From positions 682,001 through 746,000 of the forward strand of contig NZ_MDGQ01000005.1 in the NCBI RefSeq assembly GCF_001747105.1: a stretch of DNA of 64,000 nt, in the 5' to 3' direction. Shown piece by piece: positions 1-64,000 of this stretch. Below the pieces are notes generated by a model. It saw nothing but the letters and a program-made list of their open reading frames with translations, searched no databases and was not told where the DNA came from. Origin of the DNA: Roseivirga misakiensis. GTDB lineage: Bacteria; Bacteroidota; Bacteroidia; Cytophagales; Cyclobacteriaceae. Both the position numbers and the translations under genes were made by a program. The stretch's first letter is position 1. Each line of letters opens with the position of its first letter.

Positions 1-394
1 CAATTTTGGCATTCCACTGTTTTTGAGGAAAGAACGATCAAAACTGAGACAGACTCAAATCAAGATTAAGCAAACGGGTTATGAGTTGAATTTGCAAGAG
101 CGGGAGATTGTGAATGAAATCCAAGCTTCATATTTCGAACTAGAAACCACGCAACAGGCTTTGGTTAGTCAGAATGAGTCAGTCGATTTATTTAAGCGCA
201 TCTTTGAGTTAGAACTGCTTAATCTTGATCTTGGAGAAAATGATCTCTTCAAAATCAATTTCCAATTAGATAAACTGCTTGAAGCTCAAACTAAGCTGAT
301 AAAGATGAGAACGGACATGGAGAAAGCGAGAGTGATTCTATATTGGTCGGCTGGGCTTCCTTATCTCAATTTCAACAAGGATAGTCCTAGATAG
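1..394 (+). CDS. TolC-family outer membrane efflux protein, 3' end only
   Basis: The reading frame is open from base 2, so the gene starts before the window and only its last 130 or so codons are present. The visible part is a long amphipathic coiled-coil helix rich in Q, E and K. It begins with a PLFLRKER-like segment typical of the second half of TolC-type outer membrane channels, and ends with a YWSAGLP segment and a short tail. Such proteins form the outer membrane tunnel of tripartite export or metal/RND efflux systems. The partner pump is not visible. The next gene, ferritin, starts 76 bases downstream. The family call rests on the helix pattern alone, so the substrate is unknown. Confidence 0.75.
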   Translation, partial: NFGIPLFLRKERSKLRQTQIKIKQTGYELNLQEREIVNEIQASYFELETTQQALVSQNESVDLFKRIFELELLNLDLGENDLFKINFQLDKLLEAQTKLIKMRTDMEKARVILYWSAGLPYLNFNKDSPR

Positions 395-436
395 ACTTTT
401 CTCATCTGTCATTCTATGCTAATCCTACGATATTCA

Positions 437-450
437 TTAACTTTGATCAA
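437..450. promoter_or_regulatory. Promoter element / possible Crp-Fnr-type half site upstream of ferritin
   Basis: TTAACTTTGATCAA lies 21 bases before the ferritin start codon. It contains TAACTTTG, which fits the Bacteroidota -7 consensus TAnnTTTG. Its outline (5-N4-5) and TTTG spacer also resemble the inverted repeat before the SulP gene at 18597. The -7 reading is the stronger of the two; regulator binding is inference. Confidence 0.35.
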
Positions 451-470
451 CGCGAAAGACAAGACATAAA

Positions 471-1010
471 ATGGAAAGACAACAAGTAACAGCCAAGCGA
501 TCATTAACAAAAGCTACAGAAGATTTATTGAACCGTCAGATCATGATGGAAGGGTCATCTTCTGCTTCTTACCTTTCAATGGCTTCATGGTGTGAAATGA
601 CTGGATATGAGAATTCAGCCAAATTTTTATACCTACACTCTGATGAAGAGCGTCAACACATGTTGAAAATTTTCCATTATGTAAATGAGGCTGGTGGACA
701 CTCAATCCAGCCAGAAATTAAAGATATCAAGCATCACTATAGCTCGTTAAGAGAAGTTTTTGAAACTATCCTCGATCACGAAATCGCCGTGACTAACTCG
801 ATCAATGAAATCGTTAATCACTGTTACGAAATTAAAGATTTCACCACCATGAACTTTTTAAACTGGTTTGTGGAAGAGCAAAGAGAAGAAGAGACGCTAG
901 CCAGAAGAGCCGTTGAATTGTTCGATTTAATCGGTGAAGACGGTGTTGGTTTATGGACAATCGACAAAGAAATCCTGAACCTAATTGGTGGTGAAGGTGA
1001 TGCAGAATAA
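471..1010 (+). CDS. ftnA: Ferritin (iron storage, FtnA-like)
   Basis: Cytoplasmic non-haem ferritin: it oxidises Fe(II) at a dinuclear ferroxidase centre and stores ferric mineral in a 24-subunit shell. The 179-residue length is normal. The four-helix bundle carries the expected iron ligands: Glu27 in the YLSMASWC helix region, Glu60 and His63 in DEERQHM, Glu104 in LDHEIAV, and the EEQREEE segment near residues 135-141. A roughly 10-residue N-terminal extension precedes the usual start. A Crp/Fnr-type regulator follows 33 bases downstream, and the pair may be co-transcribed. There is no haem-binding Met of the bacterioferritin type in the expected place, so ferritin is preferred over Bfr. Confidence 0.93.
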   Translation: MERQQVTAKRSLTKATEDLLNRQIMMEGSSSASYLSMASWCEMTGYENSAKFLYLHSDEERQHMLKIFHYVNEAGGHSIQPEIKDIKHHYSSLREVFETILDHEIAVTNSINEIVNHCYEIKDFTTMNFLNWFVEEQREEETLARRAVELFDLIGEDGVGLWTIDKEILNLIGGEGDAE

Positions 1011-1043
1011 TCGCATAATCAGTTTCGATTCCTATTCCTGATC

Positions 1044-1673
1044 ATGTTAGAAGCGTTAGAAGAAAATCTGAGTCAACTGGGTTTTGAGCATGAGTTGATT
1101 CAGGAAATTTTACGCTTTGGGAAGTCAAAAACAGTAACTGCAGAAACATCTCTGATTAATCCCGGTACGCCAGCCAACGCCATGCCGATGGTGATTACCG
1201 GGACGCTCCGAATTATGCGAGAGGATGAGGAAGGCAACGAGGTTTTTCTCTATTATCTCGAGGGTGGTGATGCCTGTGCTATGTCAATCAGTTGTTGCAT
1301 GGGCAATTTATCCAGTCCATTTAAAGCCATTTCCGAAACCGATACAACGCTATGGATGGTGCCCTTGTCGATGATTGATGGGTGGATGGCAAACTATTCG
1401 TCTTTCAGAAAATTCGTAATTAATTCCTATCAAGATCGATTTGATGAGCTCATGAATACCATAGATAGCATAGCCTTCATGAATATGGATGAGCGCTTGA
1501 TGAAGTATTTACTGGATAAAAAACAGAGTCAAGGATCATTTGTAATCGAAAAAACGCACGAACAGATCGCTCAAGAATTAAATACATCGCGAGTAGTAAT
1601 ATCTAGACTACTCAAAAAGCTAGAAAAAGAAGATAAGGTAGAACTCTACAGAAATAGGATAGAGGTACTTTAA
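1044..1673 (+). CDS. Crp/Fnr family transcriptional regulator
   Basis: This 209-residue protein has an N-terminal cyclic-nucleotide-binding-like beta roll (about residues 25-120; GTLRIMREDEEGNEVFLYYL) and a C-terminal winged helix (about 145-209). The recognition helix lies in EQIAQELNTSRVVISRLLKKL. A Cys-rich stretch (ACAMSISCCMGN, about residues 79-90) could sense redox or metal, but it is not the FNR 4Fe-4S pattern. In Bacteroidota, regulators of this subtype often lie beside thiosulfate/rhodanese genes such as those at 18.6-25.4 kb in this window, so it is a candidate for binding the GTAAC-N4-GTTAC repeats there. That link is inference. Confidence 0.88.
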   Translation: MLEALEENLSQLGFEHELIQEILRFGKSKTVTAETSLINPGTPANAMPMVITGTLRIMREDEEGNEVFLYYLEGGDACAMSISCCMGNLSSPFKAISETDTTLWMVPLSMIDGWMANYSSFRKFVINSYQDRFDELMNTIDSIAFMNMDERLMKYLLDKKQSQGSFVIEKTHEQIAQELNTSRVVISRLLKKLEKEDKVELYRNRIEVL

Positions 1674-1678
1674 TAAAC

Positions 1679-2383
1679 CTAAATGTTAGCCAGTTTTTCG
1701 GCAGTAACGGCTCTAAACGATCGGCTTATAGGGAGTTCCAAACCATCAATTTCAATACTCTCTTTGGTAAATGAAGAGATCGCTTTTAAATGAACTAGAA
1801 AAGAGCGATGAATTCTTAAGAACTGGTTTTCGGGTAAACGTTCTTGCACCTTCGACAAAGTCTCTCGTGTTACGATTAGACCTTTTTTCGAATGAATTTT
1901 CAAGTAATCGCTAAAACTTTCGATATACAAAATGTCGCTAACCGATAGCTTTACGGTCTTACGATCGGCACGTACCAAAATGTATTGATCAATCTCATTT
2001 TCTCTTACTTTATCGCCAGCTAGACTTTGCTTTTGTTTGTACTTTTCAACAGCTTCTTTAAACCTTGCAGGCCGAATAGGTTTTAGCAAATAATCTATCG
2101 CTTTCAAGTCAAATGCATCGACAGCGAAATCACGATGAGCCGTCGTGAAAATAATGCTCGTGTTATCCTTTATCGTTTTTGCCAGAGCCAAACCAGTAAT
2201 CTCAGGCATTTCTATATCCAAGAAAATAAGATCTATTGGCCGATCTGCCATCAGGTTAATGGCTTCGATCGCGTTCTTACAATGCCCCACTAAAAAGAGT
2301 TCCGGCTCGTCTTTTATATACACATCTAACACCTCGCGAGCTCTTGGCTCATCATCGACTATAAGGCAATTGATTTTAGACAT
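1679..2383 (-). CDS. LytTR-family response regulator
   Basis: Cytoplasmic DNA-binding response regulator of 234 residues. The receiver domain (about 3-120) has the acidic pair Asp10/Asp11 and the phosphoacceptor Asp56 in LIFLDIEMPE. The C-terminal LytTR domain (about 135-234) contains the YIESFSDYLKIH and FLRIHRSFLVHL blocks typical of the family. The start overlaps the end of the sensor kinase gene by 8 bases, so the two are translationally coupled and form one two-component system. The target genes cannot be read from this sequence. Confidence 0.92.
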   Translation of the reverse strand: MSKINCLIVDDEPRAREVLDVYIKDEPELFLVGHCKNAIEAINLMADRPIDLIFLDIEMPEITGLALAKTIKDNTSIIFTTAHRDFAVDAFDLKAIDYLLKPIRPARFKEAVEKYKQKQSLAGDKVRENEIDQYILVRADRKTVKLSVSDILYIESFSDYLKIHSKKGLIVTRETLSKVQERLPENQFLRIHRSFLVHLKAISSFTKESIEIDGLELPISRSFRAVTAEKLANI

Positions 2384-3434
2384 GTTCGACAGGTTTTAAA
2401 CCTTTGATGTGGAGGTTTACATCAAAGATATTATCATTTTGTTCAATGCTTAATGTATGACGCTCTGGATACAGCATATTAAGCCTCGTTTGTATGTTTT
2501 GAAGCCCAATACCACTATGCTCCGTTTGCCCTTCAAACGAGTTGCGTATGTTAAATTTGAGTGTGTCATTCGCAACAATCAACGTTATTTCTATCACTTG
2601 ATGATGTTGCATTGCCTTACCATGTTTGAAGGCATTTTCAATAAAAGGCATCAAAATCATGGGGGCTAAAAGGTAGTCTTCACGATCCAATTGGTGATTA
2701 AATGTCACTTTAAGACTATCATCGAATCTGGTTTTTTCTAGGGCGATATAATCAGCTATATAGTGTAGCTCCTTGGGTAACTTCACCGTGGGCTGATTGA
2801 CTTGATAGAGCGTGTAGTCGAGTAAATCTGACAGTTTAAGTACGGTCTCTGGAGTTTCCTTAGCATTAGTTAGCGCTAGACTATAAATGGTATTGAGGCT
2901 GTTGAATAGAAAATGTGGATGCAACTGACTCTTTAATAAGCTGAGCTCTTGATTTTTCATCGCCACTTCTTTCTCGGCCAGCAGTTTTTCCAAATTGAGG
3001 TTTTCTACTTGTGTTATTTGCCTCTGTTTCCATAGGCTTAGGAAGCTAGTAGCGGCAACTATTATCCACATTGCCGCTAGAAGGAAAGGATAGTTTTTCG
3101 TTGATGGTGGCAATTGCTCCGCTCTGAAATTTGGAAGATAAGCCACTACGGCCATCAGAAAACCGATTGTGAGCATAGCACTACCCAGCAATGTGGTAAT
3201 AGACCAGATCACAAACTGCATGAGCTTATTCTCAAGTAAAAATGAGGGGATGAGTTTGTAGATAAACACGTGACACGTAAGGATCGTGATGGGCATTAAG
3301 CCGATGGTGAAAGCCATGATATAATCACTGTTAACCGATCCATAGCGTAATAGAAACTGGAAGCAAAAGCTAACTCCAAAAATTAGAATCAGTTGCCTGT
3401 TCTTGCTGTGTTTAGCTGAAAGTATCAAATCCAT
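2376..3434 (-). CDS. Sensor histidine kinase, LytS/YehU type (His_kinase family)
   Basis: Inner membrane sensor kinase of 352 residues. The N-terminal region (about 12-135) has four hydrophobic segments. A short coiled coil (about 145-168) leads to the His_kinase block LHPHFLFNSLNTIYSL with the phosphorylated histidine at about 174, and a HATPase domain follows (N box FIENAFKHGKA, then GIGLQNIQTRL). There is no periplasmic sensory domain, so the signal is probably sensed by the membrane part. It is the partner of the LytTR regulator it overlaps. Confidence 0.92.
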   Translation of the reverse strand: MDLILSAKHSKNRQLILIFGVSFCFQFLLRYGSVNSDYIMAFTIGLMPITILTCHVFIYKLIPSFLLENKLMQFVIWSITTLLGSAMLTIGFLMAVVAYLPNFRAEQLPPSTKNYPFLLAAMWIIVAATSFLSLWKQRQITQVENLNLEKLLAEKEVAMKNQELSLLKSQLHPHFLFNSLNTIYSLALTNAKETPETVLKLSDLLDYTLYQVNQPTVKLPKELHYIADYIALEKTRFDDSLKVTFNHQLDREDYLLAPMILMPFIENAFKHGKAMQHHQVIEITLIVANDTLKFNIRNSFEGQTEHSGIGLQNIQTRLNMLYPERHTLSIEQNDNIFDVNLHIKGLKPVEHV

Positions 3435-3470
3435 AGTGCCGAAATAAGTGAATAAAAAGCCACCAATAAA

Positions 3471-3605
3471 TTAAATGCGATGTTTGACATGTTTTGCGAG
3501 ATACTTGGCAGAATAACTGACGAAAACCGCCAGAATTACCCTGAAAAACAAGGGCTGGATGTAATAATGTGCTTTATCCCGTGCTTCAGATGTCATCCGT
3601 CTCAT
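3471..3605 (-). CDS. Possible small membrane protein, 44 residues
   Basis: A short open frame lies just upstream of, and on the same strand as, the sensor kinase gene. It starts with ATG and encodes a basic N-terminus (MRRMTSEARDK), a single hydrophobic stretch (PLFFRVILAVFVSYSA) and a basic tail (KYLAKHVKHRI). That layout suits a one-pass membrane peptide. Nothing in it is recognised. Its size makes chance possible, so it is recorded as a candidate only. Confidence 0.35.
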   Translation of the reverse strand: MRRMTSEARDKAHYYIQPLFFRVILAVFVSYSAKYLAKHVKHRI

Positions 3606-3672
3606 TTTGAATTATGGCCTTGTTTTAATCTTTAGACTTGGGATATAAATCAAATGCTAAAAACTAATTCCT

Positions 3673-4581
3673 ATGAAAAAAATAATGCTAAGCCTATCGT
3701 TCTTCTTGTGTATTCATTTGGCCATTGGGCAATCAAAAGGAGATTCTTTGCGCAATGCGGGGGCATTGGAGGCCGCTTTTATGGCCTATGGTGGTGAGTT
3801 TTATCAAAACCCAACAAATAAAGAAGTGGCCTATAAACTCGCGCAAACATTGTCCTTATCGAATCTTGTCGATACTGCATTTTTCTTCTTAGATGTGGCG
3901 CTCGAGGACAATTACAAATTGATGCCATTGGCAGATAGTGATTTGTATAATCTCTTTACAGACCCTAGATGGCGAGAGGTTGAAGATAAACAGTTCAGAA
4001 AGTTCCAAGAGAAAAATGGCGAGCTTAAGAAACCGGAATATGCACGACAATTGATTCGTATGATTATGAAAGATCAGGCGCTGGATTATCATCTAGATAT
4101 GGGCAGGAATGAGTACGCGAAAAACAAATATGCCCCGCATTGGTTCTTCACGATCACCAAGACGAAAGCGAGATTAAACGCTGAAAACTTTACCAAAATG
4201 AATGAGCTTTTGGAAAAGTATGGATGGCCATTATATGATGATGTTGGCGAATTGGCCGCCGATGCACCATTACTGGTTATCAATCATCATGAAAGCGAAG
4301 AAATCCGTAAGCAGTACCTAGATCAGATAAAGGCAGCGTGTATGGCCAAACAAGGAAGTTGTATGGAATATGCAAAAATTCATGATCGAATTCTAGTCAA
4401 TACAAATCAGCCTCAAACTTATGGAATGCAATTTAGATTTAATCAGAAGGGTGATTTAGAGCCTTTCCCAATCAAAGACCCTGAAACGGTAGATAAAAGA
4501 AGATTGGCCATTGGCTTGGAACCACTTGCAGTTTATCTCAAACGAAAGATAAACTACGATTGGACTGTGAAGCAAAAGTAG
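3673..4581 (+). CDS. DUF6624 domain secreted protein
   Basis: This 302-residue protein has a clear signal peptide (MKKIMLSLSFFLCIHLAIGQS). After a helical N-terminal part resembling tetratricopeptide-like packing (about 25-105), the C-terminal half matches the DUF6624 pattern. The visible blocks are YGWPLYDDVGELAADAPLLVI, then HHES, then a DRILVNTNQPQTYGMQF block, and finally DPETVDKRRLAIGLEPLAVYL. The function of DUF6624 is not established. It is probably periplasmic. It stands alone between the two-component pair and the converging hexosaminidase gene. Confidence 0.8.
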   Translation: MKKIMLSLSFFLCIHLAIGQSKGDSLRNAGALEAAFMAYGGEFYQNPTNKEVAYKLAQTLSLSNLVDTAFFFLDVALEDNYKLMPLADSDLYNLFTDPRWREVEDKQFRKFQEKNGELKKPEYARQLIRMIMKDQALDYHLDMGRNEYAKNKYAPHWFFTITKTKARLNAENFTKMNELLEKYGWPLYDDVGELAADAPLLVINHHESEEIRKQYLDQIKAACMAKQGSCMEYAKIHDRILVNTNQPQTYGMQFRFNQKGDLEPFPIKDPETVDKRRLAIGLEPLAVYLKRKINYDWTVKQK

Positions 4582-4630
4582 TAGCGGAAATGCTATAATC
4601 CAGAAGCAGGGTGGCAATCTTGTTTATTCC

Positions 4631-6526
4631 TTAATAATCATAAAAAGACAAGATGTCTTCTAATTTTGAAGCAGAATCGGAGAGTCCTCCAATTCTGTTT
4701 CTCATTACCCACAATTCTTTGTGTTTTTCTATAAGAAGGAGGAGCTCAGATTTCAATTTGGCCCTTTGCTCGGCAGGAATGCTTTTTGTTTGCATGTCTT
4801 TAGTGCCAAGTCTGGCTATCCCTAAATCGATAGCATGCATGGCTAAAGCCGCGGCCTGGTTTAACTCTGGAAGTAAGTAATCGGCATCCTCGGATTGCGG
4901 TTCGCCGAGGGCCAAAACTTCCAAAGCATTGAGAATGGACTTTCTGGATGCTTCTAAGTTATCGACTGTAAGTAGTTTAGTTTGGTAGTTGCCTTGCATC
5001 GTCCATAAGTACCTTCTGAGCAAAAGGTGGAAGGCATTGGCATTTCCTTTTGGAATCTTGGTGTCTAAATAAGCATTTCCAAGGGCTAACACGGCTTTTC
5101 CAGTATTTCCTGTTTTATCTTTGAAAACATACTTGTTGAGTTGGAATTCAAGGTGGTCGATTGCCTTATCGTCATAGTGCCATGCATAGCTAGCGCCAAT
5201 GAGCATACTCGGATAAACTACCGATAGCGGCTGCCAGTGCCCATAATCTCCCCAATTGGTATTTAAGTATCCTTTTGCTCCGTTGGCTTTGCCAGTAATT
5301 GCAGCATTTTTGAGATTACCGAAAGCATTCTTGTTTCTTCCAATAAGCGATCGCCATGAAGAAGTACCCGGGCATACATAAAAATCAATACCTGCAGCTT
5401 TGAATTTGGGTAACTCTTTATCGAACGGATGATCATCTGCATAGCCCCAAACCAAAGCCGTCATGTCACTTGGTAATTCACTGATCAGTTCCGGGTGATT
5501 GAGGATAATGTCTCCCCAAAATTGCGTTTTAAAACCCAGGGTATTGGCTTCTGTATTTAGCTTTTTCAAGTAGTTTAAGTATACCTGACCTTTCCCCAAT
5601 TTGTCACACTCGGCTTTTGATTTTCCCTCACAAAGCTCGACAGTTTCGTCTCCACCAATGTTAAAAAATTGACTAGAGAAGTTCGGAAGCACTTCTTGGT
5701 ATAAAGATTTCATCAATTCAAACGAGCCAGGCACTGTAGGAGCCAAGCTGGTCCGTTTTCTTTTACCCCAAACGGTTTGGCAGTCGTCTGGGCATTCGGC
5801 CATGTCTAGATATTCATCGTGCTTGAGCCAGTTTTCCATATGGCCAAAAGAGTTTTGGTTAGGCACCAAATCGATATGATGTTTTTTGCTGTAGGCATCT
5901 AAAAGTTGAATTTCTTCTGCTGTTAGTGGGCTTGAATTTTCCCATACGGTTTCATGATCCTTGTAAGCAAAAGTGTGTTCTGTGTAGAGTTGCAACTCGT
6001 TGATTTTCCAGTCTGCCAGCTGATCAATCAGTTGATAAAGACTTTCCATGGTAGGCACCTTATCCCGGCTGATGTCTAACATGTAGCCCCTTCGCTCAAA
6101 GTCCGGCCAATCTTTAATTTTTAAGCAGGGGATAGGCTTTTCTTCTGAAATAGAATATTCTAAAAGCTGTAATAGCGTTTGTTTGGCATAGTAAAGTGCA
6201 GCCGTATTCTGGCCAACTACAATTACCGAATCATCGGCTATGCTGAGGGTATAACCTTGGTTAGGGAGGTTAACAGTGTCTAGTTTAAAGCTAAAATGTA
6301 TGCCGATCGGTACGGGCTGAGCGATCGAGATATCTCCTTTAAATTCATTGTCTTCCAGAACTTGAACAAAATTTTTGAGTTGCCAAGCCTGTTCAAATAT
6401 TTTGGAATCACATCCATCAGTATATGAGATTTCTTGCGGTGTATTAATGAGGTATTTCTCGATATCATTTCCGAATAGGCAGGAGTGGAAAAGCACACCG
6501 ATGCAAATCAGCTTTAGTTTCTTCAT
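4631..6526 (-). CDS. Glycoside hydrolase family 20, beta-N-acetylhexosaminidase
   Basis: Exported hydrolase that removes terminal beta-linked GlcNAc/GalNAc from chitin oligomers, glycans or peptidoglycan fragments by substrate-assisted catalysis. The ATG at 6526 is chosen because it opens a signal peptide (MKKLKLICIGVLFHSCLFG); an upstream in-frame start would add 11 unlikely residues. A GH20b-type N-terminal domain (about 20-120) precedes the TIM barrel, which begins near FERRGYMLDISRDKVPT. The catalytic Asp293-Glu294 pair sits in FFNIGGDETVE. A helical C-terminal region (about 480-630) follows. The Cys in the signal region could also mark a lipoprotein, but it lacks a good lipobox. Confidence 0.9.
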   Translation of the reverse strand: MKKLKLICIGVLFHSCLFGNDIEKYLINTPQEISYTDGCDSKIFEQAWQLKNFVQVLEDNEFKGDISIAQPVPIGIHFSFKLDTVNLPNQGYTLSIADDSVIVVGQNTAALYYAKQTLLQLLEYSISEEKPIPCLKIKDWPDFERRGYMLDISRDKVPTMESLYQLIDQLADWKINELQLYTEHTFAYKDHETVWENSSPLTAEEIQLLDAYSKKHHIDLVPNQNSFGHMENWLKHDEYLDMAECPDDCQTVWGKRKRTSLAPTVPGSFELMKSLYQEVLPNFSSQFFNIGGDETVELCEGKSKAECDKLGKGQVYLNYLKKLNTEANTLGFKTQFWGDIILNHPELISELPSDMTALVWGYADDHPFDKELPKFKAAGIDFYVCPGTSSWRSLIGRNKNAFGNLKNAAITGKANGAKGYLNTNWGDYGHWQPLSVVYPSMLIGASYAWHYDDKAIDHLEFQLNKYVFKDKTGNTGKAVLALGNAYLDTKIPKGNANAFHLLLRRYLWTMQGNYQTKLLTVDNLEASRKSILNALEVLALGEPQSEDADYLLPELNQAAALAMHAIDLGIARLGTKDMQTKSIPAEQRAKLKSELLLLIEKHKELWVMRNRIGGLSDSASKLEDILSFYDY

Positions 6527-6617
6527 AGACACTTTAGGAATTCTGCCAAAAGGTAGCAAATATGAATCCTAAAATGAATTGGTGCCTGTGTTAATCAAAT
6601 TGAATAACGCTTGATAA

Positions 6618-6836
6618 CTAATCCGGAAGTGATTCACAATGAAGGCCGCATTTACTGACTAGCTCTATGATATCTGATTCTGTATACCGATCGTCTGCCT
6701 CAATTCTGAGTACATTGTCAATGTCTTCCATATCAATGGACCAGTCAAAAATTTTTGTAGAATAGGCTAAAACTGCGTTGACTTTTTTGGCTTTGAAAAT
6801 ATTTTCAATGTCCGTTTTAAATATTAGGAGCTTCAT
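6618..6836 (-). CDS. Small HMA-like-fold protein without CxxC
   Basis: This 72-residue protein has the beta-alpha-beta-beta-alpha-beta rhythm of heavy-metal-associated (ferredoxin-like) domains: LLIFKTDI, then a helix, then IFDWSIDMEDIDNVLRIEA, a helix, and GLHCESLPD. The metal-binding CxxC loop after the first strand is absent (ENIFKAKKV). Similar short proteins are common in Bacteroidota. The role is unknown, and metal binding is not predicted. It is a single gene downstream-facing to the hexosaminidase gene. Confidence 0.7.
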   Translation of the reverse strand: MKLLIFKTDIENIFKAKKVNAVLAYSTKIFDWSIDMEDIDNVLRIEADDRYTESDIIELVSKCGLHCESLPD

Positions 6837-7131
6837 ATTATTGGTTATTTGGTAGGTAATGTATACGATGTTTCTGAATGGTTATTTGCTTCTTTTACTG
6901 AAGAATCGGTTGAGTTGGTTGAATTGTCGATTTCCGAAGCTAAACCGTATTTAGTCTGTTTTGATGGCCTTAGGGTTCGATTAACTTTGGGAAATAACGC
7001 CTGATTATTTTCATCAGAAGCCTGTAAACGAATTCTAAAATCTTAAATGGAAGTACGAGTAAATAGTGCATTGCTTGTCAGTTTGGAGTTTGACGTTGCA
7101 TGCCAGTCTTAGGGGACAAATTGTAAGAACT
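6837..7131. other. Intergenic region, 295 bases
   Basis: No confident gene, repeat or terminator was found. On the plus strand an open frame with protein-like composition runs from about 6849 to 7004 (51 codons, only a TTG to start with). It is listed under findings rather than called. Confidence 0.5.
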
Positions 7132-8370
7132 TTAAGCAGTACTTTTCTGAAATAATTTAGCTGCCACTAATCCTACGAAAGCAAAAATGATTAATACACC
7201 AAATAGATATTGATGACCAAGAGCTCCAGGGTTATTATCTAAAATTACCCCCATGAGAGGCCCCATGAATACATCAGGTGTGTACCCAATAACGGATATA
7301 AAGCCAATCGCACTACCAGTAATCGAAAGTGGGATTTTTGATTCTTGAAATAGAGCATAGTAAAGGCCCCTTAAACCATAAATTCCTAAGCTAGTACTGG
7401 CAATGGTAATGGCGATCATAATCTCCATTCCAGGTTTGAGCAGCCCTAAACTGATGATGCTACTACCAAAAATTAGTATGAGAAAACTCAGTATAGTCAT
7501 TTTGGAATGCCCATACCGATCGCCTAAAACTCCTGCCAGAACAGCTGCGAATGGTCTTGTCCAAAAGGAAATTGTTGCGATATGTGCGGCATCTATATCA
7601 TTGTATCCAAAAGCATCACTGGCATACAGGCCGAAGTCATCGGTACACTTATAACCGACATAGCCACAGAGAAGAATAATAGCTTGATACCATACCGATC
7701 TTCTTTTTAACACTTCCTTCAAACCATTTAAGGTCAGTTTATGGGCAGACGATTTGTCCATAGCGTCATTGGGGAAGACAAACCATACCAGAATAGCGCT
7801 TGCTAGAACAACCCCTGAGAAAACATAAATGATATTTCCCAATGCCGTTGAGAGTTCTGCATTAGTGGCTTGTTCTACAGGACCTGGCAAAAATGCGGCT
7901 AACAGAAATACAGACGCTGAGGCGATTGCGGCTGCCACTAACCCGCGGCCACCGTCTACTGAGCCATATGATCTTCCTTGTGCATCTTCCCCGCCAAATT
8001 GTCGGATGGCTTTAATGTAGCCCGCCCAGAAAAGGAGAATTGTGCTCACACCCCAAAAGCCGTAGAGTAAGGTCAGTGTGGCCAATGAAGGAATGAAAGC
8101 CATGACAATTCCAGCGAGAGCTGTTACTATGAGAGAACAAATAAGTAGTTTCTTAGGGGAGTAACGATCGGCTATTGGGCCACCTGCGAAGTAAGAAATC
8201 ATGGCAACCGTGCCATACAAAGAAAAGGCAGTACCAAGTTCTAGGTTCGTGATGTCAAAGACCTTTAAAAAAGTTGGTCGGAATACCCGAGTAACGACAA
8301 AAGGGAGTAGAAAAATGCTTTCTCCCACTAGCATTAATGTAAAAAGTAAGACTAACTTTTTCGCCTTCAT
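7132..8370 (-). CDS. MFS transporter (OPA/hexuronate-like)
   Basis: Inner membrane major facilitator of 412 residues with about 12 hydrophobic segments. The A-like motif GGPIADRYSPKKLL occurs after TM2 and a matching one, GVLGDRYGHSKM, after TM8. The N-terminal half resembles the organophosphate/hexuronate branch (RVFRPTFLKVFDIT), but the substrate cannot be read from sequence. It lies 108 bases downstream of a secreted sugar-dehydrogenase gene on the same strand, which suggests carbohydrate uptake; this is inference. Confidence 0.82.
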   Translation of the reverse strand: MKAKKLVLLFTLMLVGESIFLLPFVVTRVFRPTFLKVFDITNLELGTAFSLYGTVAMISYFAGGPIADRYSPKKLLICSLIVTALAGIVMAFIPSLATLTLLYGFWGVSTILLFWAGYIKAIRQFGGEDAQGRSYGSVDGGRGLVAAAIASASVFLLAAFLPGPVEQATNAELSTALGNIIYVFSGVVLASAILVWFVFPNDAMDKSSAHKLTLNGLKEVLKRRSVWYQAIILLCGYVGYKCTDDFGLYASDAFGYNDIDAAHIATISFWTRPFAAVLAGVLGDRYGHSKMTILSFLILIFGSSIISLGLLKPGMEIMIAITIASTSLGIYGLRGLYYALFQESKIPLSITGSAIGFISVIGYTPDVFMGPLMGVILDNNPGALGHQYLFGVLIIFAFVGLVAAKLFQKSTA

Positions 8371-8478
8371 TGCTTTTGAAGGTGGCTATTATTTCCAGTA
8401 TAACCAAGGCTAATTCCTTACAAGAGAAAACTACTTTGCCTGATGTTCTTGACAAACAGGCAAAGTCTTGTGTCAAAT

Positions 8479-10056
8479 TTATTTATTTCCATTTTCTAAC
8501 TTAATGATCTTTCCATCAGCTTCATCTGTCAATAAATAAAGTTCACCAGCGGGGGAAGTGACCGCTTTTCTTAGTCTTACGCGATCATTAATGAATAACT
8601 CTTCTGTGCTGACTAGTTCATCATTTTCGATCACCATGCGCCAAAGGTTGCCTTTACTCAAACCTGGTACGATCAGGTTATTTTTCCATTGAGGAAACTC
8701 ATTACCATAATAAAAAGTCAGTCCAGTAGGTGCAATTGTATGTTGCCAAAAGTGTTTGGGCATGGTATAGGTAGTGCCCGAAATTTCATACGGCTTGTAG
8801 TTTTTAGTCCTGTATCCTCCTGTTGTTCTGTTCGGCCAACCGTAATTGGCTTGAGGGCTGATGATATTTAATTCATCGCCCTGCATGGTGCCGTGTTCGC
8901 TAAACCAAAGTTTGCCCGAATTAGCATCTAGTGTAATGCCTTGCGCGGCTCGAATCCCCGTAGCAAATAGGCCAGGGACTGCCTTTTTTCCAAAATTCGG
9001 ATTGTCTGTTGGGATAGATCCATCAGGGTTAATTCTTATGATTTTGCCTCTTGGGTCTTCAATGTTTTGTGCCACTGGAATTTTTGGGTTCAGGTGTTCG
9101 TAAAAGTTTCTCTCACCAGTGGAAATGTAGAGTTTTCCATCATTACCAAATGCCATACCACCACCATAATGATAAAGCCCGTGTGTATAGGGTCCAGCTA
9201 AAAATAGAGTTTCGACCGCAGTTAGCTGATTCTCATTTAGCTGCCCGCGTATCACTTTTAATGCACTGGCTTTTTCTTCATTTTCGGCGGCATAAGAAAT
9301 GTAGATGTACTGATTGTTTTGAAAATCTGGATCGAGTAGTACTTGAAACCAACCAGCGTTAAAACTAAATTTCTTGCCATGCGCGCCTGCTGGAAAAATA
9401 CCATTGGTATGTTTTACCGTGTCAATTAAGATTTCACGGCCAACATCTTTCGGTAAACCGCTTATTGCCTTTTGAGACTTTGTCTCAAGATTAACGCGTA
9501 AAACAGTACCATCTTTTTCCGCGACCAAGGCCTCACTTTCATTGATAAAAGCCATGCTCCAAGGCTTTTTTAAGCCCGACATCACGGTCTTCTTTACTGG
9601 TTTTGGGGTAGACTGAAGAATTGTTTTTGGTATTGGTTCAGCTGTCGCCGCTTTTGAAATTATTTTCCACTCACCATCAATTTTTTTTAATAAAACCAGG
9701 TCTATAAATCGCTTATCGAAAGAGGGGATTAGGGTTTCTATTTTGGCGGAAGCTATGTCCTTTTCAATGTCGATGGTCAGTATCTTTCCGTACCTTTTAT
9801 TTCTGGTGCCAGGAGGTCGTCTGGTATACAATGAGGCATAGCGTTCTGCCGAGTAAATCATAACTGTGTCTGCGTCGTTGTGTAAAAACATCGGTGTGCC
9901 AGGATAGAATGCACTTAAAATTTTATCGGGATAGTTATAGCTCGTGCCTTCAATAAAGTTGTCAAGTACTGCCCGAACGGCTTCCTGTTCAGACTGACCT
10001 TTGATCGAGCTACTAATGATGAATAAGAAAAAAGTAAAAAGTAAATGACGTTTCAT
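8479..10056 (-). CDS. Secreted PQQ-type sugar dehydrogenase with N-terminal NTF2-like domain
   Basis: The ATG at 10056 opens a signal peptide (MKRHLLFTFFLFIISSSIKGQS); a TTG seven codons upstream is less likely. Residues about 20-145 form a lumazine-binding-like/NTF2 fold (LDNFIEGTSYNYPDKILSAFYP ... LVLLKKIDGEWKIISKAA). From about 160 the protein is a glucose/sorbosone-dehydrogenase six-bladed propeller: GLKKPWSMAFI, AAENEEKAS, GGGMAFGNDGKLYISTGER, DPRGKIIRINPDG, LWFSEHGTMQGDELNII and NYGWP. Soluble aldose sugar dehydrogenases oxidise sugars with PQQ in the periplasm. The substrate and actual PQQ use are not shown by the sequence. Confidence 0.85.
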   Translation of the reverse strand: MKRHLLFTFFLFIISSSIKGQSEQEAVRAVLDNFIEGTSYNYPDKILSAFYPGTPMFLHNDADTVMIYSAERYASLYTRRPPGTRNKRYGKILTIDIEKDIASAKIETLIPSFDKRFIDLVLLKKIDGEWKIISKAATAEPIPKTILQSTPKPVKKTVMSGLKKPWSMAFINESEALVAEKDGTVLRVNLETKSQKAISGLPKDVGREILIDTVKHTNGIFPAGAHGKKFSFNAGWFQVLLDPDFQNNQYIYISYAAENEEKASALKVIRGQLNENQLTAVETLFLAGPYTHGLYHYGGGMAFGNDGKLYISTGERNFYEHLNPKIPVAQNIEDPRGKIIRINPDGSIPTDNPNFGKKAVPGLFATGIRAAQGITLDANSGKLWFSEHGTMQGDELNIISPQANYGWPNRTTGGYRTKNYKPYEISGTTYTMPKHFWQHTIAPTGLTFYYGNEFPQWKNNLIVPGLSKGNLWRMVIENDELVSTEELFINDRVRLRKAVTSPAGELYLLTDEADGKIIKLENGNK

Positions 10057-10165
10057 GAATGAAATTTTTGAGTTCAATCGAATTACGCTGATCTCTATTC
10101 ATTTGTGCCATTATTTGGGTCTGTAGAGGTCTTTGATGATCAATCTGGAGTTATTTCGCCAAAAA

Positions 10166-11185
10166 TTAAGCCTGAATAGACTTCTTGTAAGCGGCTGGCG
10201 TAACAGATGTTACTTTTTTAAAGGCTTCGAAAAATGCTGACTTTGAGTTGAAACCTGCTTCAAAACCGATGCCTTCAAGCGACAATTCATCTCTCACTTC
10301 TATTAATCGTTTGGCTTCATTTACTCTATAATTTCGGATAAAATGGGAAAAGCCATGCTCATACTCTTCGTTAAGAATTCTTGATAAAATATGTCGAGAC
10401 ATGTTAACTTGCTTGGCCAGGTCATCCAATTTCAGTTTTGGATCTAGAAACGGTTTGTCCGACTCCATGTAGTGCTCAACATCGGCTAATAATTTCTTAC
10501 CATTTTCTAGTGGGGGCGGAGTACCATTTTTTGGTGTGATGGATTTTTTAGCTAGGAGTTTTCTCCCCGCTAGATAGTAGAAACTGATAGAGAAAATAAT
10601 GGAACCCCAGATGTATGTAAATCCTCTAACGTATAGAGCTGTTTGATAAGTTATGGTGATAAAAATGATCGAGATAGCGATGCCTATAACGTATCGTTCT
10701 TCTTCAGATAATTGCCTAGGCGATCGCCATAGCTTGCTAAAAACTGCCCTGTTTTCATATAGCCCTAAAAAAAGGAAAATGGCCCAGACTAAATAGATAG
10801 CTCTGACCATGTAAGCGTTCCAAAATTCTGGTTCAACACGGTAGGGGTATAATATACCCAATACAAGTGTAGCTAACCCAAAAAGCGCTAATATCAACAT
10901 GTCAGACCTCTTATGAGCTTCTGAATTGTTCTGTATGGCTTTTGAGTACAGGTAGAAAAGCGGCCCAATAAAAACACAAGCAGAGAGGCCTATTTGTAAG
11001 ATCAGTTTGTCTAGATTATCATTAAAGTGGACTAAAACAGATTTTCCAATTCTAATACAAAGTGCTAGAATCAAACCGCCAAAATATATATCGGCTACTC
11101 GTTTTACTTTCTTGACAAAAAGATAAATACTTAGGATAAATCCATTGATCACACCAAGACTAGCAAATAAGAAAAGCGCAGACAT
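10166..11185 (-). CDS. Membrane-bound AraC-family regulator
   Basis: This 339-residue protein has about seven N-terminal hydrophobic segments (residues 1-210) followed by a cytoplasmic AraC/HTH_18 domain (about 230-335). The two helix-turn-helices are visible in LDDLAKQVNMSRHILSRILNE and GIGFEAGFNSKSAFFEAFKK, with the family signature VTPAAYKKS at the end. It would sense a signal in the membrane and bind DNA directly. It lies next to the sugar-dehydrogenase gene and may control it or the divergent Na+ symporter gene; this is inference. Confidence 0.9.
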   Translation of the reverse strand: MSALFLFASLGVINGFILSIYLFVKKVKRVADIYFGGLILALCIRIGKSVLVHFNDNLDKLILQIGLSACVFIGPLFYLYSKAIQNNSEAHKRSDMLILALFGLATLVLGILYPYRVEPEFWNAYMVRAIYLVWAIFLFLGLYENRAVFSKLWRSPRQLSEEERYVIGIAISIIFITITYQTALYVRGFTYIWGSIIFSISFYYLAGRKLLAKKSITPKNGTPPPLENGKKLLADVEHYMESDKPFLDPKLKLDDLAKQVNMSRHILSRILNEEYEHGFSHFIRNYRVNEAKRLIEVRDELSLEGIGFEAGFNSKSAFFEAFKKVTSVTPAAYKKSIQA

Positions 11186-11342
11186 TTGAATCTATTAAGC
11201 AGAACTGGGTCTAAATTTAACTAAACCTAGCACACTCTGCTTTATGGAAACTGATAGTTACTTATGGCCTGTATAATTTGAATAAATATTGAATCATTTA
11301 ATTAATTTGAACAAGTTGTAATCTCAATTAAAACAAAAGCCT

Positions 11343-12686
11343 ATGGCATCCTCATCTCGCGATGAATTCAGTTCTTCATTTGGTTTTGTTATGGCTGCCG
11401 CTGGATCGGCTGTAGGGCTTGGTAATATTTGGGGTTTTCCTACTCAAACTGCTGAAAATGGTGGTGCCGCCTTCGTATTGGTTTACATTCTGTTAGCTTT
11501 TTTAGTTGGGTATCCGGTGTTGATGGCAGAATTTACAATTGGCAGGCACACTAGAATGGCACCCCCTGATGCCTATAAAAAACTAGGTGGAGGGCAATCT
11601 TATTTTATTATCGGGCTTTTAGGATTGGTCACAGTAGGCATAATCCTCAGTTTTTACTCCATCATAGCAGGTGGAATGGTTGCCTATTTCGTAGAACCTA
11701 TTGGACGAATACTTGGCTTAGATGGTGTAGCAGATTGGGTGGTTTCCCAAAATACCACTAGCAACTTCGTCTTCATGACCATCTTTTTTCTTTTTACCCT
11801 CCTTATAGTTTCTGGAGGGGTGAGTAAAGGAATTGAAAAATGGTCGAAGCGATTTATGCCTTTGTTGTTTATGCTATTCATCGTTCTAGTGGTTTACGTA
11901 CTCACCTTAGATGGTGCAATGGAAGGAGCAAGGGTTTACCTGCTACCAGATTTTGACAAGGTATTCGATCCTCAATTATTGACTAGTGCCATGGGACAAG
12001 CCTTTTTCTCGCTGTCGTTGGGTGTTGGTGGTATGCTTGTTTACGGCTCTTATACCAGTGACAAAGCTAATCTTACCCGCTTGGGCTGGTTGGTTACGCT
12101 TTGCGATATAGGAGTGGCTATTATTGCCGGCTTTCTGATTATCCCAGCCATGTATGCCGCCTCTAGTTTAGGTACCGAGATTTTTGACGCAAATGGTGCT
12201 CTGATATCAGGACCGAATTTGATTTTTCAAGTTTTACCTAGTTTGTTCGATTCCATGGGGCCAATTGGCGTTTTTGTGGCTTTTGTCTTCTTTTTGTTGA
12301 TGAGTATAGCCGCTCTGACTTCCTCCATGTCTATGCTCGAAGCAGTAGTAGCCTATGTGGTCGATCGAACTCAAGTCCCGAGAAAGCGAGCTACTTGGTA
12401 CACTGGTGGTGTGTTCTGGGTGATCGCCGTTGTGATCGTGTTCAACTATGAAGCTCTTTTTGGTTTAGTTGTGACAGCTGCCACAGAGTATGCACAACCA
12501 TTTTTGGGACTAGCGATAGTGGTATTTGCTGGTTGGATTATTCGTAAAAATGTATTGTTGAACGAACTAAAGAAAGGACAGCCTGAGATTGAAAAGACGT
12601 TTTTCTATAAGATTTGGCCTATTTTTCTAAAAGTAGTTTGCCCTATACTGATCCTTCTGGTGTTTTTACAAACCTTTAATTTTTAG
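11343..12686 (+). CDS. Neurotransmitter:sodium symporter family transporter
   Basis: Bacterial NSS/SNF (LeuT-fold) symporter of 447 residues with 11-12 membrane segments. The family hallmark AAAGSAVGLGNIWGFPTQTAENGGAAFVL-type TM1 is at residues about 18-45, with the unwound Na+/substrate site GSAVGLGN. TM6 and TM8 equivalents are LSLGVGGMLVYGSY and LTSSMSMLEAVVAY. It imports an amino acid or related compound with Na+; the substrate is unknown. The gene's 3' end overlaps the decayed DUF6090 copy on the other strand. Confidence 0.93.
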   Translation: MASSSRDEFSSSFGFVMAAAGSAVGLGNIWGFPTQTAENGGAAFVLVYILLAFLVGYPVLMAEFTIGRHTRMAPPDAYKKLGGGQSYFIIGLLGLVTVGIILSFYSIIAGGMVAYFVEPIGRILGLDGVADWVVSQNTTSNFVFMTIFFLFTLLIVSGGVSKGIEKWSKRFMPLLFMLFIVLVVYVLTLDGAMEGARVYLLPDFDKVFDPQLLTSAMGQAFFSLSLGVGGMLVYGSYTSDKANLTRLGWLVTLCDIGVAIIAGFLIIPAMYAASSLGTEIFDANGALISGPNLIFQVLPSLFDSMGPIGVFVAFVFFLLMSIAALTSSMSMLEAVVAYVVDRTQVPRKRATWYTGGVFWVIAVVIVFNYEALFGLVVTAATEYAQPFLGLAIVVFAGWIIRKNVLLNELKKGQPEIEKTFFYKIWPIFLKVVCPILILLVFLQTFNF

Positions 12687-12825
12687 CAAGGAAAAGGGCA
12701 TCACGCTCTATCCGTTTGAGGTTAGCATTGTTTATCTGCAGAGCGATCATAATACCGATGACCACAAGTCTTATTTCTCCTGCAGCGTAAAGGGGTTACT
12801 TACCTAGTTGCTTTTCATCATTGAG
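12676..12825 (-). pseudogene. Decayed DUF6090 gene fragment
   Basis: In one minus-strand frame the translation runs NDEKQLGK, stop, PLYAAGEIRLVVIGIMIALQ, INNANLKRIE. This matches the N-terminal membrane segment of the intact DUF6090 gene nearby (GKYLLYAIGEIVLVVIGILI at 13698-14492). An in-frame stop interrupts the segment, there is no start, and everything after the membrane helix is missing. It is therefore a relic of a duplicated gene. Its last codons overlap the end of the convergent symporter gene. Confidence 0.75.
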
Positions 12826-12853
12826 TCAAGTCTTGTCTTTCAGAAAAATTTTA

Positions 12854-13687
12854 TCATTGGTTTTTTAGGGCTTCTTTTAACCTTGACTGCATGCCCAAGG
12901 CTATCATGTGATTGGAATCAGCAGCAACCACTTGATCAACAAGGTCACTAGCTTTTTGTAAGCTGTCCATGGAGATATAAATATTCGCCTGAACCATTTT
13001 GGGACTCAAAAAAGAAGGATCGGTCAAATTTTCGTTTAAAATCATGGCATAAGCCATTGCTCTATCCATATGACCTAACTCCAATTCTAAATCCGCTGCG
13101 TAGCTTAAATAAAAGCCTTTTGTCAGTTGATTGGCGGTGGCTAATAACTTAAGTGAATCCAAGGCCACCTGCGCACCATGATTGGCATGTAAGAACTCGA
13201 TATATTCGGCTTTGAGGTAATCGTCTTGAGGGTATTTGCGGGCAAAAGCACCAAAGTTTTTCTCAGCCAAAAGCATTCTAGCTCGCGTACTTTCTTTCGT
13301 ATTTGGAATGCCCATACCTCGGTTGTTAGCCGCTTTCATACTCAACATATTGACATCTAGCAACGATCTTTCATCTAAGGTTGCCAAATGTTTTGATGCT
13401 TCTAAATCGCTTAACAACTTTTGCCTTTCCGCTAAATTGCGCGTGATTCGTCCTACCATACTTTTTCCAAGCAACCAATCAGGATCGAATTCGATAGCTT
13501 TTCTAAACGCTATTTCTGATTCTGTCCACCTTCCGTTATCTAAGATTTCTTCCCAGCCTTTTTGAAAGTAGTATCTGGCAGAGTCGTTTTGTGTACCGTA
13601 ATCATAGGAGTTATTTTTATTGCTAGAGTCGCAGCTTAAGAAACTGATAACTATGAGTATTAAAAATCCTACTGTCTTATAAGTCAT
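12854..13687 (-). CDS. TPR-like lipoprotein of unknown function
   Basis: The ATG at 13687 is preferred over one 24 bases upstream because it opens a clean lipoprotein signal (MTYKTVGFLILIVISFLSC; lipobox FLSC) and leaves 10 bases after the preceding gene instead of an overlap. The rest is helical with tetratricopeptide-like pairs: ARYYFQKGWEEILDNGRWTE, SEIAFRKAIEFDPDWLLGKS, and repeats near residues 200-260. It probably sits on the periplasmic face of a membrane and mediates protein contacts. It is the last gene of a likely operon with DUF6090 and DUF885 genes. Confidence 0.7.
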   Translation of the reverse strand: MTYKTVGFLILIVISFLSCDSSNKNNSYDYGTQNDSARYYFQKGWEEILDNGRWTESEIAFRKAIEFDPDWLLGKSMVGRITRNLAERQKLLSDLEASKHLATLDERSLLDVNMLSMKAANNRGMGIPNTKESTRARMLLAEKNFGAFARKYPQDDYLKAEYIEFLHANHGAQVALDSLKLLATANQLTKGFYLSYAADLELELGHMDRAMAYAMILNENLTDPSFLSPKMVQANIYISMDSLQKASDLVDQVVAADSNHMIALGMQSRLKEALKNQ

Positions 13688-13697
13688 TAGTTTGAAT

Positions 13698-14492
13698 CTA
13701 GTTTTCGGCAAGAATTGCGTTGTTGTTGTTCTCTAAAATGTTGTCATTAATAACCTGAATAAGTTCCTCAATCTGCTCGGCTAAGGGCTTATAATATGTA
13801 CGATTAAGAAAGTAAGAGACAATGAGGTAATCGACTAAAAAGTTTTCGAATTGCTCCAATTGCAAAATGCTTTGGTTTTGTCCTTTGAACTTAGAGTCGC
13901 CGATGACAAGCTTTTTTCCCAGGTTTGTATAAAAAGCACGTCTAACATTGCTATTTGTGTTTAGAAAATTTATCAGCGTCATTCTTGCCCGGTGAACCTC
14001 TTCTTGTTCTTGAAACTTTACTCTCACCAATTGAGCCTCCCAAGCACCGAGCGCTTTTTTTAATTCTGGGTCACTGAAGGTACCGAGTTTACCTGCATTT
14101 ATGATTTCGGCTAGTACGCCGGGACTAGGACTAAACTGTGTCTCGTTCATGACTACTTTGTTTATCATGCCGTGAAACTCCGTTTCTGAAATTATTGGTG
14201 GTTTTGGTGATGTATAGGCTAAAAGCCTTTTAGTCGCCTCAATATTCATAGAGTCTCTTACAATCATTGTAGCTAGCCGTTCTTTATTGAATTCAAATTC
14301 TTCCTTTAGCGCTATTAGGTATTGTTGCTCCTCTACCTTCATTTTTTTGATTTGATTGTTATTATTGATGGCTACGGCTATCAAAATCCCTATAACCACC
14401 AAAACAATTTCACCTATAGCATAAAGTAAATACTTGCCGATCTTCTTTTCTGCCATAAGCTGTTGCCTGATTTTTCTAAAGAACTTAATCAT
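13698..14492 (-). CDS. DUF6090 family membrane protein
   Basis: This 264-residue protein opens with a basic segment ([17 protein letters not shown]), then the conserved single transmembrane helix GKYLLYAIGEIVLVVIGILI, then a long alpha-helical region to residue 264. DUF6090 proteins are common in Bacteroidota, often in multiple copies, and their function is unknown. The start abuts the DUF885 stop codon (shared base at 14492), so translation is coupled. A decayed second copy lies 1 kb away at 12676-12825. Confidence 0.85.
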   Translation of the reverse strand: MIKFFRKIRQQLMAEKKIGKYLLYAIGEIVLVVIGILIAVAINNNNQIKKMKVEEQQYLIALKEEFEFNKERLATMIVRDSMNIEATKRLLAYTSPKPPIISETEFHGMINKVVMNETQFSPSPGVLAEIINAGKLGTFSDPELKKALGAWEAQLVRVKFQEQEEVHRARMTLINFLNTNSNVRRAFYTNLGKKLVIGDSKFKGQNQSILQLEQFENFLVDYLIVSYFLNRTYYKPLAEQIEELIQVINDNILENNNNAILAEN

Positions 14493-16198
14493 TACTTCTG
14501 CTCAGCAATGTATTTCACTTGATCTTTGACTCCTGTCATTTCCCAATGTCCTAATGCAATAGGTATGTTCCCAATGCTATTCAACTGATCGAAGAACGAC
14601 TTCAACTTAAATTCCTGCCCGTTTAACTCTTGAATTCTAGCATAATCTGCCATGGCAGCTTCCAATAGATATTTACCCGTAATGTAACTCGTGCCATAGC
14701 CTGGTTGGCGCAAATACAAATGCTGTTCAAAAATGAGTAGTTCCTTTTCAGTTTTCATCCAGCCTCTTGGTGTGTATTCAGAATGAATTCCGCCTGCTTC
14801 CTCCATGGTCATCTCATTGGCATGAGCGTATAAAGAGCCTAAGCCTCTTGCTGCACGTTGGGCGATCATGATGTAGACAATCTCTCTAACCCTTGGGTCA
14901 TCATCATAAAGGCCTGAGTCCATAAACATTTCTTCAACTGCCGTGGCCGTTCCTTCGTTTCTTGAGTCAAAGATATTATAGAGAAGCGGGCCTCTTCTTA
15001 CTTCACTTTTATGAGGTTCATTATCCATTCTGGCCAATTCAAACCAATGGTAAAAGTGAGAATACAGCGGTCGAGCATCATAGTGCATGCCAATCAAGAA
15101 GAAGTTACGTTTCTCGCGCGGTACATAAGAACCAAGGTGTGCTCGAAGCGCAGGTTCCCAATATGGTTCTACGGTAACGATATCCTCTTTCTCCAAAAAA
15201 TTAAGGAAGCTTTTGGCAGATTTTTCCGCCATGGCATCATAGGCGGTAGGCGAATTGGCATCTTTAAGTTCAGGTAAGGCTCTATTTCTATGCTCCTCTA
15301 GTTTTAATGCAGACCATGCTCTGGCGAGCTCCCTTTTTAATATCATTACCTCGTCTTCCCATGTCAGCGGTACCAGGTGTACATTTTGTAAATACCAGGT
15401 ATAATTGTCCCTACCTATACCAGATGGGCCTGTTTTAGATTTGCCTTCTTCTTCCAACCATTCGGAGAAGTCATCCGTTGAGGCGATCGCTTTATCTATG
15501 GCTTGGGTTAACTCTTCATGACTTGCAATCCCATCCCATGCTCGTATGGTTTTCAAGTTAGCCGATTGTGCTTTGATATCTCTGATGCCAGTAATCCACA
15601 AATCACGTGCATTACCAGTTAAGTTTCCTTTTGCCTGTTCGTTAAGGGAAGGGATCACTTCTAGCTCTTTTAAAAGCTTAGTTTTTGTCTCGCTGGTCAA
15701 AGGAAAGTCATAAGTCCAGATTTCTGTTGTGCCGTGATGTGTTGGGCCTTCATGTGCTGGTACATCACTTCTGGCCATCCACAATGACTTGTAAAAGGCT
15801 GGATCGCGAACCCATGGCTTGAGCACACGATAGTTAAAGTCATAGCCGTTCATTTCAGCCCAAATCACATGATAGTCCACTTGTTCGGCAGTAGACCAAC
15901 CCGCAGTGTCCATGGAGACTAATCGCGATTGCAAAGTTTTGAACTCAGTATGTCGCTTCTCGAAAGTTGCCGCTGTGTAATCAGGTGCGCCATTCAAAAG
16001 GGGAGGATGCTCAAACGCCCGCCAATCTTTAAAAAGGATCACTAAATCGCCGTAAGATTTTGATGCCGCAGGATTTGCGGAGGAATACTCGCAACTCATT
16101 AGTCCTCCCACTAGCCATATTATCAGCAATTGAAGTAGAGATTTTTTGAAAATGGAGAGGTCTTTTGTACCCCATAATTGAGTTGAAATTAGTTTCAT
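14492..16198 (-). CDS. DUF885 family lipoprotein, probable inactive or variant metallopeptidase
   Basis: This 568-residue protein has an N-terminal hydrophobic segment ending in a lipobox-like GGLMSC (about residue 36). Downstream it follows the DUF885 plan: a helical N-terminal half, an [12 protein letters not shown] block equivalent to the family's EGWA..E helix, and [20 protein letters not shown] equivalent to the PGQ.tsY..G block. The usual HExxPGHH zinc motif is not found; its expected place shows [13 protein letters not shown] instead. Either catalysis uses other ligands or the protein is inactive. It starts the operon that includes the DUF6090 and TPR-like genes. Confidence 0.78.
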
Positions 16199-16350
16199 GG
16201 CAAGGTTGAATTAAAGGGTGAAATATAACGATTATAACAGTCACTTGGGTAGCACCATGAGCAGGGCTTTAATGTGCTTATGACCGAATCTTGAGGCACA
16301 CTTCGTTCAAATTTTGATTAACTTGAAGGTTCTCTCCTGAACTTTTAGAA

Positions 16351-16632
16351 ATGGCCATAAAACCTAAACTCTGTCAACACTTAGAAACTTTAGAAGTCAA
16401 CCCGCCTGATAAATACGAATGTGAGGAATGTATCAAAACTGGAGATACTTGGGTGCATTTGAGAAAATGTCAAACCTGCGGCGTAACGCTTTGCTGCGAT
16501 TCCTCGCCAAATCAGCATGCCCGGAAACATGCAGAATCACATACTGGCCATAGTGTCATTATATCTGCAGAGCCAGGCGAAAAATGGTCTTATTGCTTTG
16601 AGCATAGAAGCTTTAACCCGGAGGCCTACTAA
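16351..16632 (+). CDS. UBP-type zinc finger protein
   Basis: A 93-residue protein that is almost entirely one zf-UBP domain. The Cys/His ligands are visible as CQHL, CEEC, CQTC, C in TLCCD, and HARKHAESHTGHSVI. In eukaryotes this fold binds the free C-terminus of ubiquitin; in bacteria stand-alone copies exist and their partner is unknown. Zinc binding is well supported by the full ligand set. A small GNAT protein follows after 4 bases, so the two are probably co-transcribed. Confidence 0.88.
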   Translation: MAIKPKLCQHLETLEVNPPDKYECEECIKTGDTWVHLRKCQTCGVTLCCDSSPNQHARKHAESHTGHSVIISAEPGEKWSYCFEHRSFNPEAY

Positions 16633-16636
16633 TTGA

Positions 16637-16915
16637 ATGGAAAGTCGTTTGAAATCAGATGATTTGGGTGGAGAATTCCAAGTATGGGAAGGAGAGGCTA
16701 AAGTCGCATATATGATGTTCTCCAAACCGTTTGCTGATCGAATTATAATTCAACACACACAGGTAGATCAATCCCAAAAAGGAAAAGGGCTAGGGAAGTT
16801 GCTTTTCGATCAAATGATCGATTATGCCACCAAAAATGGGCTTTTGGTGGTGCCTCGATGTAACTTTACTCAGCGTATGTTCGAGAAATACCCTGAGTAT
16901 AGAGGCTTGCTCTAG
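16637..16915 (+). CDS. Small GNAT-family N-acetyltransferase
   Basis: This 92-residue protein belongs to the compact GNAT class (Acetyltransf_CG type). The acetyl-CoA pyrophosphate loop is visible as QSQKGKGLGKLLFDQMIDYA (about residues 46-65), preceded by the strand IIIQHTQVD and followed by LLVVPRCNFTQRMFEKYPEY. These small enzymes act on unknown metabolites or proteins. It follows the zinc finger gene by 4 bases. Confidence 0.87.
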   Translation: MESRLKSDDLGGEFQVWEGEAKVAYMMFSKPFADRIIIQHTQVDQSQKGKGLGKLLFDQMIDYATKNGLLVVPRCNFTQRMFEKYPEYRGLL

Positions 16916-18459
16916 TTCAAATTTTTAGCGGCTTTTGATCTTTTAATTAATTCAACAAGTCTTTTCTCTTCATTAGTCCATTGAATGATGTGAAATGGGT
17001 ATTTCTGGTCGGCGGCTCGATATGCGCTGTCCATTTCATAACGATCCCAGCGTGACTCTTTGTTTCTATAAGGGATATCAAAGTTTAACATCATAAACTC
17101 ATTTTTAAGCTCTAAGTCGATAGAAAAGATTAGATCAAGAATTTTTATATAGTCATTGTAGAGGGTTTGTTCTGTTGAATTAAGGATGATTAAAAAATTT
17201 GAGTTATACCTCATTCGCAAGGCTTTGATTAGGTCTTTTGCCTTATTCCAATTGATAGTTTCATTATTGACCCGAATGCTACTATAAGTTAGGTCAATCT
17301 GTATTCGATTCGATTGTTTGACTTCGTTTAACCGATAGTATTCTGATTCAGGCAGGAAAATGGAGTGCTTGGAATAATCAATATTCTTTGCTGAATCTAA
17401 GAAGTTCTCAAACTTCGGATAGTAAGGGTATAAAAGGTCAGGGATACCTAATCTCTTAAAATATGGATATTGGCTTGGGTACTTTGAATTCTTGACTGCA
17501 GTAGAGTAAAATATTTTCCTAATGCCTAACCGCCTAAGTTCTTCTTTTAAGTTTCCAACATATTTCATTTTTACGTTTTTGTCGATATGTAGGTTGATAT
17601 TGACAGAGGCGCGTTCAGTTTCATGAAAATTTTCTATTTCAATATTGTATTGTTGTTTTACTTCCGTGAATTGAACTTCGGTTTGAGCATCATTCCAATA
17701 CATTCTCGGTTTGTTAGAGGCAGAGTCTTCAAGTACTAAATAAATATTAATAGTTCTTGATTGCCTTTCTATCAAACGCTGGTAATAGAATGTTCTTGGC
17801 ACAACTAGTTTATTGGACAATTCAACTGATTTAGATTTGATGTTATCGTTTATCGTTTTATAGTCTAATAGGTTGATTTGAGCTAGACTGATGGAAGTGA
17901 AGCACACAATACCAAATGTTATTGCCATCCACTTGAGGCCAAATCTTCCTAAAGTTCTCGACATTGTCATCCATAAATTCATGAAGAGTGATAGAGGGAT
18001 AAGAATAAAGAAAAGTGGGAATTCGCCCATCAAATCTATATCATACTGTAGCGGAATCGTTATAAACATAATCCCTAACGTGGTACCTGTTTTGGCAAAG
18101 AAGAAAAGAAATATGGAACTTAAAGAAGTAATATCATTGATAGCCTGTCTTTGCCTAAATCTCAGTTTTTTACTTTGATGATTTAAATTATTCTCAATGA
18201 TAAACTTGAAACAAACTTGTAATCCAAAGATCACCGCGATGGAAGCAAAAAAGAGGTTGTATAGGAGGTTCTCTCTGGGAGAGAGTTCAAGTAGAGTCGT
18301 TCCACCGTACCAGCTTGTCATGATACGAAACGCTTCGCGGGCAATGTATAAGAGGCCATAAAAACTAATTGAGAATAAGAAACCCGCCATTATTCCAGTA
18401 GCAATAGTATACTTATCTAAGATGATTTTAGGTCTCAGAAATCCGCGTTCGAGTGTCAT
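16912..18459 (-). CDS. Multi-pass membrane protein with possible ExbD-like periplasmic domains
   Basis: This 515-residue protein is not recognised as a family. The first 200 residues hold about five hydrophobic segments (around 20-40, 68-88, 110-135, 148-165, 175-195). The remainder is soluble and probably periplasmic. Two stretches look like ExbD/TolR-type folds: residues about 285-325 (ASVNINLHIDKNVKMKYVGN, then LKEELRRLGIRKIFY) and about 390-450 (NRIQIDLTYSSIRVNNETIN, a helix, FLIILNSTEQTLYNDYIKIL). If that is right it may respond to or transmit force across the envelope, but no ExbB/TonB gene is adjacent. It converges with the GNAT gene, overlapping it by 4 bases. Confidence 0.55.
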   Translation of the reverse strand: MTLERGFLRPKIILDKYTIATGIMAGFLFSISFYGLLYIAREAFRIMTSWYGGTTLLELSPRENLLYNLFFASIAVIFGLQVCFKFIIENNLNHQSKKLRFRQRQAINDITSLSSIFLFFFAKTGTTLGIMFITIPLQYDIDLMGEFPLFFILIPLSLFMNLWMTMSRTLGRFGLKWMAITFGIVCFTSISLAQINLLDYKTINDNIKSKSVELSNKLVVPRTFYYQRLIERQSRTINIYLVLEDSASNKPRMYWNDAQTEVQFTEVKQQYNIEIENFHETERASVNINLHIDKNVKMKYVGNLKEELRRLGIRKIFYSTAVKNSKYPSQYPYFKRLGIPDLLYPYYPKFENFLDSAKNIDYSKHSIFLPESEYYRLNEVKQSNRIQIDLTYSSIRVNNETINWNKAKDLIKALRMRYNSNFLIILNSTEQTLYNDYIKILDLIFSIDLELKNEFMMLNFDIPYRNKESRWDRYEMDSAYRAADQKYPFHIIQWTNEEKRLVELIKRSKAAKNLN

Positions 18460-18596
18460 TAAAGAAGATGTTTATTCGATTTTGAATTATCAATAATGGA
18501 CTTAATGATCGGTTCCTAGGTAATCTAAGCGAGTCATATCATCTACGATAAATAACCAGTCGATATATCCTACCAATTCGCTGTACTAGAGGTTTA

Positions 18597-18610
18597 GTAA
18601 CTTTGGTTAC
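18597..18610. promoter_or_regulatory. GTAAC-N4-GTTAC inverted repeat before the SulP gene
   Basis: GTAACTTTGGTTAC has 6-base arms if the flanking A and T are counted. It lies 55 bases before the SulP start codon and contains TAACTTTG, a -7-like element (TAnnTTTG). The 5-N4-5 layout is the one used by Crp/Fnr-family regulators. The same repeat occurs at 20383-20396 before the next gene. A second -7-like element, TACTTTTG, is at 18633-18640. Confidence 0.5.
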
Positions 18611-18665
18611 TTTTAAATGATATGCATTGCTTTACTTTTGAGCAATCATTCAAACTAACTGGCGA

Positions 18666-20381
18666 TTGAAGCAATTTTTCCCGATTCTTTCTTGGCTGCC
18701 TAATTATAAGAAAGCCTATCTCAGCAATGATTTATTTGCCGGGCTTACGGTTGGTATTATGCTTATTCCACAGGGCATGGCCTACGCTTTAATTGCAGGC
18801 CTACCACCGGTTTATGGTTTATATGCTTCGGTGGTGCCACAAATTATTTATGCGATTTTTGGTACGTCTAGACAGTTGTCGGTTGCTCCTGTAGCTATGG
18901 ACTCTTTGCTCGTAGCGACGGGTATTTCCGTTTTGGCTACCGAAGGCTCCGAAGCTTATATCACTTTTGCCATTCTGTTGGCCTTTTTTATGGGTGTTGC
19001 ACAGTTTACGCTCGGTGTGATTAGAATGGGCTTTATCACAAACCTTTTATCAAAACCAGTAATTAGTGGTTTTACTTCAGCAGCTGCCTTAATCATCGGT
19101 TTAAGCCAATTGAAATATCTTTTGGGCATAGAAGTAGCCAGAGCGAATGAAATTCATGTCGTATTGGCCAGCACCATAGAAAAGTTAGGAGATGTGCATT
19201 GGGCCACATTGATATTGGGTATTTCAGGAATTGTATTTATCAAGTTATCTAAGCGGTGGAATAAGAAAATACCAGGTGCGCTCATTGTTGTTGTAGCCGG
19301 CATTTTAGTCGTAATGGGTTTAGGACTTGATGAAAAAGGAGTGAGTGTAGTGAGAGAAATTCCACAAGGATTGCCAGCCTTTATCTTACCCGATTTATCA
19401 CTGGAAATGATTGAAAAACTCTTACCGCTGTCGTTAACAATAGCTGTTGTGGCTTATATGGAGGCGTTTTCGGTGGCAAAAGCAATTGAGGCAAAGCGCC
19501 GTAATTACAAAGTAATTCCCAATCAAGAGTTAATAGCGCTAGGTGCTGCCAATATCGTAGGATCACTATTTCAAAGCTATCCAGTAACGGGAGGTTTTTC
19601 GCGATCGGCCGTGAATGAACAATCAGGTGCACAGACACCTCTAGCATCAGTGATCAGTGCTGGATTAGTGGCTTTAACCTTACTGTTTTTAACTCCCTTG
19701 TTTTATCATTTGCCTCATGCCATTCTCGCGTCCATTATTATGGTTGCTGTATCGGGGTTGATAGACATTAAGTACATTTTCACCCTTTGGAAAACGAATA
19801 AACTAGAATTGGTACTTCTTCTAGCTACAGGAGTCGTAACCCTTACCTTCGGCATGGTTCAAGGCATAGTCTCGGGGATTATTTTATCAATTCTACTACT
19901 GCTTTTCAAAGCGGCTAATCCGCATATAGCGTTTCTTGGAAGGGTAAAAGGGTTTACGGAATACAGAAATTTAAAACGTTTTAAAGACTTAGAAACGTGG
20001 GAGAATCTAATTGTTGTTCGAGTAGATGTCCCATTTGTATTTGTAAACATTCAGACGATCAAAGAAAGAATGATTCAAGCTGCTCTGAAAGGTGAGGGTA
20101 AACTCAAATATGTGATTTTAGATGCAGCTTCCGTAGTACATATCGATGCAACAGGAATCGTTGGCGTAAGGGATTTGATTGAGACCTTGAATGAAAAGGG
20201 GATAAGGCTTTTATTTGCAGAAGTAATCGGCCCAGTGAGAGATGCATTGCATATCAACGGGTTAGTGAATAACGACGAAGATCAGTCATTTTTTCTGACG
20301 ACAGATGATGCTGTAAAGTATTGTTTGTCAGAAGATTATGAAAAGTTAAGAGATCAAATGGCACTGCAAACAAATGAGTAG
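18666..20381 (+). CDS. SulP family inorganic anion permease with STAS domain
   Basis: Inner membrane anion transporter of 571 residues. It starts at TTG, which is supported because the family N-terminus (KQFFPILSWLPNYKKAYLSN) begins exactly there. The hallmark AGLTVGIMLIPQGMAYALIA is at about 26-45, followed by GLPPVYGLYAS. A cytoplasmic STAS domain occupies about 445-560, with the phosphorylation-type motif VVHIDATGIVGV. SulP proteins move sulfate, bicarbonate or other anions. Here the neighbours (thiosulfate importers, rhodanese, TsdA) favour sulfate or another sulfur oxyanion, possibly export of the oxidation product. The exact substrate is inference. Confidence 0.92.
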   Translation: MKQFFPILSWLPNYKKAYLSNDLFAGLTVGIMLIPQGMAYALIAGLPPVYGLYASVVPQIIYAIFGTSRQLSVAPVAMDSLLVATGISVLATEGSEAYITFAILLAFFMGVAQFTLGVIRMGFITNLLSKPVISGFTSAAALIIGLSQLKYLLGIEVARANEIHVVLASTIEKLGDVHWATLILGISGIVFIKLSKRWNKKIPGALIVVVAGILVVMGLGLDEKGVSVVREIPQGLPAFILPDLSLEMIEKLLPLSLTIAVVAYMEAFSVAKAIEAKRRNYKVIPNQELIALGAANIVGSLFQSYPVTGGFSRSAVNEQSGAQTPLASVISAGLVALTLLFLTPLFYHLPHAILASIIMVAVSGLIDIKYIFTLWKTNKLELVLLLATGVVTLTFGMVQGIVSGIILSILLLLFKAANPHIAFLGRVKGFTEYRNLKRFKDLETWENLIVVRVDVPFVFVNIQTIKERMIQAALKGEGKLKYVILDAASVVHIDATGIVGVRDLIETLNEKGIRLLFAEVIGPVRDALHINGLVNNDEDQSFFLTTDDAVKYCLSEDYEKLRDQMALQTNE

Positions 20382-20382
20382 T

Positions 20383-20396
20383 GTAACCAGAGTTAC
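20383..20396. promoter_or_regulatory. GTAAC-N4-GTTAC inverted repeat before the persulfide dioxygenase gene
   Basis: GTAACCAGAGTTAC, with flanking T and A extending the arms to 6 bases, begins right after the SulP stop codon and 74 bases before the ATG of the MBL/rhodanese gene. It matches the repeat at 18597 in arms and spacing but not in spacer sequence, as expected for a regulator operator. Confidence 0.5.
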
Positions 20397-20469
20397 AGAG
20401 TAGTAATTGATTTGGAACGTATTTCGAATAAGTAATGTCTTTAAGACAGAGAAATTAAAGAAGAGAGTA

Positions 20470-21879
20470 ATGAAAATCGAGCAAATTTATACAGGTTGTT
20501 TAGCGCAAGGTGCTTATTACATAGAAAGCAAAGGAGAGGTGGCTATCATTGATCCACTTAGAGAAACCGATACTTATTTGGCACGTGCTGAAAAGAGTAA
20601 CTCAACAATAAAATATATTTTCGAAACGCATTTTCATGCTGATTTTGTTTCGGGACACTTAGACTTGGCCAATAAAACTGGTGCTACGATTGTTTATGGA
20701 CCAGGAGCCAAAACTACTTACGATATTCACGAAGCGACTGACCAAGAGATTTTTGAATTGGGTGATGTAAAAATTAAAGTACTTCATACCCCTGGCCATA
20801 CACCAGAGAGTTCTACCTATTTATTAATCGATGAAATTGGTAAAGAGCATGCAATCTTCTCGGGCGACACTCTATTTATCGGGGATGTAGGTCGACCTGA
20901 TTTAGCAGTAAAATCTGATCTAACACAAGAGGATTTGGCTGGAATGCTTTTCGATAGCCTTAGAAATAAAATCATGAATTTACCGGATGATGTCATTGTA
21001 TATCCAGCACACGGAGCTGGTTCGGCATGTGGTAAAAATATGAGCAAAGAAACGACAGATCTTCTCGGGAATCAGAAAAAAGTCAATTACGCCCTACGTG
21101 CAGATATGACAAGGGAAGAATTTATCAAAGAAGTTACCGAAGGTATTTTACCACCGCCACAATACTTTGCTAAAAATGCCATGCTTAATAAAACTGGTGT
21201 TGACAGTTTAGATAATGTGATAGCGAAAGGCAATGTTGCACTAGATGTGGAAACATTTGAGGCTATGGCAAATCACGAAGGCGCCATGGTTTTAGATACA
21301 AGACATCAGAAGAACTTTGTCAACGGATTTATTCCGAATTCGATTTTTATAGGAATTGACGGTGGCTTTGCACCATGGGTAGGGGCGCTAATTACCGACC
21401 TACAACAGCCAATTATTTTAGTGGCGGACGAAGGAAGAGAGGAAGAAATCATTACGCGATTATCTAGAGTTGGTTATGACAACACTTTGGGCTACTTAAA
21501 AGGTGGTTTTGAGGCATGGAAGAATGCTGGAAAGGAAATAGATACACTTGAATCCATTAGTGCGGCTACTTTAAAAGAACGTATGGCGGCTGATGATATC
21601 AATATTTTAGACGTAAGAAAGCCTGGTGAGTATTCTGCTGAGCACATCGAAAAGGCTAAAAGTATTCCGCTTGATTTTATCAGCAATGAAATGGGCCGAA
21701 TCGATAAAGATAAAGAGTATCACGTGCATTGTGCAGGTGGTTACCGATCAGTGATTTTTGCCTCTATTTTAAAATCCCGCGGTTACGATAAAATAGTTGA
21801 TGTAGCTGGTGGTTTCGCCGCCATCGTCAAGGAAGGGATTCCAGTTACTGATTTTGTGTGTCCTAGTACGCTCGACTAA
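20470..21879 (+). CDS. Persulfide dioxygenase-like MBL protein fused to two rhodanese domains
   Basis: The ATG at 20470 is chosen because the family begins with MKIEQIYTGCLAQGAYYIES; the upstream extension is not homologous. Residues 1-230 are an ETHE1-like metallo-beta-lactamase domain with metal ligands in THFHADFVSGH (His54, His56, Asp58) and HTPGHTPES, then FSGDTLFIGDVGRPD. It would oxidise glutathione or low-molecular-weight persulfide to sulfite. Two rhodanese domains follow. The first (about 265-360) has no catalytic cysteine (ILVADEGREEE). The second (about 370-465) has Cys421 in VHCAGGYRS and should be active. Context is sulfur oxidation and detoxification. Confidence 0.92.
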   Translation: MKIEQIYTGCLAQGAYYIESKGEVAIIDPLRETDTYLARAEKSNSTIKYIFETHFHADFVSGHLDLANKTGATIVYGPGAKTTYDIHEATDQEIFELGDVKIKVLHTPGHTPESSTYLLIDEIGKEHAIFSGDTLFIGDVGRPDLAVKSDLTQEDLAGMLFDSLRNKIMNLPDDVIVYPAHGAGSACGKNMSKETTDLLGNQKKVNYALRADMTREEFIKEVTEGILPPPQYFAKNAMLNKTGVDSLDNVIAKGNVALDVETFEAMANHEGAMVLDTRHQKNFVNGFIPNSIFIGIDGGFAPWVGALITDLQQPIILVADEGREEEIITRLSRVGYDNTLGYLKGGFEAWKNAGKEIDTLESISAATLKERMAADDINILDVRKPGEYSAEHIEKAKSIPLDFISNEMGRIDKDKEYHVHCAGGYRSVIFASILKSRGYDKIVDVAGGFAAIVKEGIPVTDFVCPSTLD

Positions 21880-21968
21880 GCAATAGAAAAACTCACCATT
21901 TTAGAGCTCATTAATAGTAGGTAATAATCTTCTAAGGTTGTTGTCTACGCCAAATCTAAAGTATCAAT

Positions 21969-22535
21969 ATGATAGAATTCATTAGTCAACCATGGCCATG
22001 GTATGTGGCAGGGCCGATCATCGCCTTCGTGATGTTCGGGTTAATATATTTCGGAAACAGTTTCGGTTTGTCTGCAAACTTTAGAAACCTCTGCTCAGTA
22101 TTTGGAGCTGGTAAATCATGTGAGTTTTTTGATTTTGATTGGAGAAAGCAAACTTGGAACCTAGTCTTTGTTACGGGTAATATTTTAGGCGGGATCATTG
22201 CCAGTCAATTCCTAATGAAAACCGAAGTGATTGATATTAGCACGCAAACCATTTCAGACTTATCGGCACTAGGCGTTGAAAACCCGGGTGAAGGCATGAT
22301 GCCCGAATCCATTTTTAATCTGGAGTCACTTCTGACAGCAAAAGGAATTATCATGATTGTGGTCGGTGGATTTCTAGTTGGCTTCGGTACACGATATGCC
22401 GGAGGTTGTACTTCAGGCCATGCTATTAGTGGATTAAGCGATCTACAGCCTGCTTCATTATTAGCAGTCATTGGTTTTTTTGCCGGTGGTCTGCTGATGA
22501 CTTGGTTCATATTACCATCAATTTTAGCCCTTTAA
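21969..22535 (+). CDS. YeeE/YedE family thiosulfate importer, first half
   Basis: Inner membrane protein of 188 residues with about five hydrophobic segments. The conserved cysteine motif GFGTRYAGGCTSGHAISGLS (about residues 138-157) is the signature of YeeE/YedE thiosulfate channels, where cysteines relay thiosulfate through the pore. Full-length YeeE is about twice this size; the second half is encoded by the next gene 10 bases downstream, so the transporter is split. Its place between persulfide dioxygenase and TsdA supports import or exchange of thiosulfate. Confidence 0.9.
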   Translation: MIEFISQPWPWYVAGPIIAFVMFGLIYFGNSFGLSANFRNLCSVFGAGKSCEFFDFDWRKQTWNLVFVTGNILGGIIASQFLMKTEVIDISTQTISDLSALGVENPGEGMMPESIFNLESLLTAKGIIMIVVGGFLVGFGTRYAGGCTSGHAISGLSDLQPASLLAVIGFFAGGLLMTWFILPSILAL

Positions 22536-22545
22536 AACCAGCCAG

Positions 22546-22959
22546 ATGAAATATATCAAATACTTAGTGTTGGGGACTGTTTTCGGTATTGTACTGACTA
22601 AAGCAGAATTAATCTCATGGTTTAGAATCTTCGAAATGTTTAAGTTTCAAGCGTTTCACATGTATGGTGTCATTGGCTCGGCTGTCGTTGTTGGCATAAT
22701 TATTACGCGTTTCATCAAAGCGCGAAAAATAAAGTCACTTTCTGGTGATCCAATCGAAATAGCCCCGAAAAAATTCTCTTATCCTCGCTACCTTATCGGT
22801 GGTACAATCTTCGGTTTAGGATGGGCATTAACAGGTGCTTGCCCGGGTCCGCTCTTTGTTCAAGTCGGCAATGGGTACTTGGTTATGTTGGTGGCCATTG
22901 CGTCAGGATTATTGGGAACTTACGTTTATGGTTTGCTTCGCAACAAATTACCGCATTAA
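22546..22959 (+). CDS. YeeE/YedE-type (DUF6691) membrane protein, second half of the importer
   Basis: This 137-residue protein has four hydrophobic segments. The motif GTIFGLGWALTGACPGPLFV (about residues 85-104) carries the family's conserved Cys and Pro. It is the partner of the preceding gene, and the two probably form one thiosulfate-conducting unit. The N-terminal YLVLGTVFGIVLTKAELISW is also typical. Spacing of 10 bases implies one transcript. Confidence 0.9.
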   Translation: MKYIKYLVLGTVFGIVLTKAELISWFRIFEMFKFQAFHMYGVIGSAVVVGIIITRFIKARKIKSLSGDPIEIAPKKFSYPRYLIGGTIFGLGWALTGACPGPLFVQVGNGYLVMLVAIASGLLGTYVYGLLRNKLPH

Positions 22960-22977
22960 TTGTGGTAAATTTTTAGC

Positions 22978-24306
22978 TTGAAACGAACCCTAATTTTTTC
23001 GATAGCGTTGTTTTGCACGTTCATCGCCAAGGCACAAAAGCAAGATCAGTTGAGTGGGCGAATACAATTTCGCCATATGGACACCTTTAATAAGGGTGAC
23101 TTGGAGGACTTTTCTGGTACTGTAGCCCATGCATATTTAAGGTATAATTACGATGTGAAAGATTGGCTCACCTTGGGTGCTCAGGGTAATACCCTCTTTC
23201 ATTTTGGCATTGACAACATCACCAAAAGGGATGCTCTGACTGGATCTGGACCTATTTACGAAGCTAACCTCTGGCATCCCAATTATCTTTCGGGTAGTTC
23301 CTCATTTGCTTTACCGCAGCTTTATGCACGTTTTAATCTGAGTAAGCATCAAATTACCGTGGGTCGATTTCTAATAGAAACACCATCGATAAATTCTGAA
23401 CCATGGCCATTTCCGAATGCCGTACAGGGATTGTGGTATAAATATGAAGCATCGTCTGGGTTAAAAGTTCAACTCGGGGCAATCCATGAGATTTCACCAC
23501 GATTTACTGGAGAGTTTGCTAGTATTGGGGAGACTATTGGTCTTATAGCCGTCGGTTTAGACGAAAATGGTAATGCCGCAGGTTATCCTGGAAATGTTAA
23601 TTCTAATTTTTTAGGAATAGCTAATGCCGAACTACAAGTAACCGACCAATTGGCTCTTAAATTTTGGAATTACTATGCCGATAATGTCTATAACACCACT
23701 TTGATAGAACCTGAGTTAACCTTTGAAGGTGGATATAGCCTAAAAGCAATGTTCATCCATCAATTTAAAGTAGGTGAGGGAGGCAACATAAATCCAGCTC
23801 TCTCTTTTCTGCCAGATGGACATAAAGCATCGGCTTTTGGTTTAAGGCTCGAGAAGCGAAAAGACCAAAATTTATTCCAGTTTAATTTTTCGAGAATTGG
23901 AGCATCTGGACGTATGCTTTTGCCCAGAGAGTGGGGGCTTGAGCCATTCTATACTTTTCAACGCCGGACACGGGTTGAGGGCTTAAGTGATGTGACTTCG
24001 TTTATGGTTAAGTGGCAACGAGAATTTGAAAGTGAGAAACGTGATATGAGATTTTTCACGAGCATTGGTACGAATAGGCTCAATGATCCTGCTGAATTTG
24101 TCACCAACAAGTTAGGTGTACCATCGCATATACATTGGGATACTTCTATAAAGTATAGTCCTAAAACAAAAGGGTTGAATGGACTAAGCCTTGAGTGGTA
24201 TTTGGCTTATCGGTTTCTCGATGATGACATAGGTGGTAATGAAGCTTACAGAATCAATAGAGTAGATTTCTTTCATTCAGACATTCTCTTGACTTTCACC
24301 TTCTGA
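22978..24306 (+). CDS. OprD-like outer membrane porin
   Basis: Exported 442-residue protein. The TTG start is supported by the signal peptide it opens (KRTLIFSIALFCTFIAKAQ). The body alternates beta strands typical of an outer membrane barrel and ends in an aromatic strand (FFHSDILLTFTF), the usual insertion signal. OprD-like features are FALPQLYARFNLSKHQITVG and RFLIETPSINSEPWPFPN. OprD porins pass small anionic or basic solutes. Its position just after the thiosulfate importer and before TsdA suggests it lets thiosulfate or another small anion into the periplasm; that is inference. Confidence 0.75.
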   Translation: MKRTLIFSIALFCTFIAKAQKQDQLSGRIQFRHMDTFNKGDLEDFSGTVAHAYLRYNYDVKDWLTLGAQGNTLFHFGIDNITKRDALTGSGPIYEANLWHPNYLSGSSSFALPQLYARFNLSKHQITVGRFLIETPSINSEPWPFPNAVQGLWYKYEASSGLKVQLGAIHEISPRFTGEFASIGETIGLIAVGLDENGNAAGYPGNVNSNFLGIANAELQVTDQLALKFWNYYADNVYNTTLIEPELTFEGGYSLKAMFIHQFKVGEGGNINPALSFLPDGHKASAFGLRLEKRKDQNLFQFNFSRIGASGRMLLPREWGLEPFYTFQRRTRVEGLSDVTSFMVKWQREFESEKRDMRFFTSIGTNRLNDPAEFVTNKLGVPSHIHWDTSIKYSPKTKGLNGLSLEWYLAYRFLDDDIGGNEAYRINRVDFFHSDILLTFTF

Positions 24307-24325
24307 TCACTCATATTTCACATAA

Positions 24326-25351
24326 ATGGATTTTCCTAAAGTAATAAGACTAGTAGCTCAGGCTGTTTATGCTGTTTTTGGCCTTGCCATACTAGTTTTA
24401 ATGCTCCTAATTGTCCTGTGGGTCAATCCAGCTTTGATTTCAAGTAATCGCGTTTCCCCAGAGGATTGGCGACCAAGAGACGCAAAGACAGATTTGGGTA
24501 CCAGCCCTAGAGATAATTTGGTCAAATATGGATACGAGATCATTACTGAAACCAGCAAGCATATTGGTCCAATGGCTCCAAAGGTGAATGTGAGATACGC
24601 GGGTAATAACTTGAGTTGCCAGAGTTGCCATCTAGAGGCAGGTAGAAAAACGGGTTCTGCTTCATTTGTCGGCGTGGCCAATCGTTTTCCTCAATTCAGA
24701 GGAAGGGAGAATAAGATGGGAAACCTCATTGAGCGGGTCAATGGGTGCATGGAACGTAGCATGAATGGTAAGGTACTGCCAGACAACAGCTTAGAAATGC
24801 AGGCAATTATAGCCTATATGGAATGGCTGAGTGAAAATGTTCCGAAGGACAAAGAAGCGCAGTATAAGGGGTTTGCGAAGCTAGAGATTCCGAATAAAAA
24901 AGCGGATGTCAATACTGGGAAGGCACTCTATATTAAACATTGTCAAACTTGCCACATGGATAACGGTCAGGGGCAAAGGCCATCTGAAAATGATAAATAT
25001 TTATATCCACCACTTTGGGGAAAAGATAGCTATAATCATGGAGCAGGAATGCATCGCGTGATTACTGCCGCTCAGTTTATTAAGGGCAACATGCCGTATT
25101 TAGAAGCAACCTTGGATAATCCCGTACTCACAGATGAGGAGGCCTATCATGTAGCTGCCTATATCAATAGTTTCCAAAGACCGCAAAAGGCAAACCCTGA
25201 GGTGGATTTCCCAGATAAAAAATTGAAGCCTGTTTCTACACCCTATGGCCCGTGGGTAGATGAATTTTCACCAGACCAACATAAGTATGGACCTTTTCAA
25301 CCTATTATGGCTTGGTACGAAAAGGAGTTAGGGATTAAAAAGAGTAAGTGA
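24326..25351 (+). CDS. tsdA: Dihaem c-type cytochrome, TsdA-like thiosulfate dehydrogenase
   Basis: Membrane-anchored periplasmic enzyme of 341 residues. One N-terminal helix (about 8-34) is followed by two cytochrome c domains. Haem 1 binds at CQSCH (98-102) and haem 2 at CQTCH (206-210). The segment ERVNGCMERSMNG supplies Cys141, matching the cysteine axial haem ligand that defines TsdA. FIKGNMP supplies Lys253/Met256, matching the switchable second-haem ligands. TsdA joins two thiosulfates into tetrathionate, or does the reverse, passing electrons to cytochromes. It ends the sulfur island and is followed by a bidirectional terminator. Confidence 0.88.
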   Translation: MDFPKVIRLVAQAVYAVFGLAILVLMLLIVLWVNPALISSNRVSPEDWRPRDAKTDLGTSPRDNLVKYGYEIITETSKHIGPMAPKVNVRYAGNNLSCQSCHLEAGRKTGSASFVGVANRFPQFRGRENKMGNLIERVNGCMERSMNGKVLPDNSLEMQAIIAYMEWLSENVPKDKEAQYKGFAKLEIPNKKADVNTGKALYIKHCQTCHMDNGQGQRPSENDKYLYPPLWGKDSYNHGAGMHRVITAAQFIKGNMPYLEATLDNPVLTDEEAYHVAAYINSFQRPQKANPEVDFPDKKLKPVSTPYGPWVDEFSPDQHKYGPFQPIMAWYEKELGIKKSK

Positions 25352-25393
25352 TACTTGAATAGCGCTAAAGTTAGCTGTGCATTAAGGAAAGAA

Positions 25394-25422
25394 AAAAGAG
25401 ACACCAATTTGATGTCTCTTTT
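25394..25422. terminator. Bidirectional intrinsic terminator
   Basis: The arms GAGACA and TGTCTC are extended by A-runs and T-runs on the two sides and enclose a 9-base loop. The hairpin lies between the converging TsdA and RtcB genes and can stop transcripts from both strands. Confidence 0.8.
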
Positions 25423-25425
25423 CAT

Positions 25426-26859
25426 TTAATCAACCTCCTGATATTTACCTTTTGCCTCATTGGCGCCACACATCCTCACTACTTTAGGTTGGAAAGTGCC
25501 AACTACATCCACCAGGTCTTTTTGACGATCCATTACCTCATAAATGTCTTTATAAACCTGTGGGGCTTCGTCTAGTCCAGAGCCAATTAATGTGATACCA
25601 GCCTTTTTAATGTGCTGTTTTACCTCCTTTTTAGAAAGGCTCTGTTTGGCTTTAGTTCTAGACATTAATCTACCCGCACCATGGGCTGCAGAATTTATGG
25701 ATTCATTGACGCCTTTCCCTTTGACAATAAATCCGGGGGAAGTCATAGAGCCAGGAATAATACCCATTACCCCGTCACCCGCAGGAGTGGCTCCTTTTCT
25801 ATGAACAATGATCTCATTTCCATCAGCGTCTTGCTCTTTCCAGGCAAAATTATGATGGTTTTCTACCATGGCTAAAGGTCTTTCTCCAAGTGCTTTAGCA
25901 AGCCTTTCGTGAATTTGGTGATGACATGCCGAAGCATAGTCACCAGCCAAATTCATGGCTAACCAATATTCTTGACCTGCTTCTGAATCAAGATCCAACC
26001 AGGCCAAGTGCTTGGCTTCGCTCGGTAACTTGGTCATATCCATGGCCAACTTGGTGTAATGTCTCGCGATATTTGCACCAAGCCCTCTCGATCCCGAGTG
26101 GGAGAGTACCGACAGATATTTGCCCGGGGATAGTCCCATTTCGTTGTCTTCGGTCAGGATTTCTCCAATACCAAATTCGACAAAATGATTTCCACCACCC
26201 GAAGACCCAATCTGTTTCCACGCCTTGTCCTTCAGAGACTTTACAATATTGATTTCGCCAAAAAGACTGTTATCCAACACGGCATGATCTTTTGGACGCT
26301 TAAAAGCGCTTTGACCAAATCGTGTATTGTCTAGTAACATTTTCTCTAATTCCTCCGTGTTTTGATGCACATAAGCAGGAGGAATATCGTATAAAGTCAT
26401 ACACATTCTACAACCTATATCAACACCAACTCCATAAGGGATTACCGCATTTTCAGTGGCCAAAACACCACCAATTGGTAAGCCATAGCCTTGATGTGCG
26501 TCTGGCATGAGAGCACCCGATTTGGTGACTGGTAGCCTCATCGCGATCTCCATTTGGTTAATTGCGCCGGGTTCGATGCCTTCAACACCATAAATGGAGT
26601 AAGGGATTCGTTTTTGACGCATTTCCAATGGTTTGTTCGATATCTTACTAATCATCAATGCGGTAGCAATAGGCCCGAGTGTCTCATGTTTTGCATAAAG
26701 TGCTGGGTTTTCTAATACCTTTTTTAGCATTGATTTCTTATGAAGAATCGATTTGCCTTTATAGGCCGATTCCATTACGCGCATGGCTTCGCCAATAGCT
26801 CTTCCTTCAGGAAAACCTAACTTTTTAAGGTCTTTACCTATTAGTTTTTTAGATGCCAT
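25426..26859 (-). CDS. rtcB: RtcB RNA ligase
   Basis: Joins RNA 2',3'-cyclic phosphate or 3'-phosphate ends to 5'-OH ends using GTP and Mn2+, acting on broken or spliced tRNA and other RNAs. The 477-residue protein has all key residues: Asp147 and Cys150 in GVDIGCRMC, Asn224-His225 in GGGNHFVEFG, His254 in LSHSGSRG, the ENHHN motif (His335/336), and the guanylylated His393 in AAHGAGRLMSR. It is the last gene of a four-gene operon with a TPR protein, an unrecognised basic protein and a slipin, downstream of a tRNA-like array. RtcA cyclase is not present here. Confidence 0.96.
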   Translation of the reverse strand: MASKKLIGKDLKKLGFPEGRAIGEAMRVMESAYKGKSILHKKSMLKKVLENPALYAKHETLGPIATALMISKISNKPLEMRQKRIPYSIYGVEGIEPGAINQMEIAMRLPVTKSGALMPDAHQGYGLPIGGVLATENAVIPYGVGVDIGCRMCMTLYDIPPAYVHQNTEELEKMLLDNTRFGQSAFKRPKDHAVLDNSLFGEINIVKSLKDKAWKQIGSSGGGNHFVEFGIGEILTEDNEMGLSPGKYLSVLSHSGSRGLGANIARHYTKLAMDMTKLPSEAKHLAWLDLDSEAGQEYWLAMNLAGDYASACHHQIHERLAKALGERPLAMVENHHNFAWKEQDADGNEIIVHRKGATPAGDGVMGIIPGSMTSPGFIVKGKGVNESINSAAHGAGRLMSRTKAKQSLSKKEVKQHIKKAGITLIGSGLDEAPQVYKDIYEVMDRQKDLVDVVGTFQPKVVRMCGANEAKGKYQEVD

Positions 26860-26862
26860 AAC

Positions 26863-27417
26863 TCAGTTATTTGTGTTTGTGCTTGCTTGAGCCTCAGCAT
26901 TATGCTTAGCCTTACCAAGCAAGCGTTTCAAACGTTTATACTTATTTCTCTTAATATGCCCTTTCAATTCGTCGGTCACATAGTTGTTTAGTGATGCCAA
27001 ACGTGCCTTCTTATAGAAAGTGATAGCCATATTGTAATTGGTTTCCGCTTCAGCTACTTGGCCGAGGTTTCCATAGATAAATACTCTGTTAATATTCTCG
27101 TATGGAATAGCTTTGTTTAACCAAATTCTTATCCCTTGATACTTGTTCTCCTCATAATAGAGCTGAACTAAGTTTTCATAGAACTCTTGTTCTTTTGGGT
27201 TGAACTTGATCGCTAGTTGATACTGAAATTCGGCTTTCTCACAGTTTTTGATGTGATAATGGTAGAGTTCACCAAGCTTAATATGTAGTCTGGGATAACC
27301 AGGTTCTTCATGTAAGCCACACTCTAGCCACTTTCTAGCCTCATCGTATTTATCATCATATAAAGCATCTTCTGCCATCTGAATCAGACCCTCGATATAT
27401 TCTTCGTAGATGTCCAT
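26863..27417 (-). CDS. TPR protein of the rtcB operon
   Basis: This 184-residue protein has no signal peptide and is probably cytoplasmic. It is built of tetratricopeptide-like helical pairs: AEDALYDDKYDEARKWLECG, LHIKLGELYHYHIKNCEKAE, YENLVQLYYEENKYQGIRIW and FIYGNLGQVAEAETNYNMAI. A basic C-terminus follows (HIKRNKYKRLKRLLGKAKH), which could contact RNA. It sits 3 bases upstream of RtcB, so the two are translated together. It may be an adaptor for RtcB; that is inference. Confidence 0.82.
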   Translation of the reverse strand: MDIYEEYIEGLIQMAEDALYDDKYDEARKWLECGLHEEPGYPRLHIKLGELYHYHIKNCEKAEFQYQLAIKFNPKEQEFYENLVQLYYEENKYQGIRIWLNKAIPYENINRVFIYGNLGQVAEAETNYNMAITFYKKARLASLNNYVTDELKGHIKRNKYKRLKRLLGKAKHNAEAQASTNTNN

Positions 27418-27431
27418 TTTTCTAATATTCA

Positions 27432-27448
27432 GAGGGCAGCGTGCCCTC
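27432..27448. other. Intercistronic hairpin overlapping a stop codon
   Basis: GAGGGCA-GCG-TGCCCTC forms a 7-base-pair stem between the basic-protein gene and the TPR gene and overlaps the stop codon of the former. There is no T-run, so it is not an intrinsic terminator. It could protect or mark a processing point in the operon mRNA. Confidence 0.6.
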
Positions 27449-27956
27449 AGATTATAATTCGTTTATTTTTCACTTTTAGTAATTGCCCACTTTTAGGGTG
27501 TACATAAAAAACGGGATGCCAAAAGGAGGTTAATTCATTTTGTCCACCCCATTTTCCAACTGACAAAATTTTGCCGTTTTCGATAGATACTTTTGTGTGG
27601 ACGAAGTCAGAAATGTGGTCAAAAACATGTTGGCCTAGAACACTGTTTTTATCCATTCTTTGGCATAATTGCTGATAGACTTTGTTCCAAAACTTGCCTT
27701 CATTTTTAGCAAGGAATCTAAGGAGCGGTTGTAAGTTGTCTGTTTGGCACTTTGTGCCACCACTTCTTAGTTTTATGCCTTCTTTCTTTCGGTAGTTGTC
27801 GGGATTGTTTGCATGGCTTTTATCATAACCTTTGCGTTTGTTTCCCTGCCATCTACCACCCACACGGTAGCATTCGATTAATTCCTCATGCATACGCTTG
27901 TCTCTACGCTTTTGGCGCTTCCTTAAGGATGGTTTAAGTGTATCTGCATTTTTCAT
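27447..27956 (-). CDS. Unrecognised basic protein of the rtcB operon
   Basis: This 169-residue protein has no signal peptide or membrane helix. The N-terminal 60 residues are strongly basic (LRKRQKRRDKRMHEEL, GNKRKGYDKSH, NYRKKEGIKLRSGGTK), which suits RNA or ribosome binding. The C-terminal part is compact: LQPLLRFLAKNEGKFWNKVY, then LGQHVFDHISDFVHTKVSI, and a short beta-rich end (HPVFYVHPKSGQLLKVKNKR). Similar proteins occur in other bacteria but no function is known to me. Its place between slipin and RtcB suggests an RNA-related role; this is inference. Confidence 0.72.
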   Translation of the reverse strand: MKNADTLKPSLRKRQKRRDKRMHEELIECYRVGGRWQGNKRKGYDKSHANNPDNYRKKEGIKLRSGGTKCQTDNLQPLLRFLAKNEGKFWNKVYQQLCQRMDKNSVLGQHVFDHISDFVHTKVSIENGKILSVGKWGGQNELTSFWHPVFYVHPKSGQLLKVKNKRIII

Positions 27957-27971
27957 TTTTCTTTTGATTAT

Positions 27972-27995
27972 GCTTCCGGGACTTTGCCCGGAAGC
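27972..27995. other. Intercistronic GC-rich hairpin
   Basis: GCTTCCGGG-ACTTTG-CCCGGAAGC, a perfect 9-base-pair stem with a 6-base loop, fills the gap between the slipin gene and the basic-protein gene. No T-run follows on either strand, so an mRNA processing or stability element is more likely than a terminator. Confidence 0.65.
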
Positions 27996-27997
27996 CG

Positions 27998-29098
27998 TTA
28001 TTTAAAGCCAGTGAATACTTCTTTCAACTGGTCTACAACCTTGTGTCCACCTGAGAGAGAAATGTTGCTCACCTTATCAGCGATTTTTTCAACATATTCC
28101 ATCTCCTTCAATTTGAACAACATCTCGTTGTCTTCCATCAATTTTGCGGTGTTGAGCAAGTTTCTAGTAGAGGCAGTTTCTTCCCTTCTGGCTACTACAT
28201 TAGCTTGTGCTTGTTTCTGTGCTACCAAAACCTGGTTCATGATGTTTTTTACTTCACCGGGCAAAATGATGTCCTTGACACCACAGTCCCTGATCTCAAT
28301 TCCCAAATCTTTGGCTTTCACCTGGAGCACTTTTTTGACGTAGTCGGCAAGTGAGTCTTTCTCTTCTAGCAACTCATCCAAGGTGAACTTTCCAACAAAT
28401 TCTCTCAATGCGATCTGCATCAACACATAGAGTTGCTTCTCAAAATCTTTATTGTCTATTAAGGCTTTGACAATGTCCATTACCTTGTATTGACCGTAAA
28501 AATTAATTCTTAAAGCAGCTTTGTCTTTAGTCAAGATTTCTTGACCTGTAACTTCCATTTGCACTTGTCTCATGTCGGCTTTCAACATATTCAAGGCTAT
28601 TTCATTTTTCCAGAAGTAGTAATCTCCAGGATCTAATTCTTTGTAGAATGATCCATTTACCATTAAAATGGCTTTTTCATAGCTTTCTACTTTGCATACT
28701 CTGATGTATGGAATAAGCGCTCTGTCTTTTTTTACACTCAAATCAATGTCTTCGGTGATCTCAATTTTGGTAAGATCTACCTTAACAAAGGAGTAGTCAA
28801 TGAGGCCTTTCCAAAACGCGTACGTCCCAGGAGTGAGTACTTCTTTGAAGTTTCCTCTCTTGTACTTGAGGGCAATTTTATGATCACCAACCCGTACTAT
28901 ATTTAGCATAGCGACAAGCTTTTCGTCATTCAAAAACAAGTCAATTGTCTTTGGAGCGTAGAATGGCTTGACCATGTCATATTCAACTACAGCGTCTAAA
29001 AGAGATACCCAATGCGTACCTGCGGTAAGCACATTTCGGTAGTCTCCTTTTCTGAAAACAAGCCCTACTTTGCCTTGGTTAATTCGTATCCTTTTCAT
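27998..29098 (-). CDS. Slipin (SPFH/Band-7 family) protein
   Basis: This 366-residue protein has the SPFH domain at about 95-300 (VNGSFYKELDPGDYYFWK, ALRINFYGQYKV, LRDCGVKDIILPG-like block at about 285-300) and a helical coiled-coil tail that drives oligomerisation (AQKQAQANVVARREETASTR). An N-terminal part repeats short beta motifs of the type FRKGDYRNVLTAGTHW and YKRGNFKEVLTPGTYAFW. There is no obvious N-terminal membrane helix, unusual for slipins, so it may be cytoplasmic or peripheral. Band-7 proteins are known companions of RtcB in RNA-repair operons. It is the first protein gene after the tRNA-like array. Confidence 0.88.
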   Translation of the reverse strand: MKRIRINQGKVGLVFRKGDYRNVLTAGTHWVSLLDAVVEYDMVKPFYAPKTIDLFLNDEKLVAMLNIVRVGDHKIALKYKRGNFKEVLTPGTYAFWKGLIDYSFVKVDLTKIEITEDIDLSVKKDRALIPYIRVCKVESYEKAILMVNGSFYKELDPGDYYFWKNEIALNMLKADMRQVQMEVTGQEILTKDKAALRINFYGQYKVMDIVKALIDNKDFEKQLYVLMQIALREFVGKFTLDELLEEKDSLADYVKKVLQVKAKDLGIEIRDCGVKDIILPGEVKNIMNQVLVAQKQAQANVVARREETASTRNLLNTAKLMEDNEMLFKLKEMEYVEKIADKVSNISLSGGHKVVDQLKEVFTGFK

Positions 29099-29112
29099 CT
29101 TTTAAAAATTTG

Positions 29113-29127
29113 TGAGGCAGTGCCTCG
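29113..29127. other. Hairpin between tRNA-like array and slipin gene
   Basis: A GAGGCA-type palindrome (GAGGCAGTGCCTC core) lies 15 bases upstream of the slipin start codon. It is the third GC-rich palindrome placed at a junction of this operon and has no T-run. Confidence 0.45.
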
Positions 29128-29226
29128 GTTAATTATTCATTATCACTATTGGCCAAATAATTTCATTCAATAGGAGCGGTGTAAACCGACCATCTTTCAT
29201 AGACGGAGCTTTCATTGAGTCTGAAT

Positions 29227-29409
29227 TCATGGTTGAGTTCTAGCACAAGCGTGATCAGTATGAATTGGCTGATATCCAATTCTCTTTTCAGTTTTATACT
29301 TGAAGTCAATCATTGCATCAGTCGGTATCCTGATTGCCCTGGTTTCTTCAAAATGTTCCTCATTCCCGAGAGTTTGAGGGGTCGATTTAACACCACATCC
29401 TGGTGTCAC
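29227..29409 (-). CDS. Possible small protein between the array and slipin
   Basis: The frame starting at GTG (29409) encodes 60 residues with protein-like composition (GNEEHFEETRAIRIPTDAMI and DFKYKTEKRIGYQPIH). The same frame stays open upstream to 29460 (DEEWTVNPSEVLASIKP), 77 codons in all, but with no ATG. Nothing is recognised. The open frame overlaps an anticodon-arm-like hairpin at 29436-29452, so it may be a coding relic, a gene with an unusual start, or chance. Confidence 0.35.
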   Translation of the reverse strand: MTPGCGVKSTPQTLGNEEHFEETRAIRIPTDAMIDFKYKTEKRIGYQPIHTDHACARTQP

Positions 29410-29460
29410 TGGTTTTATAGAAGCCAGTACTTCTGATGGATTAACAGTCCATTCCTCATC

Positions 29461-29541
29461 TTAAGAGGTGCTTTACTCTAACCGGGCTGAGTTACCCCGA
29501 CCTTGTCGAGGGGAGGATTCGAACCTCCGTCTTAAGCGTAA
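29461..29541 (-). ncRNA. Circularly permuted tRNA-like element
   Basis: Reading the minus strand, a perfect T arm (GGAGG-TTCGAAT-CCTCC, 29512-29528) is followed directly by CCTCGAC (29505-29511), then AAG, then GTCGGGG (29495-29501), TA and a canonical D arm (ACTC-AGCCCGGTTA-GAGT, 29475-29492). CCTCGAC and GTCGGGG pair over all 7 positions (one G-U), as the 3' and 5' strands of one acceptor stem. The 3' half therefore lies before the 5' half. Both outer ends contain CTTAAGA, perhaps a Lys-type CUU anticodon loop. Two tandem tRNAs that lost their outer halves would give the same picture. Confidence 0.55.
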
Positions 29542-29593
29542 TTTATGGTGGGAGATTAGTCCACTCACAAGAAGCATATCCATGCCTATTGGC

Positions 29594-29652
29594 AAGAATA
29601 CTATGGGGCTTTTGAAGCCCTCATCAGGCCTTATACCTGAACTTAAATTCCC
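29594..29652 (-). ncRNA. Truncated tRNA-like element lacking a D arm
   Basis: A 59-base segment is closed by GGGAAT/ATTCTT (six pairs, two of them G-U). It contains an anticodon-arm-like hairpin (TCAGG-7 bases-CCTGA) immediately followed by a T-arm-like hairpin with a TTCAAAA loop between GGGC and GCCC. No D arm fits. It lies between the GUA tRNA-like gene and the permuted element, in the same orientation. Confidence 0.35.
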
Positions 29653-29653
29653 G

Positions 29654-29736
29654 TGGAAATGGTAGGATTCGAACCTACTGAGCCTTTGGCATCGGTTTTA
29701 CAGACCGATATAACTCTCCATCGTTATCGCATTTCC
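29654..29736 (-). tRNA. tRNA-like gene, Tyr-type anticodon GUA
   Basis: A 83-base class II cloverleaf. Acceptor GGAAATG/CATTTCC is perfect. The D arm is unusual (ATAAC...GTTAT). The anticodon arm is TCGGT-CTGTAAA-ACCGA, a long variable arm has a GCC/GGC stem, the T arm is GTAGG-TTCGAAT-CCTAC and the discriminator is A. The long variable arm and discriminator fit bacterial tRNA-Tyr. No CCA is encoded. It is much more A/T-rich in the acceptor than an ordinary housekeeping tRNA-Tyr, so it may be an accessory or decoy copy. Confidence 0.72.
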
Positions 29737-29741
29737 ATATG

Positions 29742-29813
29742 CGGAAATAGCTGGATTCGAACCAACAACCTTCTCCTTAACAGGGAGTAGCTCTACCGTT
29801 GAGCTATATTTCC
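29742..29813 (-). tRNA. tRNA-like gene, Asn-type anticodon GUU
   Basis: A 72-base cloverleaf. Acceptor GGAAATA/TATTTCC is perfect, D arm TAGCTCAACGGTAGAGCTA, anticodon arm ACTCC-CTGTTAA-GGAGA (four pairs plus one A-A), T arm GTTGG-TTCGAAT-CCAGC, and discriminator G as in tRNA-Asn. The two bases after the discriminator are CA, not a full CCA. Its acceptor differs from that of the neighbouring GUA element by one pair, and only 5 bases separate them. Confidence 0.75.
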
Positions 29814-29942
29814 ATTTAGGCTATCCTTCCATTGGGCTTGAGATCCACAAGCTTTGTGTCGGAATAACCTGCTATTCACTTTAAAGCTTTTACAAACATC
29901 ACAACCCGAACATCCCGAAACTTCGGGAGGTTGTTTAGGGCC
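29814..29942 (-). ncRNA. Hairpin-rich segment of the tRNA-like array
   Basis: No canonical cloverleaf fits, but nested stems fill the segment: ACAACC/GGTTGT enclosing TCCCGAA-GT-TTCGGGA, GCTTT/AAAGC enclosing GAATA-6 bases-TATTC, and CTTG-TGGATCT-CAAG. They resemble degenerate tRNA arms mixed with short palindromes. The region is inferred to be part of the same transcript as its neighbours. Confidence 0.3.
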
Positions 29943-30013
29943 TTTAACCCCTCTCTAAATCAGGAGACACCCGTTCTGCCTCTCCTTTAGCTTCTTAGTT
30001 TTATCTGGTTAAA
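29943..30013 (-). ncRNA. tRNA-sized element closed by a perfect 7-pair stem
   Basis: TTTAACC (30007-30013) and GGTTAAA (29943-29949) pair perfectly and enclose exactly tRNA length, 71 bases. Inside, CTAAA-GGAGA ... TCTCC-TGA-TTTAG makes a long hairpin with a 13-base loop. There is no T arm. It looks like an acceptor-closed tRNA derivative reduced to one internal arm. Confidence 0.35.
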
Positions 30014-30069
30014 CGACTTAACGTTTTATCCGCTCCGCTCTTCGAGCACTTCCCTAACGGGCGGAGATG

Positions 30070-30180
30070 TATGTTTAAATCATTCTACCAGGATTTGAAT
30101 CCTGCTTGCAGGCAAGTCGAATCCTTAACCAAATGCTGGCGTCTTCGCTTCCGAGACTTTGGGGCGGCCACCCGGCATCT
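30070..30180 (-). ncRNA. Degenerate tRNA-like elements
   Basis: Two overlapping possibilities are seen. A 46-base mini-element at 30133-30178 is closed by ATGCCGG/CCAGCAT (six of seven pairs) with an internal GTCT...AGAC stem. Next to it, a T-arm-like palindrome CAGGAT-TCAA-ATCCTG is preceded by a CTTGC/GCAAG palindrome. A weak acceptor AGCATTT/GAATGAT would join the second. Neither has a complete cloverleaf. Confidence 0.3.
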
Positions 30181-30183
30181 TTG

Positions 30184-30276
30184 AGTCAGGGGAGGGGATC
30201 AAACCTGCCTTTGTCGGCAGACAGGCCCTCCTAACTGGTTTTGCAGACCAGTGCCTAGTCACTCGGCCACCCTGAC
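30184..30276 (-). tRNA. tRNA-like gene, Cys-type anticodon GCA, with hairpin insertion
   Basis: The acceptor GTCAGGG/CCCTGAC is perfect, the D arm reads TGGCCGAGTGACTAGGCA, and the anticodon arm is CTGGT-CTGCAAA-ACCAG (anticodon GCA). The T stem GAGGG/CCCTC is perfect only if 22 bases are removed. These 22 bases form a CTGCC/GGCAG hairpin inserted just before the T loop (TTTGATC, with T in place of the conserved C56). The element is thus 93 bases long. An unusual long variable arm is the other reading. Discriminator is T, and no CCA is encoded. Confidence 0.62.
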
Positions 30277-30281
30277 TTGTG

Positions 30282-30354
30282 TATCCAGTAGAGGATTCGA
30301 ACCTCTATTTCTACCTTATGAGAATAGTGTCCTCACCTCTTAGACGAACTCGAT
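30282..30354 (-). tRNA. tRNA-like gene, anticodon CAU on a Glu-like body
   Basis: A 73-base cloverleaf: acceptor ATCGAGT/ACTGGAT (six of seven pairs, one G-G), a D region TTCGTCTAAGAGGTGAGGAC that resembles tRNA-Glu, anticodon arm CTATT-CTCATAA-GGTAG (anticodon CAU, Met/Ile2 type), and T arm AGAGG-TTCGAAT-CCTCT. There is no encoded CCA. It is the first element of the array, ending 5 bases before the GCA element and starting 7 bases after the U-tract of a terminator-like hairpin. Confidence 0.65.
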
Positions 30355-30359
30355 TGATC

Positions 30360-30390
30360 AAAAAAAAGCCCGACCTTCAGAAGGCCGGGC
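30360..30390 (-). terminator. Intrinsic terminator just upstream of the tRNA-like array
   Basis: On the minus strand GCCCGGCCTT-CTG-AAGGTCGGGC forms 10 pairs (one G-U) followed by a run of eight T. It ends 6 bases before the first tRNA-like gene, so transcription from further upstream must read through it. It could act as an attenuator or as the end of a short leader RNA. Confidence 0.75.
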
Positions 30391-30416
30391 TTTTCAAAAC
30401 CGAATTATCAGTTTTG

Positions 30417-30536
30417 TCAAGTCATCATTTCATCGACCTTTTGAATAATATGTAGTCCCCCAAATTCAAAATCATATTGACTCTGATAGCATTGGTTTAA
30501 ATTCTCTGATTGTATTTGCTTCATATGTTGTAGCAT
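30417..30536 (-). CDS. Possible 39-residue leader peptide
   Basis: An ATG-started frame (MLQHMKQIQSENLNQCYQSQ ... IIQKVDEMMT) lies between two intrinsic terminators upstream of the array. The composition is plausible but nothing is recognised, and no promoter was identified between it and the upstream terminator. It could be a leader peptide linked to attenuation, or chance. Confidence 0.25.
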   Translation of the reverse strand: MLQHMKQIQSENLNQCYQSQYDFEFGGLHIIQKVDEMMT

Positions 30537-30554
30537 TTTGTCAAATTTTAAGCA

Positions 30555-30584
30555 CAAAAAAACCCGAACCAAATGGATCGGGTT
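30555..30584 (-). terminator. Second intrinsic terminator upstream of the array
   Basis: On the minus strand ACCCGA and TCGGGT, with inner CC/GG pairs, form a stem of about nine pairs interrupted by a T-T mismatch, followed by seven T. It lies about 130 bases downstream of the promoter-like sequence at 30715-30747. Confidence 0.7.
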
Positions 30585-30714
30585 GTCAATTTCTTTCATT
30601 GAAAATTAACTTTCCCCGAACCGGGATACAAATGAATTTTGACACTCCAGTTGGCTGGCTGGAGCTGTAAATTCGGTATGTATATAACTTTTTGTCATTT
30701 CGTTTTCTGTGTCA

Positions 30715-30747
30715 CAAATGTATTGAAATCGTTTTCTAAAATCCAAA
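30715..30747 (-). promoter_or_regulatory. Candidate Bacteroidota promoter for the array leader
   Basis: On the minus strand TACATTTG (30715-30722) matches the -7 consensus TAnnTTTG, and TTTG (30744-30747) lies 21 bases upstream, matching the -33 element. The start would be near 30708, giving a leader that crosses two terminators before the tRNA-like array. Confidence 0.5.
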
Positions 30748-30884
30748 AACTATTTTTAATGAATTAAATTTATCAGGCTTAAAATAGAAATTAAGTTATT
30801 GATAGTCAATGATATATAATTGAATAAAAAAATCTAAAAAAACTTTTATTCCCTCAGAAAACAGTTGAAAGGATATAAAAATCT

Positions 30885-30900
30885 GTATAAGCGTTTATAC
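30885..30900 (-). terminator. Weak terminator after the serine hydrolase gene
   Basis: GTATAA-ACG-CTTATAC on the minus strand is followed by AGATTTTTA. The stem is A/T-rich. It probably ends the transcript of the serine hydrolase gene that stops at 30905. Confidence 0.4.
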
Positions 30901-30904
30901 GGGT

Positions 30905-32188
30905 TTAGTCTTCGAGCGCCTCATAAATTATCTTATACATATCTTCCCAAAAGGCATTGTTATTGAAACCTGCTATCTGTGTCATTCCTACAAACACCAT
31001 TTGTTCCTCAGGGTCGATGAAAAACTTCGTGTTGAAGTATCCGCCCCACTCATATGTGCCAGGACTTTTAGGGCTTCGCTTGGTTGGAGAGTCAAGATAA
31101 ACCGTAAAGCCCAAGGCAAAACTACTACCGATCCGCTCACTTCTTTGTGGATTGTAGTCGGTAACTACCTCCGGCATTTGGTCTTTGCTCATTTCGGCGA
31201 GCGTCTTCTTGCCAATAATTTCTCCTCCGCCAGAAACTAAGGTGTGTATAAAAATCGCATAGTCCATCATAGTAGAGGATAACCCTGCGCCCCCTGCAAA
31301 TACATTTCTCGGTCCCTGTTTAGGGTAATCCGTACCCGCCGTCATACCAAGTTCTTCCACTGTTTGCCACTTGCCTGTCGCATTCGTATATACACCGACT
31401 AAGCGATCGAATTTCTCTTTTGGCAAATAGAAGTAAGTGTCTTTCATGCCTAGTGGATCGAAAATATTGGCTTTGAAATATTTGTCTAGTGTAGTACCAG
31501 AGACTACTTCCACGATTCGGCCTAATACATCCATACTAAGTCCATAGGAAAATTTTGCCCCTGGTTGATGCGCTAGTGGTACTTTAGCCAGTCTATTAAT
31601 CCACTCTTCCGTGCTCCATGTTTCATGTGAGAATCCAACGTTCATATCGAACTTCTCATAGACAGCCATCAACTTGCCGGGATTAAAACTGCCGTAAACT
31701 ATTCCAGAAGTATGAGTTAAGAGGTTCCTAATCGTAACATCTTTTTCGACCGGAACGGTTGTATAGCTTGAGTCAGCTGGATTAAATTCATCAAGCACGA
31801 CTTGATTTTTAAAGGCGGGAATATATTTATGTACAGGGTCATCAAGTCCAATCTCACCTCGCTCATAGAGTTGCATAATTGAGACTGACGTCACTGCTTT
31901 TGTCATAGAAGCTAATCGCCAGATATCACCAGTTCCATAGGCCTGCTCATTTTTAGAGCTACGATAACCAAAGCTCTTATTGTAGACAATTTTACCTTCT
32001 TTAGCGATGAGAAATGATCCGCCTGGAAGTTTTTTGTCTTCCATATATTGCTTCACATGTTCATCAATCTGCGACAATGTTTTGCTCGACATGCCCACCT
32101 TTTTGGGCTTCCCCTTGGTCAAAGGGTTCGTCTGCGCATAAGCGGCAATAGATAAGAATAAGAGAAGGGATAGGATTTTAAGCTTCAT
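30905..32188 (-). CDS. Serine hydrolase, class C beta-lactamase fold
   Basis: Exported 427-residue protein with a signal peptide (MKLKILSLLLFLSIAAYAQ). The nucleophile is in ASMTKAVTSVSI (SxxK), the second motif is probably YGLS in GAKFSYGLSMDVLGRIV, and the C-terminal region has GYFNTKFFIDPEEQMVFVGM. Family members act as esterases, D-amino peptidases or penicillin-binding relatives; the substrate is not readable. It lies 37 bases downstream of a quinone-oxidoreductase-like gene on the same strand. Confidence 0.9.
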   Translation of the reverse strand: MKLKILSLLLFLSIAAYAQTNPLTKGKPKKVGMSSKTLSQIDEHVKQYMEDKKLPGGSFLIAKEGKIVYNKSFGYRSSKNEQAYGTGDIWRLASMTKAVTSVSIMQLYERGEIGLDDPVHKYIPAFKNQVVLDEFNPADSSYTTVPVEKDVTIRNLLTHTSGIVYGSFNPGKLMAVYEKFDMNVGFSHETWSTEEWINRLAKVPLAHQPGAKFSYGLSMDVLGRIVEVVSGTTLDKYFKANIFDPLGMKDTYFYLPKEKFDRLVGVYTNATGKWQTVEELGMTAGTDYPKQGPRNVFAGGAGLSSTMMDYAIFIHTLVSGGGEIIGKKTLAEMSKDQMPEVVTDYNPQRSERIGSSFALGFTVYLDSPTKRSPKSPGTYEWGGYFNTKFFIDPEEQMVFVGMTQIAGFNNNAFWEDMYKIIYEALED

Positions 32189-32225
32189 CAGATGATTTTG
32201 GTTAAGGATTTAGGATCAAAAAAAG

Positions 32226-33203
32226 TTAAGCGTTTATATCTAATAGGATTTTCCCACTTCTACCTGGTGCCTCCATGTGCTTAATGGCATCAATAATTTG
32301 GTCGAGAGTATATGTGGCTTCCACATCGGCTTTCAACGTTTCGCTCGTAAGCATTCCGAGGATTTTAGGCACAATACTTCTACGTTCATCACCCGATAAA
32401 CTTGTGAACCATGTCGTTAGCCAAAAACCTTTTACTGTAATATTTTTAAAGATCAACAGTCCACTGTTTAATGGAATTGGTTTCAGACTGAGTAATCCAT
32501 ACACTAGCATCTTTCCGTTGATTTGAAGTGCGTTGATAACTTTGTCGCCAAGGTCTCCGCCGACGGCATCGAAAGCCGCTTTCACCATTTCACCATTCGT
32601 TGCCGCTTTCACCGATTTATAGATACTTTCTGTTTTTTCATTAATAATTGCGGTTGCACCAAGATCTAATAGCGCCTGCTTTTGTTCATCTCTACGAACA
32701 GTACCGATTACGTTTATGCCTCGGCTAGCGGCAATTTGAATTACAAACTTGCTGAAAGCGGATGCAGCAGCTGTAATTAATAAGTAGTCACCTTCCTCTA
32801 AATCGGCTTCGATCAGCATACCATAAGCCGTCAACGGATTGACAAAGGCTTGACAAGCGACCTCGTCAGACATGGTCGGTGGTTTAGGGATAACACTATT
32901 CGCCGCAACGCAAACGTACTCTGTCCATGTGCCAGTTGCCGTAAAAATTACACCAGCTCCTTCTGGCATTTCAACGCCTTCACCACAAGCATCGACAGTG
33001 CCAGTAGCTTCAAAACCGCCGATTTGAGGCAATTCTGGTTGTATTCCATACATGCCCTGAATGAACATAATGTCTGCCGGGATAATATTGGCCTTAGATA
33101 CTTTTACACGAATTTCTCCTGGTGCTGGAGATGGAATGGGAAGGTCAACAACTGTTAAAACATCAGTAGGGACTCCGGTTTTCTTGAACTGTACTGCTTT
33201 CAT
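32226..33203 (-). CDS. Zinc-free MDR oxidoreductase, quinone oxidoreductase-like
   Basis: Medium-chain dehydrogenase/reductase of about 325 residues. The ATG at 33203 (MKAVQFKKTG) matches the family start; a TTG seven codons upstream is less likely. The N-terminal GroES-like domain contains PAPGEIRVKV and the C-terminal Rossmann part contains YLLITAAASAFSKFVIQIAA and FDAVGGDLGDKVINAL. The zinc-ligand Cys/His residues of alcohol dehydrogenases are missing, as in quinone oxidoreductases. It uses NADPH on an unknown carbonyl or quinone substrate. It is divergent from the acyl-CoA operon that starts at 33387. Confidence 0.88.
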   Translation of the reverse strand: MKAVQFKKTGVPTDVLTVVDLPIPSPAPGEIRVKVSKANIIPADIMFIQGMYGIQPELPQIGGFEATGTVDACGEGVEMPEGAGVIFTATGTWTEYVCVAANSVIPKPPTMSDEVACQAFVNPLTAYGMLIEADLEEGDYLLITAAASAFSKFVIQIAASRGINVIGTVRRDEQKQALLDLGATAIINEKTESIYKSVKAATNGEMVKAAFDAVGGDLGDKVINALQINGKMLVYGLLSLKPIPLNSGLLIFKNITVKGFWLTTWFTSLSGDERRSIVPKILGMLTSETLKADVEATYTLDQIIDAIKHMEAPGRSGKILLDINA

Positions 33204-33386
33204 AGGTTTTCTTAAGGATGACAACGGCGAAAGTGTTGAATGCTATCTGACAAGATACTATAGAATTGCCAAAGTCTTGGACTCTTTACAACTAACTATA
33301 TGAAAGGTTTATTTTAATCCTACATACTCGTCATGCATAACAAGTTAATTATTTATCTTTCAATGAAGTAGTAAAAATTAGATCAC

Positions 33387-34154
33387 ATGGAGATATCGGA
33401 AAAATTTAGGTTGGAGGGTAAGGTGGCCATTGTAACGGGGGCAAGTAAAGGTATTGGTAAGTTCATGGCTATGGCATTGGCCCAGCAAGGAGCTCAAGTA
33501 ATTGTTTCTAGTCGAAAGCTTGAAGCAGTCTCTTCAGTGGCTGATGAATTTGTTGCTATGGAGCTTAAAGCGATTGGAATAGCTTGCCATATGGGTGATG
33601 ATGCTCAAATTAAAGCTTTGGTTGATTCGACGGTTGAGCAGTTCGGTGGGATTGATATTATTGTCAACAATGCAGCTGCGAATCCAGTTTTTGGGCCAGT
33701 CCAAGATGCTGGTGATGATGCTTTTGATAAGATTATGGATGTCAATGTCAAAGGACCTTTAAACTTAGCCAAGTATGCTTACGATTCCATGAAATCAAGA
33801 GGTGGTGGCTCAGTGATCAATATAAGTAGTATAGAAGGCATTACTCCAGGACAAGGACTCGGTTTGTATTCAGTGAGTAAAGCAGCACTGATTCAATTGA
33901 CAAAAGTGTTAGCCCGTGAGTGGGGTCCAGATAACATTCGTGCAAATGCAATTTGCCCAGGGCTCATAGATACCAAGTTCAGTGAAGCCTTGACATCGAA
34001 TGAAAAAATATTGAAAATGGTAATGATGAAGCAAGCATTGCCAATGTTAGCCCAACCTGAAGATATTGCGGGATTGGCCCTGTTTTTAGCTTCAGATGCG
34101 TCTAAATTTATTACGGGTGCCGCTATAACTGCTGATGGTGGATTTACGGTTTAG
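33387..34154 (+). CDS. Short-chain dehydrogenase/reductase
   Basis: A 255-residue classical SDR. The cofactor loop is VTGASKGIGKFMA (about residues 17-29), followed by NNAAANPVFG. The catalytic Ser is in VINISSIEG and the Tyr-Lys pair in GLYSVSKAALIQL. The ending ITGAAITADGGFTV is typical. It is the first gene of an operon with an acyl-CoA dehydrogenase, a phosphotransferase-like protein and a 3-hydroxyacyl-CoA dehydrogenase, so its substrate is probably an acyl-chain alcohol or ketone; this is inference. Confidence 0.92.
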   Translation: MEISEKFRLEGKVAIVTGASKGIGKFMAMALAQQGAQVIVSSRKLEAVSSVADEFVAMELKAIGIACHMGDDAQIKALVDSTVEQFGGIDIIVNNAAANPVFGPVQDAGDDAFDKIMDVNVKGPLNLAKYAYDSMKSRGGGSVINISSIEGITPGQGLGLYSVSKAALIQLTKVLAREWGPDNIRANAICPGLIDTKFSEALTSNEKILKMVMMKQALPMLAQPEDIAGLALFLASDASKFITGAAITADGGFTV

Positions 34155-34204
34155 CTTTCAGCAAAATTCAAACCCTGAAAACAAACACTCAATAAGCCGA
34201 ATTT

Positions 34205-35401
34205 ATGATTGAATTATTTGCGACCGAAAAACTCAAATCGCTTTACCCAAAGGTGAAGGAATTCGTAGAAGAGGAGCTATATCCTTTGGAGTTAAAAATG
34301 GTCAACGGACCATGGGAAGAAACAAAAGCAATGCTCGACGTGATTCGAGCAAAAGCTAAGTCGGCAGGTCTATGGACCCCATACCTTTCTGAAAAAGAAG
34401 GAGGCCTTGGCCTTAGTATGACCGAGTTTGGTCAAATCTCGGAGCTTTTGGGAAGGACGCCTCTGGGACATTATGCCCTTAACTGTCAAGCACCAGATAT
34501 AGGAAATATTGAGTTGATGCATCAGTATGCATCCGCTCAACTCAAAGAAGACTACTTAGCGCCTTTGATCAAGGGAGAAATTCGAAGCTGTTTTGCCATG
34601 ACAGAGCCAGAATTTGCAGGATCGAACCCAGTGAATTTAGGAACAACGGCCGTTTTGGATGGAGATAATTATGTGATTAATGGACACAAATGGTTTACTA
34701 CTGCGGCTGACGGTGCAGCATTTACAATTGTAATGGCGGTTACAAACCCTGATGCAAGCCCTTATGAAAGAGCCAGCATGATCGTTGTGCCACTTGATAA
34801 TCCTGGCTTTGAAAACATCCGCAATATTTCGATCATGGGCGAGGAAGGTGGTGGTTATATGAGCCACTCTGAAGTTCGCTTTAAAGATTGCCACGTTCCT
34901 AAATCAAACCTGATCGGTGAAGCTGGAACTGGTTTTATGTTGGCACAACAACGTCTAGGTCCGGGTAGAATACACCATTGCATGCGCTGGATTGGTATTT
35001 GCGAAAGAGCCTTTGATTTAATGTGCAAACGCGCTGCGACAAGAGAATTAAGAGACGGTAAAAAACTCGGTCATCAACAAACTATTCAAAATTGGATTGC
35101 CGAAAGTAGAGCAGAGATTGATGCATCGAGATATATGGTCTTACACGCGGCACAAAAAATGGATTTACATGGAAGTAAAGCGGCCAGAATGGAAATTTCC
35201 ACCATTAAGTTCTATGTCGCCGATGTCCTGATGAAAGTATTAGACAGAGCGGTGCAAGTGCATGGTGCTTTGGGTATTACGGATGACACCCTGCTTTCTT
35301 TTTGGTACCGTCATGAAAGAGGAGCGAGGATCTATGATGGACCAGATGAAGTTCATAAATCGAGCCTGGCGAGGAGCATTCTTAAAGGTTATGGAATTTA
35401 A
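34205..35401 (+). CDS. Acyl-CoA dehydrogenase
   Basis: FAD enzyme of 398 residues that makes the alpha-beta double bond in acyl-CoA. It has the family blocks CFAMTEPEFAGSNP, YVINGHKWFTTAADGAAF, VQVHGALGITDDTLLSFWYR and the C-terminal IYDGPDEVHKSSLAR. The sequence and context resemble the ACAD10/11 group, which is often paired with an APH-like kinase as here. The next gene follows after 2 bases. Confidence 0.94.
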   Translation: MIELFATEKLKSLYPKVKEFVEEELYPLELKMVNGPWEETKAMLDVIRAKAKSAGLWTPYLSEKEGGLGLSMTEFGQISELLGRTPLGHYALNCQAPDIGNIELMHQYASAQLKEDYLAPLIKGEIRSCFAMTEPEFAGSNPVNLGTTAVLDGDNYVINGHKWFTTAADGAAFTIVMAVTNPDASPYERASMIVVPLDNPGFENIRNISIMGEEGGGYMSHSEVRFKDCHVPKSNLIGEAGTGFMLAQQRLGPGRIHHCMRWIGICERAFDLMCKRAATRELRDGKKLGHQQTIQNWIAESRAEIDASRYMVLHAAQKMDLHGSKAARMEISTIKFYVADVLMKVLDRAVQVHGALGITDDTLLSFWYRHERGARIYDGPDEVHKSSLARSILKGYGI

Positions 35402-35403
35402 TC

Positions 35404-36456
35404 ATGATAGATCAACCAAGAGATATTCGAGAAGGGGAAGAACTTGATGTAGTCAAGCTGAAGGAATATTTGTCTAATCAAATCGAAGGTTTTAACGGGG
35501 CTATCGAAGTATCACAATTCCCAAGCGGATTTTCCAATCTGACCTACCTCATAAAAACAGAAAAAGAAGAGTACGTACTCCGCAGACCGCCCTTTGGAGC
35601 GAATATAAAAAGCGGACACGATATGGGCAGGGAATTCAAAGTATTATCCCTTTTAAAACCGAACTACGCCAACGTACCTAAACCAATTCTATTTTGTGAA
35701 GATGAATCCATTTTAGGCGCTGAATTTTATATAATGGAGCGCGTGAAAGGAGTGATTCTTAGAGGGAAACCGCCAAAAGGTATTCACTTGTCCGAAGAGC
35801 TTATGAAATCTATTTCAGAAGCATGTATCGACAATCTGGCTGCCCTACACACAATGGATTTGAAAGAGGTTGGACTAAGTGAATTTGGAAAACCAGATGG
35901 GTATACCGATCGGCAGGTGGAAGGGTGGATTAAAAGATATTATAAATCTGAAACGGATAAGATAGCTGCCATGGATGAAGTAGCCAACTGGATGAAATCC
36001 AATATGCCAGTACAAAACCATATTAGCTTTCTCCACAATGACTATAAGTACGACAACCTGGTGTTAAATCCCGAAAAACTTAGTGAAATCACGGCGGTGC
36101 TGGATTGGGAAATGTCGACTGTTGGTAACCCGTTGATGGATTTAGGTACATCGCTAGCGTATTGGGCACAAGCCGATGATGCCGACGCATTGAAACCTTT
36201 CAGCCTAACCTGGCTACCCGGAAATTTAAACCGTTCAGAGTTTGTCGATCGCTATGCCACCCAAACTGGATTTGACCTAACGGATAAAGTATTCTATTAC
36301 GTTTTTGGAGCATTTAAGATTGGGGTAATTATACAGCAAATTTATGCGAGATATAAAAAGGGTTTAACCAATGATCCGCGATTTGCACAGCTCATTTATG
36401 CGGTAATGGCATGTGCTGAGAATGCGCGTAAGGCAATAGATCGGGATAAAATTTAA
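35404..36456 (+). CDS. APH-family phosphotransferase, ACAD10/11-partner type
   Basis: A 350-residue aminoglycoside-phosphotransferase-fold kinase. Nucleotide-binding strands include FPSGFSNLTYLIKT and YVLRRPPFG. The catalytic loop is ISFLHNDYKYDNLVLN (H-D-x-x-x-x-N) and the metal-binding block AVLDWEMSTVGNPLMDLG. In ACAD10/11-type systems this domain phosphorylates a 4-hydroxyacyl-CoA so that the partner dehydrogenase can process it, which fits this operon. It is packed between the acyl-CoA dehydrogenase and hydroxyacyl-CoA dehydrogenase genes. Confidence 0.9.
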   Translation: MIDQPRDIREGEELDVVKLKEYLSNQIEGFNGAIEVSQFPSGFSNLTYLIKTEKEEYVLRRPPFGANIKSGHDMGREFKVLSLLKPNYANVPKPILFCEDESILGAEFYIMERVKGVILRGKPPKGIHLSEELMKSISEACIDNLAALHTMDLKEVGLSEFGKPDGYTDRQVEGWIKRYYKSETDKIAAMDEVANWMKSNMPVQNHISFLHNDYKYDNLVLNPEKLSEITAVLDWEMSTVGNPLMDLGTSLAYWAQADDADALKPFSLTWLPGNLNRSEFVDRYATQTGFDLTDKVFYYVFGAFKIGVIIQQIYARYKKGLTNDPRFAQLIYAVMACAENARKAIDRDKI

Positions 36457-36474
36457 TTGAAGAAGAGCAGAATT

Positions 36475-37374
36475 ATGACGTTACAAATCTCAGAAATTAA
36501 AAAAGTATTAATTCTAGGAGCAGGTACGCTAGGTCTACGAGTTGGTTTACAATCTGCAATAAGTGGTTTTGAAACTACGATCTACGATATCAATGAGCAG
36601 GCTTTTAAGGCAGCCATTAAAACCCAAGATAGCATACTGAAGATGCTGGTAAGGAATGGAAAGCTAAATGAGGAAGCAGTAGAACAAGTAAAGGCTCGCC
36701 TAACTTTTACAACCGATGCGCAAGCAGCGGCTGATGATGCAGACTTCCTAAATGAGTCAGTTACAGAACAATTAGATTTAAAACGAGATGTTTGGAGACA
36801 ATTCGGTGAGCTATGTCCTGAAAAGACAATCTTTACCTCAAATACATCATACCTTTTGCCATCACAAATAGCGGAAAGCACTGGCAGACCAAGTCGCTTC
36901 TGTTGTTTTCATTTTCACGATGTTTTTTATGCCAATGTCGTTGACGTTATGCCGCATGAGGGCACCGCAACGTGGATAGTCGACTTTTTGATGGAAATGG
37001 GTAGGGTTTTACAACAAACTCCAGTGTATGTGAAGAAAGAAAACACAGGCTATATCTTCAACTATATGCTCATGGCTTTAATTGGAGCGGCAGGCGCACT
37101 AAAAACTATGGATATAGGCTCGATTGAAGATATAGACAGAAGTTGGATGGGAAATTTTAAAATGGATATGGGTCCCTTCGGTGTTTTAGATACTGTAGGT
37201 TTAGACACAGCATGGCACATTACCAGTAACCAACCAGATAAGAAAAGTCAAAGTTTTGCAGCATTGCTCAAGACTTATATCGATGCTGGAAAATTAGGAG
37301 TGAAGACAGGTGAAGGATTTTACACTTACCCTAACCCAAAATACAAAGAAGAAGGCTTCGTTTCGGGTTTATAA
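36475..37374 (+). CDS. 3-hydroxyacyl-CoA dehydrogenase
   Basis: NAD-dependent enzyme of about 299 residues. The ATG at 36475 is chosen over a TTG six codons upstream. The Rossmann motif is VLILGAGTLGLRVGLQSA, followed by the ADFLNESVTEQLDLKRDVW and TIFTSNTSYLLPSQIAE blocks, and the catalytic-type FHFHDVFYANVVDV. The C-terminal dimer domain ends with LGVKTGEGFYTYPNPKY. It is the last gene of the acyl-CoA operon and oxidises the hydroxyl made or exposed earlier in the pathway. Confidence 0.92.
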   Translation: MTLQISEIKKVLILGAGTLGLRVGLQSAISGFETTIYDINEQAFKAAIKTQDSILKMLVRNGKLNEEAVEQVKARLTFTTDAQAAADDADFLNESVTEQLDLKRDVWRQFGELCPEKTIFTSNTSYLLPSQIAESTGRPSRFCCFHFHDVFYANVVDVMPHEGTATWIVDFLMEMGRVLQQTPVYVKKENTGYIFNYMLMALIGAAGALKTMDIGSIEDIDRSWMGNFKMDMGPFGVLDTVGLDTAWHITSNQPDKKSQSFAALLKTYIDAGKLGVKTGEGFYTYPNPKYKEEGFVSGL

Positions 37375-37467
37375 TCCATCGTTATCATTTGCCAGTTTCT
37401 TAGATCGAGTAGGACTTTTGAGTTAATTAAAATAGGGTTAAATTTATTGATCCTACTAAGAACCAAA

Positions 37468-40400
37468 ATGCCAAAATACCTGCTTGTATTTATACTAAGC
37501 TGTCTCTCTCTGTCTTTAAAGGCGCAAGCAGGAAGCGAACTATTTTATCGAATGTATGCCGACTATGGCCTGTCAAGCGACAAGACAACGGTGGCATTGC
37601 AAGACTATTTAGGTTTTATGTGGTTTGGTTCTGAAGAGGGATTGAACCGGATGATCGCGTATTCAGATTTCGAAATTTTCAGAAATAATCGAGAAGATAG
37701 CATCAGCCTTTCAAACGACCACGTAACTGCGCTTTTCGAAGATTCTAAAAAAAGACTATGGATCGGTACGGCAAATGGCCTCAACCTCTTTAATAGGAGC
37801 ACTCACAAATTTGAGGAAATACTACTTTCTAAAGATCCGACAGATGCGGCAAGTGATGCGATTGTTGACGTTATAGAAGATTCAAGTGGAGCAATTTGGG
37901 TTCTTTGTGAACACCGTTTGGTCAAACTTAATGGAGCTTCCCTTGAGGAAGATATCTACATCGAATTGCCGCCGAATGGAATATTCCGAGTGCAAATGAA
38001 TAGAATTCTATATGCACAAAATGAAATTTGGGTCGCCACTTCTCAAGGAGTTTTAAGAGTTCAGGAAAACAAATTTGTTCCGATTAATATGGCAAGCGGA
38101 CTGAATGTGACTGCCCTGGCGAAAGTCCAAGATGAAATATGGGCAGGTACAAATGGGAATGGTGTTTGGCGATACGATGGCGATTTGAACCTTGTGAAGC
38201 ACTACACTAAAAACTCTACGGAAACGACACTCATCAACGATTTTGTGAATGATATACGACTTGTTGATGAAGCTGAAATGTGGATTGCCACAAACGATGG
38301 GATAAGTGTGATATCATTAACTGGTGCTACTAAACAAAAGGTCTATCAATATGACTTTAATAATGGCTTTTCTCTGAGTGATAAAGTCCTCCGTAGAATT
38401 TACCAAGATAGTCAAGGCGCAATTTGGATAACAACCCCTGCATCTGGTATCAGCTACTACCACGAAGCAGATAACTTGTTCAATTATTTTGGGCAGAGTG
38501 AGGAAGAAGGAACTGTTAAAGACTTAATGGACTACAGTGTATCCTCTCTCTTAACGGCTAAAGATGGGTCAACATGGGTCGGTTCCAGAAAAGGTGTTTC
38601 ACAATTTGATCCAAAAAGTAATAGTTTTCGCCACTTCCCTTTTTCTAAAAAAATTAGTGAAATTGTTATGAACGTTTCCTCTATTGCGCAGTGCAGTGCG
38701 GAATATATCTGGATGGGAACGAATGATGGATTGATAAAATGGCGAGGAGTCGGCCGCCCTTTTGAATACATTATGCCTGACAAATTGCGTGGGTTAAATA
38801 TTGAAACCGTAATGGCCGATGAAGATGACAATATTCTGATCGGTACCAGTGAGAGAGGTGTTTTTCTTTACGCCAGTGTGAGCAAAGTCTTTAGAGAAGT
38901 TGCTTTTGAACTTGAAGGCTCGCCGCTAGAATACACACCTAAAGTAAATGTGATCAAGAAACTTGAAGACAAGATTTTTGTAGGAACAGATGAAGGCTTG
39001 TATCAACTGAATGACCTGATACTCTCAAAGGTGTCATTGAGTGGATTTAATGATCTGCCAGATGATATCATCATTAACGATTTATATCAAGATTCACAGT
39101 CGAGGATCTGGTTAGGTACCAAACAGGATGGCGCATTGTTGCTTTCAGATAGCCTTTCGGTGATCGCCGATTATTCCGATAAATCAGTTGGGATAGCAAA
39201 CAACGATATCAGGTCAATTCTGGAAGATGAGAAAGGTGATATTTGGCTATCTACTAATAGTGGTATCAGTAAACTTGTATTAAAGAAAGACTCGATCAAA
39301 AAAGCGGAGGTTAATAACTATGATAGTACCGATGGCCTACAAGGTGAACAATTTATAGCGCGCTCAGGAGCCATTACAACAGATGGCCGTTTATTATTTG
39401 GTGGTCTGAATGGACTTACGGCTTTTCGACCAGATGATCTTGAAGTTTTCAGGACAAGTCAGCGCCCAAACTTCACAGGACTAACAGTTAGGGGAGAAAA
39501 GATGAAAATCGCTGAAGCCGATTCCCCTTTAGAGAAAGATATTACCTTAATGAATGGCATCAAACTTAAACCAAATCAAAACGATTTTGTGATCCTTTTT
39601 GATGCCTTGGACTACGTTCGACCGGATGATGTTGTTTATCGTTATAAGCTGGAAGGTTATGATAAAGATTGGATCGAAAAAGAGAGTTATGGAGAGGCGT
39701 CCTATCAAAATATACCCGTCGGAAAAACTTTCGATTTTGTGTTTCAATCTAAAGGTCGCCTTTCACCAGAATGGTCAGATGAGCAGCGCATTAAAGTTTA
39801 TGTGGTGCCGTATTTTTATCAATTGACTTGGTTCAGATTTCTCGTATGTGTTTTAATCTTGGCCGGTATTTACCTAATCTTTTGGTTGCGGGAGAAACGA
39901 GCCGAACAAAAGCATCAAGAACTAGAGAGACTCGTTGAAGAACGATCTTTCACATTGAAGGAGGAGATAAAACAACGCAAGGATACAGAGAAACAATTGA
40001 CCGAAGCATTGGACTCGGCTAAAGATGCCAATGAAATAAAAGATAAGTTTCTAGCCAATATGAGTCATGAGATTAGGACACCGCTCAATGGCATCATGGG
40101 ACTTACCGAATTAGCTTTGGACAGTAAGTTAAATGATGAGCAAGAAGATTTATTAAAAACTATATCTAGTTCCGCCGGATCACTCAAAATGATCGTTGAC
40201 GACATTTTGGATATTGCTAAAATTGAGTCGGGCAATTTGACCCTAGTTTCCGAGCCATTTAGTGTACAAGATTTACTTCGTGAGGTGATCTCAACTTTCA
40301 CACCTGAGATTCAGAAAAAGGGCATTAAACTGCAGCATTGGGTGCTTACAGATGTCCCTGCCTTTGTTATGGGTGACGCTAAATTGATAAGACAAGTCTT

Positions 40401-41178
40401 GGTGAACTTAGTTTCGAATGCTGTCAAGTTTACCCATAAAGGAGGCGTAACAATTTTTGTAGAGTGTTTAAGAACAGCAGGGCAAGCCGATTTAGAGTTG
40501 TGGTTTACAGTCGAAGACACCGGTATAGGTATTGCCAAATCTGATCAAGAGAAAATATTTGAGAGTTTCAGTCAAGTAGACTTGGAGAGGAACAGACAGT
40601 ATGGAGGCACTGGATTAGGCCTAAGTATCAGCCGTGAGTATGTGAAAAAGATGGGTGGGGAGCTTTGGGTAGAAAGCGAACTAGACAAAGGATCAATTTT
40701 TAAGTTTGACGTCAAAGTCAAGGCATTTGATATGATAACTAGCGATTCTGAGTCTGAGGAGAAAACGATAGAACAAGATTTACAATTGACAGGAAATGTA
40801 CTCCTAGTAGAAGATAACCTTATCAATCAGAAAGTAGCCGTAAAAATGCTCGAACGAAAAGGGCTTAGTGTTATCTGTGCCGAGGACGGACAAACAGCCA
40901 TTGCTCTTTTAGAGAGTGCCAACTTTGATATTATCCTCATGGATTTAATGATGCCTTTGATGGATGGATATGAGGCCACAAGACAAATAAGGCAAGGCAA
41001 CAGTTCTAAATCTAATATCCCAATCATTGCGTTAACAGCGGCGGCCATGGACGGGGAGAAGGAAAAATGTATGGCCGTCGGCATGAATGGCTATTTAGCT
41101 AAACCTGTAGGCTATAAAGAGCTGATCGATACCCTAGTCCCATTCTTGGGTGAGAATAGGATACTCAAAATTTCATAA
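37468..41178 (+). CDS. Hybrid two-component sensor kinase with Reg_prop propeller
   Basis: Inner membrane hybrid kinase of 1236 residues. The ATG at 37468 opens a signal peptide (MPKYLLVFILSCLSLSLKAQ). The periplasmic part (about 25-690) has many Reg_prop repeats of the type RLWIGTANGLNLFN, forming propellers, then a Y_Y_Y domain (about 695-780). One membrane helix (about 785-805) leads to HisKA with His867 in NMSHEIRTPLNGIMGL, a HATPase domain (NLVSNAVKFTHKG; YGGTGLGLSISREY) and a receiver with Asp1159 in IILMDLMMPLMDG. There is no C-terminal AraC helix-turn-helix, unlike many polysaccharide-sensing relatives, so output must pass to another protein. Confidence 0.93.
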   Translation: MPKYLLVFILSCLSLSLKAQAGSELFYRMYADYGLSSDKTTVALQDYLGFMWFGSEEGLNRMIAYSDFEIFRNNREDSISLSNDHVTALFEDSKKRLWIGTANGLNLFNRSTHKFEEILLSKDPTDAASDAIVDVIEDSSGAIWVLCEHRLVKLNGASLEEDIYIELPPNGIFRVQMNRILYAQNEIWVATSQGVLRVQENKFVPINMASGLNVTALAKVQDEIWAGTNGNGVWRYDGDLNLVKHYTKNSTETTLINDFVNDIRLVDEAEMWIATNDGISVISLTGATKQKVYQYDFNNGFSLSDKVLRRIYQDSQGAIWITTPASGISYYHEADNLFNYFGQSEEEGTVKDLMDYSVSSLLTAKDGSTWVGSRKGVSQFDPKSNSFRHFPFSKKISEIVMNVSSIAQCSAEYIWMGTNDGLIKWRGVGRPFEYIMPDKLRGLNIETVMADEDDNILIGTSERGVFLYASVSKVFREVAFELEGSPLEYTPKVNVIKKLEDKIFVGTDEGLYQLNDLILSKVSLSGFNDLPDDIIINDLYQDSQSRIWLGTKQDGALLLSDSLSVIADYSDKSVGIANNDIRSILEDEKGDIWLSTNSGISKLVLKKDSIKKAEVNNYDSTDGLQGEQFIARSGAITTDGRLLFGGLNGLTAFRPDDLEVFRTSQRPNFTGLTVRGEKMKIAEADSPLEKDITLMNGIKLKPNQNDFVILFDALDYVRPDDVVYRYKLEGYDKDWIEKESYGEASYQNIPVGKTFDFVFQSKGRLSPEWSDEQRIKVYVVPYFYQLTWFRFLVCVLILAGIYLIFWLREKRAEQKHQELERLVEERSFTLKEEIKQRKDTEKQLTEALDSAKDANEIKDKFLANMSHEIRTPLNGIMGLTELALDSKLNDEQEDLLKTISSSAGSLKMIVDDILDIAKIESGNLTLVSEPFSVQDLLREVISTFTPEIQKKGIKLQHWVLTDVPAFVMGDAKLIRQVLVNLVSNAVKFTHKGGVTIFVECLRTAGQADLELWFTVEDTGIGIAKSDQEKIFESFSQVDLERNRQYGGTGLGLSISREYVKKMGGELWVESELDKGSIFKFDVKVKAFDMITSDSESEEKTIEQDLQLTGNVLLVEDNLINQKVAVKMLERKGLSVICAEDGQTAIALLESANFDIILMDLMMPLMDGYEATRQIRQGNSSKSNIPIIALTAAAMDGEKEKCMAVGMNGYLAKPVGYKELIDTLVPFLGENRILKIS

Positions 41179-41312
41179 ACTTTTATTTCTGAACAAAACC
41201 TGAAAAGGAAGATGGCGTGGCCTTTTCAAGGACGGTTTTGATGTTGTAGATTGAATTAATTCAATTTTCGTTGAACCTATTCAGAATTTTGCAGACTCTA
41301 GGATGTAAGCAA

Positions 41313-41852
41313 ATGGGACGCAGTTCAGATCAAATATTCGATGAGTTACTCGTCATTCGGTGTCAAGAGGGAGATCAAGAGGCCACCGGACTACTATGGA
41401 AGCGATGGAACCCTAGAGTAATAAAATGGTCCTTTTCTTTTTTGAGAGATCAAGAAGAAGCCTATGAAATTGCACAGGAAAGTTGGATTTCGATTTTCAA
41501 GAGTATTCATAAACTAAAGGACCCTGCACTTTTTCGTTTTTGGTCTTATCGGATCGTTCAGAGACGTTCTGCTGATTTCATTAAAAAGCAACAAAGAGAA
41601 AGACAAGCTGCGGAAAACGCTCAGAAAGAACTTGATACCGAGGGTGATTCTGGGAATGATGATGCTGTAGGAAAGATGCTGAGTAGCATCAAAGCATTGC
41701 CGCTGCTGCACCAAGAAATGCTACGCTTATTTTATTTGGAGAAATACTCCATTAAAATGATGTCTAGTTTGTTAGACCTGCCAGAAGGAACTATCAAGTC
41801 TAGGCTGTTTTATGCGAGAAAAGAATTGAAGAAAAATATTAAAGACAATTAG
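41313..41852 (+). CDS. ECF-type RNA polymerase sigma factor
   Basis: A 179-residue sigma-70-family factor. The ATG at 41313 is chosen over an upstream TTG. Region 2 is in ALLRFWSYR-preceding segments (FLRDQEEAYEIAQESWISIF) and region 4 in LLHQEMLRLFYLEKYSIKMM, then LLDLPEGTIKSRLFYARKEL. The following gene starts 2 bases downstream and encodes a small membrane protein, a layout typical of a sigma factor with a membrane-bound regulator. Confidence 0.9.
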   Translation: MGRSSDQIFDELLVIRCQEGDQEATGLLWKRWNPRVIKWSFSFLRDQEEAYEIAQESWISIFKSIHKLKDPALFRFWSYRIVQRRSADFIKKQQRERQAAENAQKELDTEGDSGNDDAVGKMLSSIKALPLLHQEMLRLFYLEKYSIKMMSSLLDLPEGTIKSRLFYARKELKKNIKDN

Positions 41853-41854
41853 AT

Positions 41855-42235
41855 ATGAGTAAGTCAGATAAAGAAGTAGATCAATTGATTCATGAGGCCT
41901 TATCGCAAGAGGAGGCTGCCTATTTCGATAAAATGGGTGAACAAAACATTCCACAGCAACTTTTTGGGCTTTTTAAAGGTAAAAATCGCTGGATGAATGT
42001 GGTTATGGTGATTATGAATGTTGTGGTATTGGCAGTTGCGTTTTACACATTCGTTAACATGCTTGATACCGAAAACCAAGATGAAAAGCTTGAGTGGATG
42101 TTTTATACCCTTATCTCCTTCATGACCATGATGTTATTTAAACTTTGGGGCTGGAACCAGATGGATAAAAATGTCTTGATGCGCGAAATCAAACGCTTAG
42201 AATATCAAGTGTCATTACTTAAAAAGGAGAAATAA
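41855..42235 (+). CDS. DUF6768-like small membrane protein, possible anti-sigma partner
   Basis: This 126-residue protein has an N-terminal soluble part (DQLIHEALSQEEAAYFDKMG), two membrane helices (about 45-67 and 78-98) and a C-terminal coiled coil (LMREIKRLEYQVSLLKKE). The pattern matches DUF6768 proteins encoded after ECF sigma factors in Bacteroidota. It probably modulates the preceding sigma factor, but it lacks a recognised anti-sigma domain. Confidence 0.75.
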   Translation: MSKSDKEVDQLIHEALSQEEAAYFDKMGEQNIPQQLFGLFKGKNRWMNVVMVIMNVVVLAVAFYTFVNMLDTENQDEKLEWMFYTLISFMTMMLFKLWGWNQMDKNVLMREIKRLEYQVSLLKKEK

Positions 42236-42313
42236 CGGCCAGAATTGAGCAATGGCATGTTCAAAAGTCGATAAGTTCAATGCTCAGTTAATGAATCAAT
42301 TTGGCCAAATGAC

Positions 42314-42355
42314 ATACTAGAAGTAGTGATCGCTTTATACTAGAACTAGTAATCG
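42314..42355 (+). promoter_or_regulatory. Tandem ATACTAG-type operators before the haem-uptake operon
   Basis: Two direct copies, ATACTAGAAGTAGTGAT (42314-42330) and ATACTAGAACTAGTAAT (42337-42353), are spaced 23 bases apart. A third copy occurs in the same orientation relative to its gene before the opposite haem-related operon (51134-51150). Each core is near-palindromic (CTAGnACTAG type). They lie upstream of the -7 element TATATTTG at 42376-42383, where an activator would bind. Confidence 0.6.
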
Positions 42356-42375
42356 ATGGTGGGGGGAACGCCTCC

Positions 42376-42409
42376 TATATTTGCATCTATTAAGAATCAT
42401 TCTAAATAG
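42376..42409 (+). promoter_or_regulatory. Promoter with near-perfect 23-base palindrome (Fur-like box)
   Basis: TATATTTG (42376-42383) fits TAnnTTTG. Three bases later a 23-base near-palindrome (42387-42409) with arms CTATT-AGAAT and ATTCT-AATAG around a central C ends exactly at the ATG. The layout, with an operator covering the transcription start, is that of a repressor site. The core TTnAGA...ATTCTAAA recurs at 51066 and 60878. Fur is the likely binder by context (haem uptake); this is inference. Confidence 0.6.
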
Positions 42410-44683
42410 ATGTCAAGAGTTTCGGTTGTTTTAGTTGTCTTTCTAATATCCTTTGTTGCTGCATCGGGACAGTCCATTCGCTTTTTGGATTTTGAATCTA
42501 ATGCCCCCATCGAAGGCGCTGTGTACCATGTGACATCCTTGGGCAACGGAGCCAATGCGCAAGGTGTTACGAACAAAGAGGGAAAGGGCCAAATTGCAGT
42601 ACCTTTCCCATTTATTTTTAAAGTTTATCACCTAGGCTATCAGTCCGTAGCCGATACAATTCATTCAGAAGCTGGTTTAGATGTTTGGCTAAAACCAAGC
42701 ACCAACCAGTTAGAAGATGTAGTAGTTACAGGCCAATTCAATCCACAATCAGCACGTAATTCAATCTTCAAAGTCCAAACGATTGATGCAGTAGAGATTA
42801 AACAGCGCGGGGCATTTAACTTGCAGGAAGCTCTTGCCAATCAATTAAACATTAGGGTCAGTCAGGATCTTGCCATTGGCAGTTCCACATTGAGTCTACA
42901 AGGTATTTCCAGTCAAAATGTTAAGATTTTAGTTGATGGCGTTCCTTTGGTCAATCGTTCAGGAAATGGTAACGGTGCCGACCTAAGTCAGATCAACCTT
43001 CAGAATATTGAACGCATCGAGATTGTGGAGGGGCCAATGGCTGTGAATTTCGGCGCCAATGCATTGGCAGGGGTCATTAACCTTATTAGTAAAAAAGAAT
43101 TTAAAAATAAGACCGAAGTAAACGTAGCGCTTCAAAGTGAGACGGCCGGAAATGAGCTTGGACTAGATGCAGGTCGTCATGTGCAATCAGTGAGTATAAA
43201 CCATCGCTTTAATCAAAGTTTATCGTCGCTCATAAGTTTTCAACACAATGATTTTCTTGGTTTTCAAGGAGATGCTGGTTTTAGGCAACACGAGTGGAAT
43301 CCAAAGCAACAGCTGACAGGTAATGCCTTAGTCAAATACCAAAATGATAATCACAGTGTATTCTATCGATTAGATGTATTAGATGAGCTAATAGAAGAAT
43401 TGGGGGCAGCACAAAATAACTTCTTGCCCAATGGTGAAAATCGACCTTTCGCAATTGATGAAACCTACCACTCCAAACGGCATTCACATCAGATTCAAGC
43501 AGAAGGCCGTTTGCCATTTCTCAACAGATATACGGCTTTTGCCTCATTTTCAGACTTTGAAAGACAGAAAAGGCGTTTCACGAAGGATATATTAAATGGT
43601 AACGAGCAGCTGACATCCGGCGATGGAGATCAGGATACGAGTACTTACCGTGTATGGGAGTTTGGCGGTACAGGTTTTTTGAGTCCAATCAATAACTTCA
43701 ATCTACAAGTCGGATACCAAATCTCCTTAGAAAACGTAGGCGGCGGTAGAATTCTTAGTGCAAGCCAAGGCATTGAAGAATATGCACTCTATGCTTCCGC
43801 GGAATTTCAGCCAGTTTCAAAGGTTGTTTTTCGGCCGGGAATTAGGTATTCAACTAACAGTGCCTTTGGAAGTCAAGTAATCCCTTCTTTTCAGCTAAAA
43901 CTACAGCAAAGTGAGGCTTTACAATTCAGGTTCTCTTACGGTAGAGGGTTTAGGGCACCATCTGTTAGAGAATTATACTTTGAGTTTGTTGATTCTAATC
44001 ACCGAATATTTGGAAACCCTGATTTAACACCCGAAACGTCCAATCATTTGAGCATTAATACGATTGGAAAGTATAAGGTAGCGTCTAAACTGGTAGAGGT
44101 AGACTTGAACGTATTCTATAATACCATCACCAACCAAATTTCATTAGGCCAGAATATTAATGACGCAACCAGCACGACTTATCTGAACATCGATCGGTTT
44201 AAAACGATCGGTACCACCTTGACGCAGAAAGTGTCTCTGGGGCAACTTAGCGCCAATATCGGGCTTTCTTATATCGGAAGGTTTAATCAAGTTTCTGAGT
44301 CAGAGGAGAATTTAGAGCGCTTCTTTTATTCGCCCGAGGTCAATGCCAATCTATCATACAGTTTTCCGAAAAAGCGAACTTCTTTAAACCTCTTTTATAA
44401 ATATACGGGCCGATTACAAACCTACTTCACAGAGACCAACGATCAGAATCAGCAGGTCATTAGCATAGGGGAGATCAGTGATTTTCATTGGCTTGATGCG
44501 ACTATCATACAGCCGATCACCAATGTTTTGGAGGTGACTATTGGCGCTCGAAATATTCTAAATGTAATCAACATAAATAATTCAGGAGTGGGTGGAGGGG
44601 CCCATTCTGGTGGGCCTTCAGTACCTATTTCTTTCGGAAGGTCATACTTCTTAAAACTAAGCTATAATCCAAAATTAAAATGA
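42410..44683 (+). CDS. TonB-dependent outer membrane receptor, probably for haem
   Basis: This 757-residue protein has a signal peptide (MSRVSVVLVVFLISFVAASG), a carboxypeptidase-regulatory-like N-terminal domain (about 22-100), a plug domain (about 110-225; GISSQNVKILVDGVPLVNRS and IERIEIVEGPMAVNFGANAL) and a 22-strand-type barrel ending in SYFLKLSYNPKLK. The next gene encodes an HmuY-type haem-binding lipoprotein, which supports haem or haemoprotein iron as the substrate. The start codon directly follows the operator, so the leader is very short. Confidence 0.92.
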   Translation: MSRVSVVLVVFLISFVAASGQSIRFLDFESNAPIEGAVYHVTSLGNGANAQGVTNKEGKGQIAVPFPFIFKVYHLGYQSVADTIHSEAGLDVWLKPSTNQLEDVVVTGQFNPQSARNSIFKVQTIDAVEIKQRGAFNLQEALANQLNIRVSQDLAIGSSTLSLQGISSQNVKILVDGVPLVNRSGNGNGADLSQINLQNIERIEIVEGPMAVNFGANALAGVINLISKKEFKNKTEVNVALQSETAGNELGLDAGRHVQSVSINHRFNQSLSSLISFQHNDFLGFQGDAGFRQHEWNPKQQLTGNALVKYQNDNHSVFYRLDVLDELIEELGAAQNNFLPNGENRPFAIDETYHSKRHSHQIQAEGRLPFLNRYTAFASFSDFERQKRRFTKDILNGNEQLTSGDGDQDTSTYRVWEFGGTGFLSPINNFNLQVGYQISLENVGGGRILSASQGIEEYALYASAEFQPVSKVVFRPGIRYSTNSAFGSQVIPSFQLKLQQSEALQFRFSYGRGFRAPSVRELYFEFVDSNHRIFGNPDLTPETSNHLSINTIGKYKVASKLVEVDLNVFYNTITNQISLGQNINDATSTTYLNIDRFKTIGTTLTQKVSLGQLSANIGLSYIGRFNQVSESEENLERFFYSPEVNANLSYSFPKKRTSLNLFYKYTGRLQTYFTETNDQNQQVISIGEISDFHWLDATIIQPITNVLEVTIGARNILNVININNSGVGGGAHSGGPSVPISFGRSYFLKLSYNPKLK

Positions 44684-45765
44684 TACAAAAGAGAGTAATT
44701 TATTGCCTATCACTAGTCGCTTTAATGGGACTTTGTGCCTGTTCGAATGATAGTGGGCCGAGCATTGATCCACCAGCGAGTGGCGCCATTATAGACCCTG
44801 CGGTAGGTGGTCCGACACAACCGAATCAAGTCTTTATTGATCTGTCGAAAGAAAGTCAAACGTCCGTGGCTCGGAATGCCTGGGACCTTGGGTTTTATAC
44901 AGGGTCGGACTTCAGAGTCATATTGAATAATTCATCGAGTACACTGGCAAGGCCCATTCAAAAGGTCGAACTAAATGATGTTTCAGCGGCGGATACTGTA
45001 GGTTTTGGCGTACAGCTAAATATAGATGCAATTTTTGGTGCCCTTTTTGGCCCACCACCAGTGTGGCTTCCTGAAGCGAAGACTTGGTCTGATGATCCAA
45101 GCGGAGACCTTACAAAAACGGCTATTGACGAAATTTCAGACACAGCCGAAGATAACCCTGTTTACATCATAAATAGAGGAAAGAATCCTGACGGTTCGCC
45201 TAGAGGTTGGATGAAGGTCAGAACCTTAAGAAATGGCGAAGGATACACATTACAGTATGCCGAAATCAATGCTACTTCTTACCAAGAATTGAATGTTTCT
45301 AAGCGTGATGATATTGATTTCGTAGCGGTCAGCTTTGATACTGGTATTATCACGACCATACCAGAGAGAAATGATTGGGATTTTGCCTTTACAATCTTTA
45401 CCGATCTTTTAACGGTAGGTCCTGGAACATCTATTCCATATGCGATAAGAGACTATGTAATAAGTAATCGAAATGGAGTAGAAGTGGCTCAGGTTGAGGT
45501 AACAGGAGAAATTGGCTACGATAATTTCTCATATGGCCAGATTGGTAGTGTAGATTTTTCAACCGCCATATCTGCCATAGGCAATGGTTGGAGGAATGTA
45601 GCACAGCCAGGGTCAAATATTGAAACAGGGGTTAAAGAAGGGATCTTTTACGTGGTGAAAGACACAAGCGGAAATTATTACAAACTGCGATTCACCAGAC
45701 TCGTAGACGCTCAGTCTGGCGAAAGAGGAAACCCTCAATTCCAATACGATTTATTAGAAGAGTAA
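44680..45765 (+). CDS. HmuY family haem-binding lipoprotein
   Basis: This 361-residue protein overlaps the receptor gene by 4 bases. The signal peptide ends in a lipobox (LMGLCACS). Internal repeats of the HmuY type are visible: FIDLSKESQTSVARNAWDLG ... FRVILNNSS and later PERNDWDFAFTIFTDLL. In Porphyromonas, HmuY captures haem and passes it to the HmuR receptor. The fused double-domain length here is longer than the classical HmuY. Function is inferred from family and operon. Confidence 0.87.
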   Translation: MIQKRVIYCLSLVALMGLCACSNDSGPSIDPPASGAIIDPAVGGPTQPNQVFIDLSKESQTSVARNAWDLGFYTGSDFRVILNNSSSTLARPIQKVELNDVSAADTVGFGVQLNIDAIFGALFGPPPVWLPEAKTWSDDPSGDLTKTAIDEISDTAEDNPVYIINRGKNPDGSPRGWMKVRTLRNGEGYTLQYAEINATSYQELNVSKRDDIDFVAVSFDTGIITTIPERNDWDFAFTIFTDLLTVGPGTSIPYAIRDYVISNRNGVEVAQVEVTGEIGYDNFSYGQIGSVDFSTAISAIGNGWRNVAQPGSNIETGVKEGIFYVVKDTSGNYYKLRFTRLVDAQSGERGNPQFQYDLLEE

Positions 45766-45809
45766 GCATCAACTCAAGTCCATCATTAGAAATAAAAACA
45801 AAAATAAAT

Positions 45810-46721
45810 ATGAAACAGCTATTGATTATAGCCCTGTGTCTGATGAGTCTGTCAGCACTGGGCCAAAGTAAGAAGAAACAAGATTTGGCGGCGATTAAAG
45901 AGATGTGCGGCTGCTATAAAGTCAAGTTCACTTTTGCCGAAACTTTTGCGCCAGACAGGCGCTATGAGTTTCACAAAAATTATAAATCAAAAGGCTTAGA
46001 ATGGGTTCAGTTAGTAGAAGACGACAAGAACAAAGTCTCTCTACAACACTTACTGATTGTAGCGCCAAAAACGATCGTGAAGCACTGGAGGCAGGATTGG
46101 CTTTATCAGAACACCGCACTTTATACTTACGACAAAGACAATAGCTGGAAGTATAAGGAACTTCCTAAAAAAGAAGTGAAAGGGCAGTGGACACAGAAGG
46201 TTTATCAGGTAGATGGTAGCCTGAGATACGAAGGTTCAGCGAGTTGGGTCCACGTAGATGGTAGACACTACTGGGAAAATACAGCAGATTCTCCGTTGCC
46301 AAGACGAGAGTATTCCAAGCGATCGGATTACAACCTGATGGTGAGAACCAATCGTCAGGAGATAACCGAGGATGGCTGGATTCATGAGCAAGACAACGAC
46401 AAGGTAATCAGGTCTGAAAAGGGCGATAAGTTGTTGGCAGAGGAGAAAGGATGGAATACTTATACGAAAGTAGATGATAGCGAATGCAAAGATGCCCAAG
46501 AATGGTGGGCAAAAAATGAGCGGTATTGGTCTGACGTGAGAAAAGTTTGGGATGAGCTTTTCGCGGCTCAAGAAACGCTAACATTTAAAGACAAAGTAGA
46601 GGAGAAAAGCTTATTCGAAAAGATATTTGCACTAGGTGATAAAGCCGTTGGAGCCGATGTTTATAACAGCGAAAGCGTTCGAAAAGAAGTGAAGGCGATA
46701 ATTGCTGCCTTTCAAGAGTAA
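45810..46721 (+). CDS. DUF6607 family secreted protein
   Basis: This 303-residue protein has a signal peptide (MKQLLIIALCLMSLSALGQS). A CGCYKVKFTFAETFAPD block is near the start, followed by LLIVAPKTIVKHWRQDWLYQ and YWENTADSPLPRREYSKRSD, all typical of DUF6607. These proteins commonly follow TonB/HmuY genes in Bacteroidota, so a role in haem or iron handling is likely, but no activity is known. It is the last gene of the operon, followed by a strong terminator. Confidence 0.83.
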   Translation: MKQLLIIALCLMSLSALGQSKKKQDLAAIKEMCGCYKVKFTFAETFAPDRRYEFHKNYKSKGLEWVQLVEDDKNKVSLQHLLIVAPKTIVKHWRQDWLYQNTALYTYDKDNSWKYKELPKKEVKGQWTQKVYQVDGSLRYEGSASWVHVDGRHYWENTADSPLPRREYSKRSDYNLMVRTNRQEITEDGWIHEQDNDKVIRSEKGDKLLAEEKGWNTYTKVDDSECKDAQEWWAKNERYWSDVRKVWDELFAAQETLTFKDKVEEKSLFEKIFALGDKAVGADVYNSESVRKEVKAIIAAFQE

Positions 46722-46744
46722 GTAAGTGAAAGGTTCTAAAAAGG

Positions 46745-46774
46745 AGAGCAGCATGAAGATGTTGCTCTTTTTTT
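46745..46774 (+). terminator. Intrinsic terminator of the haem-uptake operon
   Basis: AGAGCAGCAT-GAAG-ATGTTGCTCT forms a 10-pair stem (one G-U) followed by T7. It lies 24 bases after the DUF6607 stop codon. Confidence 0.88.
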
Positions 46775-46828
46775 GTGTCCAAATTGGGATGATTTGCAGT
46801 GATTAAAGAAGCCTTGATCAATCAGTTG

Positions 46829-49033
46829 TTAGTAACAATCTGCCTTAATCTGATTCCGTGTTTTTAGCGTTTCTACACTTATTCCCGAACTACTTTTTAG
46901 GTGCGCATCAAGTTTATTTTCAACTGCTTTTTGCATGTTTAAGCCACCACAAATCATTACCACATACCCTTGGTTCAGTGCAGTAGTAATGTTGTCCAAT
47001 TCTTTGGCAATTGCGTCTTGAACATATTCTTTGGTGCCGTTTTCTCGAGAAAATGCAGTATAAACTCTATTCAACTTGCCATTAGCTAAAGCTTCATTGA
47101 TGCGGCTCTCATAAAGTTGGTAGGATGCTTTATTTTGTCCTCCCCAAAACAATGAAACATGTTGAGATAGCGAACTTTCAGCTAACATTCCTAAATATGG
47201 AGCAATTCCAGTTCCGTTTGCTATCAAAATTACGCCAGGCGCTTCTTTTGGAAAGTGAAACTCAGGGTTAGACTTGAGCCTACCGTATAGCTTATTGCCA
47301 CTGATTTGATCGCCTAGAAATGTAGAGCAAATACCAGCTTCGTGCTTTCTAATACTTAAACCTATTGTAGACTTCTCATGATCTACAGACATGGAATAAA
47401 GGCGTTCTCTAGTCTCATCAGGAGGCGTTATTTCGAGCAAATCTCCTGATCGATAATCTTTAAGGGTTTTTTTCGAGGTTTTTAATTCAAGGTAGAAAGT
47501 TTGGTCAGCGTTATTCTGAGAATCTTGTTTTTGAGAGACTTTGAAAGAAAGCTGTTTCTTCTTGGCTGCGGCTAAATCCTTGTCGTTTATGGTAATCTTT
47601 TGATGAAGTACCTGGCCGATCGCACCTAGCCAAGTCATGAATTCTGGCTTCGACTCCTCATTGACTTTATAAAGCGGGAGTAAAGGTTTAGCCTCTGCCA
47701 CTTGTTGCATTTTCAAATCTACTTCAATCGCATACTGACAAAAGTCAGGGTAGGCCTTACTTCCAAAGCCTAAAACCGAATAGCCGTAAGATCTCGGTTG
47801 CCTTTTATCTGCTAGTTTTTGAAAGAATTTGTCAGCACTCGCTGGTGCTTCCCCCACACCATAAGTAGAAGTTAAAATAAAAAGGTGTTCTATGCTTTGG
47901 TAGGCTTCATAGTTATTCAGACTCGTTAAGTAAACTTTCGCCTTCGATTTCAATAAACCAGCTTGTAGTGCTTTGGCAAACCGCATAGTACTGCCCTGTT
48001 CAGATCCCACTAAAATCACCATCGAACAATCATCCTTTGAAAAAGGGTTGACAATTTTTGATCTATCCCTTTTCAAGAAGATTTTAAACCCACTATAAAT
48101 AAAAAATAGTGTGCCTATTCCTGTGAGCCCAAGTATAGCAGCCCAGATTGTAGTACCCTCTCCGGTATGGAGGTTAAAACTGATTTGGTAGATTAACTGC
48201 ACGATGGGATAAGAAACTTCGCTGAGCACCTCTCCATTAAATTGATTCACCAAAAGTTCTTTATCACGAAGTTTGAGCTCATAATACTCATCAGGAAAAT
48301 CGGCAAAGGGAAAATTAATTTCTCTTAAATCTCCTAGTAAAATGGTATTAAAAGTGGTGAAAGTAGCGATAGGCTCAGCAGGCCCGTCAGTTAGCGCAGT
48401 CTCATTGACCTGATGATCTAAAGTTGGTACTAATACCACGTTGAAACGCTCCAGAAAAAGATAGGTCCCTGAAATACCAAGTACGATGACAGATAAAATC
48501 AACCAGCGACTTAAACGTGTATGGTAATCTTTATAAAAGTCGTTTTTAACAACCTTAGAAAAGTATTGACTCAGTCCCCCTTGCTTTTTAAGAATGAGGA
48601 AAAAGCCACTTAAGGCAATAAAAAGTAGGACCACAGAGGTAAGTCCAATGAGAAATCTACCAGTTTGTCCTAATAACAAAGAACGATGAAGGGTTCGACA
48701 AAACTCGAATATTTCAGGCGTTCTGATGACATCGCCAATTTTTTCTCCACTAAATGGATTGACATAAAACGGGGTATCAGATGTAATGCTTTGAACAGCA
48801 ACAAAACCGTTTTTATCACGAGTGATATTCAGCACTTCACCTTGTACTGAGCTGATATTATCGATTACATCGCTAATCGAAAGATCATCGGCGTTATCAA
48901 TGTGGTAATTGTGCGCCTTTTGATAAATAGGTTCAAAAGACAAAATAGCGCCTGTGACAGACGCTATTAAAAGAAATACTGAACTTATTATAGCTAGCCA
49001 AAGGTGAGCGGCTCGCCACAATGATGATGACAT
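46829..49033 (-). CDS. PepSY membrane protein fused to flavodoxin and FAD/NAD(P) reductase
   Basis: This 734-residue inner membrane protein has PepSY-associated helices (about 10-35, 135-155, 180-200, 300-325) with periplasmic loops. Then comes a flavodoxin domain (about 340-480; VGSEQGSTMRFAKALQAG, TSTYGVGEAPASADKF). A ferredoxin-reductase/CysJ-like part follows (about 500-734; RERLYSMSVDHE, GVILIANGTGIAPYLGML, YVMICGGLNMQKAVENKL). It would carry electrons from NAD(P)H across the membrane to reduce ferric iron or haem-bound iron in the periplasm. It is the last gene of an operon with DUF2271 and ankyrin proteins. Confidence 0.88.
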   Translation of the reverse strand: MSSSLWRAAHLWLAIISSVFLLIASVTGAILSFEPIYQKAHNYHIDNADDLSISDVIDNISSVQGEVLNITRDKNGFVAVQSITSDTPFYVNPFSGEKIGDVIRTPEIFEFCRTLHRSLLLGQTGRFLIGLTSVVLLFIALSGFFLILKKQGGLSQYFSKVVKNDFYKDYHTRLSRWLILSVIVLGISGTYLFLERFNVVLVPTLDHQVNETALTDGPAEPIATFTTFNTILLGDLREINFPFADFPDEYYELKLRDKELLVNQFNGEVLSEVSYPIVQLIYQISFNLHTGEGTTIWAAILGLTGIGTLFFIYSGFKIFLKRDRSKIVNPFSKDDCSMVILVGSEQGSTMRFAKALQAGLLKSKAKVYLTSLNNYEAYQSIEHLFILTSTYGVGEAPASADKFFQKLADKRQPRSYGYSVLGFGSKAYPDFCQYAIEVDLKMQQVAEAKPLLPLYKVNEESKPEFMTWLGAIGQVLHQKITINDKDLAAAKKKQLSFKVSQKQDSQNNADQTFYLELKTSKKTLKDYRSGDLLEITPPDETRERLYSMSVDHEKSTIGLSIRKHEAGICSTFLGDQISGNKLYGRLKSNPEFHFPKEAPGVILIANGTGIAPYLGMLAESSLSQHVSLFWGGQNKASYQLYESRINEALANGKLNRVYTAFSRENGTKEYVQDAIAKELDNITTALNQGYVVMICGGLNMQKAVENKLDAHLKSSSGISVETLKTRNQIKADCY

Positions 49034-49044
49034 AAGCTAATGCG

Positions 49045-49533
49045 CTATTTTTTGATCAATTGGACATAGCGGATGTAGCCATTTCCTTTTAAACGTTGAC
49101 CTGCTACTTCTTCGGTGAGGTCAATTTCTAAGTCTTTTTCATGGTAATCCTGATCTTCAACGGCAGTCTCGAACCTGAGTTTGTAACCGGCATTAATCAA
49201 GGAAGCGTCCACTTTAAGACTAGCTACTTTTCGGCCACCACTTGAGATTGAAGCGCCCGCCATACCGTCGATTTTTTCTTTGTTTGGTGGGTAAAACTCA
49301 TACCAAGCAGGTAAGTCCTCATACCAATCTTCGTCATCGCCATGTACGGATAGTGTTTCAACATACTCTCCCTGATCGTTTAGTAAAGAAAGCACAACAT
49401 ATGCTCCTTCTCCACCATAATTGGTCAATTGAATGAGGCATTTATAAGAAATCTCCTCCGATGTAGTCGACTGGAATCCGAAACTGATAGAAGCAGCTAC
49501 TAAAGTGACAATTAGTAAAAATTTCGTTTTCAT
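49045..49533 (-). CDS. DUF2271 domain periplasmic protein
   Basis: This 162-residue protein has a signal peptide (MKTKFLLIVTLVAASISFGF). The DUF2271 pattern is visible in LNDQGEYVETLSVHGDDEDWYEDLPAW and VDGMAGASISSGG-like segments at about 90-105. Family members often accompany PepSY proteins, as here, and some carry flavin or bind metals; the biochemical role is unproven. It starts immediately after the ankyrin gene stop. Confidence 0.82.
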   Translation of the reverse strand: MKTKFLLIVTLVAASISFGFQSTTSEEISYKCLIQLTNYGGEGAYVVLSLLNDQGEYVETLSVHGDDEDWYEDLPAWYEFYPPNKEKIDGMAGASISSGGRKVASLKVDASLINAGYKLRFETAVEDQDYHEKDLEIDLTEEVAGQRLKGNGYIRYVQLIKK

Positions 49534-51050
49534 TATCTCTGAGATTTTAAGAATTGAATATTAGCACTATCGGCTCCTAAGATTTCGTTTTCCAAAGCCA
49601 AGTCATAGGCAGACTCTTCGAATTCAGTTTTTGCATTCTTGTCTGCTCCGGAAGCAATAAGGAACTTGAGTAAATCGCTTGTTTCAGCAAGCATTGCTGC
49701 ATGGTGTAAGATTGTTTGTCCGTTGCTATCCTTGGCGTTGATATCAATTCCTAAGGCAATCAGTCTTTTGAGCAAATCAACATCTTGCCTGGCAATTGCC
49801 ACATGTAATAAGCTTTTACCATCGAATTGGGGAGTTTTGGGATCATAACCCTTCGAAATCAAGAAATTCATTTTCTGATCAAAAAGGTCAAGGTCTCGTC
49901 TTGTTGCATCTACCACATGATAACCAAGATCGTATGCTCCTTCGGCTTTTAACTCAACTTTTGCGCCAGCGTTTGATAGAAACTCAACTACCTCCATGGA
50001 GTTGAATTTGAGGGCACGCGAAAAGCTCGAAAAACCGTCTTTGTTCTTCGCGTTGATATCGTCCGAAGTATTCGCAATAAATTTGACTTTTTCAAGACTT
50101 CCTCGGGCTGCAGCATTTATTAAAACAGTGTTGCCATCTTGATCTACTTGGTTGATGTTGGTTCCTTTTTGGACGAAATATTCGAGTAAGGCAACGTCAT
50201 TCGCGCGATAAGCAAGATTGTGAAGGGAGTTTCTTCCAGAAATGGTCGTTTTAGCTGGATCTAAGCCAAGACTTTCGAAATACTCAAACAATGGAATTGC
50301 AGAAGCTTCCTCTTCATCAAAATTACGATTGGTAGCAAAGTGGAAGGCATTTTCGCCAGTTTTAGCATTCGCTTTAAAGTCCACTTTATAGTCTTTCACC
50401 AGCTTTTGTAGTAATTCCTTATTTCGCGTAACAGCTGCATAATGGAAGATACCATTGCCATTGTTATCCGTTTGATTGATATCTACACCAAGCCCAATAA
50501 AATAATCAAGCATTTTGGTGTCTTGCATTCTTCCAGCAAATGTCAGCAGTACATTTCTACCATTTCGCTCATTTCTTTCTTTAATATCTACGCCATTTTG
50601 AGTGAGTAACTCATAGACCTTTTTGTTTGATTGCCCTGCGCGTGCTGCAAATAGCATGGCTGAGTTTCCACCATCGTCAACTAGCTCAGTTTTTATGCCA
50701 GAAGCTATAAGGTGCTCCATGATTTCAGTCTGACCTCTGTAGGCCGCCCAGTGCAGATAAGTTCTCTTATCATGGGTGATTTTGTTCACATCGTTACCTT
50801 GACTTAGTAGGTATTTGACAACCGATAGATCATTACCTTCTAAGATAGCGTACGTGGTAGCGTCAAACATAGAGGATGTAAACTCGGTAGGAGAGTGGCC
50901 TTCTTGTACTTTCTTTTTTACTTCTTCAACAGAAGGTTTCGATCGCCAAAACCCTCGATCGAGAAGCGTGTTAGACTTTTGAGCGACGGCATCTAATTGA
51001 AGACACAGTCCAAAAATGAGTAAAAGGGATGCGAATATTCTCACTTTCAT
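49533..51050 (-). CDS. Exported ankyrin-repeat protein
   Basis: This 505-residue protein has a signal peptide (MKVRIFASLLLIFGLCLQLD) and about eleven ankyrin repeats from residue 70 to the end, with many clear units of the type KRTYLHWAAYRGQTEIMEHL and NGQTILHHAAMLAETSDLLK. It is probably periplasmic. The role is unknown; ankyrin repeats imply protein binding. It is the first gene of the operon, preceded by a -7 element and two operators shared with the facing haem operon. Confidence 0.9.
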   Translation of the reverse strand: MKVRIFASLLLIFGLCLQLDAVAQKSNTLLDRGFWRSKPSVEEVKKKVQEGHSPTEFTSSMFDATTYAILEGNDLSVVKYLLSQGNDVNKITHDKRTYLHWAAYRGQTEIMEHLIASGIKTELVDDGGNSAMLFAARAGQSNKKVYELLTQNGVDIKERNERNGRNVLLTFAGRMQDTKMLDYFIGLGVDINQTDNNGNGIFHYAAVTRNKELLQKLVKDYKVDFKANAKTGENAFHFATNRNFDEEEASAIPLFEYFESLGLDPAKTTISGRNSLHNLAYRANDVALLEYFVQKGTNINQVDQDGNTVLINAAARGSLEKVKFIANTSDDINAKNKDGFSSFSRALKFNSMEVVEFLSNAGAKVELKAEGAYDLGYHVVDATRRDLDLFDQKMNFLISKGYDPKTPQFDGKSLLHVAIARQDVDLLKRLIALGIDINAKDSNGQTILHHAAMLAETSDLLKFLIASGADKNAKTEFEESAYDLALENEILGADSANIQFLKSQR

Positions 51051-51065
51051 TTCGATCTAGTTTTA

Positions 51066-51090
51066 TTTAGACTAATTCTAAACAAAAGTA
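51066..51090 (-). promoter_or_regulatory. Promoter and Fur-like box of the ankyrin-PepSY operon
   Basis: On the minus strand TACTTTTG (51083-51090) fits the -7 consensus. Directly after it the 17-base inverted repeat TTTAGA-ATTAG-TCTAAA (51066-51082) ends 15 bases before the ATG. The -7 element followed at once by an operator repeats the design at 42376-42409. Confidence 0.6.
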
Positions 51091-51133
51091 AGGTTGAGTT
51101 GAAAAAGTGACAAATAGAGTAGCCTAAAATTCA

Positions 51134-51150
51134 ATCACTAGTACTAGTAT
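51134..51150 (-). promoter_or_regulatory. ATACTAG-type operator of the ankyrin-PepSY operon
   Basis: On the minus strand ATACTAGTACTAGTGAT matches the two copies at 42314 and 42337 at 15 of 17 positions each. It lies 44 bases upstream of the -7 element, similar to the distance in the facing operon. Confidence 0.6.
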
Positions 51151-51340
51151 TTTTTTCATGGAGCATAATGATATCAGTGATTGTTTCCTTGATTTAAAAT
51201 CATCTCGTATCAAGCAGTTTTAAGGTTAGTATACACTGCTTTCGATTCGAAAATAGCTTTTGAAAATCTTGATTTTTGAAATGAGCCTTCCATAATGCAT
51301 GGTGTTATACGGATGATTTGAACCATTTGTGTAATTTATT

Positions 51341-51372
51341 TGCATCATTGTTGCAAATGCAGTATTGTTGCA
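51341..51372. promoter_or_regulatory. Two adjacent Zur-like operators
   Basis: TGCATCATTGTTGCA (51341-51355) and TGCAGTATTGTTGCA (51358-51372) are near-palindromic 15-mers 2 bases apart. They belong to the same family as the sites at 51992, 54998 and 55036. They stand about 200 bases before the Fur-family gene. Confidence 0.7.
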
Positions 51373-51568
51373 TTAGTGCTTTTAGGATAAAGAGTGAAAG
51401 CATGAGTTTTAGCAATGCTAGAATTCATAAAAGTAGTTTAGAAAATTCAACGGTTATTCAAATGTGCTTTTGATATCAGTTGATTCGTGATGTTTAGCTT
51501 AATCATAAAGTAGTTTTGGTTAGTTACTTAAGTTATTCGATCATTTAGATAGTAGCCCTTATTTGTAC

Positions 51569-51982
51569 ATGAACACACAAGAAGTCAAAACGATTTTAGG
51601 TAAGTACAAATGTAGGGCTACTACTATTAGAGTGAAGGCACTACAATTCCTTGCCAATAAAGAAAGGGCATTTTCCATTTCCGAAATAGAATCAAGCCTG
51701 ACTGAAGTCGATCGCGTTACCATTTATAGAACGCTCAATTCATTTGTTGAATTGGGGATAGTCTCAAAAGTGCTGAATAGTAAAGGAGTGACTTACTATT
51801 TCTATAAGGGAGTAGATCATACGGATAAGTGTCAGCATCCGCACCTCCATTGTAAATCCTGTGACAAAGTCATATGCTTACCAGAATATCCAGAAAGCTA
51901 TTTAAATGCACTCAATAGCTACAATGCAGAATACATTCCTGTGTTAATGGAAGGTAAGTGTGAGCGCTGTGTTGAACATTGA
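51569..51982 (+). CDS. zur: Fur-family metalloregulator, probably Zur
   Basis: DNA-binding repressor of 137 residues starting at the ATG at 51569. The winged-helix half (about 1-80) contains the family recognition block VDRVTIYRTLNSFVELGIV. The dimerisation half has the structural zinc Cys pairs CKSC (95/98) and CERC (131/134), and a HPHLHC segment. The surrounding genes (COG0523 GTPase, His-rich lipoprotein) and five TGCAnCATTGTTGCA-type palindromes point to zinc sensing, i.e. Zur, rather than iron. A perfect operator lies just after the gene. Confidence 0.82.
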   Translation: MNTQEVKTILGKYKCRATTIRVKALQFLANKERAFSISEIESSLTEVDRVTIYRTLNSFVELGIVSKVLNSKGVTYYFYKGVDHTDKCQHPHLHCKSCDKVICLPEYPESYLNALNSYNAEYIPVLMEGKCERCVEH

Positions 51983-51983
51983 T

Positions 51984-52014
51984 TTATTATATGCAACATT
52001 GTTGCATATAATAA
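51984..52014. promoter_or_regulatory. Perfect 31-base palindromic Zur-like operator
   Basis: The core TGCAACATTGTTGCA (51992-52006) is a perfect inverted repeat around a central T. The symmetry continues without a mismatch through AT-rich flanks from 51984 to 52014. It begins 2 bases after the regulator's stop codon and lies about 60 bases before the next gene, so it would control the zinc module that starts at 52076. Confidence 0.82.
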
Positions 52015-52075
52015 AGATTGTCTCTAAAATTGCGCTTGAAGCTATGAATTACAAGCACCTTAAAAAGAAATCAAC

Positions 52076-52504
52076 GTGAAAACACTTCAAGCTGTCCTAC
52101 TTATAGCCTTGAGCGTTTTGGTAATTAACCAAAAGCCAGAGGGCTGGGAGATATTTGAAAAAGTCACGTTTAAGCCTAGATATTTCAAAGAAGTAGATGC
52201 CAATTTTGATGTGCCTACCTTCAATAAAGAGCTCATCGATTTAGAAGATACAGAAATTACGCTGTCGGGCTTTTATATTCCACTGGAGTTAGATTCAGTG
52301 TTTATGTTGTCAGCATTACCATACAGCTCGTGCTTTTTTTGTGGAGGAGCTGGCCCAGAGACTGTTGCTGAAATAAGAATGGCCGAAATCCCCAAGAGGA
52401 TAGTAATTGATCAGTTTGTGAAGGTATCAGGTACATTAAAGCTTAATAGTACCAATATCGATTTCATGAATTTTATCCTAGAAGACGCTAAAATCATTAA
52501 GTGA
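52076..52504 (+). CDS. Exported CFFCGGAG-motif protein, copy 1
   Basis: This 142-residue protein starts at GTG and has a signal peptide (MKTLQAVLLIALSVLVINQ). The core is a beta-rich domain with LSGFYIPLELDSVFML and the motif SSCFFCGGAGPETVAEIRM, whose two cysteines (CxxC) may bind metal or a thiol partner. The C-terminus reads FVKVSGTLKLNSTNIDFMNF. The fold may be related to DUF3299-type proteins; this is uncertain. A paralogue at 60913-61341 is about two-thirds identical by eye. It is the first gene after the palindrome at 51984. Confidence 0.72.
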   Translation: MKTLQAVLLIALSVLVINQKPEGWEIFEKVTFKPRYFKEVDANFDVPTFNKELIDLEDTEITLSGFYIPLELDSVFMLSALPYSSCFFCGGAGPETVAEIRMAEIPKRIVIDQFVKVSGTLKLNSTNIDFMNFILEDAKIIK

Positions 52505-52505
52505 T

Positions 52506-52874
52506 ATGAAGAGCAAGGGTTTTTTCGTGTTGCTGGTCATTGTTTTATTGTTTTCCTGTAATCATAAGAATGAAGAAGAGAAAAAGCTGTTGAAGCAGGC
52601 CTTCGAAAACCAACAGGAGGCAATTGCTTTGATGCAGCGATTAGCAGATTCATTGAAAGGTGCTGAATATCACCATAAAGATAGCTTGCTCGAAGTTATC
52701 CATACACTAGAGGAGGGATTATTCGCTATACCAGGTTATGATTTAGTACTAGAAGGTCATGAAGGCCATGATCATGGTGACCCGAATGTAGCCCTAAGTA
52801 TCTCAGAGATTGTCGCAGTTCATGAAGAGTTGCTTAAACAGCTCAAACAAATCCAAACATTACTTAGACCATGA
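52506..52874 (+). CDS. His-rich small lipoprotein
   Basis: This 122-residue protein has a lipoprotein signal ([20 protein letters not shown]; lipobox LFSC). A helical region follows, then a histidine/aspartate cluster [10 protein letters not shown] (about residues 84-93) that could chelate zinc. The C-terminal helix contains [16 protein letters not shown]. It probably binds zinc at the cell envelope. Its stop overlaps the next gene's start by 4 bases. Confidence 0.7.
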
Positions 52875-54073
52875 AAAAATTACCAGTTACTGTTTTATCT
52901 GGGTTCTTAGGAGCCGGTAAAACTACTTTGCTCAATCATGTATTGCATAATAAGGAGGGATTGCGCGTAGCTGTAATCGTAAACGATATGAGCGAGGTTA
53001 ATATTGATGCCGAGTTGGTCAAGCAAGGGAATACATTAAGCCGAACCGATGAGCGCTTAGTAGAGATGAGCAACGGGTGTATTTGCTGTACACTTCGGGA
53101 AGATCTCATTGAGGAAGTGGCCAAGCTGGCATTAGAAAATAAGTATGAGTATTTATTGATAGAAAGTACTGGGATTTCAGAACCACTTCCTGTAGCCCAG
53201 ACATTTTGGTTTGAGAGTGATGAGCTAGAAGTCAATCTTTCAGATGTCTGTAGTTTGGATACAATGGTGACGGTGATAGATGCCTTTAACTTTTTGAAAG
53301 ACTTTGGTTCTGCCGATACCTTAGTTAGTCGAGAAATGAATGATGAGGCAGAGGATAGTCGTACGATCGTCGATTTACTGACGGATCAAGTCGAGTTTGC
53401 AAATGTGATATTAATCAACAAAACAGATTTGGTAAGTCAGTCTGACTTAAAATTGCTCAAGGATATACTATCAAGCTTGAACCCTGGGGCGAAAGTTATC
53501 GAATCTGAGTTTGGTAAGGTACCATTGAATAAGGTTTTAGGAACCGAAAGCTTCGACTATGAAACCACGTCGCAGTTAGCGGATTGGATCAAAGAATTAG
53601 AAACGGAACATACGCCAGAGACTGAAGAGTACGGGATTAGCTCCTTTGTATTCAGTGATAAGCGCCCTTTCCATCCAGAGCGTTTCTGGCAATATGTTTC
53701 GCTTATGTGGCCTACTAATATTATTCGAAGTAAGGGCTTGTTCTGGATTGCGTCTAGACCCGACCATGCCTTGACTTGGGGGCAAGCTGGAGGTTCATTA
53801 AGAACTGACTCGGCTGGTGTTTGGTGGTGTTCTATGCCATTTGAAGAGCGAACTCGTTATGAGTCTTTTGTTGAAAACAGAGCACAAATTGAATCTGATT
53901 GGAGTAAATTCTTTGGAGATCGCAAGAACGAACTCGTGATCATAGGTCAAAATTTAGATCAACCTAAAATACAATCTGAACTAGAACAGTGTCTTTGTAC
54001 AGTCGAAGAAATCATGGATTGGCAAGAAGGGAAAGAGTTTGTAGATAACTGGCCGATTCAAACGGAGTTTTGA
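52871..54073 (+). CDS. COG0523 family GTP-binding metallochaperone
   Basis: A CobW/ZNG1-type P-loop GTPase of 400 residues. Walker A is [16 protein letters not shown] (Gly11-Thr19), the metal-binding CxCC motif is [10 protein letters not shown] (Cys70, 72, 73), Walker B-like [14 protein letters not shown], and base specificity INKTDLV. The C-terminal CobW_C domain includes [10 protein letters not shown] and [10 protein letters not shown]-like segments. Members deliver zinc to client enzymes when zinc is scarce and are often under Zur, which fits the upstream regulator and operator. Confidence 0.92.
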
Positions 54074-54074
54074 T

Positions 54075-54947
54075 ATGAAGAAGCTTACACTATTTGCCAT
54101 TCTTTTATTGGTCATAGTTTCATGCAGTACATCAAGTAAACTTGGATATAGTACTAAAACTAAGCTTTGGAACCTTTCCAATCTCTCCCCAGGCGAGGTA
54201 AAGATGGCACATGACTTACTGGGTTATGGCCTTGAGCATGAAGCGCTTTACACCTTAATGGATACCCTTAAACCTATCAGTAGCCTCGGTTTTGCCCTTT
54301 CATATCCGATAGCCAAGGCTGGAGAAATGAAAGATGGCGACAGAAATATAGCTGATCTTGAATCAGATTCCGTAAGAATGGCGTTGTCTGAATTGGATAG
54401 CTGGAATAAGGTTTTAAAGGAGCTTTCTACCGATGATCTCACATTTTTGCTCATTCCTTTCAGGCAAACTTGGGAGGGAAAAAGAAACCTCCAAATCATT
54501 GTTTGTCAGCACGAACAATTATCGAAGTTAATGACCCGTAAAGCTGAGTTTTTTGGGCAATGGGGGTTTACCCCTAATTCCAATCCAGCCACCATTTTGA
54601 CAGCTTTGGAGTTCGAAGAAAAAAATGATCGTTATCGTGCCTATGGTTACTTATTTGGATATCCCGAACATGCCGTGGACTTCTTCGTCAATGCATCGTT
54701 ATCAACTGAAAAGTCAGGAAAATTTGTTGAACGTGATTTTTTCCATATGCCAGTGGCTGCAGGCGACCAGGGTTATTTCACTTACGCCATTCCGAAAGGT
54801 TATACACCCACAAAAGTAGATTCTACTATCTACAAACGGGCGGATTTCATCCTGAAGGATTATTTAAATAAAAAGTCAAATTATCGACTTACTGATGGTG
54901 AGATAGATGTTTACACGCTTATTTCAGATTACTGGAAGAAAAAATAG
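54075..54947 (+). CDS. Lipoprotein of unknown function
   Basis: This 290-residue protein has a lipobox signal (MKKLTLFAILLLVIVSCSTS). The rest has no recognised family. Visible stretches include NLSPGEVKMAHDLLGYGLEH, ALEFEEKNDRYRAYGYLFGY and FFHMPVAAGDQGYFTYAIPK. It starts 1 base after the COG0523 stop codon, so it belongs to the same transcript and presumably to zinc handling; that is inference. Confidence 0.68.
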   Translation: MKKLTLFAILLLVIVSCSTSSKLGYSTKTKLWNLSNLSPGEVKMAHDLLGYGLEHEALYTLMDTLKPISSLGFALSYPIAKAGEMKDGDRNIADLESDSVRMALSELDSWNKVLKELSTDDLTFLLIPFRQTWEGKRNLQIIVCQHEQLSKLMTRKAEFFGQWGFTPNSNPATILTALEFEEKNDRYRAYGYLFGYPEHAVDFFVNASLSTEKSGKFVERDFFHMPVAAGDQGYFTYAIPKGYTPTKVDSTIYKRADFILKDYLNKKSNYRLTDGEIDVYTLISDYWKKK

Positions 54948-54997
54948 AACCAGTGAAATCAACAATTCACCATTCCTAAAATCAAACTGAACGTAAT

Positions 54998-55050
54998 TGC
55001 ATCATTGTTGCAATTATGACGGAGAGATGCTTACTTGCATCATTGTTGCA
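54998..55050. promoter_or_regulatory. Two Zur-like operators before the ABC operon
   Basis: TGCATCATTGTTGCA occurs twice, at 54998-55012 and 55036-55050 (38 bases apart, about 3.6 helical turns). The second ends 14 bases before the ABC ATPase start codon. Both match the 51341 site exactly. Confidence 0.78.
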
Positions 55051-55064
55051 TAAATAAATAGTGA

Positions 55065-55766
55065 ATGTTACACGCCGTCAACCTATCCAAAAGGTATCAA
55101 GAGACACTAGCGCTCGATAACCTAAACCTGTCTATAGAAGCAGGAGATATTTATTGCCTATTAGGAGCGAACGGTGCTGGCAAATCAACAACTATAAACC
55201 TTTTCCTGAATTTTATAGCACCAACTGAAGGTAAGGCAGTTATCGACATGATCGATGTGGCAAAAGACCCACTGAAAACGAAAGAGGTCATCGCCTATAT
55301 ACCTGAAAACTTAAATCTGTACGGTGAGCTTTCAGGGCTAGAAAACCTTGAATACTTTGTTGGATTGTCTAAAAAGCGGTATCCAAAAGAGGTGTTAATT
55401 GCCTTTTTAAATGACGCTGGACTTCAAGAGGAAGCCCACACGCAGCGTGTTAAAAAGTATTCAAAGGGAATGCGCCAAAAAGTTGGGATTGCTATTGCCC
55501 TAGCCAAAAAAGCGAAAGCATTGCTCTTAGATGAACCTACATCGGGTTTAGATCCAAAAGCGAGCAATGAGTTTTCTGAATTGCTGATAAAACTAAGCGA
55601 TCAAGGTGTTGCAACACTTATGGCTACTCATGACCTCTTTAGAGCCAAAGAAACCGGAACCGATATCGGAATTATGAAGTCGGGAAAATTAGTAGAGCAA
55701 TTGTCTACCAAAGACATTGATCACAGCGAGCTAGAAAAATTGTATTTGCACCATATGGACAACTAA
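55065..55766 (+). CDS. ABC transporter ATP-binding protein
   Basis: A 233-residue nucleotide-binding subunit. Walker A is LLGANGAGKSTTINLFL, signature YSKGMRQKVGIAIALAK, Walker B AKALLLDEPTSGLDPKA and the switch histidine in MATHDL. It energises the two ABC-2-type permeases that follow. The two operators just upstream place the operon under the Zur-like regulator by inference. Confidence 0.93.
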   Translation: MLHAVNLSKRYQETLALDNLNLSIEAGDIYCLLGANGAGKSTTINLFLNFIAPTEGKAVIDMIDVAKDPLKTKEVIAYIPENLNLYGELSGLENLEYFVGLSKKRYPKEVLIAFLNDAGLQEEAHTQRVKKYSKGMRQKVGIAIALAKKAKALLLDEPTSGLDPKASNEFSELLIKLSDQGVATLMATHDLFRAKETGTDIGIMKSGKLVEQLSTKDIDHSELEKLYLHHMDN

Positions 55767-55768
55767 TC

Positions 55769-57157
55769 ATGGTATTTCATATAGCTAAAAAAGAAATTCG
55801 AGAAACTGCCCGTTCAGGTCAATTTAAATGGATGTTGGCCATAGTAGTTTTATTATGTACAGTTGCTGTTTTTATAAGCCAAAGAAATTGGGAGGCTAAA
55901 AACATAGAGAGAAAACAAGCTACGGAAAATGCCAGAACACTTTGGTTGGCCCAAGGTGCTACAAACCCACACAATGCTGCACACTATGGTACTTTTGCTT
56001 TTAAGCCTCAGTTTCCACTATCCCTGATCGATCCTGGCGTAGAGAAATACACCGGGGTATCTATTTTTTTAGAAGCCCATTCGAGAAACGAAGCTGATAT
56101 GGTAGCCGCGGCAGACCAAACAGGTCTATCAAGGTTTGGTGATTTAACGCCAGACTTTATACTGCTCTTCGTTATTCCTTTGCTCATTATCGTGATGGGG
56201 CATCGATCTGTAACGAGAGAAAAAGAAGGAGGAATGCTTAGGATTATCAAATCACAAGGAGTCAGTAATTGGCAGCTAGTATTTGGTAAATGGATAGGCA
56301 ATTTCATGCCGATCGCTGTATTGACTGCAATACTTTTTATTATTTCTGCCTTATTCATCGAGAATGTTGAGTGGCCATTCTTGATTACGATGTTACTGGT
56401 GTACTTGGCTTATTTCGCGATTATGAATAGCCTTACACTTTTCATTTCCACTATATCCAGAAGCTCGGGGCTTGCAATGGTTTCACTTTTAACTATATGG
56501 ATAGTAGGCTGTTTAGCAGTACCAAAAATTGCAAGCAGTTATACCAATGATATTTACCCTTACCCAACGAGAGTAGAATTTGAAGCTTCCGTAGCAGAAG
56601 ATAAAAGCAAAGGACTTGATGGTCACGATCCATGGAACGAAGCATCTAAAAAGCTAGAGGAGGAAACACTCAAGGAATACAATGTAGAGAAGTTGGAAGA
56701 TTTACCTTTCAACTTTGATGCATTACGCATGCAAAAAGGAGAAGAACACGAGGCTGCAGTGTATTTCAAACACAATGAGCGCCTGAAAGAGATTTACGAG
56801 TCACAAACAAAAGTCTATAGGAAACTAGCCGTTTTATCTCCTTTTCTGCCGACCCGATTTATGTCTATGGCATTAGCAAATACCGACTACGCTACGCATT
56901 GGAATTTTTCTGATAAGGCTGAAAAACATAGGGTAGAAATGCAAAGAATCTTGAATACCAATTTTGCCGAAAACTCTAAGCTAGGAGAGTGGGATTATCA
57001 AGCTGATGCATCTCTTCTAAATGAAGTGCCTGATTTTGCCTATGAAGCACCAGACTTTAAACAGGTGTTAGTAGCAGGGCAGAGCAATCTACTCATACTA
57101 TCGTTGTGGTTAGTGCTTTCTTTCGGTTTACTTTTTTATTCTTCAACCCGCTTGTAA
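55769..57157 (+). CDS. ABC-2 type permease, DUF3526-like (subunit 1)
   Basis: This 462-residue membrane protein has a first helix near residue 20, a large extracytoplasmic loop, five helices at about 130-260, a second large soluble region (about 265-430) and a C-terminal helix. The HRSVTREKEGGMLRIIKSQG block after the second helix is typical of ABC-2/NosY-like permeases. The gene starts 2 bases after the ATPase. The transported molecule is unknown. Confidence 0.83.
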   Translation: MVFHIAKKEIRETARSGQFKWMLAIVVLLCTVAVFISQRNWEAKNIERKQATENARTLWLAQGATNPHNAAHYGTFAFKPQFPLSLIDPGVEKYTGVSIFLEAHSRNEADMVAAADQTGLSRFGDLTPDFILLFVIPLLIIVMGHRSVTREKEGGMLRIIKSQGVSNWQLVFGKWIGNFMPIAVLTAILFIISALFIENVEWPFLITMLLVYLAYFAIMNSLTLFISTISRSSGLAMVSLLTIWIVGCLAVPKIASSYTNDIYPYPTRVEFEASVAEDKSKGLDGHDPWNEASKKLEEETLKEYNVEKLEDLPFNFDALRMQKGEEHEAAVYFKHNERLKEIYESQTKVYRKLAVLSPFLPTRFMSMALANTDYATHWNFSDKAEKHRVEMQRILNTNFAENSKLGEWDYQADASLLNEVPDFAYEAPDFKQVLVAGQSNLLILSLWLVLSFGLLFYSSTRL

Positions 57158-57158
57158 A

Positions 57159-58568
57159 ATGTTGACTCAGAATATTTTACATGAGATAAAGCTTTTGAGT
57201 CGAAACTATTGGTTCGTTTCGTTAACAGTTGTGATTACAGGGCTTAGTATTTATGCTGGACACAATGGGTTGAAACAGTTCGAAAAGCGGCAAGCAAACC
57301 TAACCGAGGCTATACAAAACCAATTGGAAAAAGTCGAAAGAGTAGATGTCATTGCGACAGCTTTGGCAAACGGAGAAGAACATCCAAGAGCTTTCAGGCT
57401 TTCTCCTATGAATTACTCTATAGCCACTGGTAGCTTGACCATAATGCCTGCTGAACCACTGAGTAAATTGGTGATAGGCCAGAGTGATCTATATACTCAC
57501 CAAGTCAATATTTCTTCGAGAGAGGACTTAGCGACAATGAGTTTCAATGAATTAAATAATCCAGTGCAATTACTTTTCGGCAATTTTGACTTGAATTTTG
57601 TGCTGTCCTATCTAATACCATTATTAATCATTGCCTTTACATACAATCTAAAATCTCAAGAGCTTGAGACTGGGAGATTCAGACTGTTGGCTTCTAATCC
57701 AATCAATATAAAACTATGGCTTTTGCAAAGATTCATCGTTCGGTTCTTAGCGCTAGTTGTTGTTATCACAGTTGTATTGTTGGTCACGATGCTTTCAATC
57801 GGGGTAAAACCCGACCTGAATCTACTCCAGTTTTTTGGGCTTACTTATGCCTACATGGCATTTTGGTTTGCTCTAACATTTTTGGTTAATGTTTTTGGCT
57901 TTTCCTCTGCAAAAAATGCCGTTTCACTACTCTCACTCTGGATTCTTTTGGTACTGATAGTGCCTACGGTAATCAATCAAATGGCTAATACAATTTACCC
58001 TATGCCTTCGCGTGTAGCCTTGTTAAATGAAATTAGAAGTACTAAGAAACAACTGGGTAAAGAACAGGATAAGGTATTGGACGAGTATTTAAGAAATCAT
58101 CCCGAACTGATCCGAAATGAGGGTGAAAATGCTTACGGTTACTGGCAAGGATTCTACGCTAGTCAAGAGATTACAGAGAAGACCTTAAACCCTTTGATTA
58201 GTGCTTTTGATAAGCAACTAAATCAGCAACAAAACTGGGTGAACACTTGGGGATTGCTCAGTCCTGCGGTGATATTCCAAAACGGTACTACTAGGCTGGC
58301 TGGCACATCTGCGGCGCATTATAAGGAGTTTCAGAATCAGACAAAGACTTTCAACATTGAATGGAGAGATCATTTTCTACCATTCGTATTCAAGAATAAA
58401 ATGTTGGTCAAATCCGATCTAGAAGTGCTACCTGATTTTGAGTTTGATAAGGGCGTAGTAGAATCTAGCGCAGCTTCAGGGGTGATTATTTTGTTTTTGT
58501 TTACTCTGATCTTGAGCATGATTGGCCTCCTATACAAGAAGAGCGAACAATCCGTTTCGATAAACTAG
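57159..58568 (+). CDS. ABC-2 type permease, DUF3526-like (subunit 2)
   Basis: This 469-residue membrane protein has the same plan as the preceding gene (helix near 15-35, loop, helices about 145-275, loop, helix 440-460). The block KSQELETGRFRLLASNPINI matches the equivalent element of subunit 1. The two are paralogues and likely form a heterodimeric permease. It starts 1 base after the previous stop. Confidence 0.83.
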   Translation: MLTQNILHEIKLLSRNYWFVSLTVVITGLSIYAGHNGLKQFEKRQANLTEAIQNQLEKVERVDVIATALANGEEHPRAFRLSPMNYSIATGSLTIMPAEPLSKLVIGQSDLYTHQVNISSREDLATMSFNELNNPVQLLFGNFDLNFVLSYLIPLLIIAFTYNLKSQELETGRFRLLASNPINIKLWLLQRFIVRFLALVVVITVVLLVTMLSIGVKPDLNLLQFFGLTYAYMAFWFALTFLVNVFGFSSAKNAVSLLSLWILLVLIVPTVINQMANTIYPMPSRVALLNEIRSTKKQLGKEQDKVLDEYLRNHPELIRNEGENAYGYWQGFYASQEITEKTLNPLISAFDKQLNQQQNWVNTWGLLSPAVIFQNGTTRLAGTSAAHYKEFQNQTKTFNIEWRDHFLPFVFKNKMLVKSDLEVLPDFEFDKGVVESSAASGVIILFLFTLILSMIGLLYKKSEQSVSIN

Positions 58569-58572
58569 CGTG

Positions 58573-60783
58573 ATGCAACGATTTTTTCTATGCCTGATTT
58601 TAGGCATTGGTTTGATTTTTTCGGCTGATGGACAAGAAAACGATGGCAATTTCCCGCCTCCGAAAAATCCATTAGAAATAAGAGCCATTAAAGCAATGTC
58701 TCCCATAAAGATAGATGGGAAATTGGACGAACAAGACTGGCAACGTGCCGAGGCCGTTACTGAGTTTTTTCGAATGGAACCTCGGCAAGGTGGCGATTAT
58801 CGGTTCCAGACGAGTGTGCGCGTCCTTTTCGATGAGAAGAACTTATATATTGGTGCCTTTTGTCAAGATTCACTGGGGAGAGCGGGCATTAGAGTGCAAG
58901 ACTTAAGGAGGGATTTCAATTGGAATGAAAACGATGTTTTCGGTGTACAACTCGATCCTCAAAACTTAAAGCAGTTTGCGGTATCATTCCAAACCACGCC
59001 TTACGGCAACCAAAGAGACCTTCAGAATTTTAATGATCAAGTCACTGATAATGATTGGAATGCCCTTTGGTCTGTTCGGACCAGCCAAACCGATGATGGG
59101 TATTTTGTCGAATTTGCCATCCCTTTTAAATCGTTGCGTTACGATGCAGTTGCTCCGGGTGAAGATGTGTCTTGGGGAATAACCTTTAATCGTTTGGCGA
59201 GGAGAGAGTACGAACAAACCGTTTTTCCAGCGATTCCGCAATCTTTTTCTCCATTTCGAATGACTTATGCTGCTAAACTGACGGGGCTTGAACTGCCAGA
59301 ACCTAGCGCCAACGTTAGGGTAGAGCCCTACTCGCTTTATCAGTACGAAGAGCAAAATGCGGGTGGTAATGGTGAGACCAGTGGTGATTTTAAACTAGGC
59401 GGCGATGTCAAATGGGCTGTGAACCCAAATACGGTGGTAGACCTAACTTTTAATACCGATTTTGCCCAAGCTGATGTGGATAGAGCGGTAAATAACCTTG
59501 AGCGTTTCAATATATTCTTTCCAGAAAGGCGACAGTTTTTCTTGGAGAACTCAGGTATATGGGCTGGTGGTAGACAGACCTCTATCAGACCTTTTTTTAG
59601 CAGAAGGATCGGCTTACAGGGAAATTTTAATTCAGCAACGGCGCCAATCGATGTTGGGGCAAGGTTTACGCTCAGAGACGAAGAGAAGGCCATTGCAGGC
59701 TTGTACATGCATCAGGCCGAAACTGAGAGTTCCGCTGGTGCAAACTTTGCGGTAGCGCGTTATTTGAAAAATTATGGTAGAGAGAATAACATCGGGGTAA
59801 TGGTTACTCATCGATTGGATGAGTCTTCTGAAGCATTGGGTTTAAGCCAGCAGAATAACAGCACCATTACAATAGACGGTTTGATTCGACCCTCAAGTAT
59901 TTGGTCCATCAACTATTTAGCGAGTACTTCAATCGATCATGAATTAAGTAAAGCTGGTTTTGCGGGAAGGTTGTTTGCTGGAAGATCTGCCAATAACTCT
60001 TACTGGGGATGGTCGACAGAAATAACTACTCCAAATTATAATCCAGCCATGGGGTTTGTGCGACAGTCAGATGTAATCCGTCACAATCCGGGAGGTTACT
60101 GGATTGTAAGACCTAAAAAACTACCATGGATTAGACGGTGGGACCCAGGTGTGTTTGTTAACTATTATCATGATGCCAGTGATCCGGGAACTTTTCAACA
60201 GGCAAACCTCTGGTTATTTCCAGTTTGGGTCTATTTCACGGATGGGAGTTTCTTGTCCTATTCAATTTTCCCTACATGGCAAAATATCAACTTTAATTTC
60301 GCCCCATTAGGGATTCAAATAGGTCAAGACGATTACTATTATACACGTCACGAAGTTCGGTTCAATACCGATCAATCTAAGAAATGGTCGATTAGTGGAG
60401 GTTATGAATGGGGGGAGTTTTACAACGGGAGAAGGCAAACAGTTAATACTGGTATTCGAATTGCGCCTGATCCGCGCATCGCTTTTACCTATGACTATGA
60501 GTATAATCGATTACGTGATTTGGGAGCGGCAGAGGAAAGCCTCGAAACTCATCTGAGTACCATTGGTGCCCGATTCGCGGCAAACCCGAGGCTTCAATTA
60601 TCCACTTTTTATCAATACAATACTTTTGATGAACAGGGTAGATGGAATGTCAGGTTGAGTTGGGAGTATCAACCCTTATCTTTTATCTATTTGGTGTTTA
60701 ACAATACCCAGATTAGTGGATTGGAAAATCCATTTGAGGAACAACAGTTTATTGCGAAGTTGACCTTTCTAAGACAATTTTAA
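58573..60783 (+). CDS. DUF5916 outer membrane-type protein with CBM9-like N-terminus
   Basis: The ATG at 58573 opens a signal peptide (MQRFFLCLILGIGLIFSADG); a GTG lies one codon before it. Residues about 40-220 resemble a carbohydrate-binding family 9 domain (KIDGKLDEQDWQRAEAVTEF). The rest is DUF5916, rich in beta strands and ending in an aromatic-terminated strand (EEQQFIAKLTFLRQF), so an outer membrane barrel is likely. The NIFFPERRQFFLENSGIWAG block is diagnostic. It is the last gene of the ABC operon. Its function is unknown; an outer membrane partner of the exporter is possible. Confidence 0.82.
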   Translation: MQRFFLCLILGIGLIFSADGQENDGNFPPPKNPLEIRAIKAMSPIKIDGKLDEQDWQRAEAVTEFFRMEPRQGGDYRFQTSVRVLFDEKNLYIGAFCQDSLGRAGIRVQDLRRDFNWNENDVFGVQLDPQNLKQFAVSFQTTPYGNQRDLQNFNDQVTDNDWNALWSVRTSQTDDGYFVEFAIPFKSLRYDAVAPGEDVSWGITFNRLARREYEQTVFPAIPQSFSPFRMTYAAKLTGLELPEPSANVRVEPYSLYQYEEQNAGGNGETSGDFKLGGDVKWAVNPNTVVDLTFNTDFAQADVDRAVNNLERFNIFFPERRQFFLENSGIWAGGRQTSIRPFFSRRIGLQGNFNSATAPIDVGARFTLRDEEKAIAGLYMHQAETESSAGANFAVARYLKNYGRENNIGVMVTHRLDESSEALGLSQQNNSTITIDGLIRPSSIWSINYLASTSIDHELSKAGFAGRLFAGRSANNSYWGWSTEITTPNYNPAMGFVRQSDVIRHNPGGYWIVRPKKLPWIRRWDPGVFVNYYHDASDPGTFQQANLWLFPVWVYFTDGSFLSYSIFPTWQNINFNFAPLGIQIGQDDYYYTRHEVRFNTDQSKKWSISGGYEWGEFYNGRRQTVNTGIRIAPDPRIAFTYDYEYNRLRDLGAAEESLETHLSTIGARFAANPRLQLSTFYQYNTFDEQGRWNVRLSWEYQPLSFIYLVFNNTQISGLENPFEEQQFIAKLTFLRQF

Positions 60784-60876
60784 CAGCACAAAAGGAATTG
60801 AGCCCCCTTTTTTGAAACCAAATCAAACGGCTGCGCTGTGTATCAATAACATTATTGGGTAAATTGCCGTTGCCAT

Positions 60877-60897
60877 TTTAGACGCTAATTCTAAATA
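60877..60897 (+). promoter_or_regulatory. Fur-like box before the second CFFCGGAG gene
   Basis: TTTAGA-7 bases-TCTAAA, with the right half ATTCTAAATAG identical to that at 42399-42409. It lies 16 bases upstream of the ATG. The spacer is 2 bases longer than at 51066, so the match is weaker. Confidence 0.45.
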
Positions 60898-60912
60898 GCA
60901 CAAGAAGGTTTT

Positions 60913-61341
60913 ATGAAGTATAAGTCGGCAATATTGGTCTTACTGCTATTTGGTAATCCTGCAACCAATGAGCCAGAGGGGTGGGATATTTTCAAGAAAG
61001 TTGTTTTTACCCCAACTTACTTTGAAGAAATAGATTCTTACTTCGATGTACCAACTTTCAATAATGAACTAAAGGCCTTAGATGGCAAAACAATTACACT
61101 TTCAGGCTTTTATGTTTCATTTGATATCGATGGGGCATTTATTCTTTCTGGTATGCCGCTAAGTTCATGTTTCTTTTGTGGTGGGGCTGGGCCTGAAACG
61201 GTAGCAGAGGTGAGGATGAAGAAAATCCCAGATGATTTACAAATCGATGATTTTATAAAAGTGCAAGGTAAACTGGAGTTAAATGCCAAAAATATCGATC
61301 ATATGAACTTCATCATCAACGAAGCAAAAGTCATCAAATAG
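60913..61341 (+). CDS. Exported CFFCGGAG-motif protein, copy 2
   Basis: This 142-residue paralogue of the protein at 52076 has the same plan: signal segment, PEGWDIFKKVVFTPTYFEEI, LSGFYVSFDIDGAFILSGMP and the motif SSCFFCGGAGPETVAEVRM. It differs most at the N-terminus. No Zur-like palindrome precedes it; instead a box resembling those of the haem operons is present. The two copies may therefore be made under different metal shortages. Confidence 0.75.
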   Translation: MKYKSAILVLLLFGNPATNEPEGWDIFKKVVFTPTYFEEIDSYFDVPTFNNELKALDGKTITLSGFYVSFDIDGAFILSGMPLSSCFFCGGAGPETVAEVRMKKIPDDLQIDDFIKVQGKLELNAKNIDHMNFIINEAKVIK

Positions 61342-61358
61342 TTCTGTGATAAGAACAG

Positions 61359-61447
61359 TGACTTCCTGACTGGAACAAAGTAGAACGAAGAATCCACGTA
61401 AATCAATTGACAGATTCTTCATTGCGTTTCACTTCATTCAGAATGAC
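61359..61447. repeat. Dispersed imperfect palindromic repeat, copy 1
   Basis: A sequence of about 89 bases contains GAACGAAGAATC and GACAGATTCTTCATTG with outer arms that pair imperfectly (TTCATTCAGAATGAC at the right end). A close copy lies at 63377-63466. Elements with a similar look are common in Bacteroidota intergenic regions. Confidence 0.7.
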
Positions 61448-61450
61448 GTT

Positions 61451-63316
61451 CTAATTCAATAATTGGCTAATTAAAGAGACTGAGAAGATGGTTAGCATGA
61501 ACCAGCCGATAAAACCTTGAATAATGGCTAGGTAACGTGGTAGGCCTTTGATCGGGATTTCCCCAAAACCGAGCGTGGTAAAGGTATTAATGCTGAGCAT
61601 TAGGGCATTGAGAATCTTAATGAAGATGTCGTAGGCTAGCGCAATCAGGAAAGCCATAATAAGAAGAATAGATTTGATTCCTTTTTTTGAATCTTCAGTA
61701 TCAGACCATTTGCCTTTGAGTACATCCACATTAGAGAGTATCCAAGAGAAGCTTCGAGTACCTGCCACCGACCAACGATACAAGGGTAGGGCTGTAGCCA
61801 TAAAGAATTTGGGAACTCCTTTCTCAGACTCCAACATGTAGCTCTTGAAATCTTCGGAGGCCATCAACTCATGACTCTTTTCTTCCAGATAGACTTCATG
61901 CATGCCTGAATCTTGCTTCATGTATTTAGTAAAGAAGCGGTAACGATCCATGATCCGGTTTTTACCATGGCTATCCCAGTAGTTTGGGAAGAAGAGGTAA
62001 ACCAGAGCAAAGGCCAAAATTACATAAACAGAGAAGATAATGGCCCTTGAAGGCTTGGTGCCGTAAGCCGAGAAGATTTTTAGAAATTGGTTGATTTTCC
62101 TAGTAAAATATCGGTCAAAGGTGGGGCCGGTTTTGTATAAATAGGCTAACCGCTGAGTTTCCAGATTCTTAATTTCTCTATAAACTAAGTTGGCGTTCTC
62201 AGAATCGTAGTTTTCTTTGAATTCATTATAAAACCGAGATAAATCCTTAGTGGTTTCATTATACGCTCTTCGATTTTGAACCCTTGTAGAGTCCTGGAAA
62301 AGCGAGATGCTTTTTCTGCCGTATACTAATTCGCCAAGGGTTTTATTAAGATCATTGAAGTTAGTTTCTTGCGACCCATAAATTGCATGGCCATTGAATA
62401 CAAATTTATCAAACCATTGTTCCCAGTCGGTACTTAAGACGAGTTTTGGGTTATTAGCTTTGTATAACATGACATAGTCCTTGAAATGATTATCGAGTAT
62501 TGTGATCCTACCTTCTTCGTAAAAAGACATTCCGGCTACCCCTTCAATCGATGATTTGCCTAGGTATACATGACAATCCCAAACTCGTAGAATCAGATTT
62601 TTGAACTGATTTGAAGAGATCTCGACATTCTTAATGTTTCTAAGGGTTATATTTTTCATGACATCAAATGCGGGAAAACTCGAATTTTTTAATATGAAAT
62701 TGTAATCATTCGATTCCTCAAAATCTTGATTGATTTGAAATGATTTTTTGATTTCGGAAGAAGCAACCATGAAATCCACATTGATAAAAGAGATATTACC
62801 TCTAGCCTCTAGTTTATAGGGGTTGTAAGCCTTGTTTACCTCCTTTGGATTATTCGTTAAGATGGTCAATCCCTTCTCAAACGTCGATTGATAGAGTAGA
62901 ATAGAGATAGAGTTCTGTAGCTCAACTGGTTCTAGAAAATGTACTTTATACAAACCAGATTGTATGAATGCAGAACTGTTTTGGTCTTCAGACGGAGCAC
63001 CAGTAACGAATTGAACATTGTTCAGTATTATGGGCTTTCGCACGAATATAGAGTCTCTTTGCGGCCAGTTATCTATGATAGATGATACGTTTCCTGCTTC
63101 TAGATTAAGACTGAGATTCTCAGCTAAGGCAAAATGCATTGTGTCCACACGCTGATTTGCTCTAATGAGGGCATTACTCAAGGTAAAAACAGAGTCCTCT
63201 TCATCTTCAATCATTTGAAAGAATTCGGTATAGGAGTACTCATTGTATTCTATTTCATCTTGTGCAAAGGAGTGCAAGGGTAGGAGGAGGCAAAGGCCTA
63301 GCAGAAAATGGCGCAT
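61451..63316 (-). CDS. Ion-channel-domain membrane protein with large periplasmic region
   Basis: This 621-residue protein has a signal peptide (MRHFLLGLCLLLPLHSFAQ). Residues about 20-390 are a periplasmic region with repetitive beta strands resembling pentapeptide or right-handed helix folds (NVEISSNQFKNLIL). Then come a membrane helix (about 425-443), a cytoplasmic part, a helix (about 545-570) and a pore region with the filter-like TFTTLGFGEIPIKGLPRYLA followed by the last helix. The LGFGE filter differs from the potassium TVGYG, so ion selectivity is uncertain. It is flanked on both sides by the same dispersed repeat. Confidence 0.78.
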   Translation of the reverse strand: MRHFLLGLCLLLPLHSFAQDEIEYNEYSYTEFFQMIEDEEDSVFTLSNALIRANQRVDTMHFALAENLSLNLEAGNVSSIIDNWPQRDSIFVRKPIILNNVQFVTGAPSEDQNSSAFIQSGLYKVHFLEPVELQNSISILLYQSTFEKGLTILTNNPKEVNKAYNPYKLEARGNISFINVDFMVASSEIKKSFQINQDFEESNDYNFILKNSSFPAFDVMKNITLRNIKNVEISSNQFKNLILRVWDCHVYLGKSSIEGVAGMSFYEEGRITILDNHFKDYVMLYKANNPKLVLSTDWEQWFDKFVFNGHAIYGSQETNFNDLNKTLGELVYGRKSISLFQDSTRVQNRRAYNETTKDLSRFYNEFKENYDSENANLVYREIKNLETQRLAYLYKTGPTFDRYFTRKINQFLKIFSAYGTKPSRAIIFSVYVILAFALVYLFFPNYWDSHGKNRIMDRYRFFTKYMKQDSGMHEVYLEEKSHELMASEDFKSYMLESEKGVPKFFMATALPLYRWSVAGTRSFSWILSNVDVLKGKWSDTEDSKKGIKSILLIMAFLIALAYDIFIKILNALMLSINTFTTLGFGEIPIKGLPRYLAIIQGFIGWFMLTIFSVSLISQLLN

Positions 63317-63376
63317 ACAGTTGAAGCTTTCCTTAAGTTAAGTAGGAAACAGCAAATCAGGAAATCATTGGTTTTT

Positions 63377-63466
63377 CGTCATTCTGAGTGGAACAAGGTG
63401 GAACGAAGAATCCCGTATAATGATTGACAGATTCTTCATTGTGTTTCACTTCATTCAGAATGATGA
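63377..63466. repeat. Dispersed imperfect palindromic repeat, copy 2
   Basis: This copy starts GTCATTCTGAGTGGAAC and ends TTCATTCAGAATGATG; the two ends are inverted repeats of each other. It matches copy 1 at 61359-61447 over most of its length. Confidence 0.75.
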
Positions 63467-63572
63467 AAATAAATGCCTTGATTGACCTATTGGATTAACG
63501 CATCAACTAGAACGTTTCTTTGTAATAGCCGTAGTAGATGCGGGCGGCTAGGCTTTTGAATGATATTGATAA

Positions 63573-64000
63573 TTACTTGCTCTTCTTCTTTCTCAGTATT
63601 CTGACAATTCTGTTGTTTATAATCTCGGATAAGTTCCAATTATAGAGGTCAGGATCGGTGGTGCTGTAGAACACAATTACTACTGCGTCAAGTTCTTTGT
63701 AATATTCTGCAAAACTCTGATATCCAGGAACCCAACCTCCATGTTTGAACTCATATATCGAAGCATAAATTTCCTGTTCTCCCGGCCCGAACAGTGTCCC
63801 ATCGTTCAATGCACGCATAAAGGTTGCCAAGTCTTCTGCTGTGGCATGCATGCCATAATCGTTTGTCTTTAAATCAGAGGGGTACCCCACATGATAGCCA
63901 CTCATTACATTCTCTATATCGACATCATTTAAGGAGGCAAATGTATTAGTAAGGTTTAGAGGCGTAAGAATTTCCTCTTGAATGAACTGAAAGTTTTTAT
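63573..64000 (-). CDS. Serine hydrolase (beta-lactamase fold), 3' part
   Basis: The frame is open to the right edge of the window, so the gene starts beyond it. The visible 142 or so codons contain FIQEEILTPLNLTNTFASLN, GYPSDLKTNDYGMHATAEDL and the third motif region FKHGGWVPGYQSFAEYYKEL, where HGG is the KTG equivalent. These features belong to class C beta-lactamase/D-alanyl-D-alanine carboxypeptidase relatives. After the stop codon the same frame continues for 21 more sense codons (ending YYGYYKETF), which may be chance. Confidence 0.85.
   Translation of the reverse strand, partial: KNFQFIQEEILTPLNLTNTFASLNDVDIENVMSGYHVGYPSDLKTNDYGMHATAEDLATFMRALNDGTLFGPGEQEIYASIYEFKHGGWVPGYQSFAEYYKELDAVVIVFYSTTDPDLYNWNLSEIINNRIVRILRKKKSK

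What the first reader, a model, noticed from the sequence alone, without database searches (positions are those of the whole stretch)
25426..30750. RtcB RNA-repair operon with an upstream array of tRNA-like genes
Four foldable tRNA-like genes (anticodons CAU, GCA, GUU, GUA), a permuted one and several acceptor-closed mini-elements lie in tandem. They are on the same strand and directly upstream of slipin, a basic protein, a TPR protein and RtcB. RtcB rejoins cleaved RNA, notably tRNA. The anticodons include types cut by known anticodon nucleases (Tyr/Asn-type by colicin E5; CAU initiator by VapC). The array could be decoys, repair substrates or damage sensors for an RNA-conflict system. The layout is seen; the function is inference.
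Basis: partly seen in the sequence, partly recalled or inferred. Interest (0 to 1): 0.92.

Follow-up and report, generated by a model that had tools for sequence, protein, structure and literature searches.

The report
Attenuator-controlled spare-tRNA and RNA-repair operon
A marine bacterium carries an operon that appears to notice when its transfer RNAs have been destroyed and then to release spare, rewritten tRNAs together with an RNA-mending enzyme; the layout is seen in the sequence, the working is inferred.

Summary
The array is real. Four tRNA genes and one circularly permuted tRNA lie upstream of slipin, a basic ORF, a TPR protein and RtcB in a Roseivirga-like genome. Many relatives keep the layout, but the set of anticodons turns over.

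Upstream of the array lie two tandem modules, each a short ORF followed by an intrinsic terminator. In each, the ORF 3' end can pair with the terminator 5' strand: the anatomy of leader-peptide attenuation. The leaders carry an unusually wide range of amino acids. Loci with such modules carry more array tRNAs than those without (mean 4.6 against 0.43). Module-less loci often have a divergent WYL regulator instead.

In the three genomes compared, array tRNAs mostly keep the host's discriminator base for their isotype (25 of 28), but all anticodon stems are rewritten (0 of 29 identical). That suits spare tRNAs better than decoys. Downstream is a structured RNA: permuted tRNA domain(s), a pseudoknot and a core.

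Best reading: loss of tRNAs stalls leader translation; antitermination releases spare tRNAs, the permuted RNA, slipin and RtcB. Nothing was tested for expression. SPFH (slipin)-RtcB with a tRNA-like RNA was, as I recall, described in 2016; the attenuators and spare-tRNA logic I did not find in print.

The parts
30715..30722 (-). TACATTTG, a Bacteroidota-type -7 promoter element (TAnnTTTG; motif recalled), 16 nt upstream of the start of leader ORF 1
   Evidence: TAnnTTTG lies within 90 nt upstream of the first leader in 16 of 48 loci against 3.1% of random windows
30606..30698 (-). leader ORF 1, 30 aa, MTKSYIHTEFTAPASQLECQNSFVSRFGES, 18 different residues
30563..30582 (-). terminator 1 hairpin followed by 7 T; its 5' strand can pair, imperfectly, with the 3' end of leader ORF 1 (longest unbroken helix 5 bp)
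   Evidence: folds
30417..30536 (-). leader ORF 2, 39 aa, MLQHMKQIQSENLNQCYQSQYDFEFGGLHIIQKVDEMMT, 16 different residues
30431..30440 (-). antiterminator strand AAGGTCGATG inside leader ORF 2; the first seven bases repeat the terminator 3' strand and pair with CGGCCTT of the terminator 5' strand
30368..30390 (-). terminator 2 hairpin followed by 8 T, directly before the first array tRNA
30281..30354 (-). array tRNA with anticodon CAU; its body is closest to host tRNA-Glu (78%)
30183..30276 (-). array tRNA-Cys (GCA) with a 22-nt hairpin insert at 30204-30225
29963..29985 (-). stem-loop GGAGAGGCAGAACGGGTGTCTCC between array tRNAs; the same sequence, with a base or two changed, stands in L069-L071
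   Evidence: read by eye
29741..29813 (-). array tRNA-Asn (GUU)
29653..29736 (-). array tRNA-Tyr (GUA), 84 nt, with long variable arm
29460..29537 (-). P1: circularly permuted tRNA (anticodon-stem 3' strand, T-arm, closed acceptor, D-arm, anticodon-stem 5' strand)
   Evidence: outer limits set by eye
29436..29452 (-). anticodon-arm-like hairpin ATGGACTGTTAATCCAT (GUU), read as the remnant of a second permuted tRNA (P2) that is more complete in relatives
29408..29433 (-). H-type pseudoknot GAAG-ACUGG-CUUC..AAAA-CCAGU
29202..29330 (-). conserved core of the leader RNA, with GGATACCG at 29323-29330
27998..29098 (-). slipin (SPFH/Band 7), 366 aa
27447..27956 (-). basic ORF, 169 aa, no Pfam family; similar ORF found in 3 of the 18 fetched relative loci
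26863..27417 (-). TPR protein, 184 aa
25426..26859 (-). RtcB RNA ligase, 477 aa; Cys and His positions of the active site line up with solved RtcB (residue roles recalled)
25394..25422 (-). terminator-like hairpin after rtcB
   Evidence: read by eye

Best explanation
This is an inducible tRNA-rescue operon. Shown by sequence: two tandem short ORFs, each ending shortly before an intrinsic terminator, with a possible alternative pairing between the ORF 3' end and the terminator 5' strand; then divergent supernumerary tRNAs; then a structured RNA with a permuted tRNA and a pseudoknot; then slipin and RtcB. Inferred: while all tRNAs are present, ribosomes reach the leader stop codon, cover the antiterminator strand, and transcription stops before the array. 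When anticodon nucleases (toxins, phage-triggered defences, rival bacteria) deplete one or more tRNAs, the ribosome stalls within the leader, which samples most amino acids. The antiterminator then forms, at both modules, and the operon is read. Its products are spare tRNAs whose anticodon stems (and, in the two Flavobacteriia compared, most loops) are rewritten, which could spare them from the nuclease while staying chargeable; RtcB, which rejoins cleaved tRNAs; and a slipin scaffold that may use the permuted RNA much as Ro60 uses a Y RNA.
For: Modules: of 93 terminators found within 5.2 kb upstream of slipin in 92 loci, 78 have an ORF of 24-48 aa whose stop lies 12-55 nt upstream, against 18 of 72 (opposite strand) and 12 of 56 (downstream). 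A helix of 7 bp or more between ORF 3' end and terminator 5' strand: 61 of 78, against 6 of 18 and 6 of 12. In 50 non-redundant modules its mean is 6.86 against 5.56 (sd 0.15, max 5.90 of 100) with partners shuffled. In the window both antiterminators form when the terminator 3' strand is left out of the fold. Range: 49 non-redundant leaders have 17.1 different residues against 15.0 in proteome fragments and 15.5 in nucleotide-shuffled ORFs; in 29 two-module loci the union averages 19.2 of 20, against 17.8 and 18.5. Link to arrays: 50 loci with a module carry on average 4.6 array tRNAs, 42 without 0.43 (p 2e-10); with more than 3 kb upstream held, 45 loci at 4.87 against 35 at 0.40. Of those 80, 42 have only a module, 25 only a divergent WYL gene, 3 both, 10 neither. 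Spare tRNAs: in three genomes with 29 array tRNAs, identity to the host tRNA of the same anticodon is 54-79%, the anticodon stem is identical in 0 of 29, and the discriminator equals the host's for that isotype in 25 of 28 read. Over all loci, against Roseivirga tRNAs: Cys U 16/16, His C 9/9, Ser G 16/16, Asp G 18/19, Phe A 18/18. Permuted tRNA: 123 of 161 orphan T-arms with a D-box have at least 6 of 7 acceptor pairs against 7.4% with partners shuffled.
Against: No expression, charging or cleavage data. Gln breaks the discriminator rule (U 13, G 2, A 6 of 21; Roseivirga, Zobellia and Aquimarina hosts have A), Arg is mixed (A 7, G 3, U 2, C 1 of 13), one of two Gly and the one Thr deviate from the Roseivirga base; most Leu lack the long variable arm. 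The leaders show no clear excess of third-position changes (63, 80, 89 at codon positions 1, 2, 3 in 17 pairs), so translation of the ORF is not shown by its evolution. A locus's leaders match its own array no better than another locus's leaders do (0.965 against 0.964, 44 loci). The surplus of residue types is modest and the leaders are related, so combined z-scores overstate independence. The Cys surplus seen against the proteome vanishes against shuffled ORFs (0.91), so I do not use the weak leader-array correlation. If a module must also have an antiterminator helix of 7 bp, the array contrast shrinks to 4.3 against 1.55 (40 and 40 loci); window module 1 itself has only an unbroken helix of 5 bp. 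A few called modules look spurious (for example a Lys-rich ORF in L137). In the window all four anticodon loops equal the host's, so resistance there would rest on stem or body alone. 23 of 80 loci with more than 4 kb downstream have no rtcB found at E 1e-5 with this query.
Confidence: 0.6

Rival explanations
1. Decoys: the tRNA mimics soak up anticodon nucleases; they are cut in place of host tRNAs and remade by RtcB.
For: In the window all four anticodon loops equal the host's; loci add anticodon-arm-like hairpins; the Cys element tolerates an insert in its T-arm; array Gln tRNAs mostly lack the host's discriminator.
Against: A decoy needs no isotype-correct discriminator base and no Ser/Tyr long variable arm, yet these are mostly kept; in Zobellia 9 of 13 and in Aquimarina 9 of 12 loops differ from the host's.
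Confidence: 0.2
2. Already-known SPFH/Band-7 RNA-repair system with a tRNA-like RNA (recalled: Burroughs and Aravind 2016), where the tRNA-like RNA is a scaffold of the slipin; the array tRNAs are accidental passengers.
For: A permuted element with at least 6 of 7 acceptor pairs stands in 81 of 92 loci, array tRNAs in 57 of 92, so the array is the less constant part; a distant slipin in E. coli has, by eye, a T-arm plus acceptor hairpin upstream.
Against: Passengers would not be expected to show a strong link to leader modules and mostly isotype-correct discriminators.
Confidence: 0.12
3. The short ORF/terminator units are ordinary terminators of upstream genes, and the array is constitutively expressed from another promoter.
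For: Terminators often end neighbouring genes; no promoter was mapped; the ORFs lack a clear coding signature.
Against: Two or more in 29 loci, with an ORF at a set distance far more often than at other terminators; conserved between L069-L071 where the DNA further upstream is not.
Confidence: 0.08

Closest known systems
Salmonella rsr-yrlBA-rtcBA RNA-repair operon (PMC7790460, passages and search listing seen)
   Same: RtcB next to a tRNA-like RNA; regulated by damaged tRNAs
   Different: Ro60 (Rsr), RtcA and activator RtcR there; here slipin, no TROVE and no RtcA found in the genome, leader modules, and a tRNA array. RtcR was not searched for here
Bacterial Y RNA YrlA (RF02553)
   Same: T-arm, acceptor closed by a loop, D-arm, opening at the anticodon stem; sub-threshold CM hit, 30.2 bits
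   Different: Below the 69-bit gathering score; no Ro60 partner found; followed by a second permuted tRNA or its remnant and a pseudoknot
SPFH/Band-7 RNA-repair modules with a novel tRNA-like RNA (Burroughs and Aravind 2016, recalled; not held)
   Same: slipin-like protein, RNA ligase, tRNA-like RNA
   Different: As far as I recall no attenuators and no array of spare tRNAs were described; I could not check
Pseudomonas aeruginosa PA5471.1 leader peptide and armZ (review PMC12057347, passages seen)
   Same: Leader-peptide control, proposed to be attenuation released by stalled ribosomes, of a gene for an RtcB-like protein
   Different: One leader, an efflux anti-repressor as output, no tRNA array
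Phage tRNAs predicted to evade anticodon nucleases (PMC10264068, abstract seen); Anabaena trn operon with rtcB in the same regulon (PMC10272220, passages seen)
   Same: Extra tRNAs tied to tRNA or translation stress
   Different: Phage-borne, or a megaplasmid array under the repressor TrcR with rtcB elsewhere on the chromosome

Membership tests
YrlA / bacterial Y RNA | permuted tRNA-like domain | tested here: met
YrlA / bacterial Y RNA | Rfam gathering score of 69 bits | tested here: not met
   30.2 bits in the window; 0 of 39 genomes over the cut-off
YrlA / bacterial Y RNA | Ro60/Rsr (TROVE) partner encoded | tested here: not met
   no PF05731 match in the genome
rtcBA RNA-repair operon | RtcB ligase with active-site residues | tested here: met
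   (residue roles recalled)
rtcBA RNA-repair operon | RtcA cyclase | tested here: not met
   no PF01137 match in the genome
rtcBA RNA-repair operon | RtcR activator | not tested
   no search for RtcR was made
Leader-peptide transcription attenuator | short ORF ending just before an intrinsic terminator | tested here: met
Leader-peptide transcription attenuator | antiterminator between ORF 3' end and terminator | tested here: met
   weaker for window module 1 (5 bp unbroken)
Leader-peptide transcription attenuator | run of codons for one amino acid (classical biosynthetic attenuators) | tested here: not met
   longest run at most 3 in 49 leaders; the range of residues is wide instead
Leader-peptide transcription attenuator | leader translated and read-through regulated | not testable with these tools
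   no clear third-position excess leaves translation open
Nuclease-evading spare tRNAs | supernumerary tRNAs of many isotypes, diverged from host copies | tested here: met
Nuclease-evading spare tRNAs | anticodon-loop changes | tested here: inconclusive
   0 of 4 changed in the window; 9 of 13 and 9 of 12 in two Flavobacteriia

The most novel reading that the evidence does not exclude
A bacterial 'tRNA-loss alarm': two leader peptides in series sample nearly every amino acid, so loss of almost any tRNA species stalls a ribosome and turns on a set of spare tRNAs rewritten away from the nuclease's target, together with a ligase and a permuted-tRNA scaffold RNA. The spare set turns over fast, as in an arms race with tRNA-cutting toxins and defences.
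Probability: 0.5. Interest if true: 0.92.

Novelty: new variant of a known kind. Interest (0 to 1): 0.82.

Why it matters
Bacteria, phages and toxins fight over tRNAs, and how a cell senses that a tRNA has been destroyed is known in few cases (from general knowledge). If right, this is a general sensor built from a leader ORF and a terminator, coupled to replacement as well as repair. It also offers a reason why tRNA arrays sit beside slipin and RNA-ligase genes in Bacteroidota, and it makes specific predictions that reporter fusions could test at once.

Tried and rejected
Leader composition against array composition: a weak correlation (rho 0.45-0.47, p 0.036-0.046) used the proteome as background; against shuffled ORFs the Cys surplus vanishes, so I dropped it. 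Own leader against swapped leader: no specificity. Coding signature in the leaders: none clear. The first array census allowed too short a gap and missed long arrays; it was redone and only the second is used. A viral origin of the slipin: no relative confirmed in viral contigs and none in the phage collection. GOLLD/ROOL-type giant RNAs (thought of from memory as also tRNA-associated): no Rfam match. A fold of an alignment of the whole leader RNA of 11 loci gave a poor consensus and is not used for structure. A split-box bias of array anticodons (202 split-box against 46 four-box, host 20 against 16, p 0.001) is noted but not built on, since the arrays share ancestry and the host counts come from one genome (one Ala and one Ile gene not seen were added by assumption).

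Of the 80, 7 that duplicate fetched loci were left out, giving 92 with the window and 18 fetched loci. 12 of the 92 hold 3 kb or less upstream of slipin; the module-array contrast was repeated without them. Orphan T-arms without a D-box within 75 nt (37 of 198) were left out of the acceptor count. The pseudoknot test used the 77 of 92 loci in which the hairpin was found. The codon-position test used equal-length leader pairs only.

Paper searches behind 'not found in print': all in the held open-licence library only.
Full report
Observation. The window lies in a genome placed in one genus with records titled Roseivirga (contigs share lengths; lineage). ARAGORN and Rfam each find the same four tRNAs and no others in 64 kb. 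ARAGORN finds 34 other distinct tRNA genes in the stretches taken from this genome, including Asn, Cys, Tyr and three CAU genes, so the four are supernumerary. They are 59-63% identical to host genes of the same anticodon; the CAU gene is nearest to tRNA-Glu (78%).

Conservation. In 19 genomes of the genus, 13 have this rtcB; 12 of these 13 have the slipin at high score, and the thirteenth rtcB starts 750 bases from a contig end. I examined 92 loci: the window, 18 fetched and 73 of 80 named loci (the 80 best of 552). At least one ARAGORN tRNA lies upstream of slipin in 57 of 92, 248 in all, up to 18 per locus. The sets differ even within the genus. Between L070 and L071 the last two core blocks are 149/150 and 134/135 identical, while the array and permuted blocks range from 20/150 to 135/150. 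This looks like turnover at a fixed place rather than decay.

Permuted tRNA and leader RNA. Orphan T-arms upstream of slipin are followed by a closed acceptor stem and a D-arm: at least 6 of 7 pairs in 123 of 161, against 7.4% with partners shuffled, with 140 distinct strand pairs among the 161. The helix at the place of the anticodon stem also exceeds its shuffles (5.03 against 4.15, sd 0.09; n 70). At least one such element stands in 81 of 92 loci, two or more in 39. A pseudoknot follows: loop-to-downstream helix 4.19 against 3.16 (sd 0.08), in the 77 of 92 loci where the hairpin was found. RGATAYCG lies within 520 nt of slipin in 40 of 92 loci, background 7%. The element resembles YrlA but fails its score in all 39 genomes searched, and no TROVE protein was found in the window's genome, so I do not file it there. 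At the loose limit of that search (E 10) 38 of 39 genomes and 13 of 14 controls ring, so only the strong hits mean anything.

Leader modules. The window has two: MTKSYIHTEFTAPASQLECQNSFVSRFGES followed by terminator 1, and MLQHMKQIQSENLNQCYQSQYDFEFGGLHIIQKVDEMMT followed by terminator 2. 50 of 92 loci have at least one module, 29 two or more. Counts and controls are given in the For line. The leaders diverge strongly yet keep a wide range of residues; 51 of 81 have His five to seven places after Met, against 3 of 30 control ORFs, 27 of 49 after removing similar ones. Folding with the terminator 3' strand left out gives a long-range helix between the leader 3' end and the terminator 5' strand around a central hairpin, for both window modules; with it included, the terminator wins. 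This is the arrangement expected of translation-coupled attenuation; ribosome stalling itself is inferred, and the ORFs show no clear coding signature.

Two kinds of control. Of 35 module-less loci with more than 3 kb upstream, 25 have a divergent gene for a WYL-type regulator (Pfam WYL/WCX shown for L095; others by tblastn). A TACGCAA..TGCGCA palindrome lies upstream in 20 of 92 loci: 14 with the WYL gene, 2 with a module, 5 with neither (one locus counts twice). Module-less loci have few or no array tRNAs. So the operon seems to be under either a protein regulator or an attenuator, and the spare tRNAs go with the attenuator. Under a stricter module definition the contrast is smaller, 4.3 against 1.55.

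Spare or decoy. In the three genomes compared, the discriminator equals the host's for the isotype in 25 of 28 (exceptions Gln twice, Arg once) and the anticodon stem in 0 of 29. Over all loci, against Roseivirga tRNAs, most isotypes keep their discriminator but Gln does not (6 of 21) and Arg is mixed. All 16 Ser keep the long arm, and so do 33 of 37 Tyr; the other four are 72-nt ATA-anticodon genes that are probably not Tyr tRNAs. Leu mostly lack it (24 of 26 at 73-78 nt, canonical 83-85). Loops equal those of their own host in 4 of 13 (Zobellia) and 3 of 12 (Aquimarina) but in 4 of 4 in the window. I read this as rewritten, chargeable spares, like the phage tRNAs of PMC10264068 (abstract seen), with the window as a case in which only stem and body differ. 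It remains an inference.

What is known. PMC7790460 (passages seen) describes an RtcB operon with a tRNA-like RNA, regulated by damaged tRNAs. PMC12057347 (passages seen) reviews a leader peptide proposed to control an RtcB-like protein by attenuation. PMC10272220 (passages seen) lists rtcB and a slipin among genes raised when the repressor of a tRNA operon is removed in Anabaena. I recall that Burroughs and Aravind (2016) reported SPFH modules with a novel tRNA-like RNA; the paper is not held. Ten searches of the held library turned up no description of the attenuators or of the array as spares beside slipin and rtcB.

Verdict. Observation confirmed; interpretation shifted from decoy or sensor array to an attenuator-controlled set of spare tRNAs with repair. 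The family is known in part; the control and the spare-tRNA logic look new.

Noticed in passing
G007:C48:290896-292736 and G009:C48:14315-16278: Second rtcB genes, on other contigs than the slipin, each with a sub-threshold YrlA-like hit directly upstream (31.6 and 34.6 bits).
   Followed up: no
L251:6001-8222 (E. coli): A distant slipin (35% identity) followed by a gene annotated as DNA polymerase beta superfamily, between yjbD and a zeta-toxin-family gene next to lysC; by eye a T-arm plus acceptor hairpin lies upstream, though the 5-bp T-arm pattern found none. A match in 1624 of 5426 E. coli genomes.
   Followed up: partly
L160 (Subdoligranulum record): Slipin (42%), a distant rtcB (25%), one T-arm with (by eye) a closing hairpin and a GGATACCG motif in a record labelled Bacillota, so the RNA may reach beyond Bacteroidota.
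   Followed up: partly
L154:8275-8838: An ORF shortly after slipin is a polynucleotide kinase-phosphatase-type HAD domain, another RNA-end-healing activity.
   Followed up: no
L095:4570-6168 (-): The divergent WYL/WCX regulator also matches a PhyH domain at its C-terminus in one ORF of 532 aa.
   Followed up: no
G040, G044, G048, G050 (places): YrlA-like hits of 35-39 bits that do not lie at the slipin-like hits; possibly other permuted tRNA-like RNAs.
   Followed up: no
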